DNA of 47,618 nucleotides from Treponema sp. GTDB lineage: Bacteria; Spirochaetota; Spirochaetia; Treponematales; Breznakiellaceae. The position numbers and the translations under genes are program-made. Location: the NCBI GenBank assembly GCA_031279205.1, contig JAITIX010000073.1, positions 1 through 47,618 on the forward strand, written 5' to 3'. Below the pieces are notes generated by a model. It searched no databases. It was not told where the DNA came from and saw only the letters and a list, made by a program, of their open reading frames with translations. Positions 1-47,618 of this stretch are shown here, piece after piece (positions within the stretch are counted from its first letter, which is position 1; each line of letters opens with the position of its first letter).

Positions 1-1
1 C

Positions 2-607
2 GATGATTCTCCAGAGACTCCTGCCAGAGATGAAGGCATCATAGCCAACAGAGGGGTAATCATCAACAAACCCAGTCCCCATAGTGTCGCCCAAGTCGGT
101 ATTAACAATCGAGTAACGATGCTCCCCTCCGAAGGAGTGGCAATACCGGCGACAGAGCCTGAAGAAGTAAGTCGGCTAGAACAGGTTATGACCGTTTTTG
201 AAATTCCGCTTTTGACTAAAGAGCAAGTCCTTCATTTTGATCCGGCCAGTGAAATTCCTGACCCGAAGGCTCATTCAGGAAACTACCCGGATTACACCCT
301 AGTACCCATGCCTAGAAGGTTTCAGGACTACAGTACAGACCTCCGGGCTATGGTGGTCTTCAATGGTCTCATGGTGCCGTTACTTGCTCCGGGGGATGTC
401 GCCGTATTCCAAGCTACAGGCTGGCTTGGAGATGGGGTCTATGTATACCGGATCAATGGAGACCTGCATATCAGTCATGTCCAGCTAGTCAAAGGGCAGC
501 AGTACCGCACAACAAACGAGGTCAAACCGGATGCAGAGGTTGCCTACGATACTGAAACCTTTGTAGCTATAGGACGGGTTAGAGCAGTTGTCCGAGAAAT
601 CGGGTAA
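2..607 (+). CDS. C-terminal part of an S24/CI-like repressor (5' end outside window)
   Basis: The frame is open from base 2, so the start lies upstream of the window; 201 residues are visible. The last ~110 residues look like the S24 (LexA/CI-type) peptidase fold: a segment FNGLMVPLLAPGDVAVF sits where GDSMxPxxxPGD is expected, followed by a beta-rich tail ending in AIGRVRAVVREIG. The catalytic Ser of the S24 motif is replaced by Leu and no clear catalytic Lys is seen, so self-cleavage is unlikely. An N-terminal XRE-type helix-turn-helix would be expected outside the window. Family known from phage and mobile-element repressors; identity inferred from the motif only. Confidence 0.6.
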   Translation, partial: DDSPETPARDEGIIANRGVIINKPSPHSVAQVGINNRVTMLPSEGVAIPATEPEEVSRLEQVMTVFEIPLLTKEQVLHFDPASEIPDPKAHSGNYPDYTLVPMPRRFQDYSTDLRAMVVFNGLMVPLLAPGDVAVFQATGWLGDGVYVYRINGDLHISHVQLVKGQQYRTTNEVKPDAEVAYDTETFVAIGRVRAVVREIG

Positions 608-1090
608 GTGTCCCACTTTTACAAAAAATCGCTGTCCCACTTTTTGTCTCACTTTTCCTATCGGTTGGTAACATATTTCTTTGTATTACATAGAGTTATA
701 TGCTGATGTCCCACTTTTACGATTGCACAGCCGTTGTGTCCCACTTTTTGGGGTAATCAATGGCTTTCCGGAGCTGCCTTCTTTCGGATAAGTCTATATA
801 ATATAATGATTAAAGGGTCTTAAAGGGTCAGATGCTTTTCGCAGTTTTATGGCAGTTTGCGTGGGTTTTTCGCACTTTGTCGCTTTTCCAGTTTAGCTTT
901 AACTCTATATAATACATATATTTAGCTTGCCGTGCAAGTCCTGATTTCCATGACACCCCACATGCGTTCTGGTGTGTGGCTCTCCGCGTCGTGCGTGTCT
1001 CTAACTCCGCGTGGTATGGAGAACCTCTAACACATAGTTTAGTTGGAAAGTGTCTTTCCCTGTTTTAGGAACTCGTCGAACTCATGTTGT
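608..1090. other. Non-coding stretch with five TGTCYCACTTTT direct repeats
   Basis: Copies of TGTCCCACTTTT, or TGTCTCACTTTT, begin at 609, 633, 645, 707 and 737, all in the same orientation. Several short direct repeats near one end are typical of transposase binding sites at transposon termini, for example in the IS21 and Mu-like families, but no transposase gene is visible here. The rest (750-1090) is partly AT-rich, holds a short TAAAGGGTC direct repeat near 810-830, and shows no gene. Confidence 0.45.
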
Positions 1091-2410
1091 TTAAAACTCC
1101 GGCATTTTGATAAGCATGAAGCCTGCGGCACCGATACCTAAGTCCTGTTGTTCTTCCCATGAAACGAGGAGTGCGCTGTCTCCTATAGGACCAACACCGG
1201 TGTATACAAAGCCTTGGGGAAGCGCCGACAGAGAAAACGGTGTAACACGGATGCTTATGCCATCAATACAGGCGCCAATGCCCCTACCATCAGGCAGAAG
1301 CGCCACCGCGATCTTGTCTGTCATATAACCGGAAAGCTCGACAAGGTTTTCTACGTCGTCTGAGCCGCTTGAGAAGTGGCGGGGATAGGCAAATTCAGGG
1401 CTGATGATCGTGGCGATGTTCATAGAGCTGTCGCTCTGCCTAAACGCAGCTTCCAGCGCCGCGCCCAGCACAGGCGGGGCAGCATCCAGGGTTTCAGGTC
1501 TCGCCGAATTCATGAACACGCCAAGTGAAACAGCCTCAGCAGGCATGTTCAGACTCTGTGCGCAAAAATACTGAATCTTGGACAGGTTCTGTTGAAGTCC
1601 CCGAAAGTACCACGCGCCGTTAGGCCCTTGCCTGAAACTATCCAAATCCCAGTCATCGGCAACAGGCAAGAGGCTGAATGCCGGAACCTCCTGTTCCAGA
1701 GGAATGGGATTCCCACGTATCAGGGCAAAGGAACGGGGGTCTGGGACATTCACTGTGGAATCAATAAAGAAACTATCGCGGTAGAGCAAGGCTGTCGGGT
1801 TTCCCTCAAACAGGAAGAGCGCGTCAACAGTGTACTTATCCCAATACGTGCGGTCGGCTATACGATACAGGGCGACATCAGCGACCTGTGGCATAGCCAG
1901 CGGAGCAGCTTGCGCGACTAAGAAGCCTTCGCGGTTTACCACCAGAACAAGGCGCTCGTCATGGAGTAGCATGGCGCTGGCGTTCCGCGCCAGAGGCCAA
2001 GGAACAAAATCATTGAGCAAGGCGTCGGCAGGCGCAGTAACTAGTCTGATTCCGTCAAGACCAGTCTCGGATACGCCATTGATAAACTCAAACCAAAGTG
2101 GATGTTCCCCACTTTTGATGATTGCCAGCGACTGAGGCCAGTCAGGAAGCACGACAGCCGGCGCAAGCTCCAGCGGCTGATCCATGAACAGCTCAGGAAC
2201 CGGCACGCCGAGCGATTCAGGTATTGCTTCAAGAAACAACTCCCCAGTGCTAGACGACTGGAGGACAGGCTCAACTGGCGGGCTTGCCAATGGAGGGTTG
2301 CTTCTGGAACAGGAGAAAATAAACAGAAAAAACATTGGCAGAAGACAGCTCGAATGCCCTGATGCACCGTGCTTGAAAGACTTATTCTCCTGCTTCATCC
2401 ACAGTTTCAT
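1091..2410 (-). CDS. Predicted lipoprotein of unknown function
   Basis: The protein has 439 residues from the ATG at 2410 (second choice ATG 2398). The N-terminus carries a basic stretch, a hydrophobic segment (PMFFLFIFSC) and a Cys that fits a spirochaetal lipobox, followed by a Ser/Pro-rich linker. The remainder has no motif I recognise and is probably a periplasmic or outer-membrane-anchored globular domain. No Shine-Dalgarno site precedes either ATG. A possible -10 (GATACT) lies 7 nt before ATG 2410, inside or beside the IS-like remnant that ends at about 2430. The frame remains open upstream to 2485, but that part belongs to the remnant. Confidence 0.6.
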   Translation of the reverse strand: MKLWMKQENKSFKHGASGHSSCLLPMFFLFIFSCSRSNPPLASPPVEPVLQSSSTGELFLEAIPESLGVPVPELFMDQPLELAPAVVLPDWPQSLAIIKSGEHPLWFEFINGVSETGLDGIRLVTAPADALLNDFVPWPLARNASAMLLHDERLVLVVNREGFLVAQAAPLAMPQVADVALYRIADRTYWDKYTVDALFLFEGNPTALLYRDSFFIDSTVNVPDPRSFALIRGNPIPLEQEVPAFSLLPVADDWDLDSFRQGPNGAWYFRGLQQNLSKIQYFCAQSLNMPAEAVSLGVFMNSARPETLDAAPPVLGAALEAAFRQSDSSMNIATIISPEFAYPRHFSSGSDDVENLVELSGYMTDKIAVALLPDGRGIGACIDGISIRVTPFSLSALPQGFVYTGVGPIGDSALLVSWEEQQDLGIGAAGFMLIKMPEF

Positions 2411-2429
2411 AGTTTTAAGTATCAGCAAG

Positions 2430-2704
2430 CCCATATCTAAAGCCAGTGGCTGTAGTTTGGACTGATCGCCCAGCTTGCTCTGCAAGATTTCTGCTTCATT
2501 CCATTACCGGCCATTCCATTACCAAGAGCCAGAACCGTCATATCCACAGACGTTTCGGACTTAAGTCCACATTCCCCGCGCTACATGGGATGGTAAGTTT
2601 ATTTTAATTTGCCTTTCCCACATATCAACAAGGAGCTTCCCCTACCGCTCTTTGCCGTTACGCCACCTCATATCCCCACCCTAGAGGGCGGGGGTTTTAC
2701 GGCG
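2430..2704 (-). mobile_element. Decayed IS200/IS605-like remnant, copy 1 (tnpB 3' end / omega-RNA-like)
   Basis: Read on the minus strand, the element starts with a hairpin CCCC...CCCT/AGGG...GGGG (2674-2694) followed by GGGGATATGAGG. It continues through a segment homologous to copies at 17614-17895 and 29800-30045, including ETSVDM and ALALG in one frame, and ends with a hairpin at 2430-2449 around CTTTAG. This layout matches the right end of IS1341/IS605 elements, where the tnpB C-terminus, omega-RNA scaffold and terminal hairpin overlap. Stops and frameshifts make it non-coding. It fills the space between ilvE (ends 2710) and the lipoprotein gene. Confidence 0.6.
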
Positions 2705-2709
2705 TTTCT

Positions 2710-3798
2710 TTATAAGACTTTCAGCATCCAGCCTTTGGTGTCAGGCACGGTTCCATACTGTATGCCCTTGAGCGTATTTTGCAGTTCAGCGGTAAGCTCA
2801 CCGATTTTGCCATTGCCAAAGACTACTTTCTTACCCTGATAGGTGAGGGAGGAAATGGGCGTGGCGCCAGCGGCGGTTCCGCTGACAAAACACTCGGTTG
2901 CTTCAGACAAAACTTCCTCAATAGCAACCTTGCGTTCCGACACGTTGACGCCGCGATCCCGCGCAAGCTCTATGATGCTGGCGCGGGTGATGCCAGGAAG
3001 AATCGTGTCGCCCAGGTCCGGCGTTACCAGTTCGCCTGACTTGAATCGGAAGAAAATGTTACAGGACGAGCCTTCTTCAACATACCTGCGATGGGTCGCG
3101 TCCAGATAGATACATTCCATAAAACCCGCTTCCTGTGCCTCATGTTTGGCAAGCATGGATATAACATAGTTTGAGTCAGCCTTGATCCAGCCTGTGCCTT
3201 TGGGCGTGGCGCGGATGCGGTCAGTAATCACCGCATCGGAGTTATCGTTGGAAAAATAGGCGCTCACCGGCGAGCTAACGATGATGACCCATGGCTCATA
3301 GCTCGCGTTTACACCAATTCCACCTTCAGCGTAGGTGAAGGGGCGGATGTAGATGGAGTCAGCGTTCATGAAGGAATCCTTCTCCCATTCCGGCTTATAC
3401 GCAGGCCGAAAACCAAGTAGGGCGTTCCGTTTCACCACTTCCACACAGGCTGTGGTGAAATCGGCCTCCGGGAAGGGCGGCATATACAACCCCTTCATGG
3501 AGCGATAGAACCGCGCTGCATTCCGGTCAGGCCGGAAGATAGCGAGACCGCCATCCTTCTGGGGCAGAGCCTTGAGTCCCTCAAAACACCCAAGCCCATA
3601 CTGGGTAGTGTAACTGACTAGAGGCATATCATCATAAAAGTTTCGGGATACCGTGAGCGCCTCCCTTTCCGCCTCTTCCATCGCGGCCTCTTCCCGCGCG
3701 GTCCTGTGGGGCTTTTCGAGGTATTCCGCCTCCCACCCGCTGTCTTTCCTGAACTTCGACCGGTATACCACCGGGTAACTATGCAGAGCAAACGCCAT
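2710..3798 (-). CDS. ilvE: Branched-chain amino acid aminotransferase
   Basis: The protein has 362 residues, the usual length of class IV (fold type IV) PLP branched-chain aminotransferases that interconvert Leu/Ile/Val and their 2-oxo acids in the cytoplasm. Seen: YGLGCFEGLKA near residues 67-77, the IRPFTYA segment near 151, the PLP lysine in GTGWIKADSNY (Lys206), and the late EEGSSCNIFF motif that binds PLP. The start is decided by a strong Shine-Dalgarno site (AAGGAGGCG) 7-8 nt before ATG 3798. It is monocistronic here. The IS-like remnant begins only a few bases after its stop. Confidence 0.93.
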   Translation of the reverse strand: MAFALHSYPVVYRSKFRKDSGWEAEYLEKPHRTAREEAAMEEAEREALTVSRNFYDDMPLVSYTTQYGLGCFEGLKALPQKDGGLAIFRPDRNAARFYRSMKGLYMPPFPEADFTTACVEVVKRNALLGFRPAYKPEWEKDSFMNADSIYIRPFTYAEGGIGVNASYEPWVIIVSSPVSAYFSNDNSDAVITDRIRATPKGTGWIKADSNYVISMLAKHEAQEAGFMECIYLDATHRRYVEEGSSCNIFFRFKSGELVTPDLGDTILPGITRASIIELARDRGVNVSERKVAIEEVLSEATECFVSGTAAGATPISSLTYQGKKVVFGNGKIGELTAELQNTLKGIQYGTVPDTKGWMLKVL

Positions 3799-3903
3799 AG
3801 ACGCCTCCTTTAGAAAATTTAAAAAAATTTAGCATGGAATGATAAACCAGAGCAATAGGCGTGCCAGTTCCTGAACTGCGGAAAAGAAGTTGAAACATCA
3901 CCA

Positions 3904-3932
3904 TTGAACAGCGGGTATTGAAAGAGTATACT
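3904..3932 (+). promoter_or_regulatory. Sigma-70-type promoter giving a predicted leaderless Cof mRNA
   Basis: TTGAAC (3904-3909), 17 nt, TATACT (3927-3932), then exactly 6 nt to ATG 3939. Transcription would begin at or next to the A of the start codon, which excludes the upstream TTG at 3918 and explains the lack of a Shine-Dalgarno site. Confidence 0.6.
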
Positions 3933-3938
3933 ACGGAC

Positions 3939-4757
3939 ATGACTTCAATACGCATGATAGCTTTGGACTTAGACGATACTCTTCTCCGGTCTGACTTGAG
4001 CATTTCATACCGGACAAGGAATGCGGTTAAACGGGCGCAATCCGCAGGTATCATTGTCGTACTGGCTTCCGGCAGGATTCCGGCTGCCATTGAACGGTTT
4101 GCCCGGCTTTTGGGTATGCACAAACGCCCCGGGTATTTTATCTGCAACAACGGGACCCTCATACAGGAAAGCCATACGGGTAAAATCCTCTACGATATCC
4201 GTATCCCACCAGAAGTGGCGCTCATCGCGTATGATCTCGCAACGGCTGAAGGCTTTCCGGTACAAATCTACGAAGGCGATGTCATGTATGTGTCCCGTTC
4301 CAATGAATTTGCCGATTACGACCAGAAGCTCACTGGCCTTCGGCAGGTCGTTGTCGAAAACTTTCGTGATATGGTAGCCGCAGGTTGCTACAAGCTCATT
4401 ATACCCGGCGATCCCATGATACTTGCCCCTTTGGAAAGCCTGATGCGTACCTACATTGGCTCTGATATAACGCTTTTTACGAGTAAGCCCTACTTTCTGG
4501 AGGTTTTGCCGCCGCAGACCGACAAAGGAACCTCGCTTGAGAAGCTGGCGGAAATGATCAGTATCGACCGTGAGGTAGTGCTTGCCATTGGCGACTCCAT
4601 GAACGACGAAACCATGATCCGCTGGGCTGGCGTTGGCGTTGCCATGGCGAATGGCGACGAGCGTATCAAGAGCATCGCTTCCATAGTTACCGATAAGTCC
4701 AATGACGATGACGGCGTTGCCGATGTGATCGACCGTTACCTACTGGGTAAAACGTGA
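3939..4757 (+). CDS. Cof-type HAD-superfamily sugar phosphatase
   Basis: The protein has 272 residues. HAD motif I is ALDLDDTLL (nucleophile Asp10, acid/base Asp12), motif II is VLASGRI, and motif IV is GDSMNDETMI followed by GVAMANGDERIKS, which is characteristic of the Cof/YbiV/SupH IIB subfamily with a cap domain between motifs II and III. Such enzymes dephosphorylate sugar phosphates, FMN or PLP in the cytoplasm; the substrate cannot be told from sequence. ATG 3939 was chosen because a well-spaced promoter ends 6 nt before it. A strong terminator follows at 4811-4849. Confidence 0.9.
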   Translation: MTSIRMIALDLDDTLLRSDLSISYRTRNAVKRAQSAGIIVVLASGRIPAAIERFARLLGMHKRPGYFICNNGTLIQESHTGKILYDIRIPPEVALIAYDLATAEGFPVQIYEGDVMYVSRSNEFADYDQKLTGLRQVVVENFRDMVAAGCYKLIIPGDPMILAPLESLMRTYIGSDITLFTSKPYFLEVLPPQTDKGTSLEKLAEMISIDREVVLAIGDSMNDETMIRWAGVGVAMANGDERIKSIASIVTDKSNDDDGVADVIDRYLLGKT

Positions 4758-4810
4758 TGGACGTGCTATAAAAGAAGCGATTTTACGTTGCTTGACAACG
4801 TATTCTCCTT

Positions 4811-4849
4811 TGCCGCCGCCATTTACCTCCTTTGGGCGGCGGCATTTTT
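4811..4849 (+). terminator. Rho-independent terminator of the Cof gene
   Basis: Perfect 10-bp GC stem TGCCGCCGCC (4811-4820) / GGCGGCGGCA (4835-4844) with a 14-nt loop, followed by TTTTT. Confidence 0.9.
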
Positions 4850-4930
4850 GCCCTTTTTTCCTTCCTTCTTACAACGAAGAAGAAGGTTTGCGAATTATCC
4901 TAATGAACGCGATGTTCAGCAAATAAGTCT

Positions 4931-5014
4931 CTAAAGCCAATGACTGCTTCATTAAGGATAATGAGCCGCTCCCTAAAGCCAATGACTGCTTCATTAAGGA
5001 TAATGAGCCACTCC
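4931..5014. repeat. 42-bp tandem duplication (2 x 21-bp sub-units)
   Basis: Two copies of a 42-bp unit start at 4931 and 4973 and differ at one base (GAGCCGCTCC versus GAGCCACTCC); a third copy is aborted after CTAA. Each 42-mer splits into two related 21-mers, CTAAAGCCAATGAC... and TTAAGGATAATGAG..., which match at about 11 of 21 positions. The period therefore equals that of the three large arrays in this window. It lies upstream of the PRPP synthetase gene and shows no gene of its own. Confidence 0.8.
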
Positions 5015-5139
5015 CTAATGTTAGAGAGGTGTTTTGCTGGCAAGGGAGTTTGTTATGACGCCGGTGTCAGACACGCGGGGGTCTGCGGTTTAAATCACAG
5101 ACACTATGCCAGAATCCGCCTTTCCGCTAGACTTTAGTC

Positions 5140-6249
5140 ATGCAAGAATTTGTCATTACAGCCACACGATCAACACGGGAGTATGCTTCACGGGTTGTGA
5201 AGCATATCGTCCAGTTACCTGGTTTTACGGAAGCGGCAGCCACTATCAATGGCGTTGACCTGCTTCATACCGATTGCTTCGCGGACGGCGAGCTAGAAGT
5301 AGTGGTTAAGTCATCAATTCGGGGTAAGATTGTGATTCTGTTCACAGGCTGCTCACGCAACGAGGCAAATATCAGCGTTACCGAGGCGCAAATCGAACTG
5401 TTCCACACGGTTGACGCCCTGAAACGCTCTCAGGCGGAAAAAGTTATCGTGTTTGAGCCGTTTGTTTCGTGTTCGCGTTCCGACAGAACAAACCATCGCG
5501 GTTCCGTTGGTCTCTGGGTGCATTTCAGAACCTTGTCCGGCTTGGGCGCACAGCAAATCGTTACCTACCAGCTCCATTCCGACAAGTCTAAGTCCATGCT
5601 TGACCCAACCTGCTGCGTGATTGATGACATTCCAGCGCTGAATCTGCTCAAACGCTACCTCTGCGACGCCTATATCCACGACTATGAGACCCTGACCCAG
5701 GAGGTGCGTCCTCACTGGGCTTTCTGCTCCGTTGACGCGGGTGGGGAGAAGCTGGCGCGCGGTTTCGCCAATGCCTTTGGCGCGAACCTAGTTGTGGCGC
5801 ATAAACAGCGGGACTATTCCACGGTTAATAAGATCGAATCAATCAACATCCTTTCGGCGGTTCCCATCGAAGGCAAGGTACTGTGGATCGTGGACGACAT
5901 GATTGACACCGCTGGTTCAGTGGACAGCCTGATTCGGGCGCTGGGACTCCTCAAGCCTGCTGAGATCAATATCATCGCGGTTCACCCCATCTTATCGCCG
6001 CCAGCTTCAAAGCGCTTACAGCAGCTTTCAGAGGAAGGACTGCTGCGCCACATTATGGTAACTGATACGGTATACTGCCCGGGTTCGCTGCCAGAGACCA
6101 TTCCCAACCTTGAGGTGGTTTCATCCGCGGAACTGTCCGCCGATGTTATCGGCGCTATTGTGAGCCATAGTTCTATGGAAAAATTGCTTGAGGTGTTTGA
6201 CGCGGAAAGCTACCTAAAGTCTGAGGAACCACGCATAAAGAAGCAATGA
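5140..6249 (+). CDS. prs: Ribose-phosphate pyrophosphokinase (divergent, long form)
   Basis: The protein has 369 residues, compared with about 315 in typical PRPP synthetases. It makes PRPP from ribose-5-phosphate and ATP for nucleotide, His and Trp synthesis. Diagnostic: the PRPP-binding loop VDDMIDTAGS (about residues 251-260), an early FADGEL segment, and a central SRSDRTNHRGS...QIVTYQLH block where other enzymes have the catalytic flexible loop; that loop is strongly altered. It has a C-terminal extension rich in charged residues. There is no Shine-Dalgarno site; TAGACT at 5128-5133 sits exactly 6 nt before the ATG, suggesting a leaderless start. The stop overlaps the next gene (ATGA). 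Confidence 0.88.
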   Translation: MQEFVITATRSTREYASRVVKHIVQLPGFTEAAATINGVDLLHTDCFADGELEVVVKSSIRGKIVILFTGCSRNEANISVTEAQIELFHTVDALKRSQAEKVIVFEPFVSCSRSDRTNHRGSVGLWVHFRTLSGLGAQQIVTYQLHSDKSKSMLDPTCCVIDDIPALNLLKRYLCDAYIHDYETLTQEVRPHWAFCSVDAGGEKLARGFANAFGANLVVAHKQRDYSTVNKIESINILSAVPIEGKVLWIVDDMIDTAGSVDSLIRALGLLKPAEINIIAVHPILSPPASKRLQQLSEEGLLRHIMVTDTVYCPGSLPETIPNLEVVSSAELSADVIGAIVSHSSMEKLLEVFDAESYLKSEEPRIKKQ

Positions 6250-6440
6250 GCAACGAAACTCCAGCCGGCACTCCCCAGCGAGCGCCGGCTTGCCTGAAAT
6301 GCGTCCACTTCAAGATCACCTGGGAACCAGCCTGGCCCCGCTCCTGCCTGATGTTTGGAATCAAAAGTCGGAACCTGCCCTCGTATGAGGTGTTCCACGC
6401 CACAGGTCAGCATTGCCCCGCGTTTCAAGAAAAAAAATAA
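6246..6440 (+). CDS. Small Cys-rich conserved protein
   Basis: The protein has 64 residues and overlaps the prs stop codon by 4 nt (ATGA), so it is translationally coupled to it. It has four cysteines (CLKC, CLMF, HCPAF) and the pattern C..C..F..TW.P..P..C..FG.KS...PS..V...G..C..F, which I recall from a widespread family of short proteins of unknown function that probably bind a metal. Its role is unknown. The sequence is too ordered and the coupling too tight for a chance frame. Confidence 0.65.
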   Translation: MSNETPAGTPQRAPACLKCVHFKITWEPAWPRSCLMFGIKSRNLPSYEVFHATGQHCPAFQEKK

Positions 6441-6461
6441 ACACTAATCTTTAAATTCCTC

Positions 6462-6511
6462 TTGCCGTTTTTTATGTCTTACTGTATTATATTATTAACA
6501 CAGAAAGACAT
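6462..6511 (+). promoter_or_regulatory. Promoter with overlapping 38-bp palindromic operator for the GntR/ABC operon
   Basis: The promoter is TTGCCG (6462-6467), 17 nt, TATTAT (6485-6490). Lying over the -10 is an inverted repeat with arms ATGTCTTACTGT (6474-6485) and ACAGAAAGACAT (6500-6511), which pair at 11 of 12 positions across a 14-nt AT-only-rich spacer. Its position is ideal for auto-repression by the GntR protein encoded just downstream. Confidence 0.75.
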
Positions 6512-6535
6512 AACACAGTTAGGAGGAACAATGAG

Positions 6536-6934
6536 TTGTTCGACTTTCAAGCAACTACGCCCATCTATACCCAATTGATGGATGAAATCAAAGGGCAGAT
6601 TGTGTCAGGACGGCTGGCGGCTGGAGCAAAGATAGGCTCCATACGCGACCTTGCCGCCTTTTACGCGGTCAATCCCAACACGGTTCAGCGGGCATTGCTC
6701 GAACTGGAACGGGAAGGCTTGCTCTCCACCCAACGGGCAAGCGGAAAATTCGTTACGGAGGACGAAAACGTGATTAGAGAACTACGTTCAAAGCTGGCGG
6801 AGGAGCAGATCGACAAACTCCTTGCCGTCATGAAGTCCCTGGGCTTTAGCGTGGAAGAAACCCGCGAACTGCTTACCCAGGCTTTAGCGCAATCTTCTCT
6901 GCCGGTAGCGCCGGCAAAAGGAGGCGATCTATGA
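6536..6934 (+). CDS. GntR-family (YtrA subfamily) transcriptional repressor
   Basis: The protein has 132 residues. The N-terminal winged helix has the PIYTQLMDEIKGQIVSG...IRDLAAFYAVNPNTVQRALLELEREG signature, followed by a short C-terminal helical part as in the YtrA subfamily that controls adjacent ABC transporters. The start is TTG 6536, placed 9 nt after AGGAGG; an ATG at 6531 is out of frame and stops after 15 codons. It overlaps the ABC ATPase gene by 4 nt. The effector is unknown; YtrA-type relatives often respond to cell-wall antibiotics. Confidence 0.88.
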   Translation: MFDFQATTPIYTQLMDEIKGQIVSGRLAAGAKIGSIRDLAAFYAVNPNTVQRALLELEREGLLSTQRASGKFVTEDENVIRELRSKLAEEQIDKLLAVMKSLGFSVEETRELLTQALAQSSLPVAPAKGGDL

Positions 6935-7638
6935 GTGAGCCAATACTGGAATGTCGCGGCTTGAGCAAACGCTACGGCCATGGCGACGCGATGGCACTGG
7001 ACCAGGTTAACCTCAGCCTTTACAGCGGACGCATCATCGGACTGCTGGGGCCAAACGGCAGCGGCAAAACCACCCTGTTGAAGCTGGCGAATGGACTTCT
7101 ACGCCCTTCTAGCGGCAGTCTGCTTATCAATGGCGACGAACCAGGTACCGCGACTAAAGCCATCGTCTCATATCTGCCGGATCGCGTTTGCCTAGACCCT
7201 TCCTCGCGGATATGCGACCTGATGGCGTTCTATGCTGACTTTTACGCTGACTTCCGGCGCGGCATCGCTGAAACCATGCTCGCTAACCTGGGAATTGACC
7301 TGAACAAGCGCTTCAAAACCCTATCCAAAGGTAACCGTGAAAAAATCCAGCTTGTGCTGGTAATGGCGAGAAAGGCGCGGCTCTACCTGCTTGACGAACC
7401 CATTGGCGGCGTTGATCCAGCGGCGCGGGACTACATCATCAACACCATCCTCAACAACTACAGCGAGGATGCCGCCTTACTCATATCCACACACCTGATT
7501 CAAGACGTGGAGCGCATCCTTGACGACATCATATTTCTAAAAGAAGGAAAAGTGATCTTGAGCGGCGCGACTGATGATATTCGCTCAAAAAAGAGCATGT
7601 CCATTGATATGCTTTTCCGGGAGGTTTTTAAATGCTAG
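6931..7638 (+). CDS. ABC transporter ATP-binding protein
   Basis: The protein has 235 residues and a complete nucleotide-binding domain: Walker A GPNGSGKTT near residue 40, signature LSKGNREKIQL near 130, Walker B LYLLDEP, D-loop GVDP and H-loop STH. It pairs with the membrane protein encoded immediately downstream (7-nt overlap) and is controlled by the GntR gene upstream, giving a YtrABC-like export module at the inner membrane. The substrate is unknown. Confidence 0.92.
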   Translation: MSEPILECRGLSKRYGHGDAMALDQVNLSLYSGRIIGLLGPNGSGKTTLLKLANGLLRPSSGSLLINGDEPGTATKAIVSYLPDRVCLDPSSRICDLMAFYADFYADFRRGIAETMLANLGIDLNKRFKTLSKGNREKIQLVLVMARKARLYLLDEPIGGVDPAARDYIINTILNNYSEDAALLISTHLIQDVERILDDIIFLKEGKVILSGATDDIRSKKSMSIDMLFREVFKC

Positions 7639-8360
7639 GGAAATTGTTAAAGTACGACTTCAAGGCGTTTCTGCGAACCATGTTGCCATTCTATCTGGCG
7701 TTGATGGCGCTGTCGTTACTTGCTGGTCTCCAAGGCTGGATAGCAGTTGATTTAACCGCGGAGACTTCGCCTTTGATTATGATCTGGGGCATTGCGCTGG
7801 CCATGGTTTTAACCGTGAATATCATCATGATTGTCCAGCGCTTCCGGGATAACCTGCTTAAAAATGAAGGCTATCTGATGTTCACCCTACCGGTAACAAA
7901 GTGGCAACTGCTAGCGTCAAAGGCGCTTACCGCGCTTGTGTCGCTCATCATAAGTGGACTTACGTTTATACTGTCAGCAATGTTGCTTGATGGACCCCAG
8001 ATAGTGGAGACTCTCTCCGAGTTGCTGCAGGAGATTCAGGAGATTCTCTACAAAGACCACATTGCCACGCTTTTGTTCGCAGTGCTGGTGGCGCTGATTA
8101 CGACATTTCAGCAGATCTGCCTTATCTACGCCGTGTTGCTGGGCAGTCAGATACTGCCGCGCTTCCGCGTATTGGCGGCGCTTGGCGTGTACATTCTGCT
8201 GATGTATGTTCAAGTACGGATAACCATTGCTATTATACCGCGTCTCCCGCAGGAAACTTACAGCCTTCTGCTGGGACAGGGAGCTATCGGAATAGTGTTT
8301 GCGGGGCTGTACTTCTGGCTCTGCGGCTGGTTTCTGCACCATACGCTGAACATAGAATAG
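7632..8360 (+). CDS. ABC transporter permease
   Basis: The protein has 242 residues with about six hydrophobic segments (roughly 18-38, 52-70, 95-115, 140-165, 175-195, 210-232) and a short basic C-terminus, resembling ABC-2-type permeases. It overlaps the ATPase gene by 7 nt, so it is the membrane partner of that protein. Shine-Dalgarno-like GGGAGG lies inside the end of the ATPase gene. Confidence 0.85.
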   Translation: MLGKLLKYDFKAFLRTMLPFYLALMALSLLAGLQGWIAVDLTAETSPLIMIWGIALAMVLTVNIIMIVQRFRDNLLKNEGYLMFTLPVTKWQLLASKALTALVSLIISGLTFILSAMLLDGPQIVETLSELLQEIQEILYKDHIATLLFAVLVALITTFQQICLIYAVLLGSQILPRFRVLAALGVYILLMYVQVRITIAIIPRLPQETYSLLLGQGAIGIVFAGLYFWLCGWFLHHTLNIE

Positions 8361-8365
8361 GGTGC

Positions 8366-8401
8366 GCGATTCATTCGGAACGCAGCGTCCTAATGAATCG
8401 C
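8366..8401 (+). terminator. Stem-loop after the ABC operon
   Basis: Perfect 10-bp arms GCGATTCATT (8366-8375) and AATGAATCGC (8392-8401) with a 16-nt loop, followed at once by a second small hairpin AACCCttcGGGTT (8404-8416). No T-run follows, so it may end transcription with help or stabilise the mRNA end. Confidence 0.5.
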
Positions 8402-8552
8402 AGAACCCTTCGGGTTGGGAGTGATTTGCCGATAATTCTAACGAGATCAGACAAAGCGGACAGACGCTTGGCAGTTCGGACAGACGAGCTATTTTTATCA
8501 GGAGGTCTGCCTGACGGTAGACGGTGTTTCAGGTTTCCACGCCGTGATTTTT

Positions 8553-9713
8553 ATGAGAAAAGTCATACCTATCGTTTTTCTTTTATTATATAGCTTACCC
8601 CTGTGGGCGCAGAGGCAGGCCGAGCGGCCATACTGGTATAGCCTTGAGCGGGGGAAACAGCTCTTTCGCAACGGAGACTATGGAAACGCGCTCATGGCGT
8701 TTGAAGACGCAAGGCGGGACCGCCGTGATATGTATACTCGTATGAAAGACGATATGATCACAGTGCTTTCAATCCCGGAAGTGCGACGTATGGGAGATTC
8801 GCTTGAACTTATCGAGTCATACATAGCTGAACGCTATCATATAAACGCCGCCGCCGCGCTTGAGGAAGTCTATTATCGCGTGTCTAAAGCAGCTATCAAC
8901 GGGTCGGCCAATAGGGTACTTGAGGAACTTGACCATTTGAAAGCCTTCCCTGAAGCCGAATACTGGATCGGGGAGACCTTTCGCATGGAAGGCGAGCTTG
9001 AAGTAGCCCTTGAACAGTACAAGAAAGCCCATGAACAGCGGGCTTTTCTTGAAAACCCTGCGTTTGATACGAATATCCTTGATAAAATAGTGGAACTCCT
9101 CAGAATCAAGCAGCAATATGACGAGATGGAAGCGCAGGCTAGAGAGATACTCGCGCAGGATTCCCTGTACTCAGGCCCCGCCACTACCTTGATCACCATG
9201 GGCAGAATGCTGACTGAGAGCGGCATTAACCAGCTCTTGTCGATTTACCGGCATAATAACACCGCAACAGAATGGGCATACCGGCTCTTGGGCATGTATT
9301 ACTACGCCACAGAAGCGCCCAGACCCAAAGACTATGCTGCAGGCCGACTTAGTCCAGCGGCTGAACACCTTATGATCGCGTTCCTGACCCAGAACACGAT
9401 CCTGATTCAGGAACTTATCCGCCACCAGTATGACTTTGCCTTTAGTACGCTCGACGCCCTCATCACTGACGCCTACCATAACCCGATGCTCGTGGCATAC
9501 ATGGCAGACTGCGAATACTTTAAGACTATCTATTACTTTGCAGCCGCGCTCTATGCTGATGGAAAGCCGGTTCTCGGACGGCGGCTCTGGACCCTTTTGA
9601 GCCTTCACCCCGAAGCGGGCGAATGGAGTAAGCGCTCCGTGAATCAGTTGCGAAGCCCTTTCATGGATAAACCTAGTTTATTTACCCTTGAGAATTTACC
9701 ATTAATCCCTTAG
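8553..9713 (+). CDS. Secreted TPR-like protein
   Basis: The protein has 386 residues from ATG 8553; the longer GTG frame at 8544 is possible. The N-terminus MRKVIPIVFLLLYSLPLWAQ is a clear signal peptide with cleavage after WAQ, so the protein acts in the periplasm. The mature part opens with YSLERGKQLFRNGDYGNALMAFEDARR, a tetratricopeptide-type helix pair; further helical repeats follow, such as YWIGETFRMEGELEVALEQYKKA at about residues 142-164. It probably scaffolds an envelope process. The start has no convincing Shine-Dalgarno site. Confidence 0.75.
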   Translation: MRKVIPIVFLLLYSLPLWAQRQAERPYWYSLERGKQLFRNGDYGNALMAFEDARRDRRDMYTRMKDDMITVLSIPEVRRMGDSLELIESYIAERYHINAAAALEEVYYRVSKAAINGSANRVLEELDHLKAFPEAEYWIGETFRMEGELEVALEQYKKAHEQRAFLENPAFDTNILDKIVELLRIKQQYDEMEAQAREILAQDSLYSGPATTLITMGRMLTESGINQLLSIYRHNNTATEWAYRLLGMYYYATEAPRPKDYAAGRLSPAAEHLMIAFLTQNTILIQELIRHQYDFAFSTLDALITDAYHNPMLVAYMADCEYFKTIYYFAAALYADGKPVLGRRLWTLLSLHPEAGEWSKRSVNQLRSPFMDKPSLFTLENLPLIP

Positions 9714-9716
9714 AGT
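9688..9716 (+). promoter_or_regulatory. Predicted leaderless promoter inside the end of the TPR gene
   Basis: TTGAGA (9688-9693), 17 nt, TAGAGT (9711-9716), then exactly 6 nt to ATG 9723. It has the same geometry as the promoters at 3904, 25607 and 40414. The -10 contains the TAG stop codon of the TPR gene. Confidence 0.45.
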
Positions 9717-9722
9717 AAGACC

Positions 9723-9950
9723 ATGCTTTCCGAAGAATTGAGAGATTTTCTGATTCGTATCCTGACTTCGTGGCAAGTAATCGCGGTTGTGCTTGTGGCG
9801 ATTCTGTATATTATGCTGGTTTCCTATGTAGCGCGTTTTCGCAAGCGTGTAAGCGGCCCCTCGCCTGTAAGAAAAATGCCTAAACTCAGCAAAGAGAGGA
9901 AGCCCGCAAAAACAAGGAACGAGGATGATAAAGAGGATGATAAAAAATAA
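9723..9950 (+). CDS. Small single-span membrane protein
   Basis: The protein has 75 residues: a short amphipathic start, one hydrophobic span (about 18-38, WQVIAVVLVAILYIMLVSYV), then a basic, strongly charged cytoplasmic tail ending in Asp/Glu/Lys repeats. Such proteins often anchor a complex to the inner membrane. It starts 9 nt after the TPR gene and ends 24 nt before the kinase gene. The function is unknown. Confidence 0.6.
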   Translation: MLSEELRDFLIRILTSWQVIAVVLVAILYIMLVSYVARFRKRVSGPSPVRKMPKLSKERKPAKTRNEDDKEDDKK

Positions 9951-9974
9951 AAAAGGTAGAAAAAATAGAGCCTT

Positions 9975-10907
9975 ATGAAAAATTACTTTTTCGGCATTGA
10001 TGGCGGAGGAACACGCTCGCGTATTGCCATTATTAACCGCGCCGAGGAGACGCTTGCCTTTTGTCAGGCGGGCAGCACTAACATCTACTCAGTGTCAGAG
10101 GCCGTGGTTTTTGAAAACCTCGCGACGCTGCTGAATAGCGCGTTACAGCAGGCGGGCATAGCGCGCGACGCGCTTGCAGGGGGCTGCATCGGAAGCGCGG
10201 GACTTTCCCGGCAGAACGAGCTGAGACTGTTTCGCGGCTGGTTCGATATACTCCTAGGCGCGGATTTCCCAGTAAAGTTCTGCACTGACGGTGAAATACT
10301 CTTATACGGCGGGCTTGACGGACCTGAAGGCTACTGCCTCATCGCGGGAACCGGCTCGCTGGCGCTGGCACGTTCCCGCGACGGAACTCTCACGCGGGCT
10401 GGCGGCTTTGGCTACCTCTTAGGCGACGAGGGCGCGGCAGCCTGGATCGGCAAGAGCGCCATTGCCCGTTGCCTGCGAAGTGAAGAAGCGCGCGACCTCC
10501 CCACGTGTATGACAGCGGCGCTCCTGTCCACCTGTAAGCTCAGTAACAGCTCAGACCTGATCCGCTATGTCCATCACGACGCGAACAAGGCTGACATCGC
10601 GGCACTTGCCCCGCTCGTAACAGCCGCCGCCCACAATGGCGATGCGCTAGCGCTCGATATACTACGAAGCGGCGCCGCAGAACTGGCGCTTCTGGTACGC
10701 TCGCTCATCGCCCGCACCCCGCATATAACGAACCGGACACTGGTACTCGCAGGCGGCGTTATGGAACATGACGAAATCGTCCGCGAACACCTAACAACGC
10801 TCTTAGTCACCGAATATCCCAATATAGCGCCCATTACCCCTCGCCGAAACGCGCTTGAGGGCGCGTGCCTGCTGGCTCTGTCCACGACAACACAGCAACA
10901 CGGCTGA
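9975..10907 (+). CDS. BadF/BadG/BcrA/BcrD-type ATPase, probable N-acetylglucosamine kinase
   Basis: The protein has 310 residues. It shows the ASKHA phosphate-1 motif FGIDGGGTRSR at the N-terminus, the phosphate-2 region LIAGTGSLALARS near 117-129, GGFGYLLGDEGAAAWIGK near 136-153 and the adenosine motif LVLAGGV near 257. This combination is that of eukaryote-like GlcNAc kinases of the BadF family, which phosphorylate amino sugars recovered from peptidoglycan or chitin. The exact sugar cannot be stated. The 21-bp array lies about 150 bp downstream. Confidence 0.85.
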   Translation: MKNYFFGIDGGGTRSRIAIINRAEETLAFCQAGSTNIYSVSEAVVFENLATLLNSALQQAGIARDALAGGCIGSAGLSRQNELRLFRGWFDILLGADFPVKFCTDGEILLYGGLDGPEGYCLIAGTGSLALARSRDGTLTRAGGFGYLLGDEGAAAWIGKSAIARCLRSEEARDLPTCMTAALLSTCKLSNSSDLIRYVHHDANKADIAALAPLVTAAAHNGDALALDILRSGAAELALLVRSLIARTPHITNRTLVLAGGVMEHDEIVREHLTTLLVTEYPNIAPITPRRNALEGACLLALSTTTQQHG

Positions 10908-11054
10908 AAGCCACGCCTAGCTGCAGGGAAAATTTGGTTGACAACTAGATGATATAAAACGTGAGTTCGACAATACATCTCATCGAACTCAACGTTGTTT
11001 ACGCTCCATAAACTAGCCGCTTCACGCTCTTTTAAGTCTCTCGTTAAAACTTTT

Positions 11055-11399
11055 GGGTCAATAGTTATAACTTCTGGATCAATAGTTATAACTTCTGGAT
11101 CAATAGTTATAACTTCTGAGTCAATAGTTATAACTTCTAAGTCAATAGTTATAACTTCTGGATCAATAGTTATAACTTCTGGATCAATAGTTATAACTTC
11201 TGGGTCAATAGTTATAACTTCTAAGTCAATAGTTATAACTTCTAGGTCAATAGTTATAACTTCTAAGTCAATAGTTATAACTTCTAAGTCAATAGTTATA
11301 ACTTCTGGATCAATAGTTATAACTTCTAAGTCAATAGTTATAACTTCTGAGTCAATAGTTATAACTTCTGGGTCAATAGTTATAACTTCTGGGTCTATC
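11055..11399. repeat. 21-bp tandem array 1 (16 units, palindrome GTTATAAC)
   Basis: GTTATAAC occurs at 11064 and every 21 bp up to 11379, 16 times without slippage. Most units are AGTTATAACT plus an 11-mer TCTRRRTCAAT; variation is limited to the three R positions, as GGA, GAG, AAG, GGG or AGG. One frame from TTG 10995 to 11417 stays open and reads as heptads SIVITS-X, with X = Gly, Glu, Lys or Arg. The flanks also carry short direct repeats (CTAGCCGC / CTAGCCTC). Twenty-one base pairs equal two helical turns, so all palindromes face one side of the helix. I do not consider the frame a proven gene. Confidence 0.95.
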
Positions 11400-11801
11400 G
11401 TTAGATCCGTAAACTAGCCTCTTTACCATGCGTAAACAGAGAGACGGAACAGGGTGCAAGAGAGTGGCGCCGAGCAGATAAACCGCACTATTCATAGGGT
11501 GAATGATATAAATGTTGAAAACAAGGAGCAGAATAAATATTGACTCGCGAGGCGTTGTGGTTTAAGGTGAGTTGAGATAAGGTCGGGCGGTCGGTATGCA
11601 AGAATGAGCGTGAATGTACGAAGGTTTAGGCTCATTCAGTGAATATGCACCTTAGCTCTACGAAGCGTTAAGGCGCGTATCAAAATAAAGATCAGCGGAA
11701 GATCAAAGGAGGTGTGTTTTTCTCTCAGGATAGAGAGTGTATTTGGTAAAGGGAAGTTTCCTTTAGTTATCATTTTTTATGTACCTTAAGGAGGTATAAA
11801 G
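11400..11801. other. Non-coding leader region before the esterase gene
   Basis: No convincing gene. It contains an inverted repeat GAATGAGC / GCTCATTC (11602-11609 and 11630-11637), an unused strong Shine-Dalgarno-like AAAGGAGGT near 11706, a small hairpin CTCTC...GAGAG (about 11723-11738), and the real ribosome site TAAGGAGGT before TTG 11802. It may be a regulated 5' leader. Confidence 0.4.
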
Positions 11802-13451
11802 TTGAGTAATCGAAAAGTAAGTATTGGAATAGCCTTGGTGTTGTGCCTCGTGTTGCTAGGAATGGCGTGTACATCGGCTGGAGCGCCTGTGGAAACGTCG
11901 TCTACTCCTGCTTCTACTCCTGCTCCTGCTCTTAGCGTGTCTTTGGTTACCAAGAGTGGTCCTATAGAAGGGCTTTATGCGGATGAGGTGTATGCGTATA
12001 AGGGGATTCCTTATGCAAAGGCGCCGATAGGTGATTTACGGTTTGCTCCACCGCAAGATGTTGAGCCGTGGACTGCGGTTCGCGACTGCACGCAAACTGG
12101 TCCCCTATCGATCCAGAAGCCTGCTATGGCTATGTTTTTGGACACGGATGAGCAGTCTGAAGATTGTCTCTCGTTGAATGTGTGGACTCCTGCTGCGCCG
12201 AATTCTGGCGAGAAACTGCCGGTCTATGTGTATATCCACGGCGGTGGCTTTGGAGCAGGGTCGGGTAATGACAAGACTACTGGGGGACCGAGTTTTGCGC
12301 GCAATGGTATTGTAACAGTAGCCGTGAACTACCGGCTTGGTACGCTGGGCTTCTTTGCGTCAGAGGAGACCTACAAGCAGTACGGCACGACCGGCAACTG
12401 GGGGATACTTGACCAGATCAAGGCGCTGGAATGGGTCCGCGATAATATTGCGGACTTTGGTGGAGACCCTTCACAGGTAACCATTGGAGGAGAGTCTGCT
12501 GGAAGTTGGAGTGTTTCAGCGCTTATCCTAAGTCCGCTGGCGAAGGGCTTGTTCCATAGCGCGATTATGGAAAGTGGGACTGTCCTTGCTTTGCACGCGC
12601 TTTTCCCGCATCGGGGCAACTTAGAAAAATCCATAGAAGCATCGCAGCAAATCGCAGATATGTTTGGCGCTGAGGATACTCCCGAAGGATTGCAGCTTTT
12701 GAGGCAGGCAGACCCAATAGTTCTGGACTATTTTGCCCCCTTTGCAGCAGATCAAGTTCCAATGCATGCGTTTTTTATGACGCCGATCTTTGACGGCTAT
12801 GTGATTCCGAAAGATCCGGTGGCGGCCTTGCAAGCGGGCGACTTCAATCAGGTGCCTATCCTTATAGGGTTTAACCGCGATGAAGGGAGCCTCTTTATTC
12901 AGAGTGCGGTGGATGAGAAAATCTACAAGAATTTTGCGGCGCGTATACTAATGAAAGATTACGGCGCCTTTGTGGAGCGTTTCCCGGTTGACGAGCAGCA
13001 TTCGGCGGCGCAAAGAGCCCAGCAGCTTACAGCCTATGCGTTGTTCAGTGCCTGCGAAAAGGTGTTTGCAGATACGCTTGCCACGGATAACAAAGTGTAT
13101 CTGTACAACTACAACTTTGTGGCGCCTGACGATCCGAGGACTTCGATTTTTGGCGCGTATCATTCATCGGAGTTGACGTATGCGTTCAACAGCCTTGACA
13201 TAACGGGACGCTCTGCTCCGGAAAGTATAAAGATGGCAGGAGAATTTCACACCCGCCTGAGTAACTTTATCAAGAACGGCGATCCGAATGTTGGCGCGAA
13301 CCCGCCAACGGCTACTGTCTGGCCCCTGTATGATCCGGCGGATCCTCAGGTTATCTTCTTTGATAATGAAGTAACCACAGGAGCATTGCCTGATCAGGAA
13401 AACCTTGACTTCGTGGCGCGTCTTTTCCATTGGACTGACAGCGCACATTGA
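11802..13451 (+). CDS. Type B carboxylesterase lipoprotein
   Basis: The protein has 549 residues. Lipobox LGMAC (Cys23) is followed by a Ser/Thr/Pro linker, so the enzyme is membrane-anchored and periplasmic or surface-exposed. It is an alpha/beta-hydrolase of the esterase/lipase type B (cholinesterase-like) family: EDCLSLNVW (120-128), oxyanion HGGGF (146-150), nucleophile in GGESAGS (Ser232), acid Glu361 in NRDEGS, and His454 in GAYHSSEL. Length is usual for the family. The natural substrate is unknown; removal of acetyl or feruloyl groups from plant polymers would suit a gut niche but is inference. The start is TTG 11802 with Shine-Dalgarno TAAGGAGGT. The neighbouring region is repeat-rich, hinting at accessory DNA. 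Confidence 0.92.
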   Translation: MSNRKVSIGIALVLCLVLLGMACTSAGAPVETSSTPASTPAPALSVSLVTKSGPIEGLYADEVYAYKGIPYAKAPIGDLRFAPPQDVEPWTAVRDCTQTGPLSIQKPAMAMFLDTDEQSEDCLSLNVWTPAAPNSGEKLPVYVYIHGGGFGAGSGNDKTTGGPSFARNGIVTVAVNYRLGTLGFFASEETYKQYGTTGNWGILDQIKALEWVRDNIADFGGDPSQVTIGGESAGSWSVSALILSPLAKGLFHSAIMESGTVLALHALFPHRGNLEKSIEASQQIADMFGAEDTPEGLQLLRQADPIVLDYFAPFAADQVPMHAFFMTPIFDGYVIPKDPVAALQAGDFNQVPILIGFNRDEGSLFIQSAVDEKIYKNFAARILMKDYGAFVERFPVDEQHSAAQRAQQLTAYALFSACEKVFADTLATDNKVYLYNYNFVAPDDPRTSIFGAYHSSELTYAFNSLDITGRSAPESIKMAGEFHTRLSNFIKNGDPNVGANPPTATVWPLYDPADPQVIFFDNEVTTGALPDQENLDFVARLFHWTDSAH

Positions 13452-13460
13452 TAGTTTTTA

Positions 13461-13494
13461 CGCCGGTGAGCGACTTTTATGGGGTTCACCGGTG
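13461..13494. terminator. Stem-loop between convergent esterase and response-regulator genes
   Basis: Arms ACGCCGGTGA and TCACCGGTGT (9 of 10 pairs) around a 15-nt loop, 10 nt after the esterase stop. There is no long T-run; it could serve either direction. Confidence 0.45.
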
Positions 13495-13621
13495 TCCCTC
13501 TCACCATACACGCCGGCGGCCTTCCCGCTAAAACTGCCACACCACCCGTACCAAACAGGACTGCTCCCCGTCGCTGAATCTCTGACGTGAGAGGCGCGGG
13601 CGCCAGGATGAGCAAGACAGC

Positions 13622-14998
13622 TTAATCTTCCCGATCAGTATCATTGCTGTTGGTATCGCCATTCATTTTTGCAAGTTTGCGGTGCAAGGTCTTGCGGCCT
13701 ATGGCGAGTGTTTCAGCGGTACGGCTCTTGTTACCTTTGAGAAACGAAAGCGTGTCGCGGATGATGATACGCTCGGATTCTTCGAGGCTTGTACCCAGAG
13801 GGATGCGTATCCAGCCATCGTCTGATTGGGCGCGGAGTGTGGGTGGCAGGTCGTCTTCGGTGATGATACTGCCTTTACTCATAACCACGGCGCTTTCCAT
13901 GCAGTTCCGCAGTTCCCGCACATTGCCCGGCCAGTCGTAAGAGTAGAGCGCGGCGCGGGCTTTCTCGTTGATGCCTTCAATTCGCTTGTTGTTTTCCTGG
14001 GCAAACTCCCGCAAAAACGCGGTGATGAGGAGCGGAATGTCATCCTTGCGTTCACGCAGTGGAGGGACAAGAATCGTTACCACGTTAAGGCGGAAATAAA
14101 GGTCTTCACGGAAGTTACCTTTCTCGATTTCCGTCTTGAGATCGCGGTTTGTGGCGGCAACGATACGCACGTCGGTCTCAATGGTTTCCTCACCACCAAG
14201 CCGCTCAAACTTTTTTTCCTGCAAAATGCGCAGAAGTTTTATCTGGATATTCTGATCGATTTCACCAATTTCATCGAGAAAGAGTGTTCCCTCATTGGCA
14301 AGCTCGAAACGTCCACGCCGGCGACTTGCCGCACCAGTAAAGCTGCCCTTTTCATGGCCAAACAGTTCGCTTTCAAGCAGGCTTTCAGAAAGCGCGGCAC
14401 AGTGTACCTTGATAAGCGGCTTTTTGGCGCGCGGCGACAAGCCGTGGATAGCGTCGGCGACTAGTTCCTTGCCCACGCCGGATTCGCCGGTAATGAGAAC
14501 TGAGGCTTTGGACGGGGCAACACGGCTTATGATGTCAAACACTTTTTGCAGGGGAGCGCTGGTACCGATGATGGTTTCAAACTGCTTCTGGTGTTCTAGT
14601 TCTTCTTCCATGCGCCGGTTTTTCTGGGCAAGTTCCTGATTCTGGAGCGCTCGTTTGACAATAAAAGAAAGGTGTTCAAGGTTGGGCGGCTTGGTGAGAA
14701 AATCATAGGCTCCGTTCCGCATGGCTGCGACCGCGCTGTCCACGCTCCCATGGCCAGTGAGTATGATGACCGGCATACCCGGGGCTTCCGTAACAATGGA
14801 CTTGAGCAGTTCTTCCCCGCTTAAGCCGTCCATACGAAGATCAGTGATAACCAGATCAATGTCGCCTTTCTGGAAGCGTTTCCACGCCTCGTTACCTTGA
14901 GCAGCAGTTATAACCTCATAGCCATCCATCTCAAGGTACTCGGCCAAGCCTTCCCGTATGTGTTTTTCGTCATCAACTACCAATAGTCTAAATTTCAT
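13622..14998 (-). CDS. Sigma-54-dependent NtrC-family response regulator
   Basis: The protein has 458 residues from ATG 14998, preceded by AAGGAG; an in-frame ATG at 15019 lacks a site of its own. The receiver domain (1-120) has Asp9/Asp10, phospho-acceptor Asp53 and Lys102. The AAA+ domain has Walker A GESGVGKE (170-177), Walker B TLFLDEIGEID and the sigma-54 loop GSFTGA (217-222; the usual form is GAFTGA). A Fis-type helix-turn-helix lies at the C-terminus (GNKSRTAETLAIGRKTLHRKL). It activates RNA polymerase with sigma-54 from enhancer sites. The kinase gene lies 13 nt upstream. Targets are unknown. Confidence 0.92.
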   Translation of the reverse strand: MKFRLLVVDDEKHIREGLAEYLEMDGYEVITAAQGNEAWKRFQKGDIDLVITDLRMDGLSGEELLKSIVTEAPGMPVIILTGHGSVDSAVAAMRNGAYDFLTKPPNLEHLSFIVKRALQNQELAQKNRRMEEELEHQKQFETIIGTSAPLQKVFDIISRVAPSKASVLITGESGVGKELVADAIHGLSPRAKKPLIKVHCAALSESLLESELFGHEKGSFTGAASRRRGRFELANEGTLFLDEIGEIDQNIQIKLLRILQEKKFERLGGEETIETDVRIVAATNRDLKTEIEKGNFREDLYFRLNVVTILVPPLRERKDDIPLLITAFLREFAQENNKRIEGINEKARAALYSYDWPGNVRELRNCMESAVVMSKGSIITEDDLPPTLRAQSDDGWIRIPLGTSLEESERIIIRDTLSFLKGNKSRTAETLAIGRKTLHRKLAKMNGDTNSNDTDRED

Positions 14999-15011
14999 TG
15001 TTACGCGCTCC

Positions 15012-16283
15012 TTATGCAAGACTACTCAGTCGGCGTAATTCTTCAATAGAAGTTTCCCCATGATACGCGGTGTCCTCCTTGTCGCTGCCATAGCCAATGA
15101 GCCGCCGTTCCTTCTGAGGGACAGGCAGGGAAATGGTGAAACAGGTCCCCTCGCTGGGTCTGGACTTAACCGTGATTTCTCCCTGATGCTCACGGATAAT
15201 TTTGAACACGAGCGTCAGACCAAGTCCCGAACCGGTTGCTTTGGTGGTGAAGTACGGCTCAAAAATCTTTGACAGATTCTCCTCTGGAATCCCGACTCCT
15301 GTATCGCTGATGCTGATAAAGACCTCTGTATCAGTCGCTTCGGTTATAACCGTGAGTACGCCGCCCTCGGACATGGCTGCTATGGCATTTTTGATAAGGT
15401 CTAGCAAAACCTGTTTTATGTGGCGTTCATCAAAGTTAATGGCTGGCAGGTCCTTGGCGAGCCGTAATTCGCTGGCGATATGCGCCTGTTCCAGTTCAAC
15501 GCCGACAAAACTGATGAGTTCCCTGATGATCTCGTTGATGTCCCCCTTGCGCAGGTCCATATCCATTGGCCTCACAGCGAAGAGGAAGTCTACGACAATA
15601 TGGTTCAGGCGGTCAATTTCCTCGTTCACCACAGCAAGGTATTTATCCAAGAGCTTGAAATACCTGGCCATTTCGGTACTGTCATCCGACCCATGCTCCT
15701 TGAAATAAGCCTCTTTGTTGGTATTGGTCGCCTTCTGGATAAGCTGAATGTGAATCGAAAGCGAGCCGAGCGGATTTTTTATCTCATGCGCGACGCCTGC
15801 TGCCAGCGTAGTGAGGCTGGCGAGGTTTTCCATGCGCCGCATAAGCGCCTCTTTACTCCGCTTCTCGGTAATATCTTCTATATAAATCAGGGAACCACAG
15901 ACCTGCCAGTTGCGCACGAGCGGTAACACATCGAAGGAGAGTAGTCGCTGTTTACCATTGACCTCCACGTCAAACTCTTGCTCCTGTACCCGATCCCCGT
16001 TTTGGAGCGTGGTCTCAAAGAACATAGCTACTATATCGTCCTGAATTTGGGTCCAGATCGGTTTGGTTCCCTCGCTTGCGTTCAACGATAGGAAACGTTC
16101 CGCATATTTGTTTGCCAGAACCAGGTTATGCTCAGTATCGCAGACCAGAATCCCCTCGATGAGGGAATCAAGCACAGTTTCCAGCCGGTCGATTTCAGCA
16201 GCCGCTGAAAAGAGCAGATCACGGATTTGCTCTACTGTCAGTTTGTTTAGTTTCTGCAAGGTTCGTCTGATGAATTGTCGCAT
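15012..16283 (-). CDS. NtrB-like PAS sensor histidine kinase
   Basis: The protein has 423 residues from ATG 16283, chosen for the AGAGGA site 6-8 nt upstream. It has no membrane span, so it is cytoplasmic. A PAS domain lies at about 35-140 ([22 protein letters not shown]), a HisKA domain with [11 protein letters not shown] (His166), and an HATPase domain with DLIKNA (N box), ISDTGVGIP (G1) and GSGLGL (G2). It is cotranscribed with the NtrC-type regulator, so the pair forms one two-component system. The signal is unknown. A polar tail of about 30 residues follows the kinase domain. Confidence 0.92.
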
Positions 16284-16293
16284 AGCATCCTCT

Positions 16294-17592
16294 TTATACC
16301 CCAAAGTTCCGCGCAAGTTCGACGGGTAGGGCGCTTACCAAACGTTCCAGCGCCAGTGCTGGACTCTGGTTATAGGTTCCCACTGCGTTTGCCGCCTCTC
16401 CTGTATATTTTCGCCAAATATTGCGTCCAATATTCGGGGTATTAGCAAGTTCCCTGGCGGCGCTTTCAGAAACCAACGCCAGCAGGCTGCTCAGGAAGCG
16501 CAGGAACAGGCTTCGCGGCTCAAAACCGCCGGCGCCGTCAATGACTTTGGCAATAAGTGTTTTGGCGTCAGTGTCTGGTCTGCCCAAACCCGCGTTTTCC
16601 GCTATAGGCGCGCTTATTTTACCCAGTGCCACCAGTTCTTCGGGCAAAGGCTGATCTTCGCGCCGCAAAAGCCGCGCTGTTTTAAAGGCAACCGAAGCAG
16701 CCAGAAACGCGGCAAGCAGTTGCAGGCTCTCGGCTGACACCGGCAGAAATGAATCAAGGTACGCGCCAATGCCCTTGGCGCTTTCTTCATGAAAAAAGCG
16801 CTGTATGATCTGTTCCTCAAGTTCCGGCGGACGCTGAACAAAGCGGTATGGCCGCAGACGCGATAGTATCGTGGGTAACAAAGTTCTCTCACGGGCGCTG
16901 GTAAGCACAACAGTTAAGGACTCAGGCGGTTCTTCAAGAAGCTTTAACAGCGAGTTACGCGCCCCTTCCTGCATACGGTCGGCATTTTCAAGGAGTAGAA
17001 ACTTCCGCCTACCGGATGGCGCAAGATGACTCCAGTAGGCAGCACGTCTGATCTGGGCGATAGGTATGAGGTCGCTCATGCCCTCGCTTTCCAGTTTCAG
17101 CGCGTTCTTGAGTATCGAATCAACCCGTTTTTTGATCACGGCTTCGGTTTTGGCTATGTTGAGCGCGTCAATATCTTCTTCCAGAGCAACGAGGTACGCG
17201 CTTATCTTGTTAAACTTGGCGTCTTCTTCCCACAGGTCTGGCGAAAAGCGGGCAAGGAGTTTGCGCGTTGAGCGGATAAACAAGATTCGCCCCGCCGCTG
17301 TATCGCGCTGAAACGCGGCGGCGCTGGCGGCAATCTCAGCGTAAAATGGACGCGACCCAAGTAGCAATGTGTCGGGGTCCGCAAGTACGCGGTGTCTGGC
17401 ACAAGAAGCGCAGACGCAATCCTCCGGTGCGTTGGTCTGTTCGCAGGACAGGACGCGGGCAAGCTCAAGCGCCGTGCTTCCCTTACCCGACATCGGCGGC
17501 CCCGCGAACAGAAACGACGGCGCCAGCTTTCCGGCGACCTTATCACGGACAAGCTGATTCACCGCGTCCTGTCCCACAATGGTTTCAAACAT
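16294..17592 (-). CDS. holB: DNA polymerase III delta-prime-like subunit
   Basis: The protein has 432 residues, longer than the ~330 of E. coli, with an extra central block (about 85-160). AAA+ clamp-loader features: FETIVGQDAVNQLV at the start, P-loop-like GPPMSGKGS (31-39), a Cys cluster DCVCASC typical of the zinc module, the block LLLENADRMQEGARNSLLKLLEEPPES, and TILSRLRPYRF, the SRx arginine-finger motif with Cys replaced. It helps load the beta clamp on DNA. There is no Shine-Dalgarno site; TATTCT lies 5 nt before ATG 17592. An IS-like remnant abuts its 5' end. It is followed by the histidine-kinase gene. Confidence 0.85.
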   Translation of the reverse strand: MFETIVGQDAVNQLVRDKVAGKLAPSFLFAGPPMSGKGSTALELARVLSCEQTNAPEDCVCASCARHRVLADPDTLLLGSRPFYAEIAASAAAFQRDTAAGRILFIRSTRKLLARFSPDLWEEDAKFNKISAYLVALEEDIDALNIAKTEAVIKKRVDSILKNALKLESEGMSDLIPIAQIRRAAYWSHLAPSGRRKFLLLENADRMQEGARNSLLKLLEEPPESLTVVLTSARERTLLPTILSRLRPYRFVQRPPELEEQIIQRFFHEESAKGIGAYLDSFLPVSAESLQLLAAFLAASVAFKTARLLRREDQPLPEELVALGKISAPIAENAGLGRPDTDAKTLIAKVIDGAGGFEPRSLFLRFLSSLLALVSESAARELANTPNIGRNIWRKYTGEAANAVGTYNQSPALALERLVSALPVELARNFGV

Positions 17593-17613
17593 AGTTCAGA
17601 ATACCTGTCAGTA

Positions 17614-17895
17614 ATCCCCTGCCTAAAGACAGGTGCTTATAGCTTGGGCTGATTGTTCAGCTTGCTCTACAAGGTTTCTGCTTCCTTCCGTTACTGGACT
17701 TTCCACGATAGTTTCACCCTTATCACCAAGAGCCAGCGCTCTCATGTCCACAGACGTTGATTCCCCGCACTGCGCGGGTACGAGAGTGCATACTAAGCTA
17801 TCTTTAATCTCAATGTCAACAAGAGATTTCCCATTCCATCTTTTGCTATTGTACCGCCTCATATCCCCATGCCCAAAGACAGGGGTTTTGCGGCG
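17614..17895 (-). mobile_element. Decayed IS200/IS605-like remnant, copy 2 (tnpB 3' end / omega-RNA-like)
   Basis: This is the best-preserved copy. On the minus strand it begins with a hairpin around CTTTGGGCA (17865-17885), then an open frame reading VPAQCGESTSVDMRALALGD, ETIVESPVTEGSRNLVEQAE, and ends with hairpin CCTG...CAGG (17618-17633). The GE-(S/V)-T-x-VD-M-x-AL...ET...GS pattern resembles the C-terminal tail of TnpB proteins. It lies in the divergent gap between holB and atpB, directed toward holB. No transposase core remains. Confidence 0.65.
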
Positions 17896-18004
17896 ATTTT
17901 GATAAAAATACTTAATATACTGAACTCTTAGAATTGTTCCCACTTGTTTTTCCTGTTGCATTATGGCATTCTACTTATACAGACTGTTTTCGTAGGTGAG
18001 GTGT

Positions 18005-19444
18005 ATGAAAGGTATTGAATACCGAGGGCTGACCCGTATCGAGGGACCGGTGGTGATTACAGCGAGAAGCAAGAACGTGGGTTTTAATGAGGTAGTCGCA
18101 GTGTATGACCGCGAAGAAGGCCGGCGGCTGGGGCGCGTGGTTGATATGAGCGAGGACTGGACCGCGATTCAGATATTTGGCAGTAACACGGGGCTTTCGG
18201 CAGACGAGGCGCGGGTCGAATTTCTGGGGAAACCTATGGAACTCCGCGTGGGAATGGGGCTGCTGGGGCGCATTTTCAATGGTCTGGGGGAGCCTATTGA
18301 TGGGTACGGGAACATCTTCTCCTCAACCTGCTTTGATGTGAATGGTCAGCCAATCAATCCTTATGCCCGCACCTACCCGCGAGACTTTATCCAAACCGGC
18401 ATCTCAGCTATCGACGGTATGAATACCCTGATTCGGGGACAGAAGTTGCCAATCTTCTCCGGGAATGGCCTGCCGCATAACCGGCTTGCCGCGCAAATTG
18501 TGCGACAGGCTAAGATTCTTAACGCTAATGAGCCGTTTGTCGTGGTGTTCTGCGCCATGGGGGTTAAGTATGATGTGGCGCGTTTCTTTCTTGACGACTT
18601 CGAGAAGTCCGGTGTACTGGCAAACGTTGTTGTATTCCTCTCGCTGGCAGACGCGCCGTCGCTGGAACGCCTGGTTGCGCCGAAATGCGCCTTGACTGCG
18701 GCGGAATACCTCGCTTACCAGAAAAACATGCACGTACTGGTCGTTATGACCGACATGACCAACTACTGCGAGGCCTTGCGCGAGGTATCTTCAATTAGGG
18801 GTGAGGTGCCGAGCCGTAAGGGGTATCCGGGGTATCTCTACTCTGACCTTGCGTCGCTTTATGAACGCGCTGGAAAGATTAGCGGGTCGAGCGGGTCTAT
18901 TACGCAGATTCCGATTCTTACCATGCCGAATGATGATATAAGCCACCCGATTCCTGATCTGTCGGGGTATATCACCGAGGGGCAGATCGTGCTTGATCGG
19001 GAGTTAGCTCAGCGCGGCGTGTATCCACCAGTAGCTGGTCTGCCGAGTCTGTCGCGCCTGATGAAGGACGGGATTGGGCCGGGCATGACGCGGGATGATC
19101 ACAAGGACGTGGCCAGCCAGCTTTTCGCAGCCTACTCAAAGGTTAAGCAGGTGCGTAACCTTGCGTCGATTATCGGGGAGGAGGAGCTTTCTGAGGCGGA
19201 TAAGCAGTATTTGCGCTTTGGCGAGAAGTTTGAGCAGAAGTTTCTAACCCAGGGGGATTTTGAGAACCGTGATATTGAGCGTACCCTGAACATTGGCTGG
19301 GAAACGCTTACCGAGATACCACGCGACGAACTCCTGCGTATCAAGCAGGAACTCATCGAAAAGTACCTTGACCCGATTCTGGCGTTCAAGGAGATGTCAG
19401 ACAATATGAACAATATGGCCAATAGCCTACGGATGGTGGGGTAG
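18005..19444 (+). CDS. atpB: V-type ATPase subunit B
   Basis: The protein has 479 residues from ATG 18005; the open frame begins 9 nt earlier at a GTG, but AGGTGAGG lies correctly before 18005. Non-catalytic B subunit of the A/V-type rotary ATPase: [47 protein letters not shown] (no true Walker A, as expected for B), [15 protein letters not shown] and [12 protein letters not shown] are all diagnostic. It forms the A3B3 head with subunit A. The gene for A is not next to it here: subunit D follows at 3 nt, and upstream lies only an IS-like remnant. Confidence 0.95.
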
Positions 19445-19446
19445 GT

Positions 19447-20070
19447 ATGGCGCGAGAAAGCGTTGCTCCCACCAAGAGCAATCTAATCAGGACCAAAGAG
19501 CGGCTTGCTACTGCTGAGGAAGGTTATGACCTGCTTGAGCAGAAGCGGGAAATTCTTGTGATGGAGCTTATGCAAAAGGTGGAGGATGTGAAACTCCTGG
19601 AACGGGACATGGACGCACAGATTGCCGTCGCGTATCCAGCGCTCAAGCGTATGCTCATTGTGGTGGGGCGGGAACGGTCTGACCGGCTCTCCCGTGACAT
19701 CAGATACCAGTTCGAGATATACGAAAAAAAGGTGAGCGCTGCGGGCATGAGTCTTCCTAGCCTTGAAATTACCATGCCTAATGCGGAATTGAAGTATTCC
19801 ACTACAAATTCATTTGCAGAATGTGATGAAACAGTATTAGAATTCTTTAAGTTGCTAAAAATCATAACTGAGTTGGCAGCGGTACGGACGATTACCTGGC
19901 GTTTGGCGCGAGAGGTTCGTAAAACCCAGCGTCGGGTGAACGCACTTGAAAAAATGGTAATCCCAACCGCTCGAGAAACAAAAGTTTATATCGAATCGGC
20001 GCTGGAAGAGCGGGACAGAGATGCCTTCTTTACCAGTAAGCTCCTGAAAAGGAAAGCCGGCAAGGAGTGA
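19447..20070 (+). CDS. atpD: V-type ATPase subunit D
   Basis: The protein has 207 residues. Central-stalk subunit D of the A/V-type ATPase: the N-terminus APTKSNLIRTKERLATAEEGYDLLEQKREILVMELM is the family signature, and the protein is almost wholly two long helices (about 5-70 and 125-190) that form the rotating coiled coil in the A3B3 head. It starts 3 nt after the B gene, so it is translationally coupled. The peripheral and membrane subunits usually encoded next (I and K) are absent; a UspA gene follows. Confidence 0.93.
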   Translation: MARESVAPTKSNLIRTKERLATAEEGYDLLEQKREILVMELMQKVEDVKLLERDMDAQIAVAYPALKRMLIVVGRERSDRLSRDIRYQFEIYEKKVSAAGMSLPSLEITMPNAELKYSTTNSFAECDETVLEFFKLLKIITELAAVRTITWRLAREVRKTQRRVNALEKMVIPTARETKVYIESALEERDRDAFFTSKLLKRKAGKE

Positions 20071-20074
20071 AGCT

Positions 20075-20560
20075 ATGATCAAACCATTGTTTTCTAACAT
20101 TGTTGTCGCGGTTACCGGTTCCGACGCTTCTGTACTGGCGGCCAAGTATGCCATTGTCATGGCTAAAATGTATCGTTGCCGTCTTACAGCCGTGTATGTC
20201 GTTGATATCGCCACGATACGGCAACTTACCCTGAGCAAAATCTTCATCCAAGACGAAGGTAATGAGTATGCTGTCAGCCTCAAGGCTAATGGCGAGCGTT
20301 ATCTCGCCTTTGTCGATGAGCTGGCGCGTACTAAGGGCGTCAAGATCGAGCGGGCGATACGCAGTGGCGCAGTGTATACGGAAATCCTGACACTGGCGGA
20401 AGAAAAAAAAGCTGATCTCATCATCTTAGGAGGATGGGAGAAAGACCGGAGCGCACGGGACATCATTTCTCACTCCCATCGGGAGATTATGAATAACGCC
20501 AAGTGTTCGGTAATGTTGGTCAAAGAACCAAACATAGATCAAATTTTCAGGCAAGCCTGA
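20075..20560 (+). CDS. Universal stress protein (UspA family)
   Basis: The protein has 161 residues. A single Usp domain: beta strand IVVAVTGSDASVLAAKYAIVMAK at the start and a late ADLIILGGWEKD...IMNNAKCSVMLVKEP region. The usual ATP-binding G-x2-G-x9-G-(S/T) is only partly kept (GGWEKDRSARDI), so ATP binding is doubtful. It starts 5 nt after atpD with GGAGTGAAGCT and so belongs to that operon; a link to ion or energy stress is inference. Confidence 0.82.
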   Translation: MIKPLFSNIVVAVTGSDASVLAAKYAIVMAKMYRCRLTAVYVVDIATIRQLTLSKIFIQDEGNEYAVSLKANGERYLAFVDELARTKGVKIERAIRSGAVYTEILTLAEEKKADLIILGGWEKDRSARDIISHSHREIMNNAKCSVMLVKEPNIDQIFRQA

Positions 20561-20575
20561 ACAGAGAGGCATGGA

Positions 20576-20983
20576 ATGAGAATAGCGATTGTCAGCGCTA
20601 CGGCGCGGCGGATGGGGATTCCCGATTATATAAAAGCCTTGCAAAAAGGTATGGAGGCTATGGGGCATCGCGTTGACGTGATTGATGCGTGGACTGAGGA
20701 TGGGTTTCGTCTGCCAGGTTATGAATACATTGTGGTATGCGCCGAGTCCATATCCCTCTTCGGCGGAAAAATGCCAGAGGCTTTGCCTAAGATACTTGCC
20801 ACAGGAAGCGGGCTTTCAGGCAAGAAGAGCGCGGGCTTTCTCAAGAAAACCGGCCCCTTCACCGGCAAGGCCTTCTCTAACCTCATGAAGGCCATGGAAA
20901 AAGAAGGCATGATGGTCAACTGGAGCGATATCATCCTTTCGGCAACTCAGGCTGAGGCTCTGGGCAAGCACATCGGGGCATGA
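20576..20983 (+). CDS. Flavodoxin-like-fold protein of unknown function
   Basis: The protein has 135 residues. It begins MRIAIVSATARRMGIPDYIKALQKGMEAMGH and continues with an alternating alpha/beta pattern (YEYIVVCAES...) that suggests a flavodoxin-like Rossmann fold, but the usual FMN phosphate loop (T-x-T/S-G-x-T) is not clear. AGAGAGG precedes the ATG at a good distance. It lies between the UspA and J-domain genes in a tightly packed run. Function unknown. Confidence 0.6.
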   Translation: MRIAIVSATARRMGIPDYIKALQKGMEAMGHRVDVIDAWTEDGFRLPGYEYIVVCAESISLFGGKMPEALPKILATGSGLSGKKSAGFLKKTGPFTGKAFSNLMKAMEKEGMMVNWSDIILSATQAEALGKHIGA

Positions 20984-20995
20984 CGCGCTGGCATT

Positions 20996-21790
20996 GTGGA
21001 AAACTATTACCGGCTTCTCGGCGTCAACGAGTCTTCCTCCCCACGTGAGATAAAAAAAGCATTTCGTGAGCGGGCAAAACAGTTGCACCCCGACATTGCC
21101 GGTAATGCCGCCACAGCAGAAATGCGGCGCTTGCTCACCGCTTATGAAGTACTTTCCAAACCAGACCAGCGCCACGAGTACGACCGCGCCTTTAACCGTA
21201 TCCTTAAAAAAGGAGATTTCAATTACCGAACCTTCTTGCAGGAACACGATGATCCGGCAAGTCAGGCTAAACTCGTGTTCTTCGACCTTATGCACCTTGA
21301 AGAAGAACGCGCTCTGGAGATATGGCGCAGACAGGGCGGACTGGGTTTTCCCCTGCAAAAGTATCTGGATCAGGAAGACTGGATGGACTGCACTTTCTTG
21401 CTGGCTGAGGAACTGGAAAAACGACAGTGCTACTACGAGGCGTTCATGCTTCTGGTGGATATTGTGCGGGAGGAACGCCGCCGGCCATACTTCCGGCACT
21501 TCATTATTGAGGTGGAGGCGGTTTTGAAAGAACTGGTTCGCTTACGGCTCAAATCGTCGCTGGACGAGAAAACGTATATCCTCTGTATGGAAAACCTGCT
21601 CGACCTAGGCTTTCCCTCGCGTGATGAGGCCCGCTGGCTCCGTTCCATGGCGGAAAGCCTGGTTAAGTTGGGTGAACTCAAGTCAGCCGGGTGCGTATTT
21701 CGAGAAGCGCTGCGGCGCGATCCCCATCTCCCTAACACAGTCCGACTCAAGCGCAAGCTGCAAATCAGAGACACAGAAAACAAGGTATAA
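20996..21790 (+). CDS. J-domain protein with helical C-terminus
   Basis: The protein has 264 residues and starts at GTG 20996. Residues 2-66 form a J domain: YYRLLGVNESSSPREIKKAFRERAKQ, the HPD tripeptide in LHPDI, and YEVLSKPDQRHEYD. J domains stimulate DnaK-type Hsp70 ATPase. The classical Gly/Phe, zinc-finger and substrate domains of DnaJ are missing; the rest is helical and may be TPR-like, with an LGELKSAGCVFREALRRDP motif at about 220-238. It is thus a specialised co-chaperone, and the client is unknown. It ends 8 nt before map. Confidence 0.82.
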   Translation: MENYYRLLGVNESSSPREIKKAFRERAKQLHPDIAGNAATAEMRRLLTAYEVLSKPDQRHEYDRAFNRILKKGDFNYRTFLQEHDDPASQAKLVFFDLMHLEEERALEIWRRQGGLGFPLQKYLDQEDWMDCTFLLAEELEKRQCYYEAFMLLVDIVREERRRPYFRHFIIEVEAVLKELVRLRLKSSLDEKTYILCMENLLDLGFPSRDEARWLRSMAESLVKLGELKSAGCVFREALRRDPHLPNTVRLKRKLQIRDTENKV

Positions 21791-21798
21791 GGCATATC

Positions 21799-22563
21799 AT
21801 GATTCGTTTAAAAAACGCAAAACAAATTGAAGGCATCCGCTCATCGTGCAATATGTTGAGCGCCATGTATCGGGAACTCATTCCTCTGGTCAAGCCAGGA
21901 GTTGAAACCCTTGAAATCGACCTCTGGACGCGAAACTGGATCAAGAAGGCAGGCGGCAAACCCGCGTTCCTAGGCTACGGCCCCAAGAAAAACCCCTTCC
22001 CAGCCGCTATCTGCGTCTCCATCAACAACGAGGTGATTCACGGAATCCCCTCCAAACGCCGTATCCAAGAAGGCGACCTCGTTTCGCTGGACTGCGGCAT
22101 TGAGCTGGACGGGTATATCAGCGATCAGGCCATCAGCATCGAGGCAGGTAAGGTGAGCAGCGCGGTTCACCAGCTCAATGTCGTTACGCGGGAGTGCTTG
22201 TACAAGGGCATTGAGGCGGCAAAGGCTGGCGACCGGCTGCTCCAAATCGCGCGCGCCGTGGAAGGACACGCGCTCGCCCACGGTTACGGGGTAGTGCGCG
22301 ATTACTGCGGACACGGAGTCGGCCTGAGCCTGCACGAAGACCCACAGGTCGCCAACTACCCGCACGGGCCAAACCCCCGCATGAACAACGGACTAGTGAT
22401 CGCCATCGAACCCATGATCAACATGGGCAAGGCCGGCGTAAGGTTGCTGGACGACAACTGGACCGTTGTTACCGCCGACGAACTGGTTTCCGCGCACTGG
22501 GAACACACCGTGGCAATCTTTGACGGTCAAACCGAGATACTCACCGAAAGGGTCGACCCGTGA
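21799..22563 (+). CDS. map: Methionine aminopeptidase, type I
   Basis: The protein has 254 residues, the normal length. It removes the initiator Met from nascent proteins. All metal ligands are present: Asp98 and Asp109 in SLDCGIELDGYISDQ, His172 in CGHGVG, Glu204 in AIEPM and Glu235 in HWEHTVAI, plus the substrate His81 in VIHGIP. It belongs to the operon beginning with atpB, and an AT-rich gap of 186 bp follows before htrA. Confidence 0.95.
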   Translation: MIRLKNAKQIEGIRSSCNMLSAMYRELIPLVKPGVETLEIDLWTRNWIKKAGGKPAFLGYGPKKNPFPAAICVSINNEVIHGIPSKRRIQEGDLVSLDCGIELDGYISDQAISIEAGKVSSAVHQLNVVTRECLYKGIEAAKAGDRLLQIARAVEGHALAHGYGVVRDYCGHGVGLSLHEDPQVANYPHGPNPRMNNGLVIAIEPMINMGKAGVRLLDDNWTVVTADELVSAHWEHTVAIFDGQTEILTERVDP

Positions 22564-22749
22564 TAAAAATCTGGCCATCAAAGTAGAATTACACGTATAA
22601 TCCTGTAACTATTCAGAAAAATTTTTATTATTATAGATATAGCTTAGTTAAAAAACGTAAAAATCTGAATAAATCGCGATTCAAAACAGATTTTGTAACA
22701 AATTTGACCAAGTGTTTCTATTCTTCTCACTTAAAAAGGGGTGTATGCT

Positions 22750-24246
22750 ATGAATCTTTTAAAGAAATTGTCCTCGAAGAGCTTTTTATTCTTCAATTTA
22801 GTGCTGGTGGGAGTAATTTTTGGTTTTACGCTCGCCTGTTTCTCATTCTTTGGACCCATGGCGAAGCTGGGAAAGGTCGCTCAAGCGGAGCAGAATCAGG
22901 TGATGATCCCTGAAAGCGCTCTGGCTGTGGCGGAAAGCCTCCAAGCCGCGATCCAAGCCGTGTCCGCAAAAGTCGTTCCCTCAGTGGTCGAGATTGACAC
23001 AGTATCTGTGGTTCAGCGGCAAAGCCAGAACTACAACGGCGTTCCGTGGGAATTCTTCTTTGGCCCGCAGGAAGATCAGGGACAGAGCGAGTACCGCTCA
23101 CAGGGACTGGGTTCCGGCATCATAGTCCGAAAAGATCGGGACACCTACTATGTGTTAACCAACTACCATGTGGTGGAAGACGTTACCGAGATTACCATAA
23201 AAACCGATGACGGAAAGGAAGCTCCAGCATCGTTGGTTGGCACAGACGAACGCAAAGACCTGGCAATGGTTTCCTTCAAAAGCAACGACAGCTATCCACT
23301 GGCGGTGCTGGGCGACTCAGACGCAGTGAAAGTTGGCGACTGGGCTATCGCGGTGGGCAACCCGCTCAGCTTCATGTCCTCAGTTACAATGGGCATCATC
23401 AGCGCAGTGGGACGCACCGATGGTCCCGCAAACAACATCAACGACTTTATCCAGACCGACGCTTCCATCAATCAGGGGAATTCAGGCGGGCCGCTCGTGA
23501 ACATCAGGGGCGAAGTCATCGGAATCAACACATGGATCGTCAGTAATAGCAGCAGCAGCGGCGGCTCTATTGGCATTGGGTTCGCCATTCCTATCAACAA
23601 CACCAAACGCTCCATAGACGAATTCATCAATACCGGCACGATCAGTTACGGCTGGCTGGGAGTTTCTCTCATCGAGCCAGACCGCGACTCAATTCAGGCG
23701 CTGAAACTCGACGGCAAGCGCGGCGGATTGGCAGCAGAGGTCTTCATCGGCTCGCCCGCTGACAAGGGCGGCATCAAACCCGGAGACTTTATCACCCACG
23801 TGAATGGCAAAGAAGCACGCGGCTCAAGTCAAGTAACCTTGCTCGTTGGCGAGCTTAAGCCCGGAGACCAGGCAACCTTCACCGTTATACGCGACGGGAC
23901 GCCCCGTGATTTCACAGTGCGTATCGAAGCGCGAACCGACGAGGCGGCTGCCGATAGCAAAAACCTCTGGCCAGGCGTGTATGTGGTTCCGCTTACCGAC
24001 GCCAGACGCAGCAGCCTTAAACTTGACCAGAACGCTCAAGGCGTTTATGTGTATCAGACCTATGCCGAAGCTCCAGCAGCCGTCATCGGGCTGCAGCGTG
24101 GCGACCTGATCACCGGCATCAATGGCCAGCCAGTTAAAGACCTCGCCTCGTTCTATCAAGTTCTGCGTGATAAAACCGACAAAGAACTTTGGTTTAACAT
24201 CATTCGTAACTCTGCAACTATGGAAACAATGCGGTTCAAGCGTTAA
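22750..24246 (+). CDS. HtrA/DegP-type periplasmic serine protease
   Basis: The protein has 498 residues from ATG 22750 (AAGGGGTG just upstream). An N-terminal membrane anchor or signal lies at about 12-36. The trypsin-like domain has catalytic His140 (TNYHVVED), Asp170 (ERKDLAMV) and Ser245 (NQGNSGGPL). Two PDZ domains follow, at about 290-385 (GWLGVSLIEP...) and 400-490 (GVYVYQTYAEAPA...). It acts as a quality-control protease and chaperone in the periplasm, and the architecture matches DegP/DegQ. It is monocistronic with its own AT-rich upstream region and a strong terminator downstream. Confidence 0.94.
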   Translation: MNLLKKLSSKSFLFFNLVLVGVIFGFTLACFSFFGPMAKLGKVAQAEQNQVMIPESALAVAESLQAAIQAVSAKVVPSVVEIDTVSVVQRQSQNYNGVPWEFFFGPQEDQGQSEYRSQGLGSGIIVRKDRDTYYVLTNYHVVEDVTEITIKTDDGKEAPASLVGTDERKDLAMVSFKSNDSYPLAVLGDSDAVKVGDWAIAVGNPLSFMSSVTMGIISAVGRTDGPANNINDFIQTDASINQGNSGGPLVNIRGEVIGINTWIVSNSSSSGGSIGIGFAIPINNTKRSIDEFINTGTISYGWLGVSLIEPDRDSIQALKLDGKRGGLAAEVFIGSPADKGGIKPGDFITHVNGKEARGSSQVTLLVGELKPGDQATFTVIRDGTPRDFTVRIEARTDEAAADSKNLWPGVYVVPLTDARRSSLKLDQNAQGVYVYQTYAEAPAAVIGLQRGDLITGINGQPVKDLASFYQVLRDKTDKELWFNIIRNSATMETMRFKR

Positions 24247-24261
24247 GCGCCGCCCCCTCAC

Positions 24262-24301
24262 AAAAACGCGGAGGAAGATCAAAAATCCTCCTCCGCGTTT
24301 T
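24262..24301. terminator. Bidirectional terminator between htrA and the DUF167 gene
   Basis: GC-rich stem ACGCGGAGGA / TCCTCCGCGT with flanking A- and T-runs on both sides, 15-55 nt after the htrA stop and just beyond the convergent DUF167 gene. Confidence 0.8.
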
Positions 24302-24342
24302 CGCGTATGGCGAAGTATCACATAGTCGCCATTCATACCACC

Positions 24343-24630
24343 TTAACAACAAATATGTTCTAATTGTTCATGAAGGCGCAGGGGAAGACTCACGGTTTTA
24401 AGCCGGGACTTCTCACCAGTACGCAGATTCACGTCTTTTTTGGGACAGCCCAGCGTTTTTGCCAGAAACGCGCATAACTCGGCATTGGCCTTGCCATCTT
24501 CCGGCGCTGCCGCAACTTTAACGCGAAGTCGGCCATCCTTCACGCCAAGTATCTGGGAACGCGACGCCCCAGGCAGCACCTTAACGGTGAGATATACAAC
24601 ATTACCAGAAACGTGAATACAATCCGCCAT
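24343..24630 (-). CDS. DUF167 (YggU-family) protein
   Basis: The protein has 95 residues. It matches the small DUF167/YggU family: VKVLPGASRSQILG, GRLRVKVAAAPEDGKANAEL, FLAKTLG and VNLRTGEKSRLKTV are the conserved blocks. The family's biochemical function is not established. ATG 24630 lacks a clear Shine-Dalgarno site. Tandem array 2 begins about 155 bp upstream, and a frame through the array overlaps this gene's 5' part in a different frame. Confidence 0.88.
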   Translation of the reverse strand: MADCIHVSGNVVYLTVKVLPGASRSQILGVKDGRLRVKVAAAPEDGKANAELCAFLAKTLGCPKKDVNLRTGEKSRLKTVSLPLRLHEQLEHICC

Positions 24631-24786
24631 ACGTTTATCGGGTTTACTATTGAGAATTTACGAAGCGTTGTCAATGTGAAAGGCATGCCATTGCCGGATC
24701 CCGCAATGACGCCAGGTACTAAAGGGTATAGACGTTTCATAAAGGCCTGCGCCTCGACTGTAAAAGCGTTAACCGTGCATGTAGAA

Positions 24787-25135
24787 GTTATAACGGGAGA
24801 CTCAATAGTTATAACTATTGACTCAGAAGTTATAACTATTGACCCAGAAGTTATAACTATTGACTCAAAAGTTATAACTATTGACTCAGAAGTTATAACT
24901 ATTGACCCAGAAGTTATAACGGGAGACTCAAAAGTTATAACTATTGACTCAGAAGTTATAACGGGAGACTCAATAGTTATAACGGGAGACTCAGAAGTTA
25001 TAACGGGAGACTCAGAAGTTATAACGGGAGACTCAAAAGTTATAACTATTGACTCAGAAGTTATAACGGGAGACTCAGAAGTTATAACGGGAGACTCAAA
25101 AGTTATAACTATTGACTCAGAAGTTATAACTTTGG
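24787..25135. repeat. 21-bp tandem array 2 (17 units), inverted relative to array 1
   Basis: GTTATAAC occurs at 24787 and every 21 bp to 25123, 17 times. Units are GTTATAACTATTGAC/GTTATAACGGGAGAC joined to YCAGAA-, YCAAAA- or TCAATA-type ends. On the minus strand many units equal those of array 1 (AGTTATAACT, TCTGAGTCAAT). The minus-strand frame from 25166 to 24540 is open and reads heptads VIT-(S/F/I)-(E/G)-S-(I/P). The plus-strand frame 24613-25191 is open as well. It occupies the gap between the DUF167 and GNAT genes; nothing else is visible there. Confidence 0.95.
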
Positions 25136-25174
25136 GGGTAAAGAGTCTGGCGGCTGACCCAGACATTGCGGCGT

Positions 25175-25600
25175 TTAGAACTGTTCCATGAGCGTCTTGT
25201 TCCGGTAGGTCAGGTCATGCCGCAGAGTGTAGCCGATGTGTTCCCAGAAAGCGTTACCCGCTGTGTTTGTGGTATATGCCACGAGCGCGACTTTGTTGAT
25301 GCCCATATCCCGCAAACTTTGCTCCACCGCCGCAACTAACGCAGCGCCGACGCCCCGATTCCGGTGTTCCACGTGTACGGCAGTGTGATAGATGTAGGCG
25401 CGACGGCCATCGTTACCGCAGAGGATGGCGCCTATAATAGCGAGCGATGATTCCGCGACAAAGCAGGTGCGCGGGTTCCGTTCCAGAAACTTGCGGATGC
25501 CTTCCTTTGAGTCGTCAAGGCTCCTCAGCCCCATACCCGCGGTGGTATGCCAAAGCCCGGAAACCGCTTCATAGTCCTCAATCATCATTAACCTGATCAT
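25175..25600 (-). CDS. GNAT-family N-acetyltransferase
   Basis: The protein has 141 residues from ATG 25600. GCN5-related fold: MIRLMMIEDYEAVSGLW at the start, IYHTAVHVEHRNRGVGAALV (motif A; acetyl-CoA loop RNRGVGA at about 87-93) and NAFWEHIGYTLRHDL (motif B). The acceptor is unknown; the layout resembles small-molecule or protein N-acetyltransferases. The start is fixed by a promoter whose -10 lies 6 nt before it, the mRNA being predicted leaderless. It is divergent from the glucuronidase gene. Confidence 0.85.
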   Translation of the reverse strand: MIRLMMIEDYEAVSGLWHTTAGMGLRSLDDSKEGIRKFLERNPRTCFVAESSLAIIGAILCGNDGRRAYIYHTAVHVEHRNRGVGAALVAAVEQSLRDMGINKVALVAYTTNTAGNAFWEHIGYTLRHDLTYRNKTLMEQF

Positions 25601-25606
25601 GGTATG

Positions 25607-25635
25607 ATCATAGTGCAAACTCGTGTTGTGCGCAA
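25607..25635 (-). promoter_or_regulatory. Predicted leaderless promoter of the GNAT gene
   Basis: On the minus strand: TTGCGC (25635-25630), 17 nt, TATGAT (25612-25607), then 6 nt to ATG 25600. No Shine-Dalgarno site exists in the gap. Confidence 0.6.
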
Positions 25636-25673
25636 AGCGCTTGCTTCATGGTATGTTGTTCACGGAGGCTAGA

Positions 25674-27674
25674 ATGATTTGTAACCTAAAGGAATATGAT
25701 TGTTGGTTTCAACGCCGCGCCTGCGCGCCGCTCGCGCGGCTTCTGAGTAGCGTTGGTTTGCTAGAGCAGGGTTTGATTCTGGAGAACGCGGCAATGGAAC
25801 TGAGGGCGCTTTTGACCAAAAACTTTGCGGTGTTAAGTTTGGCGGCGGAAGGCAAAGACGCTGGTACGCTGATCGGGACAATTGCCGGACTGAACGCGCG
25901 GCTTGGGCTTGAACTGCCGTCAACAAAGGCTGAGGGCTTTGTGATTAAGGTATCTGGCGCCCGCATAATCATCGCGGGACAGGATGAAGCTGGCGCGCTC
26001 TATGGGATATACCGTTTTCTCTCCTTGCTGGCGCTGGACAAGATTGATGAGGGAATCGAGATTATTGACGCGCCCGCGACGCCGTTCCGCTCGCTCACGC
26101 ACTGGGACAACATCAGCGGCGATGTGGTTCGTGGTTACGCGGGTAAATCGCTTTTCTATAAGGATGGCCGTGTTGATTATGACGAACAGCGCGTTATTGA
26201 CTATGCGCGGCTTCTGGCTTCAGTTGGTATCAACCGGCTTGCCATTGGTGGAATTTTTGGGACTGGCCCTGGGCAGCTTCTCATCACCGAGGCCATGCTG
26301 CCTGACGTGGCGCGGCTTGCGGCTCTGTTCCGGCCATTTGGCGTGAAGCTGCTGCTTAACGTCAAGTTCAGCGCGCCCTATACTCTGGGCAAGCTGGCTA
26401 CGGCAGACCCGCTTGACGCGGCTGTTGCTGCCTGGTGGAAAGAGCGCGCTGACTTGATCTACCGCTACATTCCTGATCTTGCTGGTTTTGTGGTGAAGGC
26501 TGATTCTGAGCTGGAGCCTGGGCCTTTTAATTATGGCCGCAACCATGCGGAAGGCGCTAATGTTTTAGCCGTTGCTCTGGCTCCCCACGGCGGGGAAGTG
26601 GTATGGCGCTGTTTTGTGTATAACTGCGTTCAGGACTGGCGGGATCGGTCTATTGATAGGGCGCGAGCGGCCTACGATATATTCAAACCGCTTGATGGGG
26701 CGTTTGCCGGTAATGTGCTGCTTCAGGTAAAGTTTGGTCCCTACGACTTTCAAGTGCTGGAACCAGTCAGCCCGCTTTTCGGCGCTTTGAGTAAAACCCG
26801 CTATACGCTTGAGCTGCAGGTAACGCAGGAGTACACGGGTCAGCAGATTGATCTTTGTTATCTTCCTTATAATTGGGAACGTATCCTTGGCTTTGACACG
26901 CGCTATGGTCTGCGTTCCACGCTTCGGGAGCTTTTGGTTGATGGCGAGATTGCTGGCGTTGGCGCGATTCCCAATGTTGGCCTTGACCATAACTGGACTG
27001 GCCACCCATTGGCGCAGGCGAATCTGTATGGTTATGGTCGTCTGTGCTGGGATCCATGTCTCAGCGCGGAACTAATCGCCCGCGAGTGGAGCGCGCTCAC
27101 CTTTGTTGATGCGCGCGTTGCGGATACGGTATCAGGGCTTCTGCTTCGTTCCTATCCGGCCTATGAAAAGTACAACGCGCCTTTTGGCGTTTGTTTCATG
27201 GTAACACCGGCTTGGCACTATGGTCCGAACATTGAGGGCTACGAGTTTTCTCTCTGGGGAACCTACCACCGCGCGGATCGTTTTGCGATTGGCATTGACC
27301 GTACTGCAACAGGAACCGGCTATGTTACGCAATACGCGCCTGAAAACGCTGCGCTCTTTGGTGATCCGGCGACTTGTCCTGAGCAGCTCATTCTATTTTT
27401 CCACCGACTTCGCTATGACTATGTTATGAAAAACGGGCAGACTCTGCTCCAGAACATCTACGATACCCACTTCGAGGGTTATGACGAGGTTAAACAAATG
27501 CTTGAACTGTGGAAGGGACTCAAAGACTGGATCGATGAACCCACCTACTCGCAGGTGCTTGCCCGCTTTGAATGCCAGCTTGCCAATGCCCGTGAGTGGC
27601 GAGACCAGATCAACACGTACTTCTGGCGTAAGACTGGCGTCGCTGATGCCAAAGGCCGGAAGATTTACGAATGA
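25674..27674 (+). CDS. aguA: Intracellular GH67 alpha-glucuronidase
   Basis: The protein has 666 residues from ATG 25674 (GGAGG 7 nt upstream). There is no signal peptide, so it acts in the cytoplasm on imported aldouronic acids, releasing 4-O-methylglucuronic acid from the non-reducing end of xylo-oligosaccharides. Family marks: FRSLTHWDNISGDVVRGYAGKS (about 138-159), VVKADSE with the acid Glu279, GPYDFQVLEPVSPLF with Asp358, and LQVTQEY with Glu386; the 28-residue spacing between the last two equals that in known GH67 enzymes. Length is normal. No xylanase or transporter gene is nearby. It suits a wood- or plant-fed gut niche. Confidence 0.94.
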   Translation: MICNLKEYDCWFQRRACAPLARLLSSVGLLEQGLILENAAMELRALLTKNFAVLSLAAEGKDAGTLIGTIAGLNARLGLELPSTKAEGFVIKVSGARIIIAGQDEAGALYGIYRFLSLLALDKIDEGIEIIDAPATPFRSLTHWDNISGDVVRGYAGKSLFYKDGRVDYDEQRVIDYARLLASVGINRLAIGGIFGTGPGQLLITEAMLPDVARLAALFRPFGVKLLLNVKFSAPYTLGKLATADPLDAAVAAWWKERADLIYRYIPDLAGFVVKADSELEPGPFNYGRNHAEGANVLAVALAPHGGEVVWRCFVYNCVQDWRDRSIDRARAAYDIFKPLDGAFAGNVLLQVKFGPYDFQVLEPVSPLFGALSKTRYTLELQVTQEYTGQQIDLCYLPYNWERILGFDTRYGLRSTLRELLVDGEIAGVGAIPNVGLDHNWTGHPLAQANLYGYGRLCWDPCLSAELIAREWSALTFVDARVADTVSGLLLRSYPAYEKYNAPFGVCFMVTPAWHYGPNIEGYEFSLWGTYHRADRFAIGIDRTATGTGYVTQYAPENAALFGDPATCPEQLILFFHRLRYDYVMKNGQTLLQNIYDTHFEGYDEVKQMLELWKGLKDWIDEPTYSQVLARFECQLANAREWRDQINTYFWRKTGVADAKGRKIYE

Positions 27675-27708
27675 TGTTCAAGTTATGCGGACTGGCTGAA
27701 TAAGGGGG

Positions 27709-27754
27709 CGAACACGAATAGCTGTAAGATAGCTATCAACACTATTCGTGTTCG
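27709..27754 (+). terminator. Long stem-loop after aguA
   Basis: Perfect 13-bp arms CGAACACGAATAG (27709-27721) and CTATTCGTGTTCG (27742-27754), 20-nt loop, with further GTTTGTGTTC repeats after it but no clean T-run. Confidence 0.55.
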
Positions 27755-27817
27755 TGTTTGTGTTCATTCGTATAATTCGTGGATTCTTCTATTGAATTCT
27801 TGACCGATAATCAGAAC

Positions 27818-28672
27818 ATGGCTGAAGAACGGGAACTGAAGGTATCTTTCCTATCCAAGAACAAAATCACCTGCCCTTTGTGTTCGGCAATTTTTCACCG
27901 TGAAGAATTGCTATCGGGAAGTGGGCGGCTAATCGCGGGAATCATCACAGACGAACTGCACCGGCTTTACGAGCCGTCGATGAAGTACGGTGATGTGTAT
28001 CCATTGGTATATCAGGCAACCGTGTGTCCTGAATGTTGGTATGCAGCGATGGACAAGGACTTTATGGACTTGCCTAAAGACAGGGTGAATAAGGGAATAG
28101 CGGATGCAACAAAACGGATGGCGGATACTAAACTCATCTTCCCTGATGTTGATTTCCGCGCAGTGCGAACCCTCATGTCCGGGGCAGCGTCTCAGTACTT
28201 GGTAACCCGTTGTTACGATTACTTTCCCAAGGAATTTTCGCCCACTATCAAACAGGGAATCGCGTCCTTGCGCACTGGCTGGTTACTTGATGAGCTTCAC
28301 AACAAGTTTCCGAATGAGCATTACGACTGGCTATCGGAACTATTCAAACGTAAGGCGCAGTTTTTCTACACTGAGGCTCTGGAACGGGAGCAGAACCAGA
28401 GAGAGTTGCTTTCGGGGATCAAGAACTATGGCCCAGATACGGATAAAAACTACGCTTATGAAGGAGTCATCTACCTCGCGGGCTTGCTTACTTATAAGTA
28501 TGGTCCCAAGAGTGATAGTGAGTTGCGTGCGAAACAGTTAGCAGGCATAAAGATAAACATTGCCAGGATATTTGGTCTGGGTAAAGCGTCAAGAAACAGA
28601 CCAAGCCCGCTGTTGGAACACGCCAAAAGCCTCTTCTTCAACATCAACAAAGAACTCCATGAGTCGGACTGA
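27818..28672 (+). CDS. DUF2225 protein with zinc-binding Cys motif
   Basis: The protein has 284 residues from ATG 27818; a GTG at 27779 would add 13 residues. The N-terminal CPLC...C-PEC Cys pairs (ITCPLCSAIF and VCPECWYAAMD) form a probable zinc ribbon, and the remainder is helical with a TPR-like YEGVIYLAGLLTYKYG stretch, as in DUF2225 proteins common in Treponema and Firmicutes. Function unknown. GATAAT lies 6 nt before ATG 27818, again suggesting a leaderless start. It overlaps truA by 14 nt. Confidence 0.8.
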   Translation: MAEERELKVSFLSKNKITCPLCSAIFHREELLSGSGRLIAGIITDELHRLYEPSMKYGDVYPLVYQATVCPECWYAAMDKDFMDLPKDRVNKGIADATKRMADTKLIFPDVDFRAVRTLMSGAASQYLVTRCYDYFPKEFSPTIKQGIASLRTGWLLDELHNKFPNEHYDWLSELFKRKAQFFYTEALEREQNQRELLSGIKNYGPDTDKNYAYEGVIYLAGLLTYKYGPKSDSELRAKQLAGIKINIARIFGLGKASRNRPSPLLEHAKSLFFNINKELHESD

Positions 28673-29414
28673 GAGGAATATCAGGTTACTGGTGGCTTAT
28701 GATGGGACAGACTTTTCCGGCTGGCAGAGGCAGGACAGCGCTAAGGGACGCACTGTACAGGGCGTGCTTGAGGCGGCGTTGGCGAGGCTGCACAAGAGGC
28801 CGGTGAATCTGAGCGCAGCGGGCAGAACTGACGCGGGTGTACACGCGGCGGGTCAAGTGGCCAACTTTTATACTGATATCAAGAACATGGCGGCAGAACG
28901 TTTTGTGCCGGCGCTTAACAGCCTCTTGCCGCAAGACCTGCGAGTGCTTGCCGCCCAAGAGACTAGTTCTGAGTTTCACGCCCGCTTTGCCGCCCAAAGT
29001 CGCACCTATCGTTATTATATCATCGGGGAACGTCATGCACTTCCCCATGAATTGCGCTACGCGCTCCAGCTCTGGCGGCGTCCCCGCGTTGAATGCCTGA
29101 ATAGCTATGCCCGCTGTCTACGGGGAGAACTTGATTGTTCAGTCTTCGCGTTGTCCAAAGACCCCAGTCATTCACGGAATCGCTATTTTTTTGGCGCTCT
29201 GTTTTTTGTTGAGCGTGATACGCTGGTTTTTGAGATCACGGCCAATGCTTTTTTATGGAAGATGGTTCGTTCTATTGTAGGCACGCTGCTGTACTGCGAG
29301 GAGCATGATGTATCGCCCGATGCGTTCAGAGCGCTTCTCGCTTCTGGTGAGCGTAAGCAGGCCGGTCCCACAGTCCCGCCGCATGGCCTTTTCCTCTGGA
29401 ATGTGGCGTATTAA
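28659..29414 (+). CDS. truA: tRNA pseudouridine(38-40) synthase
   Basis: The protein has 251 residues from ATG 28659; the open frame continues upstream but only inside the DUF2225 gene. It converts U38-U40 of tRNA anticodon stems to pseudouridine. Marks: RLLVAYDGTDFSGWQRQ at the N-terminus, AAGRTDAGVHA with catalytic Asp58, HARFAAQSRTYRYYI, and FLWKMVRSIVGTLL in the C-terminal half. Overlap with the upstream gene suggests translational coupling. Confidence 0.94.
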   Translation: MSRTERNIRLLVAYDGTDFSGWQRQDSAKGRTVQGVLEAALARLHKRPVNLSAAGRTDAGVHAAGQVANFYTDIKNMAAERFVPALNSLLPQDLRVLAAQETSSEFHARFAAQSRTYRYYIIGERHALPHELRYALQLWRRPRVECLNSYARCLRGELDCSVFALSKDPSHSRNRYFFGALFFVERDTLVFEITANAFLWKMVRSIVGTLLYCEEHDVSPDAFRALLASGERKQAGPTVPPHGLFLWNVAY

Positions 29415-29799
29415 CCATGTGCATAGAGCAACCACCGTGATTCCGTCTGGCGCGGGGAACACGAGGCGGAGAGAGAGCCGCATGAGGCAGTGAGAGACGC
29501 GCATGACGCGGTGGAGCCGCATGACGTTGTTTCGATGATAGGTCACTGGAATTCATGGTTTGACGGCATTTTCTACATGAGCAATGTCAACAGGTGGGTC
29601 ATGGGACTATCAGCGGGGCCAGATAAGGGATAAGCTCCGGTTGATACAAGGCCCGCCAACGGTGATTAGCGCTCAGTGCTGGGAAGCGTTTGACATGATG
29701 GTGGAGAACATGCGCTACATCTTTTTGTCCCCTTTAACGGAGAGCGATTCCGCTGCTCTGCTTCTTAAAAAGCCCGGCAGCGCCCCCTCAAAGATACTG
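29415..29799. other. Gene-poor stretch, possibly a decayed gene
   Basis: Only an unconvincing 81-residue frame (29584-29829) exists; it has no recognisable motif, no ribosome site, and its last part lies in the IS-like remnant. Purine-rich GAGGCGGAGAGAGAGC and CATGAGG/CATGACG short repeats occur near 29460-29530. I see no functional feature I can name. Confidence 0.3.
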
Positions 29800-30045
29800 G
29801 ATGGAAGCCAGCGGCAAGAGATGGAATAGGAACCTCCTTGTTGACATGGAGATAAAGATACCTTAGTATAACTCTCGTACCCGCGTGGTGCGGGGAATCA
29901 ACGTCTGTGGACAGGATAGCGCTGGCTCTTGGTGATAAGAGTGAAACTATCGTGGAAAGACCGATAACGGAAAGAAGCAGAAACCTTGTAGAGCAAGCCG
30001 AGCAATCGGCCTGAGCTACAAGTCCCGGCCTTTAGGCATGGGGTT
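29800..30045 (+). mobile_element. Decayed IS200/IS605-like remnant, copy 3
   Basis: Homologous to the minus-strand copies at 2430-2704 and 17614-17895. The frame VPAWCGESTSVDRIALALGD, ETIVERPITERSRNLVEQAE is kept relative to copy 2, with mostly silent or conservative changes, showing it once encoded the same protein tail. One base is missing farther upstream (near 29868), and the left hairpin seen in copies 1 and 2 is not clear. The right hairpin CCCGGCCTTTAGGCATGGG lies at 30024-30043. It ends about 25 nt before the Zn-ribbon gene and points toward it. Confidence 0.6.
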
Positions 30046-30069
30046 ATTTGTACTTAAGGAGGCAGTATT

Positions 30070-30258
30070 ATGGCACAAGCGGTTAGCAAGAGCTCGATTA
30101 GTAAGAACTCCCGTACCAGCAGCGCTACTCAGAAGTTCTTTTGTTCCTGCGGTGGTGAAGTCAAGGTGAAAACGCTTTTTGAAAAGGGAAAGGCAAAGAA
30201 CATTGCGGAATGTCAGAAGTGTAAGCGTGTTGAACGTCGTCCTTCGGACTTTAAGTAG
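30070..30258 (+). CDS. Small Zn-ribbon protein
   Basis: The protein has 62 residues with a strong AAGGAGGCAG ribosome site 6 nt before the ATG. A Ser/Thr-rich N-terminus is followed by FFCSCGGEVKVKTLFEKGKA...ECQKCKRVERRPSDF; the CxC and CxxC pairs suggest a single zinc ribbon. It resembles ribosome-associated zinc-ribbon proteins in size and charge and sits immediately before rpsT, so a role in translation is plausible but unproven. Confidence 0.72.
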   Translation: MAQAVSKSSISKNSRTSSATQKFFCSCGGEVKVKTLFEKGKAKNIAECQKCKRVERRPSDFK

Positions 30259-30350
30259 GTGGTAAGCGCTTCTTCACTGATAAACAGTGGAGGAGTAGTG
30301 TTTCAGAAACGGTGCGCTGGGAAACAGCGCGCTTTAATAGGAGTAACAAT

Positions 30351-30632
30351 TTGGTAGGTAAAAGTAGTTCCGCTGAAAAGCGGCATCGGCAGAGTGAGGA
30401 TCGCCGAATGAGGAACAAGGCGGTAAAAAGTTCCGTGCGGACGAGTGCGAAGAAGTTTGTGGCTCTGGCTCAGAAGAAGAAGAAAACGGTGTCAGAGGCT
30501 GAAACAGCTTTGAAAGACATGATCAAGAAGCTCGATACCGCGTCGCGGAAGGGCATCATCAAGAAGAACGCGGCATCTCGTAAAAAATCGCGGATGCAGC
30601 GGCTTTTTAACTCCATCAAGGCGGCGCAGTAG
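30351..30632 (+). CDS. rpsT: Ribosomal protein S20
   Basis: The protein has 93 residues from TTG 30351, placed 7 nt after AGGAG; upstream residues in the open frame do not fit the family. SSSAEKRHRQSEDRRMRNKAVKSSVRT and the C-terminal KGIIKKNAASRKKSRMQRLFNSI are the S20 blocks. It binds 16S rRNA in the 30S subunit. A rare start codon is known to dampen S20 synthesis in E. coli (UUG there as well), so TTG here may serve the same control. HU follows at 11 nt. Confidence 0.93.
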   Translation: MVGKSSSAEKRHRQSEDRRMRNKAVKSSVRTSAKKFVALAQKKKKTVSEAETALKDMIKKLDTASRKGIIKKNAASRKKSRMQRLFNSIKAAQ

Positions 30633-30643
30633 CGCGTGGGCTT

Positions 30644-31003
30644 ATGACGGAAAACAAGTGTACCAAGGCTGATCTTATTGACGCTGTGTATGAAAACACG
30701 GGTATAGATAGGGAGTATATCAAACTCATCATTGACAATTTTGTTGATAAGATAAAAAAAGCCCTGGTTGACAACATGGTCATCGAGATGCGGGGGTTTG
30801 GAACCTTTGAAGTAAAGGTAAGAAAGGGTCGTAAGCGGGCGCGAAACCCAAAAACCGGAGACATTGTGTCGGTTGATGATCATGGAAGGGTTATCTTCAG
30901 GGCAGGGAAGGAACTACGGCAGGATGTGTGGAACCTTACCGGGGAGCCGAATAAGCAGTCAGTCAGTAGGCCAATCAAAAAGGATTGGGCTTTGCCGGAG
31001 TGA
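30644..31003 (+). CDS. HU-family DNA-binding protein
   Basis: The protein has 119 residues, longer than the usual 90 because of a C-terminal tail (about 95-119). It shows TKADLIDAVYENTGIDREYIKLIIDNFVDKIKKAL, then IEMRGFGTFEVKVRKGRKRARNPKTGD, which is the DNA-binding arm with RNPKTG. It is a nucleoid architectural protein. The gene order rpsT-HU-lnt supports a Treponema background. Confidence 0.93.
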   Translation: MTENKCTKADLIDAVYENTGIDREYIKLIIDNFVDKIKKALVDNMVIEMRGFGTFEVKVRKGRKRARNPKTGDIVSVDDHGRVIFRAGKELRQDVWNLTGEPNKQSVSRPIKKDWALPE

Positions 31004-31024
31004 TTCGGCAAGCCCTTGTAGCCT

Positions 31025-32806
31025 ATGAGTTTGTTTAATGGCCGAAACAGGTTAAGAGCTTTTTTAACCCATCTGGTTGTGGTCGTAGCAGGAATCATAC
31101 TTTTTGCCGCGTCCCACCCCAATCTACTGTTTGAGAATGGCCTTCCCTTTCTCGCGTGGGTTGTTTATGTTCCGCTTGTCTGGCTCCTGTACCGCGTCTC
31201 GCTTGGCGCGTCATTTTTCTGGGGAGCGCTCTTTGGTTTTGGGGCGTATGGTCTGTTTAACTACTGGTTAAGCGTGTTCCACCCGCTCGCTGATGATGCG
31301 GTGGGCATGATCTACCTTGTCTACTTCATGTTTTTCTTTCCCTTGTTAAAGCTCTCGGTCATGCTCTTTCCCAAACGCGGTTATATCCTTCAGTGGTTGT
31401 TATGGATCAGCTTTGAGTACCTGCGTACCCTGGGCTTTCTGGGCTATTCCTACGGCATAACAGGCTATTCCCAATGGCGCATGATTCCTATCATCCAGAT
31501 CGCGGACATATTCGGCGTGTGGGGCGTTTCTGCCCTCGTGATCTTCCCCTCGCTGTATCTGGCGGCGGCCTTGAACAGGGCGCAGTTGTTGCCGCTGGGC
31601 GGATTGCCGGATGGCTTAAACTCGGCGGTGTTTTTCAAGCTGTCGTTTACGTTCAAGCTGAAGAATAAAGGCAAAGAGCGAAATGTGTTTGTCTTTATGC
31701 CGTTTGATAGGGCTGATAGCGTCATTAGTGTGGTGTGGATTGCGGCGCTGATCGGAACTCTGGTCTATGGCGCGGCATCCCGCGTTGATTACACGGACGC
31801 ACCTACCAAGACAGTTGCCCTCATCCAGCACAACACTGACCCCTGGCGTGGCGATATGGTAGAATATAGGAGGAATTACGAAGTGTTGCGGCGGCTTTCT
31901 AATGAGGCCATCGCCAAGACTCCTAACCTTGACCTCGTGGTCTGGTCTGAAACCGCCTTTGTCCCCCGTATCTACTGGCATATCACCTACCGCGATCATC
32001 AGGAATCGTACCGTCTGATACAGGAACTGCTGGATTACATCGCGTCGCAGGACGTGCCTTTTGTAATCGGCAATGACGATGGCCGCAGGGAGCCAGACAA
32101 AAACCCCAACGCCAATGAAAACTATCGCGTGGACTATAATGCGGTTATGCTTTTTGCCAATAACAAGGGCGACGTCTCCAAAGGCGTTGCCGCTGGCATC
32201 TATCGCAAGTTCCACCTCGTGCCATTCACCGAGTCGTTCCCCTATCGGAAGCAGTTTCCCATGATCTACGACATGCTCAGGAATGCTGACACTCACTTCT
32301 GGGAGAAGGGGACCGAATTCACGGTTATGGAAATAAACGGCCTCAAGTTCTCAACCCCTATCTGTTTTGAGGATACCTTTGGCTACCTTTCGCGCGAGTT
32401 TGTGCGTAACGGAGCAGAACTCCTCGTTAACCTATCGAATGACGCCTGGTCGAAGAGCGTGCCGGCGCAGACACAGCACCTTTCGATGGCTGTGTTCAGG
32501 GCTGTGGAAAATCGCCGCTCCTTTGTGCGAGCCACCGCATCCGGACAGACTGCTGCAATAGACCCTAATGGCAAGGTCATAGCCATGACCAAGCCCTTTG
32601 TCGAGGCCCAGCTTACCGCCACAGTACCGATTGTTACCGCTACATCGCTATACACACGGTATGGCGATTTTTTCCCCCATGTAACGCTGTTTGCCGCGAT
32701 TTCTCTGTTGCTCATAAGGTTCGCTAGGGCTATAATTAAACAAAAAAGGCGAAAGGGAGGTCTGTATGGATCAGCAAGCGCAACAACAGAAGATTCTCAT
32801 CATTGA
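31025..32806 (+). CDS. lnt: Apolipoprotein N-acyltransferase
   Basis: The protein has 593 residues, with about six to seven transmembrane segments in residues 12-250 and a nitrilase-type periplasmic domain. The catalytic triad is Glu309 (VVWSETAF), Lys395 (YRKFHLVPF) and Cys447 (TPICFEDTFG). It adds the third acyl chain to lipoproteins in the inner membrane, in keeping with the lipoproteins encoded in this window. The C-terminus is basic and overlaps the following response-regulator gene by 41 nt. Confidence 0.95.
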   Translation: MSLFNGRNRLRAFLTHLVVVVAGIILFAASHPNLLFENGLPFLAWVVYVPLVWLLYRVSLGASFFWGALFGFGAYGLFNYWLSVFHPLADDAVGMIYLVYFMFFFPLLKLSVMLFPKRGYILQWLLWISFEYLRTLGFLGYSYGITGYSQWRMIPIIQIADIFGVWGVSALVIFPSLYLAAALNRAQLLPLGGLPDGLNSAVFFKLSFTFKLKNKGKERNVFVFMPFDRADSVISVVWIAALIGTLVYGAASRVDYTDAPTKTVALIQHNTDPWRGDMVEYRRNYEVLRRLSNEAIAKTPNLDLVVWSETAFVPRIYWHITYRDHQESYRLIQELLDYIASQDVPFVIGNDDGRREPDKNPNANENYRVDYNAVMLFANNKGDVSKGVAAGIYRKFHLVPFTESFPYRKQFPMIYDMLRNADTHFWEKGTEFTVMEINGLKFSTPICFEDTFGYLSREFVRNGAELLVNLSNDAWSKSVPAQTQHLSMAVFRAVENRRSFVRATASGQTAAIDPNGKVIAMTKPFVEAQLTATVPIVTATSLYTRYGDFFPHVTLFAAISLLLIRFARAIIKQKRRKGGLYGSASATTEDSHH

Positions 32807-33479
32807 TGATGAAAATATAAATCTTGAGTTTTTTGATTTGATGCTTGAAAAGTTAGGGTTTAGCGTTGAACTGGCGCGTAATGGTAAGGAAGGTTTGGAA
32901 AAGGTGGCGGAGTTCCGCCCAAACCTCATCATACTGGATAACATCATGCCTAAGATGTCTGGCTGGGAAGTTACCAGAATGCTCAAGAGTGATCCTGAGT
33001 TTCGGAACATTCCTATCATCATGCTTTCAGCGCTGGATGACGTGAAGGACAAGGTTGACAGTTTTGATTTGGGTGTTGATGACTACATCACCAAGCCCTT
33101 TAACTTTTCCGAAGTGTTGGCACGGATTCGGGTTGTACTCCGTAATCGCGAGCTATTTGATCAGATAAGCCTCGGTGAATCGCGCCTGCGCCTTGCCGAA
33201 AGTCTGAACGCTGAACTCAAGACCTGCATAGCGGACTTTGTGAAAAGCCTCGACGAGCTTGATGTGGCTATCACGCGAACTAGTAACGCAATCGATCGCG
33301 ATACCTTTAACGCACTGTTAGCCCTTATACGCGGCAAGACTCAGGATGCAAGGAACCGAATGTCCACGCTCACTAAGCGTACCGAGTGGACAGACCTTCA
33401 GCGGGAAAACCTCAAAGGAAGCGAGATAGGGCTGACTGTTCTGGAAGATCAGGTTTATGGCGCGGGGCAAGAATCATGA
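32766..33479 (+). CDS. Response regulator with helical output region
   Basis: The protein has 237 residues with GGGAGG before ATG. The receiver domain (1-125) has Asp14/Asp15, phospho-acceptor Asp58 (LIILDNIMP), Thr/Ser in MLSA and Lys110 (YITKPF). The C-terminal ~110 residues are helical, with no DNA-binding or enzymatic motif I recognise. It overlaps lnt (41 nt) and bactofilin (ATGA). Linkage to a bactofilin suggests a role in cell shape or polarity, as inference. Confidence 0.88.
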   Translation: MDQQAQQQKILIIDDENINLEFFDLMLEKLGFSVELARNGKEGLEKVAEFRPNLIILDNIMPKMSGWEVTRMLKSDPEFRNIPIIMLSALDDVKDKVDSFDLGVDDYITKPFNFSEVLARIRVVLRNRELFDQISLGESRLRLAESLNAELKTCIADFVKSLDELDVAITRTSNAIDRDTFNALLALIRGKTQDARNRMSTLTKRTEWTDLQRENLKGSEIGLTVLEDQVYGAGQES

Positions 33480-33901
33480 CACTGAGAAAAGATGGGTCCC
33501 ATCATGTAATCTTTGGTTCCGGTACCACTTTTGTTGGGGAACTCAAGTTTAAGGAAACGCTCTCTATCAAGGGAAGATTTCAGGGAACGATTGAGGCTGT
33601 TGAGCATGGCGACCTCATTGTTGAAGAGGGTGCGGATGTTGAAGCCACGAAAATTCTAGTAACATCGCTTGTTATTCGCGGAACCGTAACCTCGCCGGTG
33701 GATGCTGCGGACAAGATTGTGATCTGTCCAGGCGGTAGACTCAAAGGCGACATCAAGACCCGCAGGTTGCAGATTGCAGATAAGATGTTCTTTGAGGGTC
33801 AGGTCAGCATGGTCGGCGACGAGAGTGAGGTGGACATATTCTCAAGACCCACAGAGGATATCAAGGCGGAGCTACAGGACCTTTTTGAAAAGAATGACTA
33901 A
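33476..33901 (+). CDS. Bactofilin
   Basis: The protein has 141 residues from ATG 33476, overlapping the response-regulator stop by 4 nt. The central beta-helix repeats have the bactofilin pattern: GSGTTFVGELKFKETLSIKGRFQGTIEA, GDLIVEEGADVEATKI, VIRGTVTSPVDAADKIVI and GRLKGDIKTRRLQI, flanked by short disordered ends. Bactofilins polymerise spontaneously into filaments that set cell shape or position envelope enzymes. Confidence 0.93.
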   Translation: MTLRKDGSHHVIFGSGTTFVGELKFKETLSIKGRFQGTIEAVEHGDLIVEEGADVEATKILVTSLVIRGTVTSPVDAADKIVICPGGRLKGDIKTRRLQIADKMFFEGQVSMVGDESEVDIFSRPTEDIKAELQDLFEKND

Positions 33902-33927
33902 AGAATACCACGTCGTGTTCCATCTAC

Positions 33928-33994
33928 TTGACACAATTGCACACTTTTCGCCTATACTGATTTGTTAGTTTTAGTTATATTGTTGGAAACCAAC
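33928..33994 (+). promoter_or_regulatory. infC promoter and leader hairpin
   Basis: TTGACA (33928-33933) and TATACT (33953-33958), spacer 19 nt (somewhat long). Downstream, a GTTGG-AAA-CCAAC hairpin (33982-33994) directly abuts the GGGGAGG ribosome site of infC, a position that could modulate IF-3 translation. Confidence 0.55.
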
Positions 33995-34005
33995 GGGGAG
34001 GTCAG

Positions 34006-34524
34006 TTGTCGGGTAAGGATTTACGGATTAATGAACAGATTCGAGTGCGGGAGGTTCGTCTCATTCGGGATGGGAATGAACAGCAGGGCATTATGCCTAC
34101 TATAGAAGCGCTCGCAATCGCGAGAGGGCAGAATCTTGATCTTGTGGAAGTCGCGCCACAAGCCAATCCACCGGTTGTCAAGATTATGGATTACGGTAAG
34201 TTCAAATTCGAGAATGAAAAGAAAGTCCGGGATTCAAAGAAGAAACAGAAGCTGTTGAAGATGAAGGAAATTCGTATGCAACCCAAGATTGATGAGCATG
34301 ACATGGATTTCAAGTCTAAACATATTCAGGAGTTTCTTGGCGAAGGCAACAAGGTTAAGGTTACGGTCAGGTTCAGAGGTCGTGAGCTTGCTCATACCGA
34401 ACTGGGGTTAGAGGTTCTCAAGGATATGCTGAAACGAATTGAGGGAAGCTATATGATGGATAAACCACCGGCAATGGAAGGTCGGTTCATGTCCATGGTA
34501 TTGAGTCCCAAAACCAAAAAATAG
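34006..34524 (+). CDS. infC: Translation initiation factor IF-3
   Basis: The protein has 172 residues starting at TTG 34006, 4-5 nt after GGGAGG. The N-domain has [15 protein letters not shown] and [17 protein letters not shown]; the linker is Lys-rich; the C-domain has [17 protein letters not shown] and [16 protein letters not shown]. Non-AUG starts of infC are well known elsewhere (AUU in E. coli) and allow autoregulation, since IF-3 discriminates against them; the TTG here fits that. First gene of the infC-rpmI-rplT operon. Confidence 0.95.
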
Positions 34525-34534
34525 GATAGATATC

Positions 34535-34735
34535 ATGCCAAAAATGAAAACAAAAAAGAGCGCGGCCAAACGGTACTCGTTCACGGGGACAGGCAAGGTG
34601 AAGTATAAGAAACAGAACCTGCGTCATATTCTCACTAAGAAGTCCACCAAACGGAAGCGGAATCTTCGCCACGCGGGTATCCTGTCGGCTGATAATACGC
34701 CGTCAATCAAAAAGTGCTTAATGCCTTACGGTTAA
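34535..34735 (+). CDS. rpmI: Ribosomal protein L35
   Basis: The protein has 66 residues, the usual size, and binds 23S rRNA in the 50S subunit. [23 protein letters not shown] and the basic block [19 protein letters not shown] are diagnostic. It lies 10 nt after infC and 26 nt before rplT, in the canonical order of the IF-3 operon. Confidence 0.96.
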
Positions 34736-34761
34736 GACACGTCTAAAAGGAGATAACGAAA

Positions 34762-35121
34762 ATGTCAAGAGCGGTGGATGGTTCTAAACGAAAGAACCAC
34801 AGGAAAAAGATACTAAAACTGGCCAAAGGCTACTGGGGACGTCGGCATTCGAACTATAAGACTGCCAAGGACGCAGTCGCCAAGGGGCTTACTTATGCGT
34901 ACCGTGATCGGAAAGACCGGAAAGGTGACTTCCGCGCACTTTGGATCGTCCGTATCAATGCGGCGTGCCGCAGTGAAGGTATGAGCTACTCGCGGTTTAT
35001 CGAAGGTCTGAACAAGGCCGGTATAACTCTTAACCGAAAAGCACTGGCTTTTCTGGCGCTTGAGGATGCTACTGCGTTCAAGGCGATTGTCGTACAGGCG
35101 AGACAGGCATTGGAGGCGTAG
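34762..35121 (+). CDS. rplT: Ribosomal protein L20
   Basis: The protein has 119 residues. RKKILKLAKGYWGRRHSNYKTAKDAV and RDRKDRKGDFRALWIVRINAACR are the L20 signature, with the helical, rRNA-binding N-terminus and globular C-domain. AAAGGAG precedes the ATG. In other bacteria L20 represses this operon through its own leader; no equivalent pseudoknot was worked out here. Confidence 0.96.
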   Translation: MSRAVDGSKRKNHRKKILKLAKGYWGRRHSNYKTAKDAVAKGLTYAYRDRKDRKGDFRALWIVRINAACRSEGMSYSRFIEGLNKAGITLNRKALAFLALEDATAFKAIVVQARQALEA

Positions 35122-35123
35122 AT

Positions 35124-35546
35124 ATGGAAACATTTGACCATGTGAAACTTCTGGAATCAAAAGTTGTTAAGGCGATTGATTTTGTAAAACGCCTCACCGA
35201 AGAAAACGATCAGCTTAAAGACCAGCTTGACTCATACCAGAAGCGGGTTGATGAGCTTGAAGCTCTGATTCAGAGCTTCAAGGAAGAGCAGGGGCGCATT
35301 GAAGACGGGATACTTTCCGCGCTTAACCGGCTTAACCAGTTTGAGGATGCTATTGATAAGAGCCTTTCGCCATCAGCAAGCGTACCCTCAGATGACGAGG
35401 TTCCATCGACTGATATCTTAGAAGCTCTGGAAGATATTCTGGCCCCAGTGGAAATTCCCGAAAGTTCTGAACCTACCGGAGTCGAAATTATAGATACTCC
35501 GGTTCAGAAACAGCAGTCCCCAGAGGGTGAGGCACAGCCGCAGTAA
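35124..35546 (+). CDS. Coiled-coil protein, ZapB-like
   Basis: The protein has 140 residues and starts 3 nt after rplT. Residues 5-75 form an unbroken heptad coiled coil (VVKAIDFVKRLTEENDQLKDQL...), and the rest is acidic, Pro/Ser-rich and probably disordered. The next gene is zapA; a short coiled-coil protein next to ZapA recalls ZapB, which crosslinks the FtsZ ring, though sequence alone does not prove this. Confidence 0.7.
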   Translation: METFDHVKLLESKVVKAIDFVKRLTEENDQLKDQLDSYQKRVDELEALIQSFKEEQGRIEDGILSALNRLNQFEDAIDKSLSPSASVPSDDEVPSTDILEALEDILAPVEIPESSEPTGVEIIDTPVQKQQSPEGEAQPQ

Positions 35547-35578
35547 CGCGGAACTATGGCTGGTTTCAAGTGGTTTCC

Positions 35579-35917
35579 ATGAAGAAAAAAGTTCTCTCAA
35601 GTTCAAAAAAGAGTGATTTGTACATTGATATATTGGGAACCTCTTTATTCATTTCAGCAGAAGAGGAACCAGTATATCTCCAAGGCCTTTTAGCTAACTA
35701 TCGTACGGCTGTTGAGCATATTCAAAAGTCTTACGGTCTTCGTGATCCGCTTAAAACCGCAGTTCTCACAGGGTTTTTGCTCTGTGATGAGATTCAGCGG
35801 ATGTATAACCGCGAAATGGCCAAAGAAGAAGCACGGGCGTACGAAACACGGGAAGCCGAAAAAATTGCCCGTGATCTGATCGACCGCCTTGATAAGATTC
35901 TGGAATATAAGGCATGA
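35579..35917 (+). CDS. zapA: Cell-division protein ZapA
   Basis: The protein has 112 residues from ATG 35579; a GTG at 35570 is also possible and neither has a strong ribosome site. SDLYIDILGTSLFISAEEEPVYLQGLLANYRTAVE matches the ZapA globular head (GxxxxIxxxEEExYLxxLA), followed by a long helix (about 60-110) that mediates dimerisation. ZapA promotes FtsZ bundling at mid-cell. It overlaps manA by 4 nt. Confidence 0.82.
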   Translation: MKKKVLSSSKKSDLYIDILGTSLFISAEEEPVYLQGLLANYRTAVEHIQKSYGLRDPLKTAVLTGFLLCDEIQRMYNREMAKEEARAYETREAEKIARDLIDRLDKILEYKA

Positions 35918-37116
35918 CACGCTTATATAGACTGAAAAACCAAGTAAAGTACTACAATTGGGGCTCGCCTGACTGGATTCCGCGCTTACTGGGTAAGGAT
36001 AACCCTGAAAAACAGCCATGGGCCGAGTTATGGATGGGGGTTCATGCGGAAGGGCCTTCGTCGCTTGAGTATGAAGGCGCATGTATTCCGCTCTCCATGC
36101 TGATAAACCAAAATCCCCGCCGTTACCTGGGTGAGAATACTGAAAAAGTGTTTGGAACCATACCATTTTTATTCAAGGTGCTTGCCGCCGGCAGACCCCT
36201 TTCAATACAGGCGCACCCGACGCAGGCACAGGCGCAGATTGGCTTTGAGCGCGAGAACGCGATGGGCATACCGCTTAAAGCGCCAAACCGTAACTACAAA
36301 GACGCAAACCATAAGCCAGAGATTCTCTGCGCCCTCACACCATTCACCGCAATGTGTGGCTTTAAAAAGCCAGCAGATATCGACGCGGGACTGACGGTGT
36401 TTGCCGCCGGAATGCCCCCTGTGCTTGTCAGTGCGCTTGACATCCTGCGTGAACCGCTGCAAGACCCCGACGAAGGCGCGGCCTTGAGCAGCTTTCTCAA
36501 GGCGCTCTTTGGCCTTTCGTTTAATGTGCGAAGCGCTTTGAGCAAGTTCGCCACGTGTAAAAAACATGACGCGTGTAACCACGTGATGCAGGCCAAAGCC
36601 CATGAGTTCATTGCCTCTTTTGCGCGACTCTACCCGTGCGATCCGGCGATAATCGCGCCGCTCTATCTCAATGTGATTGAACTCAAGCCAGGCGAGGCAG
36701 TCTATCTTCCCTCCGGCGTGTTACACGCCTACATAAAAGGACTTGGCGTGGAACTCATGGCCAACTCAGACAATGTCCTACGCGGAGGCCTCACTTCCAA
36801 GCACATTGCCATTGATGAACTTCTCCGCATCCTGCGTTTCTCCGCGTTTAAGCCGCAAATCCTCACGCCTCAAGGGAATACTTACCAGACGTCGAGTCGT
36901 GAGTTCGCCCTGTCCGTGTTAAGCGGCAACGGTCAAAGCCGTGAACTGCCTATATGCGGCCCGGCCATTGTCATTGTTACCGAAGGCGCTGCTAACATTG
37001 ATGGCCTTGCGCTTGGTCAAGGCGACTCCGCCTTCATTCCGGCAGATGTGGAAGCGCCGCTTGCCATCACTGGAACCTACACCCTCTATAGCGCCACGCC
37101 TAACCTTTCAGCCTGA
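35914..37116 (+). CDS. manA: Mannose-6-phosphate isomerase, class I
   Basis: The protein has 400 residues. Cupin-type zinc enzyme that interconverts mannose-6-phosphate and fructose-6-phosphate. Metal ligands in SIQAHP (Gln99, His101) and KDANHKPE (Glu136) and a further His in GVLHAYIKGLGVELMANSDNVLRGGLT; the N-terminus shows YYNWGS...PWAELWMG. Length is usual. It begins in the ATGA overlap with zapA, and yaiI follows at 12 nt. Confidence 0.94.
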   Translation: MTRLYRLKNQVKYYNWGSPDWIPRLLGKDNPEKQPWAELWMGVHAEGPSSLEYEGACIPLSMLINQNPRRYLGENTEKVFGTIPFLFKVLAAGRPLSIQAHPTQAQAQIGFERENAMGIPLKAPNRNYKDANHKPEILCALTPFTAMCGFKKPADIDAGLTVFAAGMPPVLVSALDILREPLQDPDEGAALSSFLKALFGLSFNVRSALSKFATCKKHDACNHVMQAKAHEFIASFARLYPCDPAIIAPLYLNVIELKPGEAVYLPSGVLHAYIKGLGVELMANSDNVLRGGLTSKHIAIDELLRILRFSAFKPQILTPQGNTYQTSSREFALSVLSGNGQSRELPICGPAIVIVTEGAANIDGLALGQGDSAFIPADVEAPLAITGTYTLYSATPNLSA

Positions 37117-37128
37117 AAAGGCAACAGG

Positions 37129-37596
37129 ATGAGAATCTTTGTTGATGCGGATTCCTGCCCCCGTCTCACGCGATTAGCGGTATTACGCGCCTCTGCACGA
37201 ACCGGTATTCAAGCAGTTTTCGTAGCGAACCGCCCAATTCCGGGCATAAGTAGCCCAACCACGCTGATGGAGCTTTGTCCTCCCGGTGAGGGCGCGGCTG
37301 ATGACCGCATCGTCGAGCTTGCTCGCGCAGGCGACCTTGTGATCACACGGGACATACCACTCGCACAGCGCCTGGTGAAAGCCTCAGTTATGGTTATGGA
37401 CGATCGCGGACAAGAGTATACACCAGAAAATATTCGAGAACGACTGTCCCTGCGCGACTTTATGGTTGGACTTGCGGAAAACGGCCTCGGCAAAGACCGA
37501 GTCGCCCAGTATGGAAACAAGGAACTCAAAGCCTTTGCCGACAGTTTCGACCGTATTCTCGCGCGGATGCTTAACCCTTCCGTCCGGTACATTTGA
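37129..37596 (+). CDS. YaiI/YqxD family (DUF188) protein
   Basis: The protein has 155 residues. MRIFVDADSCP, GAADDRIVELARAGDLVITRDIPLA and MDDRGQEYTPENIRERLSLRDFM are the family blocks. The fold is PIN/NYN-like with conserved Asp residues (DADSC, ADD, TRD), suggesting a nuclease, but no activity is established. Its 3' end overlaps the convergent parvulin gene by 26 nt. Confidence 0.9.
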   Translation: MRIFVDADSCPRLTRLAVLRASARTGIQAVFVANRPIPGISSPTTLMELCPPGEGAADDRIVELARAGDLVITRDIPLAQRLVKASVMVMDDRGQEYTPENIRERLSLRDFMVGLAENGLGKDRVAQYGNKELKAFADSFDRILARMLNPSVRYI

Positions 37597-37849
37597 TGAT
37601 GTGATACCCAAACTGGGTCTGAACCACATCTCCCACTGAACCAGGGGAAAGCCGCTTCACCGCCGCCTCAAAAGGCGCGACCATCTTTCCAGACCCAAAC
37701 CAGCCAAGGTCCCCGCCAGAAGACTTCGATGAACAGGTGGAAAACTCCCGCGCCAGCGACTCAAACTGAGCACCCTGTTTAATCCGTTTCAAAAGCTCCT
37801 CCGCCTGTGATCTGCTTTTCACCAGTATATGACTCGCTCGCCATTCCAT
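37571..37849 (-). CDS. Parvulin-type peptidyl-prolyl isomerase
   Basis: The protein has 92 residues, a single parvulin domain without signal peptide, hence cytoplasmic like E. coli PpiC. RASHILVKSRSQAEELL, FESLAREFSTCSSKSSGGDLGWFG, MVAPFEAAV and TQFGYHIIK are the family motifs. AGGAG precedes ATG 37849. It converges with and overlaps the YaiI gene. Confidence 0.93.
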   Translation of the reverse strand: MEWRASHILVKSRSQAEELLKRIKQGAQFESLAREFSTCSSKSSGGDLGWFGSGKMVAPFEAAVKRLSPGSVGDVVQTQFGYHIIKCTGRKG

Positions 37850-38064
37850 ATAATATACTCCTGATTGATAAACTTTTTTACTCTATAAATGGCACAGAAC
37901 GGTGTCAAGCGTCTAACAAAACGTGGCGGTAATTCATAATTCAACCATCAGTGGCCAAACCAGAAAGGCTAAGGAACAACCCATGCCCTATCCGTAAGTT
38001 TCTGACGAGTATAAACACGGATAGACTTAACTCTGAACAAAGAACGGTACAGCAGAACCTAGCG

Positions 38065-39666
38065 TTAGCCTTTCCAGTTCTTCACCAATGGCATATCGCA
38101 GTTATCAAGGATACCGGCGGAAAGGACGAAGCAGACAACCCCAACAAGCAATTCCCAAGCACAGAAGATCAGCAGCCCAATGAAGTTTCCCAACACGCCG
38201 CCGATTGTTACACCCACTATTATCCCGATGATTACACCCGGAACTGAACTCAGGGCTACTATGAATGCGTAGAGCAGACGAAGAACGCCCGCGCTCATGT
38301 TAAAGCCAGCCCAGCGGAGCGAAACATAGTTAAACGCGATCAGTTTCAGCGAGAATAGGGCATAGCCTGACGCCGCAATACAGACCACAGAAACGCTCGC
38401 CCGCAGAATCGCGCCAACAGCGACAAATATAAACACGCCCTCTATCAAAGAGCGCAGAAACGCCGTCATGTTACTCCACAAGATTTTGCTTACAGAACGC
38501 TCCGGCGTGAGGTAAATGTATGGCATATACAGTTCTTTCAAACCTTCGCTGTACAGAACAGTAAAAATTTGCATCAATAACAATGCCGAAAACACATTTA
38601 TAAAGGTGCTGTATGTGTCATTGCCGAGTAGGGAGTTGAGTATGAGCGCGTATAAGACTGAACCACCGATTAAGAGTAGCGAAACATTGCTTGACAGCCC
38701 CAGTATGTTGCGGCGGGAAGCTTCGCGCAGGTGCCGGTGAAAAAACGCGGCAGCGCCCACGCCGACAAGCCCTGTCTTTTTTACCCTTACCTTTTTACCG
38801 CTCTCCATCGCCTTGCTGATATTACTCTCAAGCGCATCGCGTGCCCTCTCAGTCGCACAAAGTACGTCCTCGTAAAAGTCGACTTTGCCGAACACAAGAA
38901 AAAGCGTGAAACCCGTGAACGCCAATACCATCAGTCCCAGAAAACAAACCCCGCTGATAATGTTACCCGACAAAAAACCCACGCACGATGCAGTAACCCA
39001 GCCCGCGATGGGAATCGCGCTCATAAACGGCGAATCGCACAGGCGCTCCAGCAGTTCCATGACGGCAAGCCCCGTCCGCCATAGCATCAGCGCCTGAATC
39101 GCCAGCGGCATAAACAGCACACCCAGGATGATTTTTATTACAAGCTTGCGTTTTTCATTGCTGTTGCTGAAACTGTAAATCACTTGAGAAAGCGTAAAAG
39201 ACAGAATCATCCCCAAGAAACAGAAAAACAACGTGAGCAGCAAGCCGCCAAAGCCAATGCCAAAATAGGATAACGAACCGGATTGGAAAAGGATAAGAAA
39301 GCTCGACCTAAGCGCGGTCTTGCTCATGTTGAACGCCATACCGTAGATAAGCGCTTTTTTCGGGCTGACTGGCGCGGTGAAAAGCAGGTTTACGTCGCTC
39401 ATGTCAAAGATGGTTCCGCCACTGTCCAGCCCTTTTTGCGCGGTGATGATTACAAACAGAGCGGTATAGGCGAAGAAAATGCCTTTGAAGAAGTTTATGC
39501 TGACAAAGCTACCCTCACGGCCGGCTCTGATGAAAGCGCCAAGTATGATTAAGCCAATGATTAGCGCCGCACTGATGATGAGCATAACCAGTTTCGCCGG
39601 TGCGCGGACAAATTCGGCGAGGGTGTTCTTGATTCGCTTCCGCGCTAGATAGACAATGCAGCCCAT
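38065..39666 (-). CDS. Large ABC exporter membrane protein
   Basis: The protein has 533 residues with roughly 12 hydrophobic spans (including about 28-50, 65-80, 125-160, 175-195, 225-255, 325-345, 355-370, 415-450, 465-520). It starts 4 nt after the ATPase gene and so forms the permease of that transporter. Two-fold length suggests a fused two-half permease. Substrate unknown. The stretch 37850-38064 before its stop contains an 8-bp inverted repeat (CTATCCGT / ACGGATAG, 37988-38024) and no gene. Confidence 0.8.
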   Translation of the reverse strand: MGCIVYLARKRIKNTLAEFVRAPAKLVMLIISAALIIGLIILGAFIRAGREGSFVSINFFKGIFFAYTALFVIITAQKGLDSGGTIFDMSDVNLLFTAPVSPKKALIYGMAFNMSKTALRSSFLILFQSGSLSYFGIGFGGLLLTLFFCFLGMILSFTLSQVIYSFSNSNEKRKLVIKIILGVLFMPLAIQALMLWRTGLAVMELLERLCDSPFMSAIPIAGWVTASCVGFLSGNIISGVCFLGLMVLAFTGFTLFLVFGKVDFYEDVLCATERARDALESNISKAMESGKKVRVKKTGLVGVGAAAFFHRHLREASRRNILGLSSNVSLLLIGGSVLYALILNSLLGNDTYSTFINVFSALLLMQIFTVLYSEGLKELYMPYIYLTPERSVSKILWSNMTAFLRSLIEGVFIFVAVGAILRASVSVVCIAASGYALFSLKLIAFNYVSLRWAGFNMSAGVLRLLYAFIVALSSVPGVIIGIIVGVTIGGVLGNFIGLLIFCAWELLVGVVCFVLSAGILDNCDMPLVKNWKG

Positions 39667-39669
39667 GCG

Positions 39670-40407
39670 CTATGCTTCCTTCCCATTGGCAGTGTCAGGG
39701 GCTGCGCCTAGACCTTCGGTGATGGTGAAATAAAGTTCTTCCAGCGATTCGCCATTGGTTCCACCGAGTGCCAGACGCTCGCAACTGCGGACGAGGCGAC
39801 CGCCCATCATAATATGCGTGGTATCCCAGTCATCAGCCACGCTTTCGAGCAGGTGAGTACTCACCATCACTGCCACGCCTTTGTTTTTCAGCTCAGGAAT
39901 CAGCGCCTTGAGTTCCCGAATCGCGTGAGGATCAAGTCCCACCAGCGGTTCGTCGAGAATGAGCGCCTTTGGCTCTGGCAGCAAGGCGCAGCAGAGGCTT
40001 ATCTTCTGCTGCATACCTTTGGAAAGCTCCTTACCCAGCTTTTTCTGCTTATCGCCCAGCTCGAAACGCTCAAGCAGGGCATCCGCTGTTTTTTCCCAGG
40101 CGTTCAGTCGGTAAGCGCGGGCAATGAATTCAAGATGCTCCCGCAGGGTCAGCATCGGATACAGGGCAGGAATCTCCGGCACATATCCCAATATCCGCTT
40201 CGCCTCCAGCATGTGGTTGTCAAAGCCATTGATAGTAATCCGTCCTTGAAAGCGCAGTAAGCCGCAGATTGACTTAATCAGCGTGGATTTGCCCGCTCCG
40301 TTCGGTCCCAGTAGGACAGCGAATTCTCCCGCCTTCACATGCAGGGAAACGCGGTCATTGGCAAAGGTCTTGCCATATTTTTTGGTAAGTTCCTGAATCT
40401 CTATCAT
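39670..40407 (-). CDS. ABC transporter ATP-binding protein
   Basis: The protein has 245 residues from ATG 40407 (MIEIQELTKKYGKTF). Walker A GPNGAGKST, signature LSKGMQQKIS, Walker B ALILDEP, LVGLDP and H-loop STH are all present. The frame stays open for 77 further codons upstream (to 40638) through array 3, encoding heptads of the type LAVVVCG; a promoter with its -10 6 nt before 40407 argues that translation begins at 40407. It is paired with the membrane gene downstream. Confidence 0.92.
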   Translation of the reverse strand: MIEIQELTKKYGKTFANDRVSLHVKAGEFAVLLGPNGAGKSTLIKSICGLLRFQGRITINGFDNHMLEAKRILGYVPEIPALYPMLTLREHLEFIARAYRLNAWEKTADALLERFELGDKQKKLGKELSKGMQQKISLCCALLPEPKALILDEPLVGLDPHAIRELKALIPELKNKGVAVMVSTHLLESVADDWDTTHIMMGGRLVRSCERLALGGTNGESLEELYFTITEGLGAAPDTANGKEA

Positions 40408-40413
40408 GGATAA

Positions 40414-40442
40414 AATATATATGCCTTTAACAGGTTCTACAA
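40414..40442 (-). promoter_or_regulatory. Predicted leaderless promoter of the ABC exporter operon
   Basis: Minus strand: TTGTAG (40442-40437), 17 nt, TATATT (40419-40414), 6 nt, ATG 40407. The -35 is formed at the edge of array 3, so repeat number or content could alter what lies directly upstream of this promoter. Confidence 0.5.
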
Positions 40443-40900
40443 CCGCCAAGCCGCAAACAACAACCGCTAAGCCGTAGACAACAACCGCCAAGCCGCAGAC
40501 AAAAACCGCCAAGCCGCAGACAACAACCGCTAAGCCGTAGACAACAACCGCCAAGCTGCAAACAACAACCGCCAAATCACGGACAACAACCGCCAAGCCG
40601 CAGACAAAAACCGCTAAGCCGCAAACAACAACCGCCAAGCCGCAGACAAAAACCGCTAAATCACAGACAAAAACCGCTAAGCCGCAGACAAAAACCGCTA
40701 AGCCGCGGACAACAACCGCTAAATCATGGACAACAACCGCTAAATGACGGAGAAAAACCGCTAAGCCGCAGACAAAGAAAGCTAAATGACGGAGAAAAAC
40801 CGTTGATGTTCAGGGAAAAAACGATGGAGTATAAACAAAAACTGCTGAATGATGTGGAAAAACAGCTTGAGTATAAACAAAAACGATCAAGAGAATTAGA
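40441..40900. repeat. 21-bp tandem array 3 (about 22 units, decaying to the right)
   Basis: AACCGCYAA recurs every 21 bp from 40441 (40441, 40462, 40483 ... 40756, 40798); the phase remains detectable at 40819, 40840, 40861 and 40882, where units are diverged. The second half of the unit varies among GCCGCAGACAA, GCCGTAGACAA, ATCACGGACAA and ATGACGGAGAA types. The sequence is unrelated to arrays 1 and 2 but has the same period. The minus-strand frame is open over the left part and enters the ABC ATPase gene. Confidence 0.93.
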
Positions 40901-41321
40901 ACAGTCAGTGATCCATCCCCCCAACTTTCTGATAAACTTACAAAATGCTTGCTGGGTATATCCAGTTACACAGTCATTTTCTGTATCAAGGGCTTGTGTG
41001 GCATTCAATTCCCGCTTGATTGCTCTGTTGATTACCCGAATCCAGCGAAAGTGAACCCAAAGTTACCAAGACGATGCGCTGATATGCTCATCACTATTAC
41101 GAATGGGGGAATGGCACATTCTTTCCATATACAAGTCAGAATAGCACGGGCGCCGCGCTGAAAGTGGCCGGCGCGCTATTTTGACTGCTACAAATCAATT
41201 ACTTCAGGAATTGTATCATTCGTATACTGAATTCCCGGTGGTAAGAAAGATGGTAAGCGATATTACCGTGGCGTTTTCAGTGTTCTTCCCTATTAGGGTA
41301 TAGTAGCGCTATCATACTCCT
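40901..41321. other. Non-coding region upstream of asnS
   Basis: No gene recognised. It has a GC-rich hairpin GCGCCG...CGGCGC near 41150-41178 followed by TATTTT, and at its end TATCAT (41310-41315) exactly 6 nt before the asnS ATG, which lacks a Shine-Dalgarno site. No good -35 was found for that box. Confidence 0.4.
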
Positions 41322-42731
41322 ATGTTGAAACCTCTTATCAAAGAAATCCTGTCCCAGAGACAGACGCCATCAGATGGCACTCATGATTGTATTGTTCGCG
41401 GCTGGGTCAGAAGCAAGCGGGAACTCAAAAACCTCATCTTCGTTGATGTCAATGATGGTTCTTGTTTTAGCAGTATCCAGTGTACGTTTGATCGTGCCAC
41501 GGCGTTATCTCCAGAGACCGAGTTAGGGCTGGCGACGCTTTCCACGGGCTGTTCTGTGGAGATACAGGGGCGGATTGTGCCGTCGCCTGCGTCAGGCCAG
41601 GCAGTCGAACTTGCGGGTGTAAGCCTGTGTGTGCTTGGAGCCGCGCCAGTGGAAACGTATCCGCTTCAGAAAAAGGCGCACTCGCTTGAATTTTTGCGTG
41701 ACATTGCGCATCTGCGCTCCCGTACCAACACTATTGGAGCGGTGGCGCGGGTGCGGAGCAGATTGTCTCTCGCGGTACATGAATTCTTTCAACAGCGAGG
41801 CTTTTGTTATATTCATACCCCGATTATCACTGCTAGTGATGCTGAAGGCGCGGGCGCCATGTTTCAGGTAACAACATTGGATATGGATTCTATTGCCAAA
41901 AGTGGTAAGGTTCCGGACTTTCACAAAGACTTTTTTGGCAAAAAGAGTTTTTTAACCGTGTCTGGTCAGCTTGAGGCGGAGACTTACGCCACTGCGTTGT
42001 CGCGGGTTTACACTTTTGGGCCGACCTTCCGCGCGGAGAAGTCCAACACTACGCGCCATCTTGCTGAGTTCTGGATGATTGAGCCGGAGATCGCCTTTGC
42101 CAAACTGGAAGATAACATGAGTCTTGCCGAAGATTTTCTCAAGGCGCTGTTCACTGTTGCTCTTAATGATTGTGCTGATGACCTGGCGTTCTTTAACGCG
42201 CGCATTGAAAGGGGCATTATTAATACCCTGAGTTCTGTTGTTGATGCCCACTTCACCCATATCACCTATACCGACGCCATTGTTGAGCTTGAGAAGAACG
42301 CCGCTGTCTTTGAGTTTAAGCCTTTCTGGGGTTGCGATCTCCAGAGCGAGCATGAAAAGTTTCTGACTGAAAAGGCGGCGCATGGACCAGTGATTATTAC
42401 TGACTATCCTAGGGAGATAAAAGCCTTTTATATGAAGCAGAATGATGATGGCAAGACGGTTCGGGCAATGGATGTGCTGGTACCAAGGCTGGGCGAAATT
42501 ATTGGTGGTTCTGAGCGTGAGGCTGATCTTGGGCGGCTTGAAGCGCGGATGGGCGAGCTGGGTATGCGGCTTGAAGATTACTGGTGGTATCTTGACCTGC
42601 GGCGTTTTGGCACAGTTCCTCATTCGGGTTTTGGCATGGGCTTTGAACGGCTCATCCAGTACGTTACCGGCATGGCGAACATTCGCGATGTGATTCCTTA
42701 TCCTCGCGCTGTTGGGCAGGTGGAGTTCTAG
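41322..42731 (+). CDS. asnS: Asparaginyl-tRNA synthetase
   Basis: The protein has 469 residues. The OB-fold anticodon domain (about 20-115) has IVRGWVRSKRELKNLIFVDVNDGS; the class II core has motif 2 (FGPTFRAEKSNTTRHLAEFWMIEPE) and motif 3 (GFGMGFERLIQYVTG, ending in NIRDVIPYPR). The AEKSNT and HLAEFWMIE context assigns Asn rather than Asp specificity. It is monocistronic, with repeat-rich DNA upstream and a gene-poor stretch downstream. Confidence 0.95.
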   Translation: MLKPLIKEILSQRQTPSDGTHDCIVRGWVRSKRELKNLIFVDVNDGSCFSSIQCTFDRATALSPETELGLATLSTGCSVEIQGRIVPSPASGQAVELAGVSLCVLGAAPVETYPLQKKAHSLEFLRDIAHLRSRTNTIGAVARVRSRLSLAVHEFFQQRGFCYIHTPIITASDAEGAGAMFQVTTLDMDSIAKSGKVPDFHKDFFGKKSFLTVSGQLEAETYATALSRVYTFGPTFRAEKSNTTRHLAEFWMIEPEIAFAKLEDNMSLAEDFLKALFTVALNDCADDLAFFNARIERGIINTLSSVVDAHFTHITYTDAIVELEKNAAVFEFKPFWGCDLQSEHEKFLTEKAAHGPVIITDYPREIKAFYMKQNDDGKTVRAMDVLVPRLGEIIGGSEREADLGRLEARMGELGMRLEDYWWYLDLRRFGTVPHSGFGMGFERLIQYVTGMANIRDVIPYPRAVGQVEF

Positions 42732-43193
42732 CTAAGGAGGGTTTGACGGGAAGTAGCGCTAGGCTCTCTGTGCCGGGGCTTGTGGGGAAAACTTTTTGGA
42801 GGCTGTGGATATATATAGCAAGAACGGTTTGAACGGCTGTCTTCACTGGGTCTAAACCTGATAAGCGTGTTGAGAAAGAACGTGGAGAACAAGCTTATGG
42901 GACTGGATGAGGAGCTGTTGTTACGGGAACGCGCGGAGACAGCATTGGTTAACTATGTACTGAAGAACATTGGCCGGGAGGAGCATAGCTGAGGTCTGAG
43001 TCTTGTCAATTTTCTGGTGAATCTGTTTGTGGCGCTGTCGGCTTATCGTTTCTTGCCGTGTAAACTGTTTCTTTGGGGTGTTTATGGTAACTTGATGGTG
43101 CTGGTGTTTTCCTGATAGTGCTGTTGGACTCACGTTAGCCGCTATGGTATGGGTAATCTGGTTCAGACTACTCATACCTCTATCAAATCACCA
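42732..43193. other. Intergenic stretch with one possible very small gene
   Basis: On the plus strand a frame from about 42819 to 42989 (possible starts GTG 42867, TTG 42870, ATG 42897) reads VLRKNVENKLMGLDEELLLR and ends in KNIGREEHS. It is helical and charged like a real short protein, but no ribosome site is obvious. A stem-loop GGTATGGGTA / TACTCATACC (43146-43178) lies after the argD stop and may end argD transcription. Confidence 0.35.
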
Positions 43194-44351
43194 TTAAGCC
43201 AGAGCTGTTTTGAGTATAGCAAGTCCTTCAGCGATTTCTGCATTGTTTATTGTATACGGCGGGAGGAAACGCAGGGTATTTTTGCCGGCTGAAAGCACTA
43301 GCAATCCTTGGGCGAGGCAGGTTTCCAGCATTGGCCATGCCTCAATCGTGATGTCGGCGCCTATCATCAGGCCGCGTCCCCGTATTTCCGTGATCTTCGG
43401 ATGTTTCCAGTCGCGAATGGTGCTTTGTATTAGGTCTCCCTTTTGTGTTATTTCCTTGAGGAACAGGGGGTTTGTTACGGTTTCAAGCACTACCAGGCCG
43501 GCGGCAGCGGCAAGGGGATTGCCGCCAAAGGTACTGGCGTGATCGCCGGTGTTGAGTGTGTCTGCTGTTTTTTTGCCTGCAAGTACTGCGCCTACAGGCA
43601 CACCGCCGCACAAGCCTTTTGCCAGCGTAACAATGTCGGGCTGCACGCCGTAGGCTTCACAGGCCAGAAAAGTTCCGGTGCGACCTATGCCGCATTGGAC
43701 TTCGTCAAAGATGAGCAGTATGTCCCGTTCGGCGCAGAGTTTTGCCACTGCCGCGATATACGAGTTGTCCTGTGGCCGGATGCCGCTTTCGCCTTGAATG
43801 GCCTCGATGATGATGCCAGCGACAGTGTGCTTGTTCAGCGCTTGATCCAGCGCAACAAGGTCGCCAGACTGCACATACACAAAGCCTTCGGTAAAGGGGC
43901 CGAAGTCCTTGTGGAACTGATCCTGACCTGTTGCCGACAGCGTGGTAATGGTGCGCCCGTGAAAGCTGCCCCGAAGGCTGACAATCGTATGCCGTCCGGG
44001 GCCATGTTTCATCAGCGAATACTTTCGCGCAATCTTGCAGGCGCCCTCGTTGGCTTCCGCGCCGGAGTTGGCAAGGAAGACTCGCTTCATGCCTGTACAC
44101 GCTGCCACTAGTTTTTCAGCAAACGCATCCGACACGTCGCTCTGGTAATAATTGCAGACATGGATGAGCTTTGCCGCCTGTTCTGTTATAGCCTTCACCA
44201 GCGGCGGGTAGGCGTGTCCCAGACAGTTCACCGCGATACCAGCGGTGAAGTCCAGATACCGCTTACCGTTCACGTCAAAAAGATACGACCCTTCACCTCT
44301 CGCAAACGTTACTGGCAAGCGGTGATAGGTATTCATAAACATATCAGTCAT
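43194..44351 (-). CDS. argD: Acetylornithine aminotransferase
   Basis: The protein has 385 residues from ATG 44351, preceded by AAGGGGA; the longer frame to 44393 has no site. Class III PLP aminotransferase: NSGAEANEGACKIARKY (about 95-111), FHGRTITTLSATG (130-142), LIFDEVQCGIGRTG with Asp216, and the PLP lysine in TLAKGLCGG (Lys245). It converts N-acetylglutamate semialdehyde to N-acetylornithine. It follows argB by 51 nt, and together they form part of the arginine pathway; argC and argJ are not in the window. Confidence 0.93.
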   Translation of the reverse strand: MTDMFMNTYHRLPVTFARGEGSYLFDVNGKRYLDFTAGIAVNCLGHAYPPLVKAITEQAAKLIHVCNYYQSDVSDAFAEKLVAACTGMKRVFLANSGAEANEGACKIARKYSLMKHGPGRHTIVSLRGSFHGRTITTLSATGQDQFHKDFGPFTEGFVYVQSGDLVALDQALNKHTVAGIIIEAIQGESGIRPQDNSYIAAVAKLCAERDILLIFDEVQCGIGRTGTFLACEAYGVQPDIVTLAKGLCGGVPVGAVLAGKKTADTLNTGDHASTFGGNPLAAAAGLVVLETVTNPLFLKEITQKGDLIQSTIRDWKHPKITEIRGRGLMIGADITIEAWPMLETCLAQGLLVLSAGKNTLRFLPPYTINNAEIAEGLAILKTALA

Positions 44352-44402
44352 TTTTTTCCCCTTATTCATGATAATAATAGCGGCTTTTGCCACCTTGCGA
44401 TT

Positions 44403-45185
44403 TTACACAATCACAGTTCCAAGATTCTGCGCCGAGAGCAATGCGTGGGGGCGACGGCCATCGACAATGCGCGTTTCCCTGACACCTCCTGCCAGTGCTT
44501 TGATACAGCAGTCGGTCTTTGGGATCATGCCCTTGCTTACCACACCGTCTCGCCTGAGTTGCTCCAGTTCAGTTCGCGATAGTTCGCAGATAAGCGAGGA
44601 TGGGTCTCTGAGGTCGCGCAAGAGTCCGGGTACATCGGTCATAAGGATAAGCCGGGCGGCTTTTGTGGCAACGGCAAGCTCCGCTGCTGCGGTATCGGCG
44701 TTTACATTGAGGCTTCGCCCTGCATCCTCGCCCAAGCCCAGCGCGACTGAGGACACTACAGGAATGAAACCTCTGTCCATGACATGGTTCAGCACATTAA
44801 TGTCCACGTTCTCGATTTCTCCGACAAGACCGAGGTCTACGCTCTTGATACGCCGCGCTTTGAGTAGACCACCGTCAATACCGCAGAGCCCTACGGCCCT
44901 GCCTCCCCACGCCTGAATGAGGGCGGCAATTTCCTTGTTGAGCTTACCACACAAAACCATCTGTACGATCTCCATAGTCTCCTCATCCGTGTAGCGCAAG
45001 CCATTTACAAAGCGGCTTACTTTATTAACTCTTCTCAGCATGGCATCGATTTCCGGGCCGCCGCCGTGAACCAGTATAACCCGTTCCTGTCTCGCCATAC
45101 GGATTAGATCCTCAATAACCGCAGTTTTGAGGGTCTCGTTGATCATGGCGCTTCCACCATACTTGATAACCGTTGTTTGCATCAT
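44403..45185 (-). CDS. argB: Acetylglutamate kinase
   Basis: The protein has 260 residues. Amino-acid kinase family: VIKYGGSAM at the N-terminus, VHGGGPEID (39-47), NGLRYTD, the central SLNVNADTAAAELA and LMTDVPGLL. It phosphorylates N-acetylglutamate in arginine synthesis. Two ATGs (45185, 45182) are adjacent. The first is 6 nt after a perfect TATAAT with extended TGC before it, so the mRNA should be leaderless. The N-terminus is short, lacking the extra helix typical of arginine-feedback-inhibited forms. Confidence 0.93.
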   Translation of the reverse strand: MMQTTVIKYGGSAMINETLKTAVIEDLIRMARQERVILVHGGGPEIDAMLRRVNKVSRFVNGLRYTDEETMEIVQMVLCGKLNKEIAALIQAWGGRAVGLCGIDGGLLKARRIKSVDLGLVGEIENVDINVLNHVMDRGFIPVVSSVALGLGEDAGRSLNVNADTAAAELAVATKAARLILMTDVPGLLRDLRDPSSLICELSRTELEQLRRDGVVSKGMIPKTDCCIKALAGGVRETRIVDGRRPHALLSAQNLGTVIV

Positions 45186-45191
45186 GTATAA

Positions 45192-45225
45192 ATTATAGCA
45201 TATTTTATTAGAAATAGGCTATGAT
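45192..45225. promoter_or_regulatory. Back-to-back promoters for argB (-) and the PHP phosphatase gene (+)
   Basis: Minus strand: TGC-TATAAT (TATAAT at 45197-45192, extended -10), 6 nt, ATG 45185. Plus strand: TATGAT (45220-45225), 5 nt, ATG 45231. No Shine-Dalgarno site exists on either side of this 45-bp gap, and no good -35 for either. Confidence 0.55.
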
Positions 45226-45230
45226 ACCTT

Positions 45231-46160
45231 ATGTGTTATTCTTGTTTGCATACCCATACCACGTTTTGTGATGGAGAGGATGATATTGAAACTTTTTGTC
45301 AAGTTGCTTATGAGAAAGGACTTGACAGCCTGGGTTTCAGTGCCCATGCGCCTATCAGGAAAAAGACTGGCTGGGCATCGGACTGGCACCTGCCGGACGA
45401 GCGGCTCTCTGAATATCTTGACGCGGTACGGGAGGCGCGACGACGCTGGGAAGGGAGGCTCCGCGTATTCGTCGGGCTTGAAATCGATTTTATCTCAGGG
45501 CTTATAGGTCCTGCAGACAGAGATTATCGTGAACTGGGACTGGATTACTGTATTGGCTCAGTTCATTACCTTATTCCACCACGTGGAGAACCTTTCGAGG
45601 TTGATGGCTCCCCTGAAAAATTTGCCAGAGGCATTGAAGAAGGGTTTTCAGGAGATGCCGAAGCAATGGTGGACGCCTACTGGGATGCGGAAGAGGCACT
45701 CATTCGCGCCGGAGGTTTTGATATTCTGGGGCATATCGATCTTATCAAAAAAAACAATCAAGATAAGCGTTGGTTTTCGCTTGAGTCCGAGACCTACTGC
45801 GTCCATCTTGTGCGAATCGTGGACTGTATCGCGCAGACGTATGGGACTTCACCGTTTGTAGTCGAAGTCAACACCGGCGGCCTTAACCGAGGGAAGACAC
45901 GAGATACCTATCCTTCCCTGCCGTTGCTGCGCTTATTACGGGAGCGGGATGTACCGCTCATCATCACTGCCGACGCACACCGCGCCTGTCATCTGGATGG
46001 CCATTATGCGGTGGCGCAAGAGACACTTCGTGAGCTTGGTTATCAAAACCGCTATAAACCCCTTGCCTTTAGCCATGGGGTTACTGACAAAGGCACTCGG
46101 TTTTCTCTTGTCGGTTTTGATATTTATGAGTATATTACCTATATTAGGAATCATTCTTAA
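45231..46160 (+). CDS. PHP-domain histidinol-phosphatase
   Basis: The protein has 309 residues. The PHP motif I is LHTHTTFCDGEDDIE (residues 6-20); later His/Asp ligands are in GFSAHAPI, GLEIDFI, YCIGSVHYL, GHIDLIKK, EVNTGGLNRG and ITADAHRACHL. The CIGSVHYL and ITADAH segments are those of HisK/HisJ-type histidinol-phosphatases, the last dephosphorylation step of histidine synthesis. A leaderless start is likely. No other his gene is in the window, so phosphodiesterase-like activity is also possible. Confidence 0.88.
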   Translation: MCYSCLHTHTTFCDGEDDIETFCQVAYEKGLDSLGFSAHAPIRKKTGWASDWHLPDERLSEYLDAVREARRRWEGRLRVFVGLEIDFISGLIGPADRDYRELGLDYCIGSVHYLIPPRGEPFEVDGSPEKFARGIEEGFSGDAEAMVDAYWDAEEALIRAGGFDILGHIDLIKKNNQDKRWFSLESETYCVHLVRIVDCIAQTYGTSPFVVEVNTGGLNRGKTRDTYPSLPLLRLLRERDVPLIITADAHRACHLDGHYAVAQETLRELGYQNRYKPLAFSHGVTDKGTRFSLVGFDIYEYITYIRNHS

Positions 46161-46178
46161 TATAAAAAAGGTCGGGTT

Positions 46179-46637
46179 ATGAAGAAACATAGTAAGAAGC
46201 GTGACGCTATTTTGGAGCTTATCCAATCAACCTCGTCACATCCGAGCGCTCGTTGGATTTACGAGCAACTCAAAGATCGGATACCTGGGCTTTCCCTTGC
46301 CACCGTGTACCGGAATATCAGTCTGTTCTTGAAAGAGGGAACTATTATCTCTGTTGGCGTAGTAAATGGAGAAGAACATTTCGATGGTTTTATTGATCCG
46401 CGTCCTCATTTGATATGTACTCACTGTGGGCGGGTCATTGATGTCCCGAATCCCAACATGGAGCTTCTCAAGGTCATTACTGAAAAACAGCAGGAACTGC
46501 GGTTAATTCCTCATGGCTTTAATATTGATTACCGGAAGGTAATCTTCTACGGTGTCTGTGAGGATTGTAGCACGAAAAACGTTGAAGTCACGGAGCGTGT
46601 GGAGCAGCCGAAGGCCTTGCAGGAAAATGCTGGGTAA
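46179..46637 (+). CDS. Fur-family (PerR-like) metalloregulator
   Basis: The protein has 152 residues. The winged helix (about 5-80) has SSHPSARWIYEQLKDRIPGLSLATVYRNISLFLKEG; the metal-binding part has HFDGFIDPRPHLICTHCGRVIDV and a second CEDC, the two CxxC pairs of the structural zinc site. Neighbour rubrerythrin, a peroxide-scavenging enzyme, argues for a PerR-type peroxide sensor rather than an iron-uptake regulator. AAAAAGG precedes the ATG. Confidence 0.9.
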   Translation: MKKHSKKRDAILELIQSTSSHPSARWIYEQLKDRIPGLSLATVYRNISLFLKEGTIISVGVVNGEEHFDGFIDPRPHLICTHCGRVIDVPNPNMELLKVITEKQQELRLIPHGFNIDYRKVIFYGVCEDCSTKNVEVTERVEQPKALQENAG

Positions 46638-46651
46638 GCATCGGGTCTAAA

Positions 46652-46677
46652 CTATCGGAGCTGTGAAGCTCCGATAG
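46652..46677 (+). terminator. Perfect stem-loop between the Fur-family gene and rubrerythrin
   Basis: CTATCGGAGC (46652-46661), loop TGTGAA, GCTCCGATAG (46668-46677); no T-run follows. It could be a partial terminator, mRNA stabiliser or regulator binding site. Confidence 0.5.
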
Positions 46678-46738
46678 CCCAAACGGAAACTACCGGCGTA
46701 AGCCGTTAGGAATATTTCAAAATACGGGAGAAAAGAAG

Positions 46739-47278
46739 ATGAAGTTTATTTGTCTAGTTTGTGGTTATGTACATGAGGGCGATCAGCCGCCGGCTGCATG
46801 TCCCCAGTGTAAGGCTCCTGCGTCCAAGTTTAAGGCGCAGGGGGTGGGAATCACCTATGCTGCAGAGCATGTGGTCGGTGTTGCCAAGGGCGTTGAGGAA
46901 GACATCCTCGATGACCTTCGGGCAAATTTTAACGGTGAGTGTAGCGAGGTCGGTATGTACCTTGCCATGAGCCGCGTTGCGGAACGGGAGGGCTACCCTG
47001 AGATTGCCGATGCGTACAAGCGTTACGCCTTTGAGGAAGCCGAACACGCGGCGAAGTTTGCCGAACTTCTTGGTGAAGTCCTCACCGACAGCACCAAGCG
47101 CAACCTCGAACTTCGCAGTGCCGCCGAGCAGGGCGCCTGCGAAGGCAAAGTCAGGCTCGCCAGGCTCGCAAAAGAGCGTGGCTACGATGCCATCCACGAC
47201 ACGGTTCACGAGATGGCTCGCGATGAGGCCCGCCATGGCTGTGGCTTCAGAGGTCTGCTGAAGCGGTACTTTGCATAA
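46739..47278 (+). CDS. Rubrerythrin with N-terminal rubredoxin domain (reverse type)
   Basis: The protein has 179 residues. Residues 1-40 form a rubredoxin-like iron site ([12 protein letters not shown], then ACPQCKAP: Cys5, Cys8, Cys21, Cys24); the rest is a four-helix diiron domain with [44 protein letters not shown] and [11 protein letters not shown], supplying Glu and ExxH ligands. In classical rubrerythrin the order is opposite. Such proteins reduce peroxide in anaerobes. GGGAG precedes ATG at about 8 nt. Likely PerR target given the neighbour. A terminator follows at 47301. Confidence 0.94.
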
Positions 47279-47300
47279 AAACACGAGCTACGGCTTTTGT

Positions 47301-47329
47301 CGCTGTTCCTTATGGGACAGCGTTTTTTT
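47301..47329 (+). terminator. Rho-independent terminator of rubrerythrin
   Basis: CGCTGTTCC (47301-47309), loop TTAT, GGGACAGCG (47314-47322), followed by seven T. Confidence 0.88.
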
Positions 47330-47330
47330 A

Positions 47331-47618
47331 CCAGGGGAAGACCTACCTCCACCGGTAAGTCTTGTATATCGTTCTGACTCGGTGGATCCGTGTCGTCAAA
47401 GTCTCTGTAGGTCTGCCGTAACGTTTTGATATAGATATAGACTGCTTTCAGTTCTTCGGAACTCATGCGCTCAATATCAGCAATAAGCTATCTTTTGAGC
47501 GGCGTGAGTCCCCTGTTTATGGTCAGGAGCTTGGGTTCAGCGCCATTCAGAATCCACTCTTTCGAGTATCCAAACAATTCTTCTTATAGATAATAAGGCA
47601 ATCGCGGTGGCCATGCCG
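47331..47618 (-). pseudogene. Broken XRE-type regulator fragment (runs off right edge)
   Basis: On the minus strand the frame reads EELFGYSKEWILNGAEPKLL, a TAG stop at 47490-47488, then LIADIERMSSEELKAVYIYI and KTL. The SKEWILNG-x-EP block followed by an ERMSSEELK...YIKTL helix is typical of the end of XRE-family phage-like regulators. Farther upstream the TAA near 47587 and a +1 frame (ATAIALLS) suggest a frameshift too. It has no intact start in the window, so it is considered decayed; its 3' limit is approximate. Confidence 0.45.

Follow-up and report, generated by a model that had tools for sequence, protein, structure and literature searches.

The window analysed here, a stretch of 47,618 nucleotides from a Treponema sp. 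genome (contig JAITIX010000073.1), carries a 21-bp tandem array, array 1, a solo copy from a class of intergenic tandem arrays that is spread through the whole genome, and the period-21 arrays of this class have their home position directly before genes of an unnamed, expanded family. The unit sequence changes freely and becomes uniform along each array; what is kept is the 21-bp step. The explanation that we favour, at about an even chance of being right, is a DNA-level, helically phased regulatory or recombination array with cassette-wise spread. The following features were located in the window:

4931-5018, no strand: short 42-bp (2 x 21) array, its unit like the CATTAATGAG.. family of L024/L028/L079/L102, a likeness seen by eye only
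10995-11417, plus strand: open frame of 140 codons (SIVITS-X heptads), taken to be non-coding because it starts with TTG, both strands are open and the synonymous positions do not vary
11043-11403, no strand: array 1, 21-bp, solo (no adjacent family gene), unit GTTATAAC-TTCT-RRR-TCAATA, 17.2 units
11064-11386, plus strand: sixteen exact GTTATAAC palindromes at 21-bp steps, by exact match, with starts at 11064, 11085 and so on to 11379
24783-25131, no strand: array 2, GTTATAAC family, inverted, with 16.6 units, flanked by a GNAT gene and the minus-strand gene that follows
29471-29524, no strand: weak 21-bp array of 2.8 copies (TRF), with a possible family-gene remnant just 3'
40439-40884, no strand: array 3, period 21, of unrelated sequence (ACAACCGCCAAGCCGCAGACA), ~30 bp upstream of an ABC transporter gene

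The first-pass annotation had reported sixteen exact copies of GTTATAAC at a strict 21-bp step, which was borne out by TRF (period 21, 17.2 copies, 92% matches, 0% indels) and by an exact search, with 35 occurrences of GTTATAAC in the whole window against 0.44 expected from shuffles. It had also confined all variation to a single codon. This holds for the first 15 units of array 1 from 11064, where the variable columns are three adjacent ones with A or G in each (GGA, GAG, AAG, GGG, AGG), but not for array 2, which keeps the GTTATAAC core constant and varies in both arms, in seven columns other than those of array 1, so that one-codon variation is a property of one array and no rule. Within array 1, the 16th unit has changes at two further bases outside the three A/G columns, and the outermost left unit is degenerate (GTTAAAACTTTTGGG...). 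Arrays 1 and 2 have the exact 21-mers TATTGACTCAGAAGTTATAAC and TATTGACCCAGAAGTTATAAC in common. A directed A/G mutational process, which had also been suggested, is not needed, as transitions together with homogenisation by unequal exchange would suffice.

The 140-codon open frame, together with variation of array 1 in exactly one codon, would suit a translated array of heptads in which one position carries a code, either TALE-like or as a modular peptide. This reading is extremely improbable, and the code proposed at first was given up. The opposite strand of array 1 is likewise open (frame TIDPEVI...), as is to be expected of a 21-bp unit, and the synonymous third positions of V-I-T never vary. 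Moreover, array 2 is variable elsewhere in the unit, related arrays with a period of 22-23 bp are unreadable in frame, and gene-linked arrays stand before a ribosome-binding site (RBS) and a start codon.

Neighbouring genes in the window encode a BadF/ROK-type ATPase, a carboxylesterase and a sigma54 regulator, and the 1.5 kb on either side of arrays 1-3 contain no family gene; the solo arrays of the window stand beside ordinary genes. The possible remnant next to the weak array lies at 29581-29826 on the plus strand (E = 0.017). The family of array 3 is also present at L072 and L093, and in genome G004 it is located upstream of a family gene (L188). In addition, short inverted motifs such as GTGTCAGACAC / TGTCTGGCAC occur at ~5060-5110 of the window and at L103, L101, L080 and L171, dispersed in the intergenic DNA of the genus.

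The genome to which the window belongs is a fragmented MAG of 2.54 Mb in 150 contigs, which break in arrays, and it possesses ~80-90 arrays per Mb with period 21 dominant. TRF on an 867-kb sample returned 135 arrays, of which 84 have periods of 21-24 (49 of 21, 16 of 22, 13 of 23 and 6 of 24) and none a period of 20. At least 69 sampled arrays with three or more copies fall into 37 sequence families, many of them multi-locus, such as TCAGTATACTGA (period 21), GTTCCAACTAGGAAC (24) and CTCACTGAG (22). The CTCACTGAG family, with 105 steps in the genome, combines a constant core with one locus-specific stretch. In the 22-bp arrays at C31, C35, C48, C49, C51 and C52 of G000 (L081, L085, L098, L099, L101, L102), AAATCTCACTGAGTT is constant and a stretch of 6-7 nt is near-uniform per locus and different among loci (105 steps).

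These arrays are intergenic in 62 of 69 cases (about 90%), though 84% of the DNA is coding according to a simple gene caller, and the genes adjoining them show the same orientation as the background. Flanks common to other arrays were found in 32 of 120 only and are mostly unique, which indicates that the array itself is the dispersed unit; arrays as pieces of larger shared repeats were rejected on the same ground. A search for other gene families beside solo arrays yielded mostly ordinary genes, with one similar pair only. No signal of a 7-8 bp sub-periodicity (as 3 x 7/8) was detected within the 21-24 bp units. Perfect arrays of 7- or 8-bp units (CTGGCGTA, ACGACTC, GTGGGTC) were observed at L042 1-118, L081 13852-13963, L091 7207-7324 and L082 363-449, several of them at contig ends and apparently young.

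The gene family was recognised through a gene in an insertion at L108 and was found beside many arrays. Its proteins are ~220-260 aa long and very divergent (mean column identity 34%), with no match above cut-off in Pfam and NCBIfam and none among PDB sequences. An AlphaFold model of one member (mean pLDDT 63.5) suggests, with low confidence, a three-helix N-terminus, a disordered linker and a beta C-terminus, and the best Foldseek hits of this model, Fn3-type cytokine receptors, are not significant (E about 0.08). By alignment search the family is present in 61 of 149 relatives, with up to dozens of candidates per genome, and at least 19 matches, from 49 candidates, belong to the genome of the window.

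The link between arrays and family genes was examined at 30 loci from about 30 genomes, picked by protein score alone. An array precedes the gene in 26 of them, always with period 21 or a multiple and at a distance of about 0-130 bp, and no 21-bp array was found 3' of the family genes at the 30 loci. The exceptions are four loci without an array; L202 is the C149 gene, with two units only, and L212 has 57 bp of room. In the genome of the window, eight of the nine family genes with room have an array 5', against 23 of 596 other genes (3.9%; Fisher p = 1.6e-10), and gene-linked arrays make up 10 of 44 with a period of 21 bp but 0 of 32 with a period of 22-24 bp. The C149 family gene (L042 9345-10085, minus strand) has two GTTATAAC directly 5', at L042 10085-10113, and its GTTATAACTTCTAGGTCAATA unit is identical to a unit of array 1; its orthologues in G001, G003, G004 and others are preceded by arrays of this kind. 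In two single-contig genomes, too, the family genes of full or nearly full length are preceded by arrays (9 and 3 units of 21, and about 4 of 22), which excludes an assembly artefact as the source of the layout.

Several points speak against a phased array or qualify it. In the genome of the window, 34 of the 44 arrays of 21 bp have no adjoining family gene, including all the large ones of the window; one linked array, at L252, has a period of 22; and the constant period could partly be inherited rather than selected. A further locus of G004, L167 (1275-2045, plus strand), carries a family C-terminus and a 21-bp array within a single open frame, possibly the result of a fusion or of gene decay with readthrough of the array.

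The units vary in sequence between genes, and their period stays 21. In one orthologue pair with 96% protein identity, the unit differs throughout the array, whereas the period and the copy number (about 13) are kept. This argues against a gene product that recognises one fixed unit, and favours either a function of the spacing itself or neutral concerted evolution. The array often abuts the ribosome-binding site, and transcription would therefore start within or upstream of it.

The same arrangement was found in lake Bacteroidetes MAGs, where 21-bp arrays precede proteins of similar layout in most inspected cases, and no sequence relation between these proteins and the Treponema family was detected. 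Helical Bacteroidetes proteins with 21-bp arrays before them were noted at L049 (2902-3555, minus strand; FYHGYQKARVIVD end) and L242-L245, and they perhaps represent a second protein family with the same layout.

The initial proposal, by which each palindrome follows the last after two turns and faces the same side of the helix, is still the leading idea. The gene-linked arrays are almost all of period 21 and have dyad-enriched units. Their mean stem is 4.61, against 3.46+-0.13 in shuffles, their folding z is -2.03+-0.28, and the symmetry centre has 0-2 bases in 25 of 41. Palindromes as a universal property of all arrays were rejected: over the 37 families self-complementarity is only mild (mean stem 3.84 versus 3.37-3.45; folding z -0.78+-0.19), and strong self-complementarity is limited to gene-linked arrays. 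Even there, 10 of 27 arrays are not symmetric (z > -1.5), and the hairpin present at L230 has disappeared from the orthologue at L231; a dimer site of specific sequence is thus no general property of these arrays.

Another reading is that transcription of the array yields a tandem-hairpin RNA that partners the protein, in the manner of type III toxin-antitoxin loci. The repeats stand directly upstream of one gene, with gene-specific sequence and the RBS close by, and the general layout is that of toxIN/cptIN (PMC4627078). However, sense and antisense folding energies of gene-linked units do not differ (p = 0.42), and a sense-strand excess of G-U pairs was not found in them. In addition, the units have 21 nt, against pseudoknots of about 36-45 nt, the family proteins show no ribonuclease or toxin domain, and an Rfam scan of the window gave no match. 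An RNA partner is thus very unlikely. We infer that it is the DNA of the array that acts, rather than a peptide and probably rather than an RNA; against RNA stand the centres of 0-2 bases and the absence of a preference for the sense strand.

At least three GTTATAAC at 21-bp steps were found in 6 of 149 genomes in the search of relatives. A collection of about 85,000 species yielded 27 such stretches, with 13-bp spacers that vary by locus; this search was conditioned on the core, and some matches in other phyla may be due to chance. The first base pair beyond the core is complementary at 18 of 28 GTTATAAC loci (p = 1.3e-5), and the outer pairs are less clear. Related arrays within the genus retain GAGTC/GACTC-like spacers while the arms change. 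The records with the same array family are Treponema MAGs, whose isolate names suggest a termite-gut origin. A viral origin was also considered and rejected, with three GTTATAAC stretches found in viral contigs (two contigs) and no match of one family protein in phages; another family protein had no match in plasmids.

Genomes of the same genus, with roughly 85-90% DNA identity at orthologous loci, were compared for turnover, and these loci proved to be entirely different. The first-pass annotation had named absence of array 1 from all relatives, explained by one recent slippage event, as grounds against its reading. At the array 1 locus, array and esterase are both missing from G001; G003 shows a 23-bp array close by, and in G004 the place is taken by different repeats, together with a family gene that has a 21-bp array of its own. 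The array family, however, recurs in other genomes of the taxonomic family. At the locus of array 2, an unrelated 23-bp array fills the same intergenic gap in G004. At L196 (G001), a 22-bp array lies within about 450 bp of DNA missing from G000 and G004, and at L108 (G000) a 21-bp array and a family gene stand where G004 has about 19 bp.

Such turnover is what a neutral or selfish satellite would produce, in which hairpin-prone units grow by slippage and unequal exchange and spread intergenically, while gene and array co-duplicate. This main rival agrees with orthologous loci at which an array is absent, present or replaced by an unrelated one within about 10% divergence, with the intergenic bias without orientation bias, and with the window arrays, whose outer units are degenerate and whose middle is homogeneous; moreover, self-complementarity would promote slippage. 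We still consider it rather unlikely, as it leaves unexplained that independent linked arrays are nearly all of 21 bp and those of 22-24 bp are never linked in the genome of the window, that arrays stand always 5' and never 3' of family genes, and that the layout recurs in a second phylum with other proteins.

The insertion at L108, being a lineage-specific gain of array and gene together, also fits a RAYT-REP-like mobile cassette, in which the gene product or a helper recognises and spreads its cognate array and solo arrays are non-autonomous. Consistent with this, solo and linked GTTATAAC arrays have an identical unit, and, of the nine 21-bp families that occur at several sampled loci, seven include one and only one gene-linked array, although permutation gives weak support (P = 0.07 for seven or more; 0.025 with no family having two). 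Such a cassette is improbable in view of the different arrays in the 96%-identical protein pair, and no Pfam/NCBIfam model, whether of a transposase, a nuclease or anything else, matched the proteins. No clear target-site duplication was seen by eye at the compared insertions, and among the 10 Y1_Tnp matches of the genome of the window an array was nearby in only one of four inspected. These Y1 (IS200/RAYT-type) transposase matches are located on G000 contigs C84, C51, C90, C150, C96, C144, C30 and C4 (L246-L249 and others); several are cut at contig ends, and one is beside a 23-bp array.

According to the phased-array explanation that we prefer, a step of two helical turns would place one dyad (or bend) per unit on the same face, and units so aligned would form a regulatory region, cooperative or curved, that could rapidly gain or lose copies and change in sequence. 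Each family gene would then have its own tunable promoter-leader block, and array and gene could move as one cassette. The solo arrays, as in the window, would be dispersed copies that no longer drive, or never drove, a family gene. More tentatively, and with the balance somewhat against it, a two-part module may be common to Spirochaetes and Bacteroidetes, consisting of a DNA array of strict two-turn units, free in sequence and selected for period, 5' of each member of large, fast-diversifying helical-plus-beta families, with solo arrays as dispersed relatives, and acting via phasing (curvature or cooperative binding) and not via any particular sequence.

An element with conserved spacing and unconserved sequence at dozens of paralogues per genome is unusual, and selection on the period, should it be real, would make this element a clear example of a functional trait that resides in DNA geometry and not in sequence. 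A large, unnamed and apparently uncharacterised gene family was also identified. The arrays help to explain the poor assembly of termite-gut genomes, whose contigs end in arrays, and even if they were neutral, these genomes would still be among the most satellite-rich reported for bacteria.

The repeats themselves are prokaryotic satellites. The module of fixed-period array and expanded gene family is rated as new, and the solo array is not, because the module lacks at least one defining feature each of type III toxin-antitoxin systems, RAYT-REP, iterons, CRISPR and TALE. In open-access text no description of such arrays 5' of a gene family was found, and a prior description is possible. Unlike CRISPR with its unique spacers, the spacers here repeat within each array and are locus-specific, and a variable residue read in a fixed frame, as in TALE-like repeat proteins, was not found.

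Iterons and cooperative operator arrays consist of phased palindromic units at two helical turns, a likeness that the present arrays share. Here, however, many unrelated unit sequences exist per genome, and no Rep or regulator gene was found beside the window array. The strictly iteron-like site first suggested for array 1 finds no support, since its neighbours are the BadF/ROK-type ATPase and the carboxylesterase; no adjacent Rep gene with an origin was found among the window neighbours, the sigma54 regulator included.

Promoter VNTRs and contingency loci are variable tandem repeats 5' of genes, and resemble these arrays in standing 5' of members of an expanded family. They differ from the fixed 21-bp step with free sequence seen here, at dozens of paralogues, in two phyla and with solo arrays by housekeeping genes.

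REP/RAYT systems comprise dispersed intergenic palindromic repeats, as single or paired REPs, with a gene-linked copy per family and a Y1 transposase as partner. Dispersed intergenic palindromes with one linked copy per family are found here as well, but in tandem arrays, and the partner gene does not encode a cognate Y1 (HUH) transposase, the family proteins being without a Y1_Tnp match.

Type III toxin-antitoxin loci (toxIN, cptIN, tenpIN) are alike in having an array directly upstream of one gene and a repeat that differs by locus, the repeat lengths being 36 and 45 nt (PMC4627078). This layout is shown by the gene-linked arrays and not by the window arrays. The searches of Pfam, NCBIfam and PDB sequences revealed no ToxN/CptN/TenpN-type ribonuclease toxin, and a pseudoknot repeat RNA of about 34-45 nt does not correspond to a 21-nt unit without strand bias in folding. 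In addition, many arrays here are solo, and their dyad symmetry shows no strand bias.

Prokaryotic satellites are tandem arrays of at least four units of 10-200 nt that form dispersed families (PMC6749651), and the arrays described here agree with them, having at least four tandem units in this range with internal regularity and related arrays at several loci. In the survey of Subirana & Messeguer 2019 (PMC6749651), the densest bacterium had 23 satellites per Mb, and transposed non-coding long-repeat families were reported only in Leptospira interrogans and Methanocella conradii. In contrast, the present genome has about 80-90 per Mb against at most 23, its arrays share a length class of 21-24 bp, and they have a fixed position 5' of one gene family.
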